From: a virus | Direction: 5' to 3' (one strand) | IMG/VR virus record: IMGVR_UViG_3300033153_007833 | Span: 1-32,659 of that record | Length of the DNA stretch: 32,659 nt | In this document: piece after piece, positions 1 to 32,659 of the stretch | Layout: the number at the start of each line of letters is the position of its first letter | How positions within the stretch are numbered: position 1 is the stretch's first letter | The notes under the pieces: model-generated | What the model saw: the letters and a program-made list of their open reading frames with translations, nothing else | Databases searched by the model: none | What the model was told of the DNA's origin: nothing | Position numbers and translations under genes: made by a program

Positions 1-40
1 GCACAGACAAATAATTGATTTTACATTAAGGAGTAAATAA
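1..40 (+). CDS. 3' fragment of the tail completion protein gene
   Basis: These bases are the last codons of the gene given complete at 32235-32585. The stop TAA at 38-40 shares its last A with the ATG of the tail tube gene. The truncation is an effect of where the circle was opened, not a broken gene. Confidence 0.9.
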   Translation, partial: HRQIIDFTLRSK

Positions 41-114
41 TGGCAATTACAAAAGTTGACAGTCAAGGTATTATCATCAAAGCCGATAGTGCTGTAGTTG
101 GATGTTTGCAATCT
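1..114. repeat. Left copy of the 114-bp terminal direct repeat
   Basis: Identical base for base to 32546-32659. It begins inside the tail completion gene and ends inside the tail tube gene, so it is not a natural boundary between genes. The simplest reading is overlap of a circular assembly or a permuted/concatemeric genome. The unique circle is then 32,545 bp. Confidence 0.95.
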
Positions 115-462
115 ATTGGAAACATAGAAGAGTCAAGAACGGTCAAAGAGTATTCTTGTATGACGAGTAACGATTCTGCAAAGGCTTTAGGGTCTATTCT
201 CAGAGGGGCTTTGGATCTCAATGTTCTACTTGATCCTGCAACATCGACAGACGGACAAAAAACACTTAGAGATGCTTTCGCGGCAAATACAGATGTTCCG
301 ATGATCATCGAACTTTCAGATATGGGAGCGACTCACGGAACACAGTTTGCGTTTACCGGGAAAGTTTCAAAGGTTTCCATCGGTTTACCAAAAGATGAAG
401 CAGTGACGCTTGATATTACTGTAGAGATCGCTTCGGCTGTCACAGAAACGGCTGCTGACTAA
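40..462 (+). CDS. Major tail tube protein
   Basis: A 140-aa protein with the size, position and beta-rich, low-cysteine character of siphovirus tail tube subunits, which stack as hexameric rings to form the tail lumen. It follows the tail completion gene and precedes the two-frame tail chaperone and the tape measure gene, the canonical place for the tube protein. The start is ATG at 40 with AAGGAG upstream and overlaps the previous stop (TAATG). The assignment rests on gene order and overall resemblance; no catalytic motif is expected. A fibre-like role is unlikely at this position. Confidence 0.75.
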   Translation: MAITKVDSQGIIIKADSAVVGCLQSIGNIEESRTVKEYSCMTSNDSAKALGSILRGALDLNVLLDPATSTDGQKTLRDAFAANTDVPMIIELSDMGATHGTQFAFTGKVSKVSIGLPKDEAVTLDITVEIASAVTETAAD

Positions 463-465
463 TGA

Positions 466-486
466 GTGGAGTTAGCCCTTCTCCAC
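466..486 (+). terminator. Short hairpin after the tail tube gene
   Basis: GTGGAG (466-471) pairs with CTCCAC (481-486) around a 9-nt loop just after the tube stop codon. It is followed by ACAAAAAGGC rather than a T-run, so it would be an attenuator or mRNA-stabilising hairpin rather than a full terminator. A tandem ACAAAAAGGCA repeat follows before the next start. Confidence 0.3.
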
Positions 487-514
487 ACAAAAAGGCAACA
501 CAAAAAGGCAAAAC

Positions 515-853
515 ATGAACAAAAAAGATCTACTTGAGAAATTCAAGCCGAAAACAAAAAAGATAGAGGTCAAAGGGTGGGATGACACTGTTGAGATCAG
601 AGAACTTTCAAATGCAGAATTTACAGAGGTACAAGCACTGATGATCGGTGATACTTCTGAAAAAGATGTAGTAAACGGAAAGATGGAGGTATCCATTCGA
701 GATGTTGAGAGGTCTAAGTTCCTTGCAGTATCGATGTCGCTTGTGAACCCGAAACTTTCCGTCAAAGAACTGGAAGGGATGGGTGTATCAGCGAAACCAG
801 GTATTGAAGAGATCTACTCTGAGATAACAAGGTTTAATTCGCCAAAAAAGTAG
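515..853 (+). CDS. Tail assembly chaperone, short form (gpG-like)
   Basis: A 112-aa soluble, charged protein between the tail tube and tape measure genes, where lambda has gene G. Tail assembly chaperones coat the tape measure protein and recruit tube subunits, and they leave before the virion is finished. The gene ends in CCA AAA AAG TAG, so the stop directly follows a canonical -1 slippery heptamer, and a second open frame continues in the -1 frame. That arrangement is the hallmark of G/GT genes. ATG at 515 is the first start. Confidence 0.8.
   Translation: MNKKDLLEKFKPKTKKIEVKGWDDTVEIRELSNAEFTEVQALMIGDTSEKDVVNGKMEVSIRDVERSKFLAVSMSLVNPKLSVKELEGMGVSAKPGIEEIYSEITRFNSPKK
844..850 (+). promoter_or_regulatory. 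Programmed -1 ribosomal frameshift site A AAA AAG
   Basis: The heptamer is in the correct zero-frame register (845-847 AAA, 848-850 AAG) and abuts the TAG stop at 851-853. Slipping one base back moves ribosomes into the frame that runs open to 1144. I see no strong stimulatory stem within about 40 nt downstream; the adjacent stop codon may favour pausing. Confidence 0.85.
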
Positions 854-1146
854 AAGGCAGGGAGTTTATTTTCGACCTTGCTTTGGCACTTGGCAGAACA
901 GCAAGAGAGATAGAGGATGAAATGAGTATGGCAGAATTTCAAGAGTGGCAGGCTTATCACAAAAAGTATCTTTTCCCATTGGAGAGAAACGAGATACAGA
1001 CTGCACAGATCCTCACTGCTTTAGCATTTGTCTTTAAAAGCAAAAAGAAGGTCAATGACTTTCTTATAAGACTGAAACAAAGAACAAAACAGAGCGTCAC
1101 AAATCTCGAAGAGAGCGTGAAAAATATATTTAGGGGGATGGCATAA
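850..1146 (+). CDS. Tail assembly chaperone, frameshifted extension (gpT part of gpGT)
   Basis: This is the -1 frame continuation of the chaperone. After slippage, reading resumes at GTA 850-852 and gives VEGREFIFDLALALGRT and onward, about 98 residues, for a fused G-T product of about 210 aa. The T part contains MSMAEFQEWQAY, typical of gpT-like C-terminal domains, and a basic tail. There is no credible independent start; a TTG at 883 lacks a good SD. The stop TAA at 1144-1146 overlaps the ATG of the tape measure gene. In the lambda model the minor GT form binds tape measure and the major G form binds tube subunits. Confidence 0.8.
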   Translation, partial: VEGREFIFDLALALGRTAREIEDEMSMAEFQEWQAYHKKYLFPLERNEIQTAQILTALAFVFKSKKKVNDFLIRLKQRTKQSVTNLEESVKNIFRGMA

Positions 1147-3023
1147 TGGCTAGTGTAGGAACAGTTGTAATTGAAGTCGATGCAAACACCGCCAAACTTG
1201 TGGCTGGTGTCAAGAAGTCACAAAAGCAACTCTCAGGGCTTCAGCGTACAGCGAACAAAGCTAAAAAAGACTTGGCTACATTTGTCAAGGCGGCTGTTGG
1301 TGTTTATGCCGTTGCTAAAGCGTTTGCTGCTGCCAAAGATGCTGCTGTCTCTTTTGTCTCTGTCTCTGCCAAATTTGAACAGTTTGAAACTACACTTGAA
1401 AGTATTACCGGCTCAAGCGAAAAAGCCAAAGAGTCCATGTCATGGATCACGGATTTTACTTCACAAACGCCTTATGAACTCGGTCAGGTGACTGAGGCAT
1501 TTGTAAAGATGAAAGCGTACGGGATAGACCCGACAACCGGGACTCTTAAAACACTTGGAGATACTGCATCGGCGATGGGAAAACCCATTCAGCAGGCAGT
1601 TGAAGCGATGGCGGATGCTCTTGTAGGAGAGAATGAGCGCCTTAAAGAGTTTGGTATCAAAGCCAAAAGACAAGGTGAAGAGATAGCCTATGCATGGACT
1701 GACAGTTCAGGTGCTTCAAGAGAGATTGTCATCGACAACAATAAAGCTATCATCGAGAGCACACTTAATGCTATTTTCAATGAGAAATATGTAGGTGCGA
1801 TGGATGCTCAGTCTAAAACATGGAACGGGATCATCTCAAACATGAAAGATGAATGGACGCTGTTTCAGCAAGCGGTTATGGACGAGGGATTGTTCACTTA
1901 CTTAAAAGCTATGGCTTTGACTGTTAAAGAGATGCTCGGCGATATGTTCGGAAAAGGCAAAGAGGGTGCAAAGGTTTTTAGTGAATATGTTATAGATGGC
2001 ATCAAGTCAAGCATTTCTGCTTTTGGTTTTTTAGGTGATGCGATAGATGGTATAAAACTGGCATTTAAAGCGGTTGAATTTGCTGTGCTTGGTATGAGCA
2101 GAATCATCATGGAGGCCTTGAATTACCCTATAGAAAAACTCAATGAAGTGGTAGGGCTTTACAATGCCATTGTAGGTTCTTTAGGTGGTGAAGCCATACA
2201 GATACCGTTTGCACCGACCATCGATACCACATGGACAGATAACACTATGGCTGCACTCAAACAAGAGATGGGTGATCTTGTGGCTTCTTTGGCTAACCAG
2301 GAGGGGATGTCTGCTGCCAATGATATGATCATCCAAATAGATGGCAATCTTGCAAAGCTTACGGCAACCCAAAAAGAAAATAATGTTGTAAAAGAAGAAG
2401 CCATTAACAAGCTTGCAGAACTGAATGCCGGGTATGTTGAAACAGGTCTTGTGACAGGCATGGCAACAGAGGCAGAAATAGAAAAGATCTATGCGGATGA
2501 GATGGCAGCGATGGGGCTGGATGCTGTGGGTGATGAGCTTACAACAGTGAATGGACTACTCGCTGAAAGTATGGGCTTTTATGATAGTGCAACGGGGGCT
2601 GTTGAGTCTTATGCGAATAGTATAAACAGTTTAAGTCAAACTCTTTCAGCTGCACAACAGCAAGGCAATAACGGAGGAGTTTATAAAACAGTAGTTTTAA
2701 GTCAATATGATTTTGTAGACCCTTATTCAAGTCTTACTTTTGCCGGTGGTGGTTCATCTGGTGGGCTTTACGGTTTTGCATCTGGTGGATACACCGGCAA
2801 TATCGGAACTGATGACATAGCAGGTGTGGTGCATGGTCAAGAGTATGTCATAAACGCACAAACTACAGCAGACCTTGGACTTAACGGCTCAGGCTCTGTG
2901 TTTGAGTCTATGGAAGAAAAGCTTGACGCTATGGCAAAGCTTCTTTATGAGAGTACTTTAACACTCAAAAAACTACTCAAAACAAAAAAGAGTTCTAACA
3001 CATTATTAAGGGCTATGGCATGA
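1146..3023 (+). CDS. Tape measure protein
   Basis: At 625 aa this is the longest protein of the genome; its length sets tail length, which should be fairly short here. Residues about 15-65 are Ala/Lys-rich and helical. Residues about 75-210 match the N-terminal tape measure domain, with FETTLESITGS, WITDFTSQTPYEL and AMGKPIQQAVEAMADALVGE. Hydrophobic helices lie in the middle. The C-terminus has the Gly-rich end usual for this family: GGGSSGGLYGFASGGYTG followed by GVVHGQEYVINAQ. It follows the chaperone with a 1-base overlap and couples to the next gene through ATGA. Confidence 0.9.
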   Translation: MASVGTVVIEVDANTAKLVAGVKKSQKQLSGLQRTANKAKKDLATFVKAAVGVYAVAKAFAAAKDAAVSFVSVSAKFEQFETTLESITGSSEKAKESMSWITDFTSQTPYELGQVTEAFVKMKAYGIDPTTGTLKTLGDTASAMGKPIQQAVEAMADALVGENERLKEFGIKAKRQGEEIAYAWTDSSGASREIVIDNNKAIIESTLNAIFNEKYVGAMDAQSKTWNGIISNMKDEWTLFQQAVMDEGLFTYLKAMALTVKEMLGDMFGKGKEGAKVFSEYVIDGIKSSISAFGFLGDAIDGIKLAFKAVEFAVLGMSRIIMEALNYPIEKLNEVVGLYNAIVGSLGGEAIQIPFAPTIDTTWTDNTMAALKQEMGDLVASLANQEGMSAANDMIIQIDGNLAKLTATQKENNVVKEEAINKLAELNAGYVETGLVTGMATEAEIEKIYADEMAAMGLDAVGDELTTVNGLLAESMGFYDSATGAVESYANSINSLSQTLSAAQQQGNNGGVYKTVVLSQYDFVDPYSSLTFAGGGSSGGLYGFASGGYTGNIGTDDIAGVVHGQEYVINAQTTADLGLNGSGSVFESMEEKLDAMAKLLYESTLTLKKLLKTKKSSNTLLRAMA

Positions 3024-3883
3024 AAGTATTGACTCAGCAAATCACAGGGTTTCTAAGCACAAATCTTCTTGACCCTCATTCGGAATGGAGTTCAGTAACA
3101 ACTTACTCTCAAAGTGATTTTGCACTTAAGAACAATTACCACTATATGTCCGTGGTGGATGACAACCTAAACATAGACCCCGAAGAGAATACAGGGAAAT
3201 GGCTTCTTTGGGAAGTGGCAAACAAATTCGCAGCACTTGACCTTCAGTCAAAAACAGAGATGATCTGTGATGCAACGACCATAAGTTTGGGGAGTGTGTA
3301 CGACCTTGCTTTCTCAGCAAGCGTGAGTGGTTTTGATCTTTTGGCATTTGGTGCGGTCAAAGGTGATACGCTTACCATCGTGGAAAAAGACTCAGGTTCT
3401 GCCACTTTGGAAACAACGGTTAAAACGATCACGAACGGAGAGTTGGACTATGCTCACACGCTTCATGCTTCTGCACATACGGTTGAAGTGACTGTATCGG
3501 AGTTGACCGGAGAGGATTACTCTTCTATAGGTTCGTTCATAGGCGGCTTGTCTGTGTCTCTGGGTGATACCGTGTACAATCCAAAGATCGGGTTTAGTTT
3601 GGAGATAACTAAAACAGAAGATCCAAGCGGACTCATAGAACTTTCAAAAACTGCGATAGAAGAGACACTTGACGTTGACATCGTGTTTGATTCATCTGAG
3701 ACGATGCGTATCAAAAGGCTCATCAAGTCACTCGAGGGGATAGCCACGGCATTCATCATCGATGACAGTACGGATTCCATCTATGAGAATCTGTTTATGA
3801 TCGCTTACATTGATGATTTTACCATTGTGCTAACAAACCCTTCTAAAACATTCGCAACGATCTCACTACAGGAGGTTATCTAA
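3020..3883 (+). CDS. Tail tip protein (unknown family)
   Basis: A 287-aa protein translated from an ATGA overlap with the tape measure stop. It lies where siphoviruses encode distal tail and tip proteins. Residues about 20-70 include ATTYSQ-like text and Trp/Tyr-rich stretches (EENTGKWLLWEVANKF) resembling small carbohydrate-binding modules of tail proteins; the rest is beta-rich. I cannot place it in a named family. A role in the tail tip or as an adaptor for the following fibre genes is inferred from position only. Confidence 0.5.
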   Translation: MKVLTQQITGFLSTNLLDPHSEWSSVTTYSQSDFALKNNYHYMSVVDDNLNIDPEENTGKWLLWEVANKFAALDLQSKTEMICDATTISLGSVYDLAFSASVSGFDLLAFGAVKGDTLTIVEKDSGSATLETTVKTITNGELDYAHTLHASAHTVEVTVSELTGEDYSSIGSFIGGLSVSLGDTVYNPKIGFSLEITKTEDPSGLIELSKTAIEETLDVDIVFDSSETMRIKRLIKSLEGIATAFIIDDSTDSIYENLFMIAYIDDFTIVLTNPSKTFATISLQEVI

Positions 3884-4482
3884 TGGCATTCGGTTATTCA
3901 GGCTCAGGAGGTGTAGAAAGGGGTATCCAGAAGATATGGACGGATGCAACGTACTACAGTTTTAAAACTACAGAAGAGTGCAGAATATCTGTAGATGGCA
4001 CACCGCTTATAGAGTTTGGTGCAGGCGAAGAGTTTATCATAAAAGTTGATGCGGTTTATATATTTGATAGAGATACAACGATTATGTATTCATACCCACC
4101 GGAAGTTGTAACTGAGCCATCAACATTTCATGCAGAGGTAACAACAGACAATGCTATATATAGCGATAGTGGATTTTCAACGCTTGTCACAATCCCAACA
4201 GTAGAGGAACTAACGGACTACACGCTTTATGCTTCGGTTGCATATTGGAAGGTGTCGGCGGCAACTATCACAATGAAGGTAGTAGTAGGGGGTGTAACAC
4301 TAGCAACGGTTGATGTGTATTGTCCTACTTCTCAGTATACAATACTAGCTATAAATGAAGCACTCACAACAACAATACCAGCCAACTCAATCATTGAGCT
4401 GCAAATAGAGAACGGTGGAACCAACGACACTGTAGTAGGGTCAAGAGTACCAACTGTTTTAAGCATAAGAGATACGGCATAA
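3883..4482 (+). CDS. Tail tip/fibre-associated protein (unknown family)
   Basis: A 199-aa, beta-rich protein whose ATG overlaps the previous stop (TAATG). Its N-terminal half contains GGVERGIQKIWTDATYYSF followed by a jelly-roll-like pattern. Its C-terminal half is Thr/Val-rich, as in virion surface proteins. No catalytic motif or signal peptide is visible. It belongs to the tail tip/fibre cluster by position. It could be a baseplate component or a carrier for the receptor-binding proteins encoded downstream. Confidence 0.45.
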   Translation: MAFGYSGSGGVERGIQKIWTDATYYSFKTTEECRISVDGTPLIEFGAGEEFIIKVDAVYIFDRDTTIMYSYPPEVVTEPSTFHAEVTTDNAIYSDSGFSTLVTIPTVEELTDYTLYASVAYWKVSAATITMKVVVGGVTLATVDVYCPTSQYTILAINEALTTTIPANSIIELQIENGGTNDTVVGSRVPTVLSIRDTA

Positions 4483-4517
4483 CGGCGTTCACGTCCAACA
4501 AAAGTTAAGGAGAATAG

Positions 4518-5495
4518 ATGGCAGATTTAGAATGTGGAGTTGATAAAGGCAGTGATGTTATAGCGGCGGTAAATAATAATACGAACAACAAAGTCGATAA
4601 GATCGCAGGCAAGGGTCTGTCAGAAGAAGATTATAGTACGACGGAAAAAAATAGACTTGCAAACATTGAGGCAGGAGCAACTACAGATCAGACTGCAAGC
4701 GAGATAAAAGTTGCTTATGAAAGCAATCCCGATACAAATCCTTTTACAGATACTGAAAAGACAAAACTTTCAAATATTGAAGATAATGCAACTGCAGATC
4801 AAAGCGATGTAGAAATAAAAACAGCCTATGAAAACAATGCAAACACAAATGAGTTTTCAGACAGCGAGAAATCAAAGCTTGCAGGGCTTGAAAGTTCACA
4901 CTTCAAAGGACAGTATGTAAGTTTGGCAGCACTTCAAGCTGCTCACCCCACATCTTCCATCGGTGACTATGCAAATGTTGATACTGGCGCCGGGAATGAT
5001 GTACTCCGATATGTTTGGGATAATGATGACACTGCATGGGTAGAACAATTAGGATCAAGTGCTGTTTTATCAGATGCAGAGATAAAAACACAATATGAAA
5101 ATAATGCTAATACAAATCCCTATACAGATAGCGAAAAAACAAAATTAGCAGGTGTTGAAGCAGAGGCAGAAGTGAATACGGTTGATATAAATACAGCACA
5201 AACATTCACAGAACCACAGAGAACCGTTATAGGAGGAGGAGATAATTCAATAGCTCTCGCGAATAATCAGAAAGTTAGTTTTGCGGCAACAGCAGTAAAT
5301 GTCACAGTAGAAAATCAAATAGCAGGGCAAAGTGGTTCTATTAGAATTTTCGATGCTGAGAATGTCCCTGGTTGGGGTCCAGAATTCAACTGGGGTAATC
5401 AAGGTGAACCAGCAGACCTAAATGGTACAGAAGTATTTGGATATGAAGTATGGGATGATAGCGGTGCAGATAGTATCACCATAGGTCGTGTGTAA
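4518..5495 (+). CDS. Tail fibre protein with tandem EKxKL repeats
   Basis: A 325-aa fibre. Residues about 15-115 and 185-225 carry at least four copies of a repeat of the form NTNxFTDSEKxKLAxIE followed by ADQxxxEIKxAYE, a motif common in trimeric phage fibres. Between them is a domain beginning FKGQYVSLAALQAAHP with a conserved WDNDDTAWVEQ-like end. The C-terminal third (FTEPQRTVIGGGDNSIALA and onward) probably forms the distal part. AAGGAG precedes ATG 4518. The repeats are the most likely place for recombination between related phages. Confidence 0.75.
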   Translation: MADLECGVDKGSDVIAAVNNNTNNKVDKIAGKGLSEEDYSTTEKNRLANIEAGATTDQTASEIKVAYESNPDTNPFTDTEKTKLSNIEDNATADQSDVEIKTAYENNANTNEFSDSEKSKLAGLESSHFKGQYVSLAALQAAHPTSSIGDYANVDTGAGNDVLRYVWDNDDTAWVEQLGSSAVLSDAEIKTQYENNANTNPYTDSEKTKLAGVEAEAEVNTVDINTAQTFTEPQRTVIGGGDNSIALANNQKVSFAATAVNVTVENQIAGQSGSIRIFDAENVPGWGPEFNWGNQGEPADLNGTEVFGYEVWDDSGADSITIGRV

Positions 5496-5935
5496 TGTTT
5501 GGTTCGCTATTAATGGTAGCTCATTTGGCTGTAGCAGGTGATTTTTTTACAATAGATTGGTTTGGTGGTCACAATACAACCAATGTCCGTGAAACTGACT
5601 ATGCAACCATGAAAGCATTAATGACACAAGATAGCCTATATGGCTCTGTGGACAATGGTTCAGGCACATTCATAACAAACAACTTCAATATTGATAACAC
5701 CACAGCTTTTACAGAAGGTACAGTAAATAATGACTGTACATTTTATTGGACTGTTTCATCAGAAGCTGCATACGACCTCTTTTATTTATGGATAAACGAG
5801 TCATTTATTGGTCAGTACCATGGTGAAGATTCTGGGAACATTGCAGTTTCAAATGGAGATAAAATAAGTGTGCTTTATTCTAAAGATGGTTCAGCCTATT
5901 CGGGTGACGATGAAGTCACCTTTACATTTAGTTAA
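5495..5935 (+). CDS. Putative receptor-binding/tail fibre tip protein
   Basis: A 146-aa protein starting in a TAATG overlap with the fibre gene. It is rich in Asn, Thr, Ser, Tyr and Gly with almost no Lys, a composition seen in beta-structured adhesin tips. The N-terminus (MFGSLLMVAHLAVAGDFF) is hydrophobic and could be mistaken for a signal peptide, but in a virion gene cluster it is more likely a packing helix. Direct coupling to the fibre suggests it is its distal partner. No family is recognised. Confidence 0.45.
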   Translation: MFGSLLMVAHLAVAGDFFTIDWFGGHNTTNVRETDYATMKALMTQDSLYGSVDNGSGTFITNNFNIDNTTAFTEGTVNNDCTFYWTVSSEAAYDLFYLWINESFIGQYHGEDSGNIAVSNGDKISVLYSKDGSAYSGDDEVTFTFS

Positions 5936-5946
5936 GGAAATAACAA

Positions 5947-6594
5947 ATGAAATTATATAACAAAAACACAGACAAAATAGAAGATATAGATTTTATCTAT
6001 GACAAAGAGGGTAGTCACCAAGTGACTAAAATTTCAGAAGCAAGACGGAATGAGTTAGGGCATTTCAATGTGGCATACGGCAAAAAGCCCAATCCTAGAT
6101 ATTACACAACTACTAGAGACAAAAAAGTAATCGGTAATGTTTATACTATCTCGTATACAGCAGTTGAAAAAGATCTGGCAGAAGTGCAAAAACTTATGAT
6201 TAAAGACTTGAAGGAAGCTTCTGATAAGTATATTGAAGAAGCAATGATAGATACAGAATTAGGCTTTAGAGTTAGAGCCAAGAGAAGCAATCTTGATGAT
6301 TTTGAAAGAGGTGCTAAGCGTGGTAAACTAAAAGCTCGAGATATTTATGGTAGGGAACATACAGTCACAAAAACTGAAATGTTACAAATCGCATCAGACA
6401 TAGAAGCAAACGGTGAAATTCTTTATGACACTTTTTGGGCTAAGTTTGATGCGATTATGGGTAACGAAGGAAGAGATATTACAGCCTTTCAAACAGTTGA
6501 TGAGTGTATTTATTATGAGGCAACGCCTTATGAGGTTGAGATTGATATGATTTTGGTACCTGGATATAAAAACAACGTAAAAGATTGGAACTAA
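5947..6594 (+). CDS. DUF4376-like tail fibre-associated protein
   Basis: A 215-aa protein. The C-terminal half (about 95-185) fits the DUF4376 pattern found next to phage tail fibres: GFRVRAKRSNLDDFERG, then IYGREHTVTKTEMLQIASDI, then LYDTFWAKFDAI. The N-terminal part is a short beta domain with YNKNTDKIEDIDFIYD. Proteins with this domain are thought to help fibre assembly or form part of the tip, but the function is not settled. AAGGAAA precedes ATG 5947. It closes the tail module before the lysis genes. Confidence 0.6.
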   Translation: MKLYNKNTDKIEDIDFIYDKEGSHQVTKISEARRNELGHFNVAYGKKPNPRYYTTTRDKKVIGNVYTISYTAVEKDLAEVQKLMIKDLKEASDKYIEEAMIDTELGFRVRAKRSNLDDFERGAKRGKLKARDIYGREHTVTKTEMLQIASDIEANGEILYDTFWAKFDAIMGNEGRDITAFQTVDECIYYEATPYEVEIDMILVPGYKNNVKDWN

Positions 6595-6596
6595 CA

Positions 6597-6923
6597 ATGA
6601 GAAGCTTCTTTCTGCTCTTGCTTGCCTTGTCCCTTATGGCATTATTGTTTATCCCCTTATTGTTTATTCAAACGTGCAGAAACTTTATATCAAGCTCTCT
6701 GCCAGAGTTTAACTATGGACTCGCGTTATCACTTGATTATCTTGGAGCATACTTAATTTTTGGAACACATAAGCATACAATCTCCGCTACAGTATGGGAT
6801 AAAGATATTCTTTGGGCGGTTGCTTTGATTAATTGGCTATTCCAGGACGATAAACATTGTGAGAATGAGTGGAAGTATGAGTTTTTAATTAGACCAAATC
6901 TAAATACAAAAGGGGTACTATGA
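6597..6923 (+). CDS. Small membrane protein at the head of the lysis cassette
   Basis: ATG 6597 gives 108 aa; a TTG at 6585 is possible but less likely. Residues 2-25 are one strongly hydrophobic segment (FFLLLLALSLMALLFIPLLF). Downstream is SLDYLGAYLIFGTHKHTISA then a short helix and DDKHCENEW. This resembles a widespread family of small unnamed phage proteins near lysis genes, with a LDxLGN...ETISxR...HC pattern. The product could be a membrane-anchored lysis accessory, but no function is known to me. It overlaps the holin start by 4 bases. Confidence 0.5.
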   Translation: MRSFFLLLLALSLMALLFIPLLFIQTCRNFISSSLPEFNYGLALSLDYLGAYLIFGTHKHTISATVWDKDILWAVALINWLFQDDKHCENEWKYEFLIRPNLNTKGVL

Positions 6924-7375
6924 GTGAGTTGTTTACGGAGGGTGCATTACTAGGGAAGATAATTTACAACTTTTGTGCGATATGCCTTGCCGGGTGGCTT
7001 ACCTGGGCGGGTGTTGATGTTGAAGTTTTTTCAGTTTTTTCAGTTTTGCTTATGTTTGACTATGTAACAGGAGTAGGAAAAGCGCACAGACTAGGACACT
7101 CTATCACTTCAAATAAAATGAAATACGGGGTTATTTCTAAAATTTCTTTGATCATAATCCCTCTTACCCTTGCAATAGCAGCCAAAGGGGTAAAGATGGA
7201 CGCAGAAAATATACTCTTTGTCAGCATGAATATCTTGATCTTATCAGAGGTATATTCAATCATCGGGAACACCTACAGCATCAGAACCAAAGAAGAGCTA
7301 CCCGAATATGACGTTTTAGCTTCACTTGGCAGGAAGATAAGAAATGCTCTTATTAGAATGGAGGGTGATAAATAA
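6920..7375 (+). CDS. Phage holin, TcdE/holin_4_1 type
   Basis: A 151-aa protein with three to four hydrophobic segments (about 10-30, 35-52, 75-95, 97-120). The conserved VLLMFDYVTGVGKAHRLG signature followed by TSNKMKYGVISKIS is characteristic of the toxin-secretion/phage lysis holin family. These proteins form lesions in the inner membrane at a set time and let the endolysin out. The C-terminus is basic, as is usual. The gene starts in ATGA overlap with the preceding membrane protein and ends in TAATG overlap with the spanin gene. Confidence 0.85.
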   Translation: MSELFTEGALLGKIIYNFCAICLAGWLTWAGVDVEVFSVFSVLLMFDYVTGVGKAHRLGHSITSNKMKYGVISKISLIIIPLTLAIAAKGVKMDAENILFVSMNILILSEVYSIIGNTYSIRTKEELPEYDVLASLGRKIRNALIRMEGDK

Positions 7376-7674
7376 TGTTCGGCATTACCTGGATAAAGCT
7401 TGGTGTTTACGGTGTCATTATTGCATCTATGGTAGGCTCTACCTGGTATTTTTTGGACCATTGGCACTATAAACATTTAAGAGATAAAGCCAATTTAGAA
7501 ACACAACTTACTACAGTAGGTACTTCTTTAAACACCTGTTTGGCTCAGAAAGAAAAACTCATAGTTGATATGAGTACCGTATATGATGATGGATATTATA
7601 CAGGGATTGGAGAAGGATATGAACGCAAAAAAAGCAATATTGCTACTATTCATTCTGTTAAGTTTCCTTTTTAG
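7375..7674 (+). CDS. Inner-membrane spanin (Rz-like)
   Basis: A 99-aa protein with one N-terminal membrane segment (about 8-28, VYGVIIASMVGSTWYFLDHW) and a periplasmic helical region (HLRDKANLETQLTTVGTSLN). This is the i-spanin topology. The 3' end overlaps the start of a lipoprotein gene in another frame, the classical Rz/Rz1 arrangement. Spanins fuse inner and outer membrane in the last step of Gram-negative lysis. The assignment rests on topology and context because spanin sequences are very diverse. Confidence 0.65.
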   Translation: MFGITWIKLGVYGVIIASMVGSTWYFLDHWHYKHLRDKANLETQLTTVGTSLNTCLAQKEKLIVDMSTVYDDGYYTGIGEGYERKKSNIATIHSVKFPF

Positions 7675-7909
7675 CGGTTGCAGCCAAAATGCTAAGATCA
7701 TTGTAAAAGAGAGATTAATCACACCAAAAAAAAGAAAACTCGTAAATCTTAAAAAGATTAAAGATTGTGTGATGGAGAAAGATATTCATTTCGGGGACAT
7801 TAATTCAACTACTTTCTGGGTAAAAAAAGAGAAGTTGGCTGAATGTTCAAATGTATCAATGAAAAGAAAAGATAAAAATATTTTTTATGAAAGACAGAAT
7901 AGGAGATAA
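7619..7909 (+). CDS. Outer-membrane spanin lipoprotein (Rz1-like)
   Basis: ATG 7619, preceded by GGAGAAGG, gives 96 aa with a textbook lipoprotein signal: MNAKKAILLLFILLSFLFSGC, a long hydrophobic core and Cys at residue 21. An ATG further upstream (7583) would bury the signal and is rejected. The gene starts inside the Rz-like gene in a different frame. The mature part is basic, has two further Cys and is longer than many Rz1 proteins. It would sit in the inner leaflet of the outer membrane and bind the i-spanin across the periplasm. Confidence 0.7.
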   Translation: MNAKKAILLLFILLSFLFSGCSQNAKIIVKERLITPKKRKLVNLKKIKDCVMEKDIHFGDINSTTFWVKKEKLAECSNVSMKRKDKNIFYERQNRR

Positions 7910-7912
7910 TAA

Positions 7913-8062
7913 ATGAATAGAGAAAAAATACTAAAACAACACCAAAGTGAAAGAACCAAGTGCCTAGTCTATACAAGAGTCATGGGATACCATAGACCCG
8001 TTGAGAGCTTCAATGTCGGTAAAAAAGGCGAACATCAAGAGCGAAAGTTCTTTACGTCATGA
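7913..8062 (+). CDS. NrdD-tail-like microprotein (49 aa)
   Basis: Preceded by AGGAG (7901-7905). The sequence CLVYTRVMGYHRPVESFNVG followed by KKGEHQERKFF matches the short conserved segment of class III (anaerobic) ribonucleotide reductases of the form CEVYSRVxGYxRPVxxWNxGKxxEFxxR. Here it stands alone with no catalytic subunit. The first 12 residues are basic and unrelated. It is translated between the o-spanin and an unknown 60-aa gene, coupled to the latter by ATGA. Similar stand-alone peptides exist in bacteria and phages, but their role is unknown. A fold remnant or a regulator of host NrdD are both possible. Confidence 0.65.
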   Translation: MNREKILKQHQSERTKCLVYTRVMGYHRPVESFNVGKKGEHQERKFFTS

Positions 8063-8241
8063 CACACGAGATCAAAAACAAACACGGAAAATATATTGAA
8101 GAGGTAAAGATCCGTGATGAAATATGTTATGCGATCGAGCACAATATGAAATATACATATTATGAGGGTAAAAAGATAGACATAAAAACAGAAACAAACA
8201 AAGACGGAAGATTTACGCAAGTGAAGATCGAGGGGATATGA
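8059..8241 (+). CDS. Small protein of unknown function
   Basis: A 60-aa, highly charged protein (MTHEIKNKHGKYIEEVKIRD and onward) with alternating Lys/Glu and no membrane segment or cysteine pair. It starts in ATGA overlap with the NrdD-tail-like microprotein and its stop overlaps the ATGATG start of the endolysin gene. It is therefore almost certainly translated with them. I recognise no family. Confidence 0.55.
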   Translation: MTHEIKNKHGKYIEEVKIRDEICYAIEHNMKYTYYEGKKIDIKTETNKDGRFTQVKIEGI

Positions 8242-8969
8242 TGAGTAAAGAACTGTATTATAAATTATCATTGGACAGACTGAAAGACAAAGCTACACAA
8301 GCGATCATTTTAGGTATATACAAATGGAAGCAAAGAGAGGGGATGAAGACCATCCAGGAGGCACTTAATAGTTTGGGCCATACTCTTGTGGTTGATGGGC
8401 TGGTAGGCAACAAAACCATCAAAGCGATACAGATCACTGATGCCGCAAAGCTTCATGCTGCAATCCTTGAAAAGCTTATAGGTGATGAAGCCAGTGCAAA
8501 GTGGATAGATATTGCTATGAAAGAGATCGGTACACGCGAGATACCAGGTGCAGCACACGATCATGATGTATTAAAATATCATGCCGTAAGTGGCGGATTT
8601 GAAACCGATGAAGTCCCCTGGTGCGGTTCGTTTGTAAATTGGGTGATGAGGACAGCCGGAGAAGAGAGAACGGTCAAAGTTCCCGCACGTGCCAAGTCCT
8701 GGTTAAAGTTTGGCGTGAGTTCCGTTGACCCCGTGTATGGGTCTATAGCTGTGAAGAGCAGAAAAGGTGGCGGTCATGTTGGGTTTGTGGTCGGAAAAGA
8801 CCAGAGTGAGAAATACCTTTACATCTTGGGCGGCAATCAAAACGATGCAGTGAATGTGAAGAAATATCCTGCGAGCGTATTCCTTGATTTTAGAGTGCCA
8901 AAAGATTATGACAACAAAGAGCTGCCTTACTATGCTGGTGTTGCTGGGGCAGGAGGAAGAGAGGCGTAA
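8238..8969 (+). CDS. Endolysin: peptidoglycan-binding domain plus CHAP/NlpC-like amidase-peptidase
   Basis: A 243-aa protein. Residues about 25-65 (MKTIQEALNSLGHTLVVDG then LVGNKTIKAIQ) form a small peptidoglycan-binding-like domain. Residues about 85-225 match the TIGR02594/CHAP type of the NlpC/P60 fold, with catalytic Cys129 in VPWCGSFVNW, His180 in GGGHVGFVVG and Asn200 in LGGNQND. It would cut peptide or amide bonds in peptidoglycan after the holin opens the membrane. No signal peptide or SAR segment is seen, consistent with holin-dependent export. ATG 8238 and 8241 are both possible behind GAGGGG. Confidence 0.85.
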   Translation: MMSKELYYKLSLDRLKDKATQAIILGIYKWKQREGMKTIQEALNSLGHTLVVDGLVGNKTIKAIQITDAAKLHAAILEKLIGDEASAKWIDIAMKEIGTREIPGAAHDHDVLKYHAVSGGFETDEVPWCGSFVNWVMRTAGEERTVKVPARAKSWLKFGVSSVDPVYGSIAVKSRKGGGHVGFVVGKDQSEKYLYILGGNQNDAVNVKKYPASVFLDFRVPKDYDNKELPYYAGVAGAGGREA

Positions 8970-8993
8970 CTATTCTCCTCCTTCTTCTTTTTC
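8951..8993 (+). terminator. Probable rho-independent terminator of the late operon
   Basis: AGGAGGA (8951-8957) at the end of the endolysin gene pairs with TCCTCCT (8976-8982), followed at once by TCTTCTTTTTC. Stem and pyrimidine tract would separate the late genes from the lipoprotein gene. The loop of 18 nt is long, so strength is uncertain. Confidence 0.5.
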
Positions 8994-9042
8994 ATAATTA
9001 ATACCAAGCTCTTTGCATAATGATATTTATATATTATGAAGA

Positions 9043-9065
9043 TATACTTATAGTGTCTTTATAAT
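9043..9065 (+). promoter_or_regulatory. Candidate promoter for the lipoprotein gene
   Basis: Two -10-like boxes lie in an AT-rich run before the gene: TATACT (9043-9048) and TATAAT (9060-9065). No good -35 box is present at 17 bp from either. An own promoter would fit a moron gene that lies behind a terminator. Confidence 0.35.
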
Positions 9066-9086
9066 ATATATCATCAAGGGGTGAAC

Positions 9087-9632
9087 ATGAGAGGGCTTCT
9101 TTTGGCTACTGTATTTGTATTTTTTTTAATAGGCTGTGGTGGAACTGACAGCACTTCAAGTTATTACTGCGACACTAATGAAGCAGAGTGCTTGGAGTCC
9201 ATAGATGTTGTAGATATTACATACATAGACTTTTGCAGCAGAGAAGAGTCTGCAATTTGCACACAACACGGTCAAGGCGAATCAATATTAAACAATACAG
9301 CTTCATCTATTTTTCAGTTACTAAATAGCCATTTTACATTCGAGGAAGATATTGTGCAGTATGGGGTTGATGATTATTGGTATGCGAATACTGATGTAAA
9401 TCAAAGCCTTGTTGGTGACCATGAAGATAAATGTATAACATATATAAATGATTTGATTTATAAAGGGTATGATCCAGGGAGTATCAACATGATTGCATCT
9501 GGAACAGGTGCAGAAGTAAAACATTATTATGTTGTAATTAATGGATTGGTTTATAATAAGATTGTTTCGTATGATGATATTTTTTATATGAATATGGCAT
9601 CTGTTGGAGCATGGAGACTAATGGAACAGTAG
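9087..9632 (+). CDS. Lipoprotein with a degenerate LapG/transglutaminase-like protease domain (moron)
   Basis: ATG 9087 with AAGGGG upstream gives 181 aa. The signal is MRGLLLATVFVFFLIGC with lipobox Cys17. The mature part resembles bacterial transglutaminase-like cysteine proteases (LapG type): NSHFTFEEDIVQYGVDDYWY, then GDHED where the family has the catalytic GDCED, then KHYYVVINGLVYN where the catalytic His lies (His146). The nucleophile position is His112; the nearest Cys is Cys116. It may be a non-catalytic binder. It lies between the lysis genes and attP, a usual place for lysogenic conversion genes such as superinfection exclusion. The family call is by eye. Confidence 0.5.
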   Translation: MRGLLLATVFVFFLIGCGGTDSTSSYYCDTNEAECLESIDVVDITYIDFCSREESAICTQHGQGESILNNTASSIFQLLNSHFTFEEDIVQYGVDDYWYANTDVNQSLVGDHEDKCITYINDLIYKGYDPGSINMIASGTGAEVKHYYVVINGLVYNKIVSYDDIFYMNMASVGAWRLMEQ

Positions 9633-9701
9633 CTATACACAAAGCATTTATGATGCTAGGAAGTTTGGAGAAGGTGCTTTAGTTGCATAGTGTCAGCGGT
9701 T

Positions 9702-9735
9702 CTGTCAGTCAATAACACCCATTATCTACTGACAG
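9702..9735. repeat. 8-bp inverted repeat CTGTCAGT...ACTGACAG
   Basis: CTGTCAGT (9702-9709) and ACTGACAG (9728-9735) are perfect inverted copies around an 18-nt spacer, followed by TTAAATTTT. It could end the lipoprotein transcript or bind a protein at attP. Confidence 0.4.
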
Positions 9736-9787
9736 TTAAATTTTAAAACTCTTGAACGCCCCACATATAGGGGATGTATGACTTTAG

Positions 9788-9810
9788 GGTGCGAGTTCGA
9801 ATCCAGCAGC
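9788..9810 (+). other. tRNA T-arm-like segment, possible attP core
   Basis: GGTGCGAGTTCGAATCC contains the near-universal T-loop text GTTCGAATCC of bacterial tRNAs, just upstream of an integrase gene, so a tRNA-derived att core is plausible. Against it, the flanking stem GCGAG/CCAGC pairs poorly and no acceptor end with CCA follows. Confidence 0.35.
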
Positions 9811-9891
9811 TAAAATTAGGTATAATATATATTATAGAAAAGCAAAACAGCAACCTAGAACAGTATGTTTTTACTGTTTAATTTTGCATAA

Positions 9892-9911
9892 GTGTATAAA
9901 GAGTGTATAAA
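9892..9911 (+). repeat. First pair of GTGTATAAA repeats (candidate integrase arm sites)
   Basis: GTGTATAAA occurs at 9892-9900 and 9903-9911, an 11-bp period, about one helical turn. The same 9-mer pair recurs at 10100-10120. Paired, helically phased repeats near an integrase gene fit arm-type sites. Confidence 0.5.
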
Positions 9912-10099
9912 AACTAGATTATATACTGTAAATACTGTAGGGTGTGCATAACTTATCGTTGCACCTGACTAAATAGCACAACTTGTCATAACTTCACATA
10001 TAACCCACACACACGAACAATAACCACTACTTCAACCAATAATCATAATATTAAGATGTTAAGATATACTATCTAAAATGTATGTGTTATCATGCAAAG

Positions 10100-10120
10100 G
10101 TGTATAAAAAAGTGTATAAA
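10100..10120 (+). repeat. Second pair of GTGTATAAA repeats (candidate integrase arm sites)
   Basis: GTGTATAAA at 10100-10108 and 10112-10120, a 12-bp period, lying just before the integrase SD. Binding here could also repress integrase transcription. Confidence 0.5.
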
Positions 10121-10163
10121 ACTATTTTTCTTTATGCACCTACACCTAAAAGGACGTAATATT

Positions 10164-11240
10164 ATGACGGCTACTAAGCATGAGGGATTGTATTATCGTA
10201 AGAATAAGAGAAATAAGAAAGTCTTTTATGCACGTTTCAAGATAAATAAAAAAGCGTATTTGCGTAAACTTGGTGAAGAGCCTCAGATGAATACTAATAT
10301 GGCTTATGTTGCCAGGGCAGAACTTATAGGGAGTATGAGGGGTGATCCTGTTGCAGAGGGGCGTGATGTTGATAGTTTCTTTGATGAGTATGTTGAGAGT
10401 CGCAGGGCTTCGCTTAGTGAGAGTTGGTATTACAACATCAATAAGAACTATAATAAGCATTTAAAAGCTACTGTTGGTAACAAGAGTCCTTATGATGTGA
10501 AGAGTGTTGATATTCAGACAGTCATCAATGATATGTTGATGGGGAATAATGAGAATGGCAAGAAGTACAAGCCTTCTACAGTGAAGCAGATCAAGGATTG
10601 TATGAGTGGGTTGTATATCTATATGAAGAAGTGTGGGGTGGAGGTTCCGAACATTGGAGCTGAGTTGTCTATACCAAGCTTTGATAACAAGATCTACTTT
10701 ACTATCTCAGATGAGAAGGCTCAAAAGTTGTTTGATGTGATACTGAACTATGATGATATGAAGTGGAGAGCGTACTTTGTTTGGCTGCTTCATGGTAGAC
10801 GTAAAATGGAAGTGGCTCAGATGTGTTGGGAGTGGTTTAACTTTGATGACATGACTTACCGGATACCATCTGAGATAAGCAAGACATCTAAAGATGTGAT
10901 AGCTCCTGTTACTGAGCTGTTAAAAAGTGTATTAGAAAAATACGGTATTAAAAAAAGTGGGTTTGTATTTGGGGGGAGTGGTGAGACTGGGTATATTTCA
11001 CAGAGTGGCATAGACTCCCAGTGGAAGAACATAAGGTCCTTTGCAGGGCTTCCAAAGATGCGTCTGCATGACATACGTCACCTTATAGGGTATATGGGTG
11101 TAAACAGTGGGTATAGTTTAGAGATGATAGGTGCTGTTCTGGGGCATGGATCTGTAGCTACTACGAAGCGTTACTCAAATATGAAGAGTGATAGTGCCAA
11201 AGAGGTGCTTGGGAATATGTTTGATAGGTTTGTTAGGTAG
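10164..11240 (+). CDS. int: Tyrosine integrase
   Basis: ATG 10164 behind AAAAGGA gives 358 aa; an ATG at 10092 would read through the GTGTATAAA repeats and is disfavoured. Residues 1-60 form the small arm-binding domain (YYRKNKRNKKVFYARFKI), about 65-160 the SAM-like core-binding domain, and about 175-358 the catalytic domain. Catalytic residues are Arg212 or Arg213 (HGRRKMEVAQM), His302 and Arg305 (LHDIRH), His328 (LGHGS) and nucleophile Tyr337 (TTKRYSNM). It joins attP to the host att site and reverses this with an excisionase. The stop lies one base from the convergent leftward operon. Confidence 0.93.
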   Translation: MTATKHEGLYYRKNKRNKKVFYARFKINKKAYLRKLGEEPQMNTNMAYVARAELIGSMRGDPVAEGRDVDSFFDEYVESRRASLSESWYYNINKNYNKHLKATVGNKSPYDVKSVDIQTVINDMLMGNNENGKKYKPSTVKQIKDCMSGLYIYMKKCGVEVPNIGAELSIPSFDNKIYFTISDEKAQKLFDVILNYDDMKWRAYFVWLLHGRRKMEVAQMCWEWFNFDDMTYRIPSEISKTSKDVIAPVTELLKSVLEKYGIKKSGFVFGGSGETGYISQSGIDSQWKNIRSFAGLPKMRLHDIRHLIGYMGVNSGYSLEMIGAVLGHGSVATTKRYSNMKSDSAKEVLGNMFDRFVR

Positions 11241-11241
11241 A

Positions 11242-11778
11242 TTATATTACCCCTCTAAGTATTTTGGCTCTAAGGTGATAAAGAACTCTAAGGAAAGGAT
11301 AAGGCACTCTTCTCATGGCACTTTTAATGTCATACCAAAGATTGCTAAAAGACCATCTGATCCCTGCAATATTTTCAACAATAGAACATTTAAGTGCCTC
11401 TTGTCTTGTTTTAAAATGTGTATTATCATACATTAGCCATCCGTCAGTAGTGATGTTTGGGTACCCAAACTCTGTGCAATACTGCTTTAAAACTTTTCCA
11501 TTTCTTTCGGTATAAACAACTGTTAGTGGCTTGTCAAAAACATCATCACTAAAAATTAGCTCTCTAAGCTTGATAACACTCATCTCTGATAAAGTCTTAT
11601 AAATAGGAGAGTAAATTTTACTTCCCTCTTTAACCATCCAGTTGCAATCTAATTTTCCACTATTGTAGATAGTGATAAAATCATTTACCATATTGTTACC
11701 AATAAAGATTTTATCATGTCCTTTTTGGACGATAAAATCTTCCAATTTCAGTTCTTTTATAAGTTTGTGTATTCCCAT
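11242..11778 (-). CDS. Unknown protein, last gene of the leftward operon
   Basis: A 178-aa protein (MGIHKLIKELKLEDFIVQKG and onward) with a basic, aromatic C-terminus (FSNLWYDIKSAMRRVPYPF). I recognise no family and no membrane segment. Its ATG directly follows the stop of the excisionase-like gene, so the two are co-translated. Its stop is one base from the integrase stop on the other strand, with no terminator between. Read-through from the leftward promoter would make RNA antisense to the integrase gene. Confidence 0.6.
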   Translation of the reverse strand: MGIHKLIKELKLEDFIVQKGHDKIFIGNNMVNDFITIYNSGKLDCNWMVKEGSKIYSPIYKTLSEMSVIKLRELIFSDDVFDKPLTVVYTERNGKVLKQYCTEFGYPNITTDGWLMYDNTHFKTRQEALKCSIVENIAGIRWSFSNLWYDIKSAMRRVPYPFLRVLYHLRAKILRGVI

Positions 11779-12060
11779 TTAGTCCACCTTCATACTATCT
11801 TGATACTCAACTATAGACTTCCTGCTGTACGAGAATGGTCTCGAGTTGGTATAAAATATTATCTTTCTGTCAGCTCTGAGTTTTGCCAGTTTGCTTGTGC
11901 CACAATCTAGCATTTTAAGGGCTTCATCCTCTTTGATGATGTCATCGGTCGGGTTTTCCTTTTCAAGCTGTTTTTTGGCTACTTCTGCCCCTTGCTTGAA
12001 GGCATCCTTGATGATGCTTGTGAAGTCATGGTCTGTGATTTGTATTAGTATTGTGCTCAT
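11779..12060 (-). CDS. Excisionase-like HTH protein
   Basis: A 93-aa protein. The C-terminal half (DIIKEDEALKMLDCGTSKL then AKLRADRKIIFYTNSRP and FSYSRKSIVEYQDSM) has the winged-HTH layout of the Xis/AlpA (HTH_17) family: recognition helix, basic turn, short strand pair and a last helix that begins with a RKS-like motif. Excisionases bend attP and direct integrase towards excision. Location in the leftward operon near integrase resembles lambda, where xis is expressed from PL. It could instead be another small HTH regulator. Confidence 0.6.
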   Translation of the reverse strand: MSTILIQITDHDFTSIIKDAFKQGAEVAKKQLEKENPTDDIIKEDEALKMLDCGTSKLAKLRADRKIIFYTNSRPFSYSRKSIVEYQDSMKVD

Positions 12061-12273
12061 CTAATCCTCCTCTATTTCTTTATCATAAACAAGGTGCCTT
12101 ATGTCACACTCATCATATTCTTTTATTCCATTATAACAACGAACATAAACATTATAATGGATACCTCTGTTTCTGCTTGCACCCCAAGTCTTGACGATAA
12201 CGCCTATTTGATTGCCATCTACCACTACTACGTTGCTGAATTGGAAGGTTGGTGCTTCTTGTTCGTGCATCAT
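12061..12273 (-). CDS. Small protein of unknown function
   Basis: A 70-aa, beta-rich protein. FSNVVVVDGNQIGVIVKTWG followed by RNRGIHYNVYVRCYN suggests a small SH3- or KOW-like barrel, as in several phage proteins that track nucleic acids or RNA polymerase; this is pattern only. It starts at ATGATG overlapping the end of the previous gene, and its stop is directly followed by the next ATG. Confidence 0.55.
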   Translation of the reverse strand: MMHEQEAPTFQFSNVVVVDGNQIGVIVKTWGASRNRGIHYNVYVRCYNGIKEYDECDIRHLVYDKEIEED

Positions 12274-12596
12274 TGGTTAGCCTTTAATATCTCATCTGCC
12301 GTGACCTTGCCTTCCTCATAATCAGCAGACATAGCAATATTTAATTGCTCTAATTCTTTAAAATACTTTTCCAATGATCGCAATAGAACTGGGTATATCT
12401 CTTTGAGAGTAGTTCCATGCTCTATAAATAGACTATGGTTTTTGAAAATTATTAGCTGTATGCTCTTGTGCTTCCATACAGAATTAATTTGCACATGAAA
12501 CCAGCTATCATCAGGTATTTTAAAAGTGTTTGGAAATAGATTTTTAGCCTCAACTTCAAACTCTTCTATGGTTGTTACATTTTTATATTCACTCAT
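12270..12596 (-). CDS. Unknown small protein
   Basis: A 108-aa acidic protein (MSEYKNVTTIEEFEVEAKNL and onward) with a beta middle (WFHVQINSVWKHKSIQLIIF) and a helical C-terminus (YPVLLRSLEKYFKELEQLN). AAAGGAG lies 7 nt before the ATG. It is translationally coupled to the next gene. No family is recognised; the central part has the look of a small adaptor or inhibitor fold. Confidence 0.6.
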   Translation of the reverse strand: MSEYKNVTTIEEFEVEAKNLFPNTFKIPDDSWFHVQINSVWKHKSIQLIIFKNHSLFIEHGTTLKEIYPVLLRSLEKYFKELEQLNIAMSADYEEGKVTADEILKANQ

Positions 12597-12607
12597 CTGG
12601 TGCTCCT

Positions 12608-12706
12608 TTATAGTATTCTCAAAGCATCAATAACCTTGACACCTATATAATTAAACAAAGAAATAAACAGCAGTACGGCTATGGATAGTGGCACTGCGTA
12701 TTTCAC
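12608..12706 (-). CDS. 32-aa single-pass membrane microprotein
   Basis: GTG 12706 overlaps the preceding TGA (GTGA). The product MKYAVPLSIAVLLFISLFNY plus 12 residues is one predicted membrane helix with a short positive N-terminus. No SD is obvious apart from the preceding gene's own codons, so termination-reinitiation would be needed. It fills an otherwise empty gap of the operon exactly, which supports its reality. Confidence 0.45.
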   Translation of the reverse strand: MKYAVPLSIAVLLFISLFNYIGVKVIDALRIL

Positions 12707-13095
12707 TCGATCTCCAATATCTCTTTGATTTTTTTCATATCTTCATCAGATAGTGGGTTTTCTTCTTGTGATAAAATACTGTTTGTTTCTTTGTCAAAGG
12801 TGATACCATAGAACTCATCGTTCTTTTTTGGTTTACTGTAGTTTATGATCGATACTCGGTCATTTTTATGTATAACAATAGTGAAGCCAATACGATCAAG
12901 AGCCTGCATTTGTTCTGATTTTGCAAATACTAAATCCTTTTTGCCTTCAATATACTTTTGTATGTCTGCCTCTTCTCTTTCTACTTTTGCAAGTTCCTTT
13001 ACAATGTCCCAGAAGCCATATAGTTTTCTTTCTATCTGCAGCTGTAGATCTTTGAGTTGTTTCTTGCTTAGTTTATCGATGTTTGCTGTGGTCAT
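12703..13095 (-). CDS. Unknown coiled-coil protein
   Basis: A 130-aa protein. Residues 5-55 are a charged helix (LSKKQLKDLQLQIERKLYGF, then ELAKVEREEADIQKYIEGKK), probably a coiled coil. It is followed by a beta segment (IGFTIVIHKNDRVSIINYSK) and an acidic tail. ATG overlaps the previous stop (ATGA). The design, coil plus small beta domain, is common in phage early proteins of unknown role. Confidence 0.6.
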   Translation of the reverse strand: MTTANIDKLSKKQLKDLQLQIERKLYGFWDIVKELAKVEREEADIQKYIEGKKDLVFAKSEQMQALDRIGFTIVIHKNDRVSIINYSKPKKNDEFYGITFDKETNSILSQEENPLSDEDMKKIKEILEIE

Positions 13096-13457
13096 TTGGT
13101 TTCTCCTTTAAACTTGGAACAAAAATTCATTCCAAATGCTTTTAGTTGGTTGCAGTAGCCGTCTCTTGATTCGTAATATCTGCAGTTTTCACAAACCTTC
13201 TCTTCCACAATAACAACTGCGTTCATCAAGAAGTTTTTATTTGCTATCTGATGTCCGTCTTTGAAGTGTTTTTGGTAGATGTGTGCGTGGGTTTTTCTGT
13301 CTTGTTTTTCTGGTGGGTCTATGATCCAAAAGGTATCGTGTTCTGTTTTTCTGTTTTTGACTTCTTTTGCAGTTGGGATTCTCCATCCTTCACGCTTGCA
13401 GGTTTTGACCAGTTCGTTGTAGGAGAACTTTTTTATTAGGCTTTTAAGTTTAGGCAT
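13092..13457 (-). CDS. Unknown protein with a C-terminal cysteine cluster
   Basis: The ATG at 13457 (MPKLKSLIKKFSYNELVKTC) lies behind GGAG and overlaps the previous gene by 8 nt, giving 121 aa; a longer reading to 13496 lacks a good SD. The middle part (GWRIPTAKEVKNRKTEHDTF, then WIIDPP) resembles small phage proteins of the DUF1566/FGE-like edge type only weakly. The C-terminus has CENCRYYESRDGYC and later FCSKF, four cysteines likely to hold zinc. Confidence 0.55.
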   Translation of the reverse strand: MPKLKSLIKKFSYNELVKTCKREGWRIPTAKEVKNRKTEHDTFWIIDPPEKQDRKTHAHIYQKHFKDGHQIANKNFLMNAVVIVEEKVCENCRYYESRDGYCNQLKAFGMNFCSKFKGETK

Positions 13458-14139
13458 CTGGCTGCTCCACTCTCTCAAACTCATACACAAACACATAAGG
13501 GTTATCTTCCCATTTGTAGCCGTCTTTTGATGTGGAGTTCCAAAGGTTTATCCACCACTCATTAGCTAAGTCTTCACAATAATCCACCTCACCATGTGTG
13601 TCGTCTGAATACAGCTTTTTAGTATCTTTCATGGTATAGGTATCAAAGTCCATACCCTCCGATAAAACATCTTCATGCTCTATATCCTGCAGCCACTCAA
13701 CCCTAACATTAGTAACTTTTAGGAAGATACGGGCATATTCTTTTGGCATGTGGATTGAGGGCTTCCATTTTACGTTATAGTCTTTTTGATATTCTTTCCC
13801 GTATTCCTTGCAGTCTGCCTTATATATGACATTATGGCTATCATCTAATGGTTCTCCAAATAGAACGGTATCTAGTGCCTCAGCAAGACTTGTATTTAAC
13901 AAAGTAAACGTCTCACGAACATATAGAATATCGCCTTTTTTGTATTGCGGATATTCTCTAATTGGTGTTGCTGCATAATTTTGACAACCTCCAGCACCTT
14001 GGAATGTGGCATAGTCTCCATCGAAAAAAGACAAATCAACTTCACTATGAGTAATATTTTTTACAACTCTCCTAGTCTGCGTCTTGCGTCCATCTAAAAT
14101 AGCCTTAACCATTTCAGTGTTGAATAGTATTGGTTTCAT
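13450..14139 (-). CDS. ASCH/PUA-like domain protein
   Basis: A 229-aa protein of a family frequent in phages, with the opening PILFNTEMVKAILDGRKTQT followed by RR, then KGDILYVRETF and FLKVTNVRVEWLQDI. The basic TRR after GRKTQ and the strand pattern fit the ASCH/PUA fold, which is used for binding modified nucleosides or RNA. The exact role in phages is unknown. It starts in ATGA overlap with the preceding gene. The C-terminal ending (NPYVFVYEFERVE) is typical of the family. Confidence 0.75.
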   Translation of the reverse strand: MKPILFNTEMVKAILDGRKTQTRRVVKNITHSEVDLSFFDGDYATFQGAGGCQNYAATPIREYPQYKKGDILYVRETFTLLNTSLAEALDTVLFGEPLDDSHNVIYKADCKEYGKEYQKDYNVKWKPSIHMPKEYARIFLKVTNVRVEWLQDIEHEDVLSEGMDFDTYTMKDTKKLYSDDTHGEVDYCEDLANEWWINLWNSTSKDGYKWEDNPYVFVYEFERVEQPDA

Positions 14140-14636
14140 GCCACACCTTTCATAAACTTATTTTTAGCAGCTCTCACTTCATCGCTGAGTTGTGCTTTTC
14201 CACTTAGTTGACGGCACAGGTTGTCTGCTGCACGTGAAGTTGTTGTTACTAGCTCTTGTGAATGATTGTCTCTTATTTGCTTGGCTGCGTGATCGATGAG
14301 TCTATTTACTTTGTTCTGCATGAGTACTCTTGTCATGTGGTCGCTGTTGTCTATGACGTACCTCACGATATACAGAGCAAAAAGTATCTGGTTAATCTTC
14401 TGCCCTATGTTGAGGAGTTTTTGCAGGGCTTCGTTTGAGAGTATGGAATACTTATCAAGTTCAGGTTTGTCTATATTTTTTACTCTATCACCCATAAAGG
14501 CATAAACAGAAAGCATCTCCTGACTGTTTAGCGGCATTTTGTTTGACTTTTTTGGTGAGCCATTATCGTTGAGCAGCCCTTCTTCTCTCAGGGTTTGTTG
14601 CATGTAGCCGTATGAGGCTATGGTTAGGGTTTTCAT
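14136..14636 (-). CDS. Unknown helical protein
   Basis: ATG 14636 overlaps the previous TGA (ATGA) and gives 166 aa; a longer start at 14669 would run into the previous gene without gain. The protein is largely helical (LNSQEMLSVYAFMGDRVKNI, then KLLNIGQKINQILFALYIVR) with a basic C-terminus. No membrane segment is clear. I recognise no family; the helical repeats may mediate oligomers. Confidence 0.6.
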   Translation of the reverse strand: MKTLTIASYGYMQQTLREEGLLNDNGSPKKSNKMPLNSQEMLSVYAFMGDRVKNIDKPELDKYSILSNEALQKLLNIGQKINQILFALYIVRYVIDNSDHMTRVLMQNKVNRLIDHAAKQIRDNHSQELVTTTSRAADNLCRQLSGKAQLSDEVRAAKNKFMKGVA

Positions 14637-14866
14637 AACGCTTCTTCCTCTTTCATCGCATCTATCCACTTTTCATTGAGTTCTGCCCAGTTGATGTCTG
14701 TCTTTGCGTTCTTGTGGAAGAAGATCGCTCCGTCACAGAGTACAAACTCTGCACCTCCGTCTATGAATTGTGTGTTTAGATCATCGAGGCTGTCTGGTAC
14801 TATCTCCATGAGGAACTCTTTTAGTGCGTGGTTGGTTTTTAAAAATCTTATGAATTTTTGTTTCAT
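14633..14866 (-). CDS. Unknown small protein
   Basis: A 77-aa protein with AAAGGAAAA before its ATG. Features are a basic N-terminus (MKQKFIRFLKTNHALKEFLM), a beta middle (EFVLCDGAIFFHKN) and an acidic helical end (INWAELNEKWIDAMKEEEAL). It is coupled by ATGA to the next gene. No family is recognised. Confidence 0.6.
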   Translation of the reverse strand: MKQKFIRFLKTNHALKEFLMEIVPDSLDDLNTQFIDGGAEFVLCDGAIFFHKNAKTDINWAELNEKWIDAMKEEEAL

Positions 14867-14878
14867 GTGGTTTTCCTT

Positions 14879-15094
14879 TTAAAATAAACTTTTTTGTTTT
14901 GGCTTAGATCTCTCCATCTCAACCTTGTAGGCTTCCCATATATCATAATGAAGATATGGCGGCTCAAACTCTTCAGGTGGGTGCATGCAGTGTGAATTGT
15001 CCTTTTTCGCAAGATCTGGGCGGTTCTCATAACATCGTGTCCATCCACGAGACAAAAGAAGATCAGTTGCATATTCAATCCACTCGTTACCCAT
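14879..15094 (-). CDS. Unknown small protein
   Basis: A 71-aa protein (MGNEWIEYATDLLLSRGWTR and onward). It begins a few bases before the end of the DUF3310-like gene. It carries Cys and His residues (CYENRPDLAKKDNSHCMHPP) that could bind metal. The overlapping open frame 14863-15078 is offset and has no SD, so it is treated as a shadow. Function unknown. Confidence 0.55.
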   Translation of the reverse strand: MGNEWIEYATDLLLSRGWTRCYENRPDLAKKDNSHCMHPPEEFEPPYLHYDIWEAYKVEMERSKPKQKSLF

Positions 15095-15386
15095 AACTCA
15101 CTTCAACACCACAAAACTTATAGGCAAAACACACCATGAGATAACCGCAGTCGTGCTTGTTTCTCATATCTAAGAGGAGGTTTTTGTAGTTTTGGTATGT
15201 TTCTATCTTTTTAAGATCTTTTTCTTTTTGACCTTTTGTATCAAGCCTAAGTGTGTACTTCATAATGTTGAAGGTACAAGCTCCTATCATCTCATCGACA
15301 CTGATCTCCTCTTCTATGTCTTGGATGCTTTGCCTGCCGGCTTGTTTGTAGTGCGTACTTTCCGGGTTGATCAGTGGGTGTATCAT
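15087..15386 (-). CDS. DUF3310-family protein
   Basis: A 99-aa protein with the DUF3310 core: INPESTHYKQAGRQSIQDIE, then DEMIGACTFNIMKYTLRLD, then DLKKIETYQNYKNLL. The family is widespread in phages, with an HY motif and a KYxxRxxxKG-type second half, and is sometimes named as a nucleotide kinase without proof. AAGAAGGA precedes the ATG. It shares the leftward operon with mostly unknown genes, so a part in early takeover or nucleotide metabolism is possible. Confidence 0.7.
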   Translation of the reverse strand: MIHPLINPESTHYKQAGRQSIQDIEEEISVDEMIGACTFNIMKYTLRLDTKGQKEKDLKKIETYQNYKNLLLDMRNKHDCGYLMVCFAYKFCGVEVSYG

Positions 15387-15387
15387 C

Positions 15388-15699
15388 TTAAGTCCTTCTT
15401 TTAAAGCTCTTCAGGCTTCTGTAAGCATCAAGTTCGCCTTGCATCCTTGCTATCTTGACAGCGGTCTCCATATCGCGTAACGGGACCATTTGAATAGCGA
15501 CCTTTTCCCTATCTGCTGTGACTTCATGAGGAAGGGTGATATTTTCTTCATTGGCAGCAGGTTCAGTATTGGATATGAAACCCGCTTCCTTCATGATCTG
15601 TGTGGCCTTTTTATCTTTTTCGGCATCGATCGGAGCAGGGGATATTGTCTCATCATATTCAACACTCTCTGCTTCTGCTTCTGTAGTTAGTATTTTCAT
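15388..15699 (-). CDS. Unknown acidic protein
   Basis: A 103-aa protein. The N-terminal half is acidic and probably disordered (TTEAEAESVEYDETISPAPI); the C-terminal half is a helix (DMETAVKIARMQGELDAYRS) ending in FKRRT. GGGG lies about 9 nt upstream of the ATG. This disordered-acidic plus helix layout occurs in DNA mimics and in scaffold-like proteins, but no specific function can be claimed. Confidence 0.55.
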   Translation of the reverse strand: MKILTTEAEAESVEYDETISPAPIDAEKDKKATQIMKEAGFISNTEPAANEENITLPHEVTADREKVAIQMVPLRDMETAVKIARMQGELDAYRSLKSFKRRT

Positions 15700-15720
15700 A
15701 TCTTTACCCCACTTAAAAAC

Positions 15721-15900
15721 TTAATGTTTGTGATCATCATTGATGACCTTTTTGACCTCTTTTGCATCCATCTTGCTATACTTCGCCAGATATTCATGTA
15801 TGTCTCCTATGTCTGTGACTACGATCTCGTTCTTAATGCTTCCGACTCTTCTTAGAGCAAGCCCTACTTCCCACATAATGCCTTTTAGCTTGAAGGTCAT
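15721..15900 (-). CDS. 59-aa unknown protein
   Basis: ATG 15900 overlaps the stop of the preceding micro-gene (ATGA). The product begins MTFKLKGIMWEVGLALRRVG, continues with SIKNEIVVTDIGDIHEYLAK and ends KKVINDDHKH. It is soluble, mixed alpha/beta, and fits exactly between its neighbours, which supports that it is real. No family recognised. Confidence 0.55.
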   Translation of the reverse strand: MTFKLKGIMWEVGLALRRVGSIKNEIVVTDIGDIHEYLAKYSKMDAKEVKKVINDDHKH

Positions 15901-15986
15901 CGTTTGCCTTGGATGTAGTGTGCAAGGTCTGCAGCTGTTTTGGCTCCGTTGGCTATGGCTCTGTGAATTAGTGTTGTGTTTTTCAT
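15897..15986 (-). CDS. 29-aa micro-gene
   Basis: AGGAG lies 6 nt before the ATG at 15986, and the stop overlaps the next ATG (ATGA). The product is MKNTTLIHRAIANGAKTAAD plus LAHYIQGKR, one amphipathic helix-turn-helix-like pattern. It may be a real microprotein or a leader peptide that couples translation of the 59-aa gene. Confidence 0.45.
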   Translation of the reverse strand: MKNTTLIHRAIANGAKTAADLAHYIQGKR

Positions 15987-15994
15987 GTGAACTC

Positions 15995-16213
15995 CTAGTG
16001 ATGTTCTTCGGTATGATCCTTGATATTGTTTACGGCTATGTAAGCGTTGCGTGTCAGCTTTCCTTCAAGTGCAAGCTTGTCTGTCACTTCCTGCTCGTAA
16101 ACGGTCAAGCCGGCTACGAGTTCATAAGGCACCTTTTTGTCTTTTTTTAGTTTTGATTCAGTAGATGGTGCTATGTTGTAGCGGTCTCTGAACTGTGCAG
16201 ATGTTATTTTCAT
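15995..16213 (-). CDS. Small HTH-like protein
   Basis: A 72-aa protein behind AAAGGAGA. The N-terminal part (MKITSAQFRDRYNIAPSTES then KLKKDKKVPYELV) reads like a MerR/excisionase-type HTH: a helix, a turn at NIAPST, a second helix and a short basic wing. The C-terminus (YEQEVTDKLALEGKLTRNAY) is helical. It could be a second recombination-directionality or regulatory factor. The assignment is by pattern only. Confidence 0.45.
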   Translation of the reverse strand: MKITSAQFRDRYNIAPSTESKLKKDKKVPYELVAGLTVYEQEVTDKLALEGKLTRNAYIAVNNIKDHTEEHH

Positions 16214-16222
16214 GTATCTCCT

Positions 16223-16441
16223 TTAGTTAATGTCATCTATGTCACCATTGACCACCATAGGGTCGATGGGGTTCAACTCTTTGCGTCTCATGCTGCAGGC
16301 TCTCTCGAGTGGTTCATACACTTCTTTGTCAAGTTCAGCACCGCTCAGGAGTGCTTCGTATCGTCTCAGTGCGTCTTCATCTGTTTTGTTTTGTATGATG
16401 AGCAGTTGTTTTTTGATGTAGTCTTTTTGTTTTTTAGTCAT
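16223..16441 (-). CDS. Unknown small protein
   Basis: ATG 16441 overlaps the stop of the upstream 43-aa gene (ATGA) and has AAGGTGA upstream, giving 72 aa. It is helical and charged (MTKKQKDYIKKQLLIIQNKT then DEDALRRYEALLSGAELDKE). No family recognised. Confidence 0.6.
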   Translation of the reverse strand: MTKKQKDYIKKQLLIIQNKTDEDALRRYEALLSGAELDKEVYEPLERACSMRRKELNPIDPMVVNGDIDDIN

Positions 16442-16569
16442 CTGTATATCACCTTGGTCACGCTGCCCCATATATATCCTATGGTGACGACTCTTCTTGT
16501 GGCTGCTCTGCTTGTATTGGAAGTTCTTGCTTTTTGCACCAGATCTTTTACGGTTGGTTTGTTTTTCAT
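16438..16569 (-). CDS. 43-aa basic protein, first clear gene of the leftward operon
   Basis: AAGGA lies 6 nt before ATG 16569. The product MKNKPTVKDLVQKARTSNTS then RAATRRVVTIGYIWGSVTKV is very basic with a hydrophobic tail. Its basic first half recalls arginine-rich RNA-binding peptides such as lambda N, which acts early in the PL operon, but no sequence match is claimed. It is coupled by ATGA to the next gene. Confidence 0.5.
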   Translation of the reverse strand: MKNKPTVKDLVQKARTSNTSRAATRRVVTIGYIWGSVTKVIYR

Positions 16570-16716
16570 ATCTTTTCCTTATTGTAAGCCCTTACTTCAC
16601 CCAACTGCGTTGAGTGGGTAAAACCCATAACCAAGCATAAAAGAGTTGCCACTTACTTGGGTGGACTTGGTGGATCATAAAGTTTTGTCTAATTTATTTT
16701 CATGAAAGGGAGGAAC

Positions 16717-16827
16717 ATGATAGGTAGTGTGCGGTGCCTTAATAAGCGTTGCAACGTAGTGAAACTTTTATGCTTGGGTATGAGCTTTTTAGTAGAGTTT
16801 CCACTCTCAGTGTCCTTTTGGGTATAA
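16717..16827 (+). CDS. Possible 36-aa microprotein
   Basis: A strong SD (AAAGGGAGG, 16706-16714) precedes ATG 16717. The product begins MIGSVRCLNKRCNVVKLLCL and ends with a hydrophobic part (GMSFLVEFPLSVSFWV). It lies within the long inverted repeat and overlaps the -10 box of the next gene, so it may be only a chance reading behind a purine-rich stretch. Confidence 0.25.
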   Translation: MIGSVRCLNKRCNVVKLLCLGMSFLVEFPLSVSFWV

Positions 16828-16828
16828 T
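16823..16828 (+). promoter_or_regulatory. -10 box of a rightward promoter
   Basis: TATAAT preceded by TTGGG, about 40 bp before the 57-aa gene; no good -35 is seen. The box lies between the halves of an inverted repeat, GTGTCCTTT (16810-16818) and AAAGGACAC (16853-16861), whose right half covers the gene's SD. Confidence 0.4.
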
Positions 16829-16867
16829 CTTTATGTAACCAAAAATAAACCTAAAGGACACAGTAAA

Positions 16868-17041
16868 ATGGAAAAAGAATTAGCTGAGTTACGTACAATA
16901 GTTAAAGAGCACATGATTGAATCAAAAGAAATTGCTTTGATAATGAAAGAAAGTTTTATAGAGCACTCTAGTCAACTTGATGCATTAAAAGAAGAGATTA
17001 AAGAGTTAAAAGAGGAAATAGAAAAAATTAAGAATCAATGA
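16868..17041 (+). CDS. 57-aa coiled-coil protein
   Basis: AAAGGA lies 9 nt before ATG 16868. The product starts MEKELAELRTIVKEHMIESK and ends LKEEIKELKEEIEKIKNQ, with heptad-like Leu/Ile spacing over its last 25 residues, so a short dimeric or trimeric coil is likely. It is the only rightward gene with good signals in the 16.6-17.5 kb gap and would run antisense to a leader from PL. It might be a small regulator or antitoxin-like partner; no family is recognised. Confidence 0.5.
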   Translation: MEKELAELRTIVKEHMIESKEIALIMKESFIEHSSQLDALKEEIKELKEEIEKIKNQ

Positions 17042-17084
17042 ATTACCTTTTGTTAATTTAAAAGCACACAGTCAACACCTTAAA

Positions 17085-17105
17085 GCAACATCCCGATGAT
17101 GTTGC
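17085..17105. terminator. Perfect 8-bp hairpin downstream of the 57-aa gene
   Basis: GCAACATC (17085-17092) pairs with GATGTTGC (17098-17105) around CCGAT. Neither side has a full T-run; on the minus strand TTTAA follows. It may stabilise or weakly end RNA. Confidence 0.4.
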
Positions 17106-17123
17106 AGTTCACAAACGTTTAGT

Positions 17124-17273
17124 TTAATTTTTAAAACATAAATATTGGTTTCTTGTGTACTTTTTTAAGAGCTCTTGGTGAAGTGGTTGCGCTGGATTCC
17201 GAACAACGTGCATTACTCCATTACTGGATGCCGCGTACCAACACGACTGCTTAGTCATAACTAACCACTTCAT
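17124..17273 (-). CDS. Possible 49-aa protein in the PL leader
   Basis: ATG 17273 behind GGTGGAG opens 49 codons on the minus strand, starting MKWLVMTKQSCWYAASSNGV and ending KNQ-free at YLCFKN. It would be the first gene downstream of PL. It overlaps the candidate structured RNA almost entirely and the two readings compete. Codons such as TCG, GCG and CGG are less usual here, so support is weak. Confidence 0.3.
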   Translation of the reverse strand: MKWLVMTKQSCWYAASSNGVMHVVRNPAQPLHQELLKKYTRNQYLCFKN

Positions 17274-17283
17274 AAAAAGCTCT
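17168..17283 (+). ncRNA. Candidate structured RNA with long-range stems
   Basis: AGAGCT (17168-17173) pairs with AGCTCT (17278-17283), and TGAAGTGGTT (17179-17188) with AACCACTTCA (17263-17272). Inside are small hairpins such as GACT/AGTC (17245-17256) and TCCA/TGGA. On the + strand a clear terminator follows directly, as for the end of a small RNA or a structured 3' UTR. On the minus strand the same bases read GAAGTGG...CCACTTC-A-CCA with a T-arm-like TTCGGAATCC, but no D-arm fits. No promoter is convincing. Confidence 0.4.
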
Positions 17284-17312
17284 CCACCTTTAGCTTTTGT
17301 AGGTGGTTTTTT
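17284..17312 (+). terminator. Rho-independent terminator
   Basis: CCACCT (17284-17289) pairs with AGGTGG (17301-17306), directly followed by TTTTTT. It would end rightward transcription from the 57-aa gene before the repressor control region. The minus strand has AGAGCTTTTT after the stem, so weak action leftward is possible. Confidence 0.75.
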
Positions 17313-17351
17313 AAATGCCCCTTTTTCGCGGGTTGGGTTTTTAAAGATATC

Positions 17352-17375
17352 GGTTATAAGAAAATGTCTATAACC
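17352..17375. promoter_or_regulatory. Dyad GGTTATA-N10-TATAACC
   Basis: Perfect 7-bp halves at 17352-17358 and 17369-17375, distinct from the TTATAAAC operator. It lies about 60 bp after the PL -10 box, in the early leader. It could be a site for a second regulator or an RNA hairpin in the leftward leader. Confidence 0.4.
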
Positions 17376-17392
17376 TTTATCTATTTAGAGCT

Positions 17393-17430
17393 AATTAGAT
17401 ATAATTAGAAACAATTAGAGATAAATAGAT
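17393..17430. repeat. Helically phased AATTAGA direct repeats
   Basis: AATTAGA at 17393-17399, 17403-17409 and 17413-17419, exactly 10 bp apart, plus a weaker AATAGAT at 17424-17430. They follow the start of the PL transcript. Sites on one face of the helix suggest cooperative protein binding. Confidence 0.5.
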
Positions 17431-17435
17431 AACGT

Positions 17436-17465
17436 ATTATAAACTAAATGGTTTATAAAAGTCAA
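17436..17465 (-). promoter_or_regulatory. Leftward early promoter (PL-like)
   Basis: On the minus strand TTGACT (17465-17460) and TATAAT (17441-17436) are 18 bp apart. Transcription would start near 17429 and run left through a long leader into the small-gene operon at 16569. The promoter is nearly identical to the rightward one at 20753-20782 (30 of 32 bases over the shared block, by eye). Confidence 0.75.
17437..17458. promoter_or_regulatory. Operator OL: TTATAAAC-N6-GTTTATAA
   Basis: A perfect 8+6+8 palindrome filling the spacer and -10 region of PL. The same palindrome fills PR. It ends 28 bp before the repressor ATG, so it can also control the repressor's own transcription. A dimeric repressor bound here would block RNA polymerase. 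Confidence 0.75.
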
Positions 17466-17486
17466 GCATTTTGTGGAGAAAATTAA

Positions 17487-18251
17487 ATGAATGTAGGAAA
17501 AAGATTTGTAGACGCTATGGAAAAAGTCTATGGTCATGCTCGTTTTGGTGCGGATTTAGCGAGAGAATACGAGGTGTCACCACAAGCAATAAGCCAATAC
17601 AAAAATAAAAGAAAAGCAACCGATTTGATGAGGGAAATTGCAAAAGATAAAGGGATTTCTTTATCTTGGTTGGAGTTTGGTGAAGGGAATATGCTTGTTA
17701 AAGGCAAAGATATTTCTATGATCCAAGGCGGTAATGGCAATATTCAGACTAAAGGGAGTAAAAATCGTATAAGTGGTGGCATTGTAAGCGATAGTGATAA
17801 ACTGTATGGAGAGGAAGAAGAGAGTGTTACACTTGACTACTACCCTGAAAGTTATGCCAGTGCTGGAGGTGGTGCTTACCCTTACTTACAGAAGTCTAAG
17901 CCTATGAGTTTTTCTAAAAGTTTTTTAGAGATCCATCTTGGGCTTATGAGTTACAAAAATATCTTCATTTTAAATACTACTGGTGAGAGTATGGAGCCTA
18001 CACTTAAAGATGGATCTCTTATCTTTGTCAATCCTATAGAGAATGAAGATGGCCATGTAAGGGATGGTGGTGTTTATGTCATCATGTGTGACAATACCAT
18101 CCTGGTAAAGAGGGTCAACGTGAACCCGATCACCAAGAGCTATACGCTCATTTCAGACAATCCTGCTCATGATAACATTACCATAGATATGTTTCATGAG
18201 AGTGGGTGTAAGTTTGTGGGTAGGGTAGTTGGCAGTTTTGACAGGGTGTAG
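17487..18251 (+). CDS. CI-type repressor with S24 self-cleavage domain
   Basis: A 254-aa protein behind GGAG. Residues 1-65 are a CI/bet-type HTH domain (ADLAREYEVSPQAISQYKNK, then GISLSWLEFGEGNM). A Gly/Asn-rich linker follows (about 75-100). The C-terminal S24/LexA domain has nucleophile Ser168 in TGESMEPTLKDGS and general base Lys208 in NTILVKRV. The likely autocleavage bond is Ala126-Gly127 in SYASAGGGA. Damage-induced RecA would trigger cleavage and induction. The two TTATAAAC palindromes flanking the immunity region are the probable targets. Confidence 0.9.
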   Translation: MNVGKRFVDAMEKVYGHARFGADLAREYEVSPQAISQYKNKRKATDLMREIAKDKGISLSWLEFGEGNMLVKGKDISMIQGGNGNIQTKGSKNRISGGIVSDSDKLYGEEEESVTLDYYPESYASAGGGAYPYLQKSKPMSFSKSFLEIHLGLMSYKNIFILNTTGESMEPTLKDGSLIFVNPIENEDGHVRDGGVYVIMCDNTILVKRVNVNPITKSYTLISDNPAHDNITIDMFHESGCKFVGRVVGSFDRV

Positions 18252-18309
18252 GTAGGGTTGAATTATAATAGGAATTATGTTAATATAATAGTAATAATAA
18301 GGAGTTCAT

Positions 18310-18582
18310 ATGGCAAAAGAAGAAAAAGTTGAGGGGCACCCCCGAAATATTTTAGCTGCTGATTTTTCGGAGGTAGAAAGTTCTTATGGAAACCAGTCCA
18401 TTATTCAGCGTACCAACGAGGATATTGCAGTTGTGTTTGGGCAAACTACAATGGCAGGAGATGGGAAAGTTAAAATTAAGTTCCAAAATGAGATTCACAT
18501 GTCATACAATCACTTTAAAAATTTTGTTAAAAATTGCAACAATATCCTAGAAGAAATAGAGAAGAATGAAGCAAAACAATGA
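18310..18582 (+). CDS. DUF3467-like small protein
   Basis: A 90-aa protein behind AAGGAG. The pattern ADFSEVESSYGNQSII, then EDIAVVFGQTTMAGDGKVKI and MSYNHFKNFVKNCNNILEEI resembles DUF3467: a strand with FGQ, then a segment with a membrane-free helix that ends in a kYE-like motif. Family function is unknown. It overlaps the following nuclease-like gene by 17 bp, suggesting one transcript with it and the repressor, so it may be expressed in the lysogen. Confidence 0.5.
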   Translation: MAKEEKVEGHPRNILAADFSEVESSYGNQSIIQRTNEDIAVVFGQTTMAGDGKVKIKFQNEIHMSYNHFKNFVKNCNNILEEIEKNEAKQ

Positions 18583-18949
18583 AGTTTTAGCTATAGCGAA
18601 ACATCCTCAGCATGGAACAGATATACTTGTTTATGATTCTAGCTGGACACATGCCTTAGACGGGCATTATGAGCTAGAAGATTGCGAAGGTCCAAATTAT
18701 TGTTTAGAGGAAGTTGTTGAAACACTTAATAATCCTGATGCAATTCTTGAAGGCAGAAAGCCAGAAACTGAAGAGTTGTTTGTAAGATATACAGAACAAA
18801 CAGGTGAAACTGAATTTACTGGATATTCTGTATCAACAAGAATAGAAGATGATATTACTTATATGACTACAGCATATCATGATGTAGTTAAACCCTGGAA
18901 TAAGGGCAATGTAAAGTGGACAAAAAATAAAGGGGCCGTCAATGAGTAA
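18566..18949 (+). CDS. BECR-type nuclease-like protein (possible toxin)
   Basis: A 127-aa protein. WTHALDGHYELEDCEG (His29, His34, Glu36), then VETLNNPDAILEGR, then LFVRYTEQTG and ITYMTTAYHD follow the layout of small barnase/EndoU/colicin/RelE-like (PBECR) proteins of phages and mobile elements. In those the conserved His/Glu and TAY motifs form the active site. The gene overlaps a DUF2283 gene by 8 nt, a pairing that looks like toxin and antitoxin. Catalysis is not proven; the family call is by motif only. Confidence 0.5.
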   Translation: MKQNNEVLAIAKHPQHGTDILVYDSSWTHALDGHYELEDCEGPNYCLEEVVETLNNPDAILEGRKPETEELFVRYTEQTGETEFTGYSVSTRIEDDITYMTTAYHDVVKPWNKGNVKWTKNKGAVNE

Positions 18950-19184
18950 TTATAAAATTTCTTATGATGTATTCGCTGATGTGCTTTATATTGTTGTCAG
19001 AAAAGCCAAAGCCACAACTACTATCATGGATGATAATTTTATAGCCATTAGAAAGATCGGTAATGATATATGTGGTGTGACTATCGATGGTTATAAAGAT
19101 AGGCATGATGATCATACCTGGAATAATTCGCATATAACAAAATATTTGCCTGAGCTTGATTTGAGTGAGCTTCCTCCTATTTAG
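18942..19184 (+). CDS. DUF2283 protein (possible antitoxin partner)
   Basis: An 80-aa protein with the DUF2283 signature KISYDVFADVLYIVVRKAKA, then DDNFIAIRKIGNDICGVTID. The family consists of small beta proteins often encoded beside toxin-like genes such as BECR/DUF4258 proteins. The ATG lies inside the upstream coding end, so the two are made together. Binding to the upstream product is inferred. Confidence 0.7.
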   Translation: MSNYKISYDVFADVLYIVVRKAKATTTIMDDNFIAIRKIGNDICGVTIDGYKDRHDDHTWNNSHITKYLPELDLSELPPI

Positions 19185-19188
19185 TGTT

Positions 19189-19212
19189 AGTCATAGGAAT
19201 TCCCTTGACTAG
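19189..19212. promoter_or_regulatory. 24-bp imperfect palindrome TAGTCA-N2-GGAATTCC-N2-TGACTA
   Basis: All positions but two pairs are symmetric. It lies 4 bp after the DUF2283 stop. It may be a protein site for the gene block on either side, or a transcript-end hairpin; no T-run follows. The following 160 bp to the next gene hold another bulged hairpin (AGCGT/ACGCT with GCAG/CTGC, near 19228-19256) and nothing else I can name. Confidence 0.4.
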
Positions 19213-19372
19213 CAAATACTCTTTTAAGCGTAGCAGCTTTAAAAACCTGCACGCTCCTACTACACCGTAAATAACATAAAATTAGCACTTTTTAACATTT
19301 TTCTAAAAACTTTCTGTTTTTACCCCTCTCTTTTTGCTAAACTACCATTATCTTAAAACTCAAAGGAATGAA

Positions 19373-19894
19373 ATGAAACAAACCGGTGAAGACAATGTGC
19401 AGATAATTGGTGATGGGAACACGGTCACTAAGGGTAAAAAACCTTTTGATGGTGACTACACTAAAAGTGACTGTGAAGATCATACCTATAGATATGTGAG
19501 TGTGAAGGTGAGATTGTTTTTATTATTTTTAGGGGTTGCTCCTTTTGTGGGGAGCGTGATCTATAAGATCATCAACCATATTCCCCTGGTATCATTCAGA
19601 AGTGAGGGCATATATTCTATATATGGCTGGTATATGTGGGCAGGCTTTTTGTTTCTGGTCTTTTTGCTTTTACCTTTTATAGATAAGAGATCGAGGGTAC
19701 AATTTAGCCCAAAATTAGGACTGATCAAGGTAAGCGGAAAAGAGTATCTGTTTAATGATATGCAGGATATTGACTGTGATGAAAATATACTTATCCTGTC
19801 ACAGAAGAGGTCTGATGATGTTTTACGCATACCACTTCCGAGAAAAGGGTGCAGATATATACATAAATGCATAGGTAGATTATGGGAGAGTTGA
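19373..19894 (+). CDS. Two-pass membrane protein of the immunity region
   Basis: ATG 19373 behind AAAGGA gives 173 aa. The N-terminus (TGEDNVQIIGDGNTVTKG) is Gly/Asn-rich. Two membrane segments lie at about 48-68 (LFLLFLGVAPFVGSVIY) and 90-108 (WYMWAGFLFLVFLLLPFI). The C-terminal part is a small beta domain with SGKEYLFNDMQDIDCDENIL. Located between repressor and PR, it parallels lambda rexB, a membrane protein of phage exclusion, but there is no sequence similarity to claim. Expressed from the lysogen strand, it could serve exclusion. Confidence 0.6.
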   Translation: MKQTGEDNVQIIGDGNTVTKGKKPFDGDYTKSDCEDHTYRYVSVKVRLFLLFLGVAPFVGSVIYKIINHIPLVSFRSEGIYSIYGWYMWAGFLFLVFLLLPFIDKRSRVQFSPKLGLIKVSGKEYLFNDMQDIDCDENILILSQKRSDDVLRIPLPRKGCRYIHKCIGRLWES

Positions 19895-20031
19895 ATACAA
19901 CAGAAAAAATAGTAGGGACCATCTTTTGGATACTTGTGATGATTGGTCTATGGATAAATGCAGACTCCGAGAAGAGACTGCAGGAGCAGATAGAAGAGGG
20001 GGTTATGCTTCTACAAACCCCATCTCTTTAA
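19882..20031 (+). CDS. 49-aa single-pass membrane microprotein
   Basis: ATG 19882 lies inside the 3' end of the previous gene, with AGGTAG upstream. The product MGELNTTEKIVGTIFWILVM then IGLWINADSEKRLQEQIEEG has one membrane helix and a charged C-terminal helix. Its last 29 bp overlap the convergent HIRAN-like gene. The SD is weak. Confidence 0.4.
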   Translation: MGELNTTEKIVGTIFWILVMIGLWINADSEKRLQEQIEEGVMLLQTPSL

Positions 20032-20716
20032 GGAGCTTTTCTCCTCTTGGGGCATAGATGCTTATTACCTTGCCTCCACACTTCTTGCACACTTTTGTGG
20101 ACGCTGTTCTTCTGTGTATGGAATATCCAAGAGGTACAAGTAGAGATATAAGAAGTGTAGGGGCTGCCAACATGATACCTATGATGTAAAGGAGCAGCTC
20201 TACCCAAAATGTACCGGCCACTTTTGTTGCACCTGTGCCTATGGTGCCACAGTCTTCACAGATGACATCTCCTTGTATTTTACCCTTAGTTGTCTTTTTG
20301 GCTTCTTTTTGGATAACTTTTTTAATATAAATTGTTACACCGTATTTGCCTGTATCTTCTGCTTCACCTGATGATATGATATACGTTTGGATATAGCCAC
20401 CTTTTTTGATGAAATTAAATAGTTCTTTGGCTATATCACTGCTTAGGTTTCCTAGTTGGTTCCCATCAAGATAGACCCCACATGCAACATCCCCTTCATA
20501 TAGATAGAAGTCTATATCCAAGGTCAGCCCCTCTTTGGCATAGATCTTGATGAGTGTTTGTCTGCTGACGTTGTCATCATTTTTATAGGTAACACCTACT
20601 ATATTTGTGGTAAAAGTATTTGCTTGACCTTGGGTGCCTTGTGGTTTAGGAAGATCTGACAGTTCTTGTGTCATGGTTATTTTTGTAATATTGGTTTTTG
20701 AGGAATTTCCAAACAT
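20003..20716 (-). CDS. HIRAN-like membrane protein with a split zinc ribbon
   Basis: A 237-aa protein. Residues about 36-132 fit a HIRAN domain (NIVGVTYKNDDNVSRQTLIK, then DIDFYLYEGDVACGVYLDGN, then QLGNLSSDIAKEL), which binds DNA ends or stalled forks in other proteins. Cys153/Cys156 (CEDC) and Cys210/Cys213 (CKKC) would build one zinc ribbon, but a membrane hairpin (about 171-199) lies between them. It is the only minus-strand gene between repressor and PR, and its upstream region is the PR operator. A damage- or DNA-sensing exclusion protein is an inference. Confidence 0.55.
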   Translation of the reverse strand: MFGNSSKTNITKITMTQELSDLPKPQGTQGQANTFTTNIVGVTYKNDDNVSRQTLIKIYAKEGLTLDIDFYLYEGDVACGVYLDGNQLGNLSSDIAKELFNFIKKGGYIQTYIISSGEAEDTGKYGVTIYIKKVIQKEAKKTTKGKIQGDVICEDCGTIGTGATKVAGTFWVELLLYIIGIMLAAPTLLISLLVPLGYSIHRRTASTKVCKKCGGKVISIYAPRGEKLLKEMGFVEA

Positions 20717-20752
20717 AATAATGACCTTTTATGATTATTTTAAATAATATGC

Positions 20753-20782
20753 TTGACATTTATAAACAATTTAGTTTATAAT
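20753..20782 (+). promoter_or_regulatory. Rightward early promoter (PR-like)
   Basis: Perfect consensus boxes TTGACA (20753-20758) and TATAAT (20777-20782) with 18 bp between. Transcription would start near 20789 and run into the CII-like gene and replication genes. Its reverse complement is nearly identical to the PL block at 17436-17467. Confidence 0.85.
20760..20781. promoter_or_regulatory. Operator OR: TTATAAAC-N6-GTTTATAA
   Basis: Perfect palindrome in the spacer and -10 of PR, with the same halves as OL (17437-17458); only one of the six central bases differs when aligned in the same sense. It is also 35 bp before the start of the HIRAN-like gene on the minus strand. Confidence 0.8.
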
Positions 20783-20789
20783 ACACTTC

Positions 20790-20827
20790 GAGCACTTTAT
20801 AACACTCCGTAACAAGAGCATTATAAC
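20790..20827 (+). repeat. Two related repeats in the PR leader
   Basis: GAGCACTTTATAAC (20790-20803) and GAGCATTATAAC (20816-20827) differ by two inserted bases. They lie just after the start of transcription and contain a half-operator-like TTATAAC. A weak extra site for repressor or Cro-like protein is possible. Confidence 0.35.
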
Positions 20828-20841
20828 GAAGCTTAGATTTA

Positions 20842-20924
20842 GTCTGCTTTGGTGGCGGATGGTTGGTTTTGGCTGAACTCCTTTACTCCCATCCCCTACC
20901 AAAGCAGACATAAGGAGTTCAACC
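20842..20924 (+). promoter_or_regulatory. Two-state leader RNA that can hide the SD of the CII-like gene
   Basis: Hairpin A: 20842-20862 pairs with 20889-20909 (21 positions, 19 Watson-Crick, one G-U, one mismatch). Its loop holds GGCTGAACTCCTT (20871-20883), which is complementary at 12 of 13 positions to AAGGAGTTCAACC (20912-20924), the SD and bases up to the ATG. The 2-nt gap between A and the SD is too short for a pseudoknot across 21 bp, so hairpin A and the SD-hiding hairpin B are exclusive. Confidence 0.65.
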
Positions 20925-21440
20925 ATGATAAAACCAACTCACATTTACAAAGCGATCTCTGAGGCCATAGATGCCTGGGGAGACCGAAACTACATTAATG
21001 CCCGGAGCCACTTGGCACAGGCACTTGGACTGCGTGGTAAAAATGCAGCTATCCAGCTTTCAAATATACTCAACTATAAAAGTTACAACCCAGTGTCACC
21101 AAAAGCTATGAAGCTCGGACAGCTTTCTGTCATTATGGATGAGCTTGACCAGGAAGGCGTGGCCCACATCTTAAACGGCATTGGTGATCCGCATGGACTT
21201 ATGGTCGTACCTAAAAAGATGGATGTTGCAGATCATGAGAACTTTCATAAGGCTGCAGATGATGCGATGCTTGAGAGTGATGATGTGTTTAAGGCTACAA
21301 AGCTTGCGCTTAGAGATGAAACACTCACGGATGATGAGCTTAAAGCAATCATCAAAGAGATAGACGAGTCAGAGAGTGCCACTGCCAAGTTAAAGGCTAT
21401 GGCTAAAGAGAGACTTAGAAAGATGGAGGAAGAGGGATGA
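20925..21440 (+). CDS. CII/Cox-like phage regulatory protein
   Basis: A 171-aa protein. Residues 5-75 match the phage CII-type regulators (PF06892-like): ISEAIDAWGDRNYINARSHL, then AQALGLRGKNAAIQLSNIL, then PKAMKLGQLSVIMDELDQEG. They have an HTH core with a long helical tail. The C-terminus is very charged (AMAKERLRKMEEEG). As first gene of the PR transcript it is placed like lambda cro/cII. Its translation may be set by the leader fold upstream. It may activate or repress genes in the lysis-lysogeny choice. Confidence 0.65.
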   Translation: MIKPTHIYKAISEAIDAWGDRNYINARSHLAQALGLRGKNAAIQLSNILNYKSYNPVSPKAMKLGQLSVIMDELDQEGVAHILNGIGDPHGLMVVPKKMDVADHENFHKAADDAMLESDDVFKATKLALRDETLTDDELKAIIKEIDESESATAKLKAMAKERLRKMEEEG

Positions 21441-21769
21441 ATGACTGGGATTACGGTGATAACATAGACCAGCACGTCAAACTTGACTTCACGCAGAGCT
21501 TTGATGAGCAGATAAGCAGACTCAAGAGTAAGAGCGGCGGAGCATTTAAGCGAGGGTCACATAATTACTATGTACTCCGTGCACTGTTTGCAGGACATAC
21601 CATAGATGATTATGCAAACAAACCTATGGGTGGTAATGGATTTCCGTTAAACAATGTCCGCACACGCGTGGCTGATCTTCGTAAAGAGTGGAACATCTGC
21701 ATAGGTTCAAGGAAAGTGTGCGATGCTCAGTACAAAGAGTATCAGATATACGGCAGGGAGGGGAACTGA
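21437..21769 (+). CDS. Winged-helix-type small protein
   Basis: A 110-aa protein starting in ATGA overlap. The pattern RGSHNYYVLRALFAGHTIDD then GGNGFPLNNVRTRVADLRKE and NICIGSRKV fits phage helix-turn-helix proteins with a GxxLTxxxAxxxxGxxRLxARIxDLR-like text. They are often encoded beside replication genes. It probably binds DNA. The exact role, in replication or regulation, is unknown. Its stop overlaps the ATG of the helicase gene. Confidence 0.6.
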   Translation: MNDWDYGDNIDQHVKLDFTQSFDEQISRLKSKSGGAFKRGSHNYYVLRALFAGHTIDDYANKPMGGNGFPLNNVRTRVADLRKEWNICIGSRKVCDAQYKEYQIYGREGN

Positions 21770-23022
21770 TGGACAATCTGTATAATCTCAACATCGAACG
21801 TGCCTTGTTGGCTTCTATCATCTTCGAGCCGTGGGCTGAAAGTGTGCAGAGGCTCTTCTCACAGGTCTCCTCACATGACTTTTACTTACCATTTCATCAA
21901 CATCTTTTTAGCGCGTGTTACAGACTACAGGCTGAGGGTAAGCCGATAGATGAAGAGTTTACCCGTGCACTATTGCAGAAGGAAGGAAGTTTTGATGAAG
22001 TAGCGATGCTGGATCTATTGACTACCAATCCTATAAGTAATATAGGTGCGTATGTGAATGACCTTAAAGAGCAGTCACAGAAGCGTGCGTTGGTAGCATT
22101 GGCAACACAGATCAAAATGCAGATCATAGAAGATGATATATCTCCTACAGAAGTGATAGACGGCACCATGAAGCGGGTAGAGCATATCGCTGAAGGTGGT
22201 TCACTTACGATCAACCGCAAGAGTATCTTCGACTCAGAGGCAAAAGAGCCTGATTTCCACTGTAAGGAGTGGCTGCCAATTCCGAAGGGAACCGTGACGC
22301 TCATCTCTGCTCCCGGAGGTACGGGTAAGACCTGGCTTATATTACAGCTTGCATACCGTATTGCACGTGAGGGTAAGCGAGTGTTCTTATGGTTGAGTGA
22401 AGACCCGGAGGGGATCGTCCGCAGCAGGTTCAATGCCATACTTGAGAAGATCATCAGAATACACGGTGAGATAGACAAAAACCTTATAGAAGTGAGCTAT
22501 GACGCGCCTATGTTGTTGCTTGAAGGTGGACGCGGGTCCATGAAGATGTCCTCAAAATTCTATGCACTCAAAAGAGAACTTAGAGAATATGATGTGATCA
22601 TCAAAGATCCGCTTCTTGCATTTTACGGTGGAGATGAGAACGACAACTCGCAGGCACGCATCTTCATGCAGCCATTCCTTGACTGGGTGAAGGGCAGTGA
22701 GAAGTCCATCATCTTCCTGCATCACAGCAAAAAAGGAGATGCGAACGGTTCAACCAGGACACGTGGAGCAGGTGCCTTTGTAGATGCTGCACGTTGTGTG
22801 TATGATGTAGACAAGATCACCATCAGTAAGTCGGGAGAGAAGAAGCCTGACCCTATGAGCTCACACATGAGGAAGATCACTGTCACCAAGGACAACTATG
22901 GAGCCGCGCAGCACTTGGGTGGGTTTAGTGTAGAGAGGGAGATAACTCCTCAGAACAGTGCACGAAGCTTTGAGATAGTGTATGATGGCGGTGATGAACT
23001 TTCAATGCCACATATGGATTAA
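21769..23022 (+). CDS. DnaB-like replicative helicase
   Basis: ATG 21769 (TGATG overlap, SD AGGGAGGGG) gives 417 aa; an earlier ATG at 21688 would overlap the previous gene by 27 codons. Residues 5-105 resemble the DnaB N-terminal domain (ERALLASIIFEP, HDFYLPFHQHLF). Residues about 165-400 form a RecA/RepA-like ATPase (AAA_25) with Walker A APGGTGKTW (181-189), YDVIIKDPLLAFYGG as Walker B region and SIIFLHHSKKG sensor. It would unwind the phage origin after loading by the initiator encoded next. Confidence 0.8.
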   Translation: MDNLYNLNIERALLASIIFEPWAESVQRLFSQVSSHDFYLPFHQHLFSACYRLQAEGKPIDEEFTRALLQKEGSFDEVAMLDLLTTNPISNIGAYVNDLKEQSQKRALVALATQIKMQIIEDDISPTEVIDGTMKRVEHIAEGGSLTINRKSIFDSEAKEPDFHCKEWLPIPKGTVTLISAPGGTGKTWLILQLAYRIAREGKRVFLWLSEDPEGIVRSRFNAILEKIIRIHGEIDKNLIEVSYDAPMLLLEGGRGSMKMSSKFYALKRELREYDVIIKDPLLAFYGGDENDNSQARIFMQPFLDWVKGSEKSIIFLHHSKKGDANGSTRTRGAGAFVDAARCVYDVDKITISKSGEKKPDPMSSHMRKITVTKDNYGAAQHLGGFSVEREITPQNSARSFEIVYDGGDELSMPHMD

Positions 23023-23040
23023 CAGGGAGGTAAGTAACAA

Positions 23041-23853
23041 ATGAGAATTAATTACATAAAACTGCCTACAGACTATGTGCTTGAACTGAAACAGAAAGGT
23101 ATTGCCGGCAGGCGTAAGGCAATGGCTTTTGCAGACTATATAGATGATATCGAGCGAGGTGACTTTAACTCTATTCGATTTTATGCCAATGCCTGGAATG
23201 TTGGGAAAAGTACAGCCGAGAGATGGATCAAGAACTTTAAAGATGAGATAGATCTTGCTGTTGCCCATTGGGAACTTAAAAACAATCAACACTATAACTA
23301 CGAAAAAAAACAAGTGGGACAAATGGGACACCAAGAGCGGGACAAATGGGACACCCAAGAAGCCCAAGCTAACGTCATTTGTGAAGAAAAGGCGGGACAA
23401 ATGGGACACCAAGAGCGGGACAAAGCTCTTAATAAATATGATGATAATAACGCACGCGTGTACGAAAGATTGTTTGATGACCTTTTTAACATCTACAATA
23501 TGAACTCAGACTTCCCAGGCAGTAGAGATAAGGCAAAAGATGAGTATATCAAGATGTGCCACACCGTTAAACACATAGACCTTGTACGATCTACAGTCTT
23601 ATATCTACATGATCCCAAGCGTGACGGCAAACTAAACAACCTTTCAAACTTCCTCAAAAATGAAGTCTATATCAACTACATGCCAAAGTACATTAGAGTA
23701 TTTACCAAGGGTGTATGGATGCAAGGTGAATACGACAGAGACAAAGAAACCTTCACCAGCACAGACGGAGAGCAGATGAAAGTACTCGCAGAGGTATTCA
23801 CCAGCAAGTTCACAAAAGGTGAGATTGAATTTATAAGAGAGGTTGCTGCATGA
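23041..23853 (+). CDS. O-like replication initiator with origin iterons in its gene
   Basis: A 270-aa protein behind GGGAGG. Residues 1-75 are a winged HTH (FNSIRFYANAWNVGKSTAER then WIKNFKDEI). Residues about 92-128 contain GQMGHQERDK twice, encoded by DNA iterons. The C-terminal part (about 140-270) is helical and would bind the helicase or loader. The layout, an N-terminal DNA-binding domain followed by a repeat-encoded linker and C-terminal partner domain, equals that of lambda O. The start, AAATGAG at 23041, is the first ATG. Confidence 0.75.
   Translation: MRINYIKLPTDYVLELKQKGIAGRRKAMAFADYIDDIERGDFNSIRFYANAWNVGKSTAERWIKNFKDEIDLAVAHWELKNNQHYNYEKKQVGQMGHQERDKWDTQEAQANVICEEKAGQMGHQERDKALNKYDDNNARVYERLFDDLFNIYNMNSDFPGSRDKAKDEYIKMCHTVKHIDLVRSTVLYLHDPKRDGKLNNLSNFLKNEVYINYMPKYIRVFTKGVWMQGEYDRDKETFTSTDGEQMKVLAEVFTSKFTKGEIEFIREVAA
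23316..23424 (+). other. Putative replication origin (iterons)
   Basis: Seven copies of GGGACA at 23316, 23325, 23339, 23348, 23394, 23403 and 23417. A 31-bp block (23316-23346) is repeated exactly at 23394-23424, 78 bp apart and thus in frame. An AT-rich stretch follows (23428-23450), as an unwinding element would. Iterons inside the initiator gene are the lambdoid pattern. Confidence 0.65.
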
Positions 23854-24146
23854 GTGAAGTGATAGTGATGCAAGATGGATTTATGATTGGTACCTGGTTA
23901 GCCAGATACTTTGGGCTTGACTCTCGATACTTCTCAAAGCTAAACAGCAGGAAGAGTATCACCCTTAATCATTTGGTTGAAGTGAAAAGCTTTGAAGGGA
24001 TTGTATTTGTTTCTATCCCTAAAGATATCCAACAGCACATACGAGAAGGATATATGGCGGGGAAGATAGAGAGTGGTGATGATCTGTCTGAGTATGATCA
24101 TGTGTTTGATCTAACCAACCAAACAAAGATAGGATTTTGGATATGA
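23850..24146 (+). CDS. Unknown small protein
   Basis: A 98-aa protein in ATGA overlap with the initiator gene and, at its end, with the HNH gene. The N-terminal half contains MIGTWLARYFGLDSRYFSKL, which reads like an HTH; the rest is mixed (KSFEGIVFVSIPKDIQQHIR). It may act in DNA binding near replication or packaging. No family recognised. Confidence 0.55.
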   Translation: MSEVIVMQDGFMIGTWLARYFGLDSRYFSKLNSRKSITLNHLVEVKSFEGIVFVSIPKDIQQHIREGYMAGKIESGDDLSEYDHVFDLTNQTKIGFWI

Positions 24147-24568
24147 GTAAGAGACTGTGTAATATTCATGGACTATGGACCAAGACAGATAAGCAGTCTT
24201 GGTGTCCTAAGTGTAAAACTACTTCCACTAGAGAGTATGATAAAAAATATAGAAACCAAGAAGCAAGTAAGTTCTATCATAGTCGCGAGTGGAAGAGAGT
24301 GAGAGGATTACAACTAAGTAAACATCCTTTATGTGTAGAGTGTAAACGACCAGCAACTATTGTGGATCACATCATAGAGATAGAAGATGGTGGTGCCAAG
24401 TTATCACTATCAAACCTCCAATCAATGTGTTTAACTCATCACAATATGAAGACAGCAGAGCAGAAAGCACAGAGGGGAGGGGCGGTCAAATCTCTACAGA
24501 CTAAAGACCGAAACACCGAGCCTCCTTCTAAACTTTCACAAAAACTGTTTCATGGGGGTACCCTATGA
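24143..24568 (+). CDS. HNH endonuclease
   Basis: ATG 24143 (ATGA overlap) gives 141 aa. An N-terminal zinc knuckle has Cys6 and Cys21/Cys24. The HNH core has CVECKRPATIVDHI (Cys64, Cys67, Asp75-His76), Asn91 in SNLQSMCLTHHN, His99/His100 and Cys96. HNH proteins next to terminase genes (HK97 gp74 type) bind terminase and help cut packaged DNA at cos sites. Position and size fit that role here, so the phage is likely to package from cos. Confidence 0.85.
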   Translation: MSKRLCNIHGLWTKTDKQSWCPKCKTTSTREYDKKYRNQEASKFYHSREWKRVRGLQLSKHPLCVECKRPATIVDHIIEIEDGGAKLSLSNLQSMCLTHHNMKTAEQKAQRGGAVKSLQTKDRNTEPPSKLSQKLFHGGTL

Positions 24569-25170
24569 ATGTAACAAAGGATGTAACAGATTATAAGGAG
24601 TATGAAGAGATAGACTGGGAGTCTATGCAGTGGGATTATGAGAATAGCAAGATTGGAATGAAAAAACTTGGTGAAAAGTATGGAACTTATCCTATGCAGA
24701 TCTCACGTGAAGCAAAAAAGAGAAAGTGGGTTAAATATGATCCAGTGAAGATGGCACTTGATAAGTATGAGAATAAACCTGCAGTAGTTAATCATAATGG
24801 AATGCTTGATACTGTAGCTGTTCGTAAAATATATGAGATTGTTGAAGAGCTTGGTGATAATTATAGTCCAGTAGATGAACCACTTGTTGTGATGTACGCA
24901 AAAAATTATCAAAGATATTTAAGACTTGAATCTATTGTGGATAAAGAAGGGGAAGTTTGTATCAGTCCTAAGGCTGGTGCTACATATATGAATCCACATT
25001 TTTCAGCACTTCAAGCAGTGATCTCAAACATGGCAAAACTTGGGGATAAATTAGGACTGTCGATAGCATCACGAAAAAGAATAGGTATATCTCTTGGGGC
25101 AAAAGAGAAGACAAAAAGCCTTTTTGATATTGTAGAGGATCTCAGTCAGGATGGTGATATAGATGTCTAG
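24565..25170 (+). CDS. terS: Terminase small subunit, P27 family
   Basis: A 201-aa protein in ATGA overlap with the HNH gene. The N-terminal part has an HTH-like NSKIGMKKLGEKYGTYPMQI SREAKKRKW-type region. The C-terminal part has YMNPHFSALQAVISNMAKLG then KLGLSIASRKRI, diagnostic of the P27/Terminase_4 family. It binds the packaging site and recruits the large subunit. It overlaps the large subunit gene by 8 nt. Length is a little above the family's usual 150-180 aa because of the longer N-terminus. Confidence 0.88.
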   Translation: MNVTKDVTDYKEYEEIDWESMQWDYENSKIGMKKLGEKYGTYPMQISREAKKRKWVKYDPVKMALDKYENKPAVVNHNGMLDTVAVRKIYEIVEELGDNYSPVDEPLVVMYAKNYQRYLRLESIVDKEGEVCISPKAGATYMNPHFSALQAVISNMAKLGDKLGLSIASRKRIGISLGAKEKTKSLFDIVEDLSQDGDIDV

Positions 25171-26800
25171 GATCACACCTTACTACGAGAAAACCTTTGA
25201 ACGTCATGAAGCTGATAAGTTGGCTGTGGAGCGTGGGGAGAAGCAGAACTTACGCTTTAATAAGAAGTTGGGGTTGTTGTATGTGACCATAATTCAGCAA
25301 CTAAAGCATTACAAGGGTTCTAAGGCAGCAGAACTGATAGAGCTTGAAGATTGGCAAAAGAAAGCAATAGCTGTTTTATTTGGTTGGCAGCGTCAAAAAG
25401 AAGATGGTACCTGGGTAAGACGTTTTAGGACCGCTTTTGTTTTTATGCCACGCAAGAATGGTAAGACTATCTTTGGTGCTGCATGTGGTGTAGCTGATAT
25501 GATAGTGAGAGAAGAGCAGGGTGGTGAGGTTGTTTTCTTTGCTACGAAACGGGATCAGGCTAAACTTGCTTATGCTCCTGCCAAGTATATGCTTGAAAAT
25601 CATGTGGATCTAAAAAAGCATACAAAAGAGGTTTATGGACGATTGAAGTTTGACAGGAGTGATACAGAACTGTACACGCTTGGACGTGACTCTACAACAC
25701 TTGATGGTCTTAATGTCTCTTTTGGGCTTGCAGATGAACACCATGCACACAAGGATGACAGCCTTTGGGATGTTGTGAAGAGTTCTCAGATGGCCAGACG
25801 TGAGCCGTTTATGATGTCTATCACTACAGCTGGGTTTAACATCGCTTCACCTGCAAACAGGCTTTATGAATATTCCAAAAATGTACTCAATGGAGTGATA
25901 GAGGATGACTATCATTTTGCTTTCATAGCTGAAGCACCAAAAAAGCCGGATGATGATCCGGGTTGGTATTTTAAAGAAGAGGTTTGGGAGGCTGCTAATC
26001 CTAACTATGGGGTGAGTGTTGATAAAGAAGAGTTTGCCCTTGCTGCTAAAGAGGCATATGATAGACCAGATAAGCTAAACAACTTTTTAGTGAAGTATTT
26101 GAATGTATGGACCACCTCTGCTGAAAGTTTCATCCCTTTGAATAAGTGGTATGAGTGTGAGGGTGAAGTGCAGACAACAGGTAATATTATCGGTGGGCTT
26201 GATATGTCTCTTAGAGATGACTTCTCCTCTTATGCAAAAACGGTAAAGGTTGGAAATAAATACCATATCTCTGCAAAATTCTATATACCTAAAGCAAATA
26301 TACAGGACCGTGAACGTGAACTTCGTGTGCCACTTGCCAGCTGGGTGAACAGTGGACATATTACTGCGACACCTGGTGACAGCATCGATGATGAATATGT
26401 GCTAAACGATATAAGAGAAGATCTCGAAGATATGGAAGCGTTTTGCTATGATCCACATAGAGCAAAGCGTATAGTCAATGAACTGGAAGATAATGACGGG
26501 TATGAGAGTTGCATCCCTATACGTCAAGGGTTCATTACGCTCTCTGAACCTACGTCGTACTTTTTAAAGCTTGTAAAAGATGGTGACATCGTTCATAATG
26601 GATGTCCGGTTCTAACGTGGATGATCTCAAATGTAGCCATTTTAACTGATGCAGCGGGGAATATTAAGCCGGATAAGTCGGATTATAATAGAAAAATAGA
26701 TGGTTTCGCGGCTATTATAAACACTTTTGCCTACCTGATACATGAAGTTGACAAGGTAGAAACCTCTGTATATGAAGAGCGTGGGATGCGTTCGCTGTAA
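25163..26800 (+). CDS. terL: Terminase large subunit
   Basis: A 545-aa protein of the Terminase_1/HK97 gp2 type. The ATPase domain has Walker A MPRKNGKT (95-102) and Walker B with VSFGLADEHHAHKD (Asp191-Glu192). The nuclease domain begins with GGLDMSLRDD (Asp347) and has CYDPHRAKRIV further on. It pumps DNA into proheads and cuts concatemers. All motor motifs are intact. It follows the small subunit with overlapping ATGTCTAG. Confidence 0.93.
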   Translation: MSRITPYYEKTFERHEADKLAVERGEKQNLRFNKKLGLLYVTIIQQLKHYKGSKAAELIELEDWQKKAIAVLFGWQRQKEDGTWVRRFRTAFVFMPRKNGKTIFGAACGVADMIVREEQGGEVVFFATKRDQAKLAYAPAKYMLENHVDLKKHTKEVYGRLKFDRSDTELYTLGRDSTTLDGLNVSFGLADEHHAHKDDSLWDVVKSSQMARREPFMMSITTAGFNIASPANRLYEYSKNVLNGVIEDDYHFAFIAEAPKKPDDDPGWYFKEEVWEAANPNYGVSVDKEEFALAAKEAYDRPDKLNNFLVKYLNVWTTSAESFIPLNKWYECEGEVQTTGNIIGGLDMSLRDDFSSYAKTVKVGNKYHISAKFYIPKANIQDRERELRVPLASWVNSGHITATPGDSIDDEYVLNDIREDLEDMEAFCYDPHRAKRIVNELEDNDGYESCIPIRQGFITLSEPTSYFLKLVKDGDIVHNGCPVLTWMISNVAILTDAAGNIKPDKSDYNRKIDGFAAIINTFAYLIHEVDKVETSVYEERGMRSL

Positions 26801-26820
26801 ATTTAAAAAAAAGGACAACA

Positions 26821-27156
26821 ATGAAAATAGTTAATGAAGATGGTGTTTCTTTCGGAACAAAAATTTTAAGTGATGATGGCAAGGATATAGGTAATGATCT
26901 GAAGGTGACAGATATATCTATAGATTTGAGTGTGAATGAACCTGTAAAAGCACAAATCAGATGTTTGGTTCCTAAGTTTTCTGTAGAGGTGCTGCCAGAG
27001 AATTTAATCATGATACAAGATACAAGCTTGCTTGATGCAACTATTGCTTCATTGGAGACATTAATGATCCACGATATGTCCAAAGATGTACGAAATGGGC
27101 TTAATAATATACACTCACTTATCACTGCACAACTAAAACTTTTAGAAATTTCGTAA
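26821..27156 (+). CDS. Unknown small protein after terminase
   Basis: A 111-aa protein behind AAAGGA. The first half is beta-rich and polar (FGTKILSDDGKDIGNDLKVT then DISIDLSVNEPVKAQIRCL); the second is helical (SLETLMIHDMSKDVRNGLNN). I recognise no family. Its position between terminase and portal is one where phages often carry optional genes. A strand-rich half followed by a helix might suit a decoration or accessory packaging role. Confidence 0.5.
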   Translation: MKIVNEDGVSFGTKILSDDGKDIGNDLKVTDISIDLSVNEPVKAQIRCLVPKFSVEVLPENLIMIQDTSLLDATIASLETLMIHDMSKDVRNGLNNIHSLITAQLKLLEIS

Positions 27157-27167
27157 CTTTTTATAAC

Positions 27168-27189
27168 AGTGGGAACGATTGTTCTCACT
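27168..27189 (+). promoter_or_regulatory. Hairpin between packaging and portal genes
   Basis: AGTGGGAAC (27168-27176) pairs with GTTCTCACT (27181-27189) over 9 positions including one G-U, loop GATT. No T-run follows on either strand. It may tune expression between genes or protect RNA ends. Confidence 0.4.
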
Positions 27190-27226
27190 AATGATGTCAC
27201 AATCTGGAAAATTTGGAAGGATTGTG

Positions 27227-27436
27227 ATGACGGACGAGCTTAGACAGATACTACTTTATAGATTTTTGATGTTAGTACTCTTTGCTATTATGTCTGCTGC
27301 CTTTCTTATGTTTCCACTTGATGGAGCTGAGAAGTATCCCTTTCAAATCTCACTAGGCTTAACGCTTATCATCCTCCCACTTATGACGATCATAGACATC
27401 AATGAACTTTTAAGGGCTACCGATGAGCCTAAATAA
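27227..27436 (+). CDS. Two-pass membrane microprotein
   Basis: ATG 27227 behind GGAAGGA gives 69 aa; an earlier TTG or ATG up to 27179 lies in the hairpin and is less likely. Segments about 10-30 (FLMLVLFAIMSAAFLMFPL) and 37-55 (ISLGLTLIILPLMTIIDI) are hydrophobic. It overlaps the portal start by 14 bp. A second holin or a portal-docking factor could be imagined, but no function is known. Confidence 0.55.
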   Translation: MTDELRQILLYRFLMLVLFAIMSAAFLMFPLDGAEKYPFQISLGLTLIILPLMTIIDINELLRATDEPK

Positions 27437-28637
27437 TCTTTTTAAGAAAAGAGAGTCATACTCTCTAAGCAGTCCGGAGATCACTTCTGCATTTCCAAAT
27501 CTTTTCGTTACTTCAAAGTCTGGGGTGAGTGTCACTCAGGACACTGCCATGAGACATACAACGGTATTTTCTTGCTATAAGGTTTTAAGTGAAGGTGTAG
27601 CAGGGATGCCACTTCATCTTATGAAGAAGACTGTTAAAAAGGGAAAAACTTCTAAAGAAAAAGCTACAAATCATAAGCTTTACAATGTTCTTCATTTAAA
27701 ACCAAATGAAGAGATGACCTCTTTTGGATGGATAGAAGCACAGATGCTAAATCTTGTAAGTCGTGGTGCTGCTTTTTCTCAGATACTTAGGAATAAAAGA
27801 GATGAGATCATAGGCTTTTACCCACTACTTACTGACAATATGAAGACAGTGAGAAGTGAAAGTGGTGAGCTTGGATATGTGTATAGCTCTACTAAAATAG
27901 GTAAGGTTTTTCTATATAGTCACGAGGTGCTTCATACAGCCGGTGCTTCTCTTGATGGGGTTAATAGTATTTCTCCTATTCAAGAAAATGCAAACTCTTT
28001 GGGGCTCTCTATGGCCATGGAAGAGTTTGGATCAAACTTCTTTGCAAACGGTGCGAATGCATCTGGTGCATTTTCTACACCAGGAGAGCTTGGTACTGAA
28101 GCCTATGAGAGGTTAAAAAAAGATTTACGAGGAAACTATACTGGACTACTTAACAGTGGTAAACCACTTTTACTAGAAGGTGGTCTTACTTTTGAGAAGA
28201 TCACTATCCCTAACAATGACAGTCAATTTTTAGAATCACGTAAATATCAAAGAAGTGAAATAGCTTCTATTTTCAAAGTACCTCTTCACATGATCAACGA
28301 TCTTGAAAAATCAAGCTTCAACAACATGGAGCAGCAATCTCTTGACTTTGTTATTCATACACTTAGACCTTGGATATTGAGATTGGAGCAGACACTTAAT
28401 ATTGCACTTTTTGGAGACAACACAGATTACTATGTGAAGTTTAATATGTCTGCACTTCTCAGAGGTGATACCAAAACAAGATATGAAGCCTATGGAACGG
28501 GTATCCGTGATGGTTGGCTGACAAGAAATGAAGCAAGAGAGATGGAAGATCTTAATCCACTTGATGGACTTGATGAGCCTGTCTTGCCTTTAAATATGAC
28601 ACAAGGAGGTAACAGTGCCAAAACAGATGAAGACTAG
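27423..28637 (+). CDS. Portal protein (HK97 gp3 type)
   Basis: A 404-aa protein of the phage portal family. Typical texts are FSCYKVLSEGVAGMPLHLMK, then GANASGAFSTPGEL and the region EIASIFKVPLHMINDLEKSS followed by FNNMEQQSLDFV. The portal dodecamer forms the vertex for DNA entry and docking of terminase and neck. The C-terminus is disordered (MTQGGNSAKTDED). The gene end overlaps the start of the protease gene. Confidence 0.93.
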   Translation: MSLNNLFKKRESYSLSSPEITSAFPNLFVTSKSGVSVTQDTAMRHTTVFSCYKVLSEGVAGMPLHLMKKTVKKGKTSKEKATNHKLYNVLHLKPNEEMTSFGWIEAQMLNLVSRGAAFSQILRNKRDEIIGFYPLLTDNMKTVRSESGELGYVYSSTKIGKVFLYSHEVLHTAGASLDGVNSISPIQENANSLGLSMAMEEFGSNFFANGANASGAFSTPGELGTEAYERLKKDLRGNYTGLLNSGKPLLLEGGLTFEKITIPNNDSQFLESRKYQRSEIASIFKVPLHMINDLEKSSFNNMEQQSLDFVIHTLRPWILRLEQTLNIALFGDNTDYYVKFNMSALLRGDTKTRYEAYGTGIRDGWLTRNEAREMEDLNPLDGLDEPVLPLNMTQGGNSAKTDED

Positions 28638-29247
28638 GACCAAGGCTGAGATCGTATCAGGACTTCAAGGCAGACAGATAGAACGTTCTGCCAGAGCTGA
28701 TATGTCTCTTATGGATGAAGAGAACAGAAAAGTACCATTCATCATTATCTCACGTGATAATGCAGGAGAGAGATATGATTGGTGGAACGATGAAATATAC
28801 CTGGAAGAACTTGATGTAGGAGGTGCGAATTATTCAGAACTACGAACTTTTTTTAAAGATCACAGGCCATCTGTAGACAATGCCATTGGACGTGTTGAAA
28901 ATGCACGTGTAGAAGATGGTGAGTTGAAAGTGGATGTAGTCTTTGGACGTGATGACGACAGCGATCAGATATTTAGAAAATATCTTGACGGTATCTTGAC
29001 GGATGTATCTATAGGATACCGCATTAATGATGTGATCACGACAGAGAAAAAGGAAGATCCAACTCATGTACTTGTAACAGATTTTGACATAGTCGAACTC
29101 TCAGCAGTCTGGAAAGGGTTTGACACAGGTGCGACGGTGGGTCGTAAAATAGAGGACGATATTGTACCGGAGCCAGAAGTGGTGATGGATGGCAGAAGTA
29201 TCGACACAATGAAAAGACAACTTAAACTAAAGGAGAAATTGTCATGA
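28615..29247 (+). CDS. Prohead protease (HK97 gp4 / U35 type)
   Basis: GTG 28615 lies 5 nt behind a perfect AAGGAGG and gives 210 aa; ATG 28627 lies too far from it. Motifs: FFKDHRPSVDNAIGRV with catalytic His, and GILTDVSIGYRI with catalytic Ser; these are the family's His/Ser signatures. The protease assembles inside the prohead, removes the capsid delta domain and itself. It overlaps the capsid gene by 4 bases, making translation coupled. Confidence 0.9.
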   Translation: MPKQMKTRTKAEIVSGLQGRQIERSARADMSLMDEENRKVPFIIISRDNAGERYDWWNDEIYLEELDVGGANYSELRTFFKDHRPSVDNAIGRVENARVEDGELKVDVVFGRDDDSDQIFRKYLDGILTDVSIGYRINDVITTEKKEDPTHVLVTDFDIVELSAVWKGFDTGATVGRKIEDDIVPEPEVVMDGRSIDTMKRQLKLKEKLS

Positions 29248-30431
29248 ATGAACATTTGAAAAAACTACTTGCCCAAAGAGCAAAAAAAGCTGAGGCGATG
29301 AAAGCACTTTTGGGTGTTGCTGAAACAGAGGAGAGACAACTTACCAAAGAAGAGGGTGAGAAGTATGATGAGATGGAAAGAGATCTTGATGGTATGTCAG
29401 TTGACATCCAAAGAGTAGAGAGACAGATCAAACTTGATAAAGAGCTTGATGATACTCAAAGAAAGCCTCTGTTTGGTGCTGGTAATCAAAGAGCAGATGA
29501 TCCAGATGAAGCAAAGAAAGAGATCGAGCTTTATGGTAGAGCGTTTTGGAAAGCTCAAAAGGGTGAAGTACTTACACCAGATGAAGCACGTTCTTTAAAT
29601 ACCGGAACAGATGCAAAAGGTGGATACCTAGTACCTGAGAGTTTCGCTGAAACTATTATTATGAAACTTGGTGAAAAGTCATATATTCGTGATGTGGCAA
29701 ATGTATCTACATCAACATCAACTGAAAATCTACCTGTAGAGGGCGATGATGGTTCAAGTACATGGGTTGATGAAGAAGGTACATACGGCGAGAGTGATCC
29801 AACTATTGCACAAGTTATTCTGTCTGCATGGAAAGCAGGACGTATCGTAAAAGTGACTGATGAAGCACTACAAGACACTGTGCCGGCTATTGAAAATTAC
29901 GTTGCTGTTAAGTTTGCAAAGTCAACGACAAAACTAGAAGAAGCTGCATTTGTAAGTGGTGATGGCGTTAAGAAGCCAACAGGTTTCCTTGTAACTGCTG
30001 AGACTGGTATTACTGCTGCATCTGCAACAGCATTTACTGCTGATGAGATCATCGATCTTGAATATAGTCTTGATGAAGATTATGAGCAAAATGCATCATG
30101 GTGTATGAATAAAAACACTAAAAAGATGGTTAGAAAGCTTAAAGATGGTGATGGTAACTACTTATGGGTTAAAGGGTTCAACGGTGAGCCGGATACGCTT
30201 GACGGTTATCCGATTATTACGAACAAACACATGCCTGATGTTGCTACTGGTGTCTCACCTATTGCGTTTGGTGACTTTGGATACTACTACATCAAAGACA
30301 GACTTGTAATGAACATCAAAAGACTTGATGAGAAATACGCTGATACTGGTCATGTCGGCTTCAGAGTGGACAAACGTGTTGATGGTAAGTTGGTACTTGC
30401 TGAAGCTATACAAAAAATGGTTATGGCGTAA
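29244..30431 (+). CDS. Major capsid protein (HK97 fold)
   Basis: A 395-aa protein. Residues 1-80 are the charged coiled-coil delta domain that serves as scaffold (LLAQRAKKAEAMKALLGVAE, then EKYDEMERDLDGMSVDIQRV). The mature part begins near ALNTG-like text (SLNTGTDAKGGYLVPESFAE) and has the E-loop and A-domain patterns (WKAGRIVKVTDEALQD, GTGVS-type ends). The protease removes about the first 100 residues. Whether the Lys-Asn crosslink of HK97 is present cannot be judged here. Confidence 0.93.
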   Translation: MNEHLKKLLAQRAKKAEAMKALLGVAETEERQLTKEEGEKYDEMERDLDGMSVDIQRVERQIKLDKELDDTQRKPLFGAGNQRADDPDEAKKEIELYGRAFWKAQKGEVLTPDEARSLNTGTDAKGGYLVPESFAETIIMKLGEKSYIRDVANVSTSTSTENLPVEGDDGSSTWVDEEGTYGESDPTIAQVILSAWKAGRIVKVTDEALQDTVPAIENYVAVKFAKSTTKLEEAAFVSGDGVKKPTGFLVTAETGITAASATAFTADEIIDLEYSLDEDYEQNASWCMNKNTKKMVRKLKDGDGNYLWVKGFNGEPDTLDGYPIITNKHMPDVATGVSPIAFGDFGYYYIKDRLVMNIKRLDEKYADTGHVGFRVDKRVDGKLVLAEAIQKMVMA

Positions 30432-30441
30432 GTAGTCTGAT

Positions 30442-30834
30442 ATGAAAATAAAACTACTTGTAGGGCGTGTATCTGCTGAGGGGTCTCAATCCCCTGGTGA
30501 GGGTATCACTGTAAGTGATACCGAAGCCTATACGCTCATCACAACTGGTCAAGCAGAGCCAAAAGTAAAAAAAGAGTTTGCTGAGCTTGAAAAAAGACTT
30601 GAAGCTTATAGAGAAATAGAGTCCGAAAAACAAGCAAAGCTTATCGCGATCCAAAAAGAGCAGGAGCTTAAAATTGAAGCCAACTTGCTACTTAAAGATT
30701 TGGTGGCAATCGTTACCACCATAACCAGTGTTAATCCAGAGTATAAAGCAGAGTTCCTTGAGTACTTTCATGAGAAATTTGCAGGGGATGATGCAAATAG
30801 TGAAAACACAAACACTGAAGGCGAAGGCAAATAA
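30442..30834 (+). CDS. Head accessory protein (unknown family)
   Basis: A 130-aa protein. The N-terminal 40 residues (MKIKLLVGRVSAEGSQSPGE, then GITVSDTEAYTLITTGQAEP) resemble short strands found at the start of head fibre or gpFI-like proteins; the middle is a Lys/Glu coiled coil and the end is acidic and Asn-rich. Position after capsid and before the connector fits a decoration or head-completion helper. Confidence 0.5.
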   Translation: MKIKLLVGRVSAEGSQSPGEGITVSDTEAYTLITTGQAEPKVKKEFAELEKRLEAYREIESEKQAKLIAIQKEQELKIEANLLLKDLVAIVTTITSVNPEYKAEFLEYFHEKFAGDDANSENTNTEGEGK

Positions 30835-31388
30835 TGAAAACAAAGTTGATAACTCCACCAGCATCACTACCTGTCACACTTGAAGAGGCGAAAGCTTTTT
30901 ATCGTGTACTTGGTGCGGATGAGGATGATGTTATCACGCGGACCATTACGGCTGCTACTGAGAAAGCAGAACAGATTACCAACAGACAGTTAGTGAAAGC
31001 TACTTATGAGGGTTATCTTGATGCGTTTCAGTCTATCGTTGTACTTCCTAAACCGCCTTTTGTTTCGGTGACAAAGGTTGAGTATATCGATGTGGATGGT
31101 GTGACTCAGGTTTGGACGGATTTCTATATGGATGATGTCATAGAGCCTGCCGTTCTTTACTTTAGCTCGTTTCCATCAGATGTGAAAACAGCCGGTGTAA
31201 ATAATGTGATCATCACTTTCGAGTGTGGTTATGAAGAGATACCAGAGGCCATCAACTCTTGGATAGTTATCTACGGATTGACTCTGTTTGAAAATAGAGA
31301 AAACCTTGTAGAAGGAACGATAGTCAGTGATGAAAAGAACAAATATTTCAATCACTTGCTGGACAGCTATAGGATCATACCGGTATGA
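30834..31388 (+). CDS. Head-tail connector (gp6/QLRG type)
   Basis: A 184-aa protein with the usual N-terminus PPASLPVTLEEAKAFYRVLG, then DDVITRTITAATEKAEQITN, then RQLVKATYEGYLD and the later PKPPFVSVTKVEYID. These are diagnostic for gp6-like adaptors (SPP1 gp15/HK97 gp6), which form a ring below the portal. TAATG overlap with the previous gene and ATGA with the next. Confidence 0.88.
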   Translation: MKTKLITPPASLPVTLEEAKAFYRVLGADEDDVITRTITAATEKAEQITNRQLVKATYEGYLDAFQSIVVLPKPPFVSVTKVEYIDVDGVTQVWTDFYMDDVIEPAVLYFSSFPSDVKTAGVNNVIITFECGYEEIPEAINSWIVIYGLTLFENRENLVEGTIVSDEKNKYFNHLLDSYRIIPV

Positions 31389-31783
31389 GAGTAGGAAAAC
31401 TTAGACACATTGGAACTGTTGAGGCATATACCGAGACCGGTGACTCTTTTGGTGGTGTGACTAAGGTGTGGCGTGAATTTTCAAAAGTATGGTGCGATAT
31501 CAAACCGTTGAACGGTAATGAGAAGTATGTATCTGCTGAGAAACACGCTACGGCTACACACCAGGTGATCATACGCTACAAGCATGGGATAAACCCAAAG
31601 ATGAGACTTGTCACAAGAGATCGCACTTTTGAGATAGTCTCTGTGCTGAACGTGAATGAGCGTGACAAGATGATGCAGCTTATCTGTGAAGAAGTGGCAG
31701 ATCTGTATGAAGCGGTGATCGAGAGTATATTTGACTGTACTGCTGTCATAGAGTGTGATGCAGTATTTTGTGGAGCGGCATGA
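31385..31783 (+). CDS. Head-tail joining protein (stopper, SPP1 gp16-like)
   Basis: A 132-aa protein of the Phage_H_T_join type: MRVGKLRHIGTVEAYTETGD, then SFGGVTKVWREFSKVWCDIK, then KYVSAEKHATATHQVIIRYK with GINPKMRLVTRDRTFEIVSV. It closes the connector after packaging and joins the tail. The C-terminus has three Cys (CTAVIECDAVFCGAA), more than usual for the family. Coupled through ATGA on both sides. Confidence 0.88.
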   Translation: MRVGKLRHIGTVEAYTETGDSFGGVTKVWREFSKVWCDIKPLNGNEKYVSAEKHATATHQVIIRYKHGINPKMRLVTRDRTFEIVSVLNVNERDKMMQLICEEVADLYEAVIESIFDCTAVIECDAVFCGAA

Positions 31784-32238
31784 TGACTGATGGTTTTAGA
31801 GAAGTTCAACAGAGACTCGGAAAGCTACCTGGCATGATACAGCAAAAGGTTGTAGTAGGTGCTTCAAGGGCTGCGGCGAAAGTCATAGCGGATGAAGCCA
31901 GAGAGAATGTCTCTGTTAGATCAGGACTTCTCAAAAAAAGCATTGGTGTGGCCAAAGCCAAAAAGAAAGATACGAAAGAGGGACATGTATTGTTTTACGT
32001 GGTTCCAAAGTCCAAAGTCTCTTTTGGTGCAAAAGTTACGGTAAACGGTCAGAGCGGAAAGCTCAAAGGCAAAGTGAACGCGTACTATGCTCACATGGTT
32101 GAGTTTGGGACGGTGAACATGGCGGCTCATCCGTTCTTGAGACCTGCGTTTGAAAACGCTGGGAACAAGTCGGTTAAGGCTTTTCAAGAGTATGCGTTAA
32201 AGCGTACAGATAAAGAAATAGCGAAGTTGGCAAGATGA
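31780..32238 (+). CDS. HK97 gp10-like neck/tail protein
   Basis: ATG 31780 overlaps the previous TGA and gives 152 aa; a TTG at 31768 is less likely. Motifs: GASRAAAKVIADEARENVSV, RSGLLKKSIGV and YYAHMVEFGTVNMAAHPFLR, the known HK97 gp10 pattern (PF04883). It belongs to the ring between connector and tail tube. The Lys-rich middle is typical. Confidence 0.88.
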   Translation: MMTDGFREVQQRLGKLPGMIQQKVVVGASRAAAKVIADEARENVSVRSGLLKKSIGVAKAKKKDTKEGHVLFYVVPKSKVSFGAKVTVNGQSGKLKGKVNAYYAHMVEFGTVNMAAHPFLRPAFENAGNKSVKAFQEYALKRTDKEIAKLAR

Positions 32239-32585
32239 TGGAAGAAACGTTAGTAACTCACCTAAAAGCAAACGTGTCATTGGTGAGTGATCGGGTATAT
32301 CCTTTGATCATGCCACAAGACTGTATTAAGCCGGCTTTGGTTTATACAGTCGTAAACGACAAAGATAATCAAACCATGAGCGGTTGTGTGACTTCGAGTG
32401 ACATACGGTTTCAGGTTGATGTTTATGGTGCTTCTTATGCAGAGATGAAATCTGTGCTGGAAGAGGTTAAGGCGGCTTTGTATTCTTTAGATACTTATCC
32501 TATGGGGTTAAACTCAAGGGATGATTTTGAAGAAGAGTATGCGTTGCACAGACAAATAATTGATTTTACATTAAGGAGTAAATAA
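32235..32585 (+). CDS. Tail completion protein (DUF3168, SPP1 gp17-like)
   Basis: A 116-aa protein with the DUF3168 outline: LVTHLKANVSLVSDRVYPLI, then MPQDCIKPALVYTVVND, then IRFQVDVYGASYAEMKSVLE and ALHRQIIDFTL. It caps the tail tube on the head-proximal side. It is coupled by ATGA to the previous gene and by TAATG to the tube gene. The gene crosses into the right terminal repeat and its end is also seen at 1-40. Confidence 0.85.
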   Translation: MMEETLVTHLKANVSLVSDRVYPLIMPQDCIKPALVYTVVNDKDNQTMSGCVTSSDIRFQVDVYGASYAEMKSVLEEVKAALYSLDTYPMGLNSRDDFEEEYALHRQIIDFTLRSK

Positions 32586-32659
32586 TGGCAATTACAAAAG
32601 TTGACAGTCAAGGTATTATCATCAAAGCCGATAGTGCTGTAGTTGGATGTTTGCAATCT
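32546..32659. repeat. Right copy of the 114-bp terminal direct repeat
   Basis: Identical to 1-114; see the left copy. Joining the copies makes one continuous circle with no broken gene. Confidence 0.95.
32585..32659 (+). CDS. 5' fragment of the tail tube gene
   Basis: First 25 codons of the gene given complete at 40-462, cut by the window end. Its start overlaps the tail completion stop (TAATG). Confidence 0.9.
   Translation, partial: MAITKVDSQGIIIKADSAVVGCLQS

Follow-up and report, generated by a model that had tools for sequence, protein, structure and literature searches.

A hairpin in the mRNA leader of a phage CII-like gene carries at its tip a sequence complementary to the Shine-Dalgarno (SD) sequence of that same gene. 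Matched changes preserve this pairing across 18 related viruses and prophages of Campylobacterota, which makes it very probable that the element is real and acts on the gene as a switch or antisense brake not described before. At the level of sequence and statistics, the hairpin, the complementarity between its loop and the start region, the compensatory conservation of this pairing within a phage clade and the RNA nature of the element are established. As to how it might act, we lean toward a self-encoded antisense leader that would brake translation of the CII-like gene in the manner of the C4 RNA of phage P1, in preference to a switch acting purely in cis.

The stretch of DNA analyzed (the window, 32,659 nt) is a temperate-phage record from IMG/VR with integrase, terminase, portal and capsid genes. 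The CII-like gene is the first gene behind a PR-type promoter, so the leader belongs to the first gene of the PR transcript as the sequence-only reading had assumed. Since transcription is expected to start near 20789, the transcript contains the hairpin, referred to below as hairpin A. The features of the locus are as follows:

17487..18251, + strand: CI-like S24 repressor gene, whose product is the presumed ligand of the operators
20753..20782, + strand: PR-type sigma-70 promoter, TTGACA-18-TATAAT, agreeing with the consensus at 12 of 12 positions
20760..20781, + strand: operator-like palindrome TTATAAACaatttaGTTTATAA, overlapping the PR-type promoter
20789..20841, + strand: predicted 5' end of the leader, with a weak local fold; start taken to lie some 7 nt past the -10 box
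20842..20862, + strand: 5' arm of hairpin A; its first 11 bp (GTCTGCTTTGG) are conserved in the Sulfurovaceae-type clade
20861..20869, + strand: second antisense stretch, which pairs with 20931-20939 (codons 3-5)
20863..20888, + strand: apical region of hairpin A, which holds the antisense stretch
20871..20883, + strand: anti-SD stretch GGCTGAACTCCTT, complementary to 20912-20924
20889..20909, + strand: 3' arm of hairpin A
20912..20939, + strand: target paired with the loop in state B, comprising the SD AAGGAG, the start codon (20925-20927) and codons 2-5
20925..21440, + strand: CII-like regulator gene, 171 aa (Pfam Phage_CP76; PHROG 101, CII-like activator)

Perfect copies of the palindrome TTATAAAC-N6-GTTTATAA are found at 20760-20781, where it overlies PR, and at 17437-17458, directly upstream of the CI-like gene, where it overlies a leftward promoter (17465-17436). 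With up to three mismatches allowed, the window holds four matches versus 0.44 expected, and these two are the only exact ones; both are likely operators to which CI would bind. A promoter scan of the window revealed no strong antisense promoter reaching the leader. No leader ORF was seen when the window leader was read, and translational attenuation was set aside for this reason. A small gene behind CI shows a weak, below-cut-off match (18566-18949) to PBECR2, a phage-associated Barnase/EndoU/ColicinE5/RelE-like nuclease domain.

Of the leader structures in the window, hairpin A is the strongest. Its 21 positions (20842-20862 with 20889-20909) comprise 19 Watson-Crick pairs, one G-U pair and one C-C mismatch, and exactly 2 nt (20910-20911) separate it from the SD. 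Of the 13 loop positions 20871-20883 (GGCTGAACTCCTT), 12 can pair with 20912-20924 (AAGGAGTTCAACC), which spans the SD and the bases up to the start codon. Hairpin, loop complementarity and 2-nt gap had all been proposed from the sequence alone and were recovered here, and the alternative helix proved to be even longer, at 22 bp: 10 + 3 bp end at the A of the start codon, and a further 9 bp lie beyond it (20861-20869 with 20931-20939), with UGAUA bulged. Folding of 20789-20960 returned a minimum free energy of -47.7 kcal/mol (z -3.9) that none of 200 shuffles equaled, and the duplex energy between the upstream region and the start region (z -6.3) was matched by 1 of 1000 shuffles. The CII-like gene ranks first among the 52 genes of the window for this duplex, for its z score and for the fold of its leader. 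The loop fits the start regions at 18310 and 1146 about equally well, a point against the brake favored below; since the DUF3467 gene behind CI has a start region (18298-18312, ATAAGGAGTTCA) with 12 nt in common with that of the CII-like gene, the loop could pair there as well, making it a possible second target in trans. The 5' arm (20842-20852) can also pair with codons near 20952-20964 (CAAAGCGATC), and does so more strongly in locus L077; the 3' arm thus resembles the coding region. A terminator-like call at 20842-20860 was rejected as self-folding of the 5' arm with a poor U tract.

The two folds are predicted to be unequal in stability. The 202-nt leader has a predicted energy of -59.8 kcal/mol with hairpin A and -53.8 kcal/mol without it, and fold A is favored over fold B by 5.3 kcal/mol in the window and by 0.4 to 15 kcal/mol across loci, the gap being at most 0.5 kcal/mol in NrS-1 and L058. 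In the energy model, hairpin A has a probability of 0.995 and forms once 20909 has been transcribed, ahead of the start region. Of the two-state leader proposed in the sequence-only reading, the competing pairings are retained, and the simple picture of a balanced cis switch is weakened by the dominance and early formation of fold A; the energetic preference for A makes spontaneous switching in cis unlikely. A thermosensor is disfavored as well, since in the energy model the formed fraction of hairpin A, which does not include the SD, stays above 96% between 4 and 75 C, and an SD-masking structure that melts in the physiological range was not found.

Relatives of the locus came mostly from profiles run against viral contigs and against genomes from the class and several families; with the single window protein as query, no relatives were found in viral contigs and one was found in genome contigs. 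In all, 18 CII-like loci of viruses and prophages were assembled: the window and 17 others, these from at least four Campylobacterota host families. The annotated phages SNW-1 (Sulfurimonas) and NrS-1 (Nitratiruptor) contribute two of them, and the open-access papers describing the genomes of SNW-1 and the Nitratiruptor phages make no mention of a hairpin. The close relative on a Sulfurovaceae contig, with a CII 62-63% identical, has the same outer stem (GTCTGCTTTG...CAAAGCAGAC) and an inner stem of other sequence that is still paired, and its loop TGAACTCCT faces the SD AGGAGTTCA. A search for the outer stem as a DNA pattern returned only chance matches besides the known L071 contig. The order hairpin, 2-8 nt, SD is common to most loci despite sequence divergence of the hairpin, the loop and the start region. 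In 16 of the 18 loci, 2 to 8 nt separate the end of the hairpin from the SD or from the first position of the helix; L058 and L099 carry a long insertion at this point, so that their linker exceeds 40 nt, and keep both pairings. A consensus promoter lies 14 to 21 nt 5' of the hairpin in SNW-1, NrS-1, L058, L061, L084 and L085. Examples of loop and start region pairs are:

L071: loop TTGAAACTCCTTT, start region AAAGGAGTTTCAA
L077: loop TGATCCTCC, start region GGAGGATCA
L061: loop CCTTTTGGG, start region CCCAAAAGG
L093: loop CCCCCACGGAT, start region ATCCGTGGGGG
NrS-1: loop AACGGGTGT, start region ACACCCGTT, target in codons 3-6

The loci that bear the element form one supported protein clade (98/99), which suggests a single origin; the one exception inside it, L068, is a long-branch CII homologue without a clear hairpin-loop element.

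Each loop pairs far better with its own start region than with those of other loci. Mean energies of the ungapped loop-start helix over the 18 loci were -17.7 kcal/mol for own and -10.4 kcal/mol for swapped combinations, and 0 of 200,000 permutations was as good as the true pairing. Because the loci are related, permutations over all 18 overstate independence, and the test on nine non-redundant loci is the fairer figure: here the true assignment was the best of all 362,880, and only the identity reached it. The same nine loci gave a combined p of 6e-11 against shuffled apical sequence and a Fisher value of 1.2e-10 against other windows of the same locus, a control for composition. The loops of SNW-1, L086 and L059 were individually not significant, and 14 more distant CII homologues are without the element (Fisher 0.21, compared with 2.9e-12 for the 18 loci). 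Comparison of the whole hairpin with neighboring windows by RNAduplex was noisy (Fisher 4.7e-5, nine non-redundant loci) and was therefore replaced by ungapped helices in the apical part. That hairpin A merely stabilizes the 5' end of the mRNA or spaces the SD, with an incidental complementarity of loop and SD, could be argued from the Sulfurimonas-type hairpins, which lie close to the predicted 5' end; this is highly improbable given that each locus's own loop-start pairing beats the swapped, shuffled and neighboring-window controls.

Compensatory changes in relatives, whose lack the sequence-only reading had named among the findings that would speak against its proposal, are present. In the Sulfurovaceae-type clade every cell of the 11 outer pairs stays paired, with double changes in two pairs and no variation in eight, and alifold finds a double change in 8 of 22 pairs of hairpin A. 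In NrS-1 and its relatives, the helix between loop and codons shows a single double change (G-C to A-U) with all cells paired, and the near relatives L060 (CCCACAGATCG/CGATCTGTGGG) and L070 (CCCCAGATCG/CGATCTGGGG) differ by a matched change in the loop-SD helix. These per-clade counts are small and alone not significant, so that the permutation test carries the weight. Of 14 loci, 12 have a transcribed strand that folds better than the complementary one (Wilcoxon p 0.003), and those that do not are of the L070 type; the comparison is slightly biased by hairpin limits set by eye on the sense strand. Owing to the G-U pairs behind it, this difference favors RNA over DNA operators. The earlier suggestion that the interleaved inverted repeats are DNA operators, bound by CI, CII or another regulator, is accordingly very unlikely. 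The outer arms of the Sulfurovaceae type do form a conserved inverted repeat, but arm spacing and sequence vary, the stems contain bulges as well as G-U pairs, the outer-arm motif has no further exact copy within the window and the operator-like palindromes lie elsewhere, at 17437 and 20760.

The same comparisons bear on a strictly cis-acting two-state switch, in which hairpin A would be the ON state and an RNase, a helicase or a protein would open it so that the loop masks the SD. The opener could be, among other options, a phage or host protein that recognizes the conserved outer stem, and conservation of this stem within the clade means that the protein-responsive switch of the sequence-only reading may apply. 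The short gap between hairpin and SD in nearly all loci, the eight invariant outer pairs and the near equality of the folds in NrS-1 and L058 fit such a switch. Nevertheless, hairpin A is dominant and the first to form, the outer stem is completely different between clades, the window leader offers no visible ORF, and L058 and L099 retain both pairings across their long linkers, so that we consider it a credible but clearly less probable explanation. A riboswitch in the usual sense appears not to be present: neither a conserved core nor a known class was found, and apart from the clade-specific outer stems pairing alone is conserved. The loop varies freely except for its complementarity, and thus no conserved pocket is visible. 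Searches of Rfam with the window and the 17 loci gave no match, the best matches at relaxed thresholds being eukaryotic microRNA precursors far below the cut-off.

Geometry limits what a single molecule could do. With a 21-bp stem (about 57 A) and a connection of 2 nt, the loop of a molecule in state A should be unable to reach the SD of that molecule, but it would be free to pair with another transcript. The mutual exclusion of folds claimed earlier is therefore strict for the SD part; for the part pairing with codons 3-5 it does not hold, since a linker of about 20 nt could in principle allow a pseudoknot alongside hairpin A. A pseudoknot as the functional form, in which the loop of an intact hairpin A pairs with codons 3-6 and leaves the SD and start codon enclosed in the linking strand, agrees with NrS-1, L058 and L099, where 9 of 12 apical bases pair with the region of codons 3-6 with one compensatory change, and with the additional 9-bp helix that the window has beyond the start codon. 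We regard it as improbable, however, because at most loci the best complementarity is to the SD, which lies only 2 to 8 nt off the stem, too little to span a stem of 12 to 21 bp.

In the C4-like brake that we favor, hairpin A would fold first as a rigid scaffold and display a loop able to pair with the SD, with the bases flanking the start codon and with the initial codons of the next gene. Pairing of loop and start region would block 30S binding, and CII would not be made; repression of translation, giving less CII, is thus the probable outcome of pairing. The pairing would occur mostly in trans, either by one transcript with another or by a hairpin released through processing, in the way of the P1/P7 C4 RNAs, because hairpin A is the ground state and keeps its own loop off the adjacent SD; in cis it would occur only once hairpin A has been opened or cut. 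Action in trans, with any processing, is put forward more tentatively than repression itself. Neither a separate promoter nor a terminator was found for a free hairpin RNA, so a trans form would need processing or pairing between transcripts.

This preference draws both on the inability of state A to pair with its own SD and on the similar layout of P1 C4. C4 antisense RNA (P1, P7 and relatives; RF01695) is likewise a structured same-strand RNA immediately 5' of its target, made from a repressor-controlled promoter, and its segments are complementary to the start region 4 nt downstream in P1 (PMC12197685). The annotated order in P1 is C1 operator, promoter, c4 RNA, 4 nt, target sites and icd start. 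Here, too, antisense segments of a structured RNA are complementary to the start region just downstream in the same transcript, and a palindrome that CI presumably binds covers the promoter, with a second copy upstream of CI. The two differ in that the target is a CII-like gene rather than the icd/ant antirepressor operon, and in that the element is one hairpin with one or two antisense stretches, for which action in trans is a proposal. The RF01695 covariance model matched neither the window, the 17 loci nor the 15 genomes or records, whereas P1 scored 68.8 bits as positive control, so the membership test works. The element resembles C4 in its layout but falls outside the RF01695 family.

Other systems are less similar. 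With lambda OOP RNA, too, a phage cII gene is under RNA control (PMC12197685). OOP, however, is transcribed separately, from a promoter of its own, is antisense to cII and promotes the decay of cII mRNA by RNase III; unlike the element here, it involves no leader pairing with the SD. The aapA toxin mRNAs of Helicobacter pylori, part of type I toxin-antitoxin systems, come from Campylobacterota as well; access to their SD depends on anti-SD stretches and alternative hairpins, and their SD-masking hairpins are transient during transcription (PMC6733600); here, in contrast, a stable first-formed hairpin holds the anti-SD off the SD. A type I toxin-antitoxin system is not indicated in the window, where the gene encodes a 171-aa CII-like regulator and no strong antisense promoter reaches the leader. 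The IncI-type rep leaders offer a further precedent for loop pairing: a leader hairpin loop pairs with sequence beside the SD, and the resulting pseudoknot activates translation.

If correct, the proposal would place the lysogeny decision of phages of chemolithoautotrophic Campylobacterota under RNA control, and antisense RNAs located in the leader of their own target would gain, with cII, a second kind of target besides ant. To our knowledge, little regulation has been described in these phages. Because sequences vary and two competing pairings are kept, the loci amount to a naturally replicated compensatory-mutation experiment that is easy to test. From the way loops and targets appear to diversify together, it is conceivable, if doubtful, that the hairpin RNA of each phage silences CII of its own kind and not that of a relative. 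The element would then be a previously undescribed family through which RNA adds a level of control to lysogeny and heteroimmunity in phages of Campylobacterota.

Two relatives showed further features. In NrS-1 (L096, about 12040-12110), TTCAAAGGTTTTGAA or a close variant of it occurs twice directly before the CI-like gene, and these copies are probably autoregulatory operators; the strong upstream complementarity at this CI gene was traced to the duplicated palindrome and discarded as an instance of the element. In L059, a 5S rRNA gene (341-458, - strand) lies near the CII-like prophage locus, perhaps close to the integration site.
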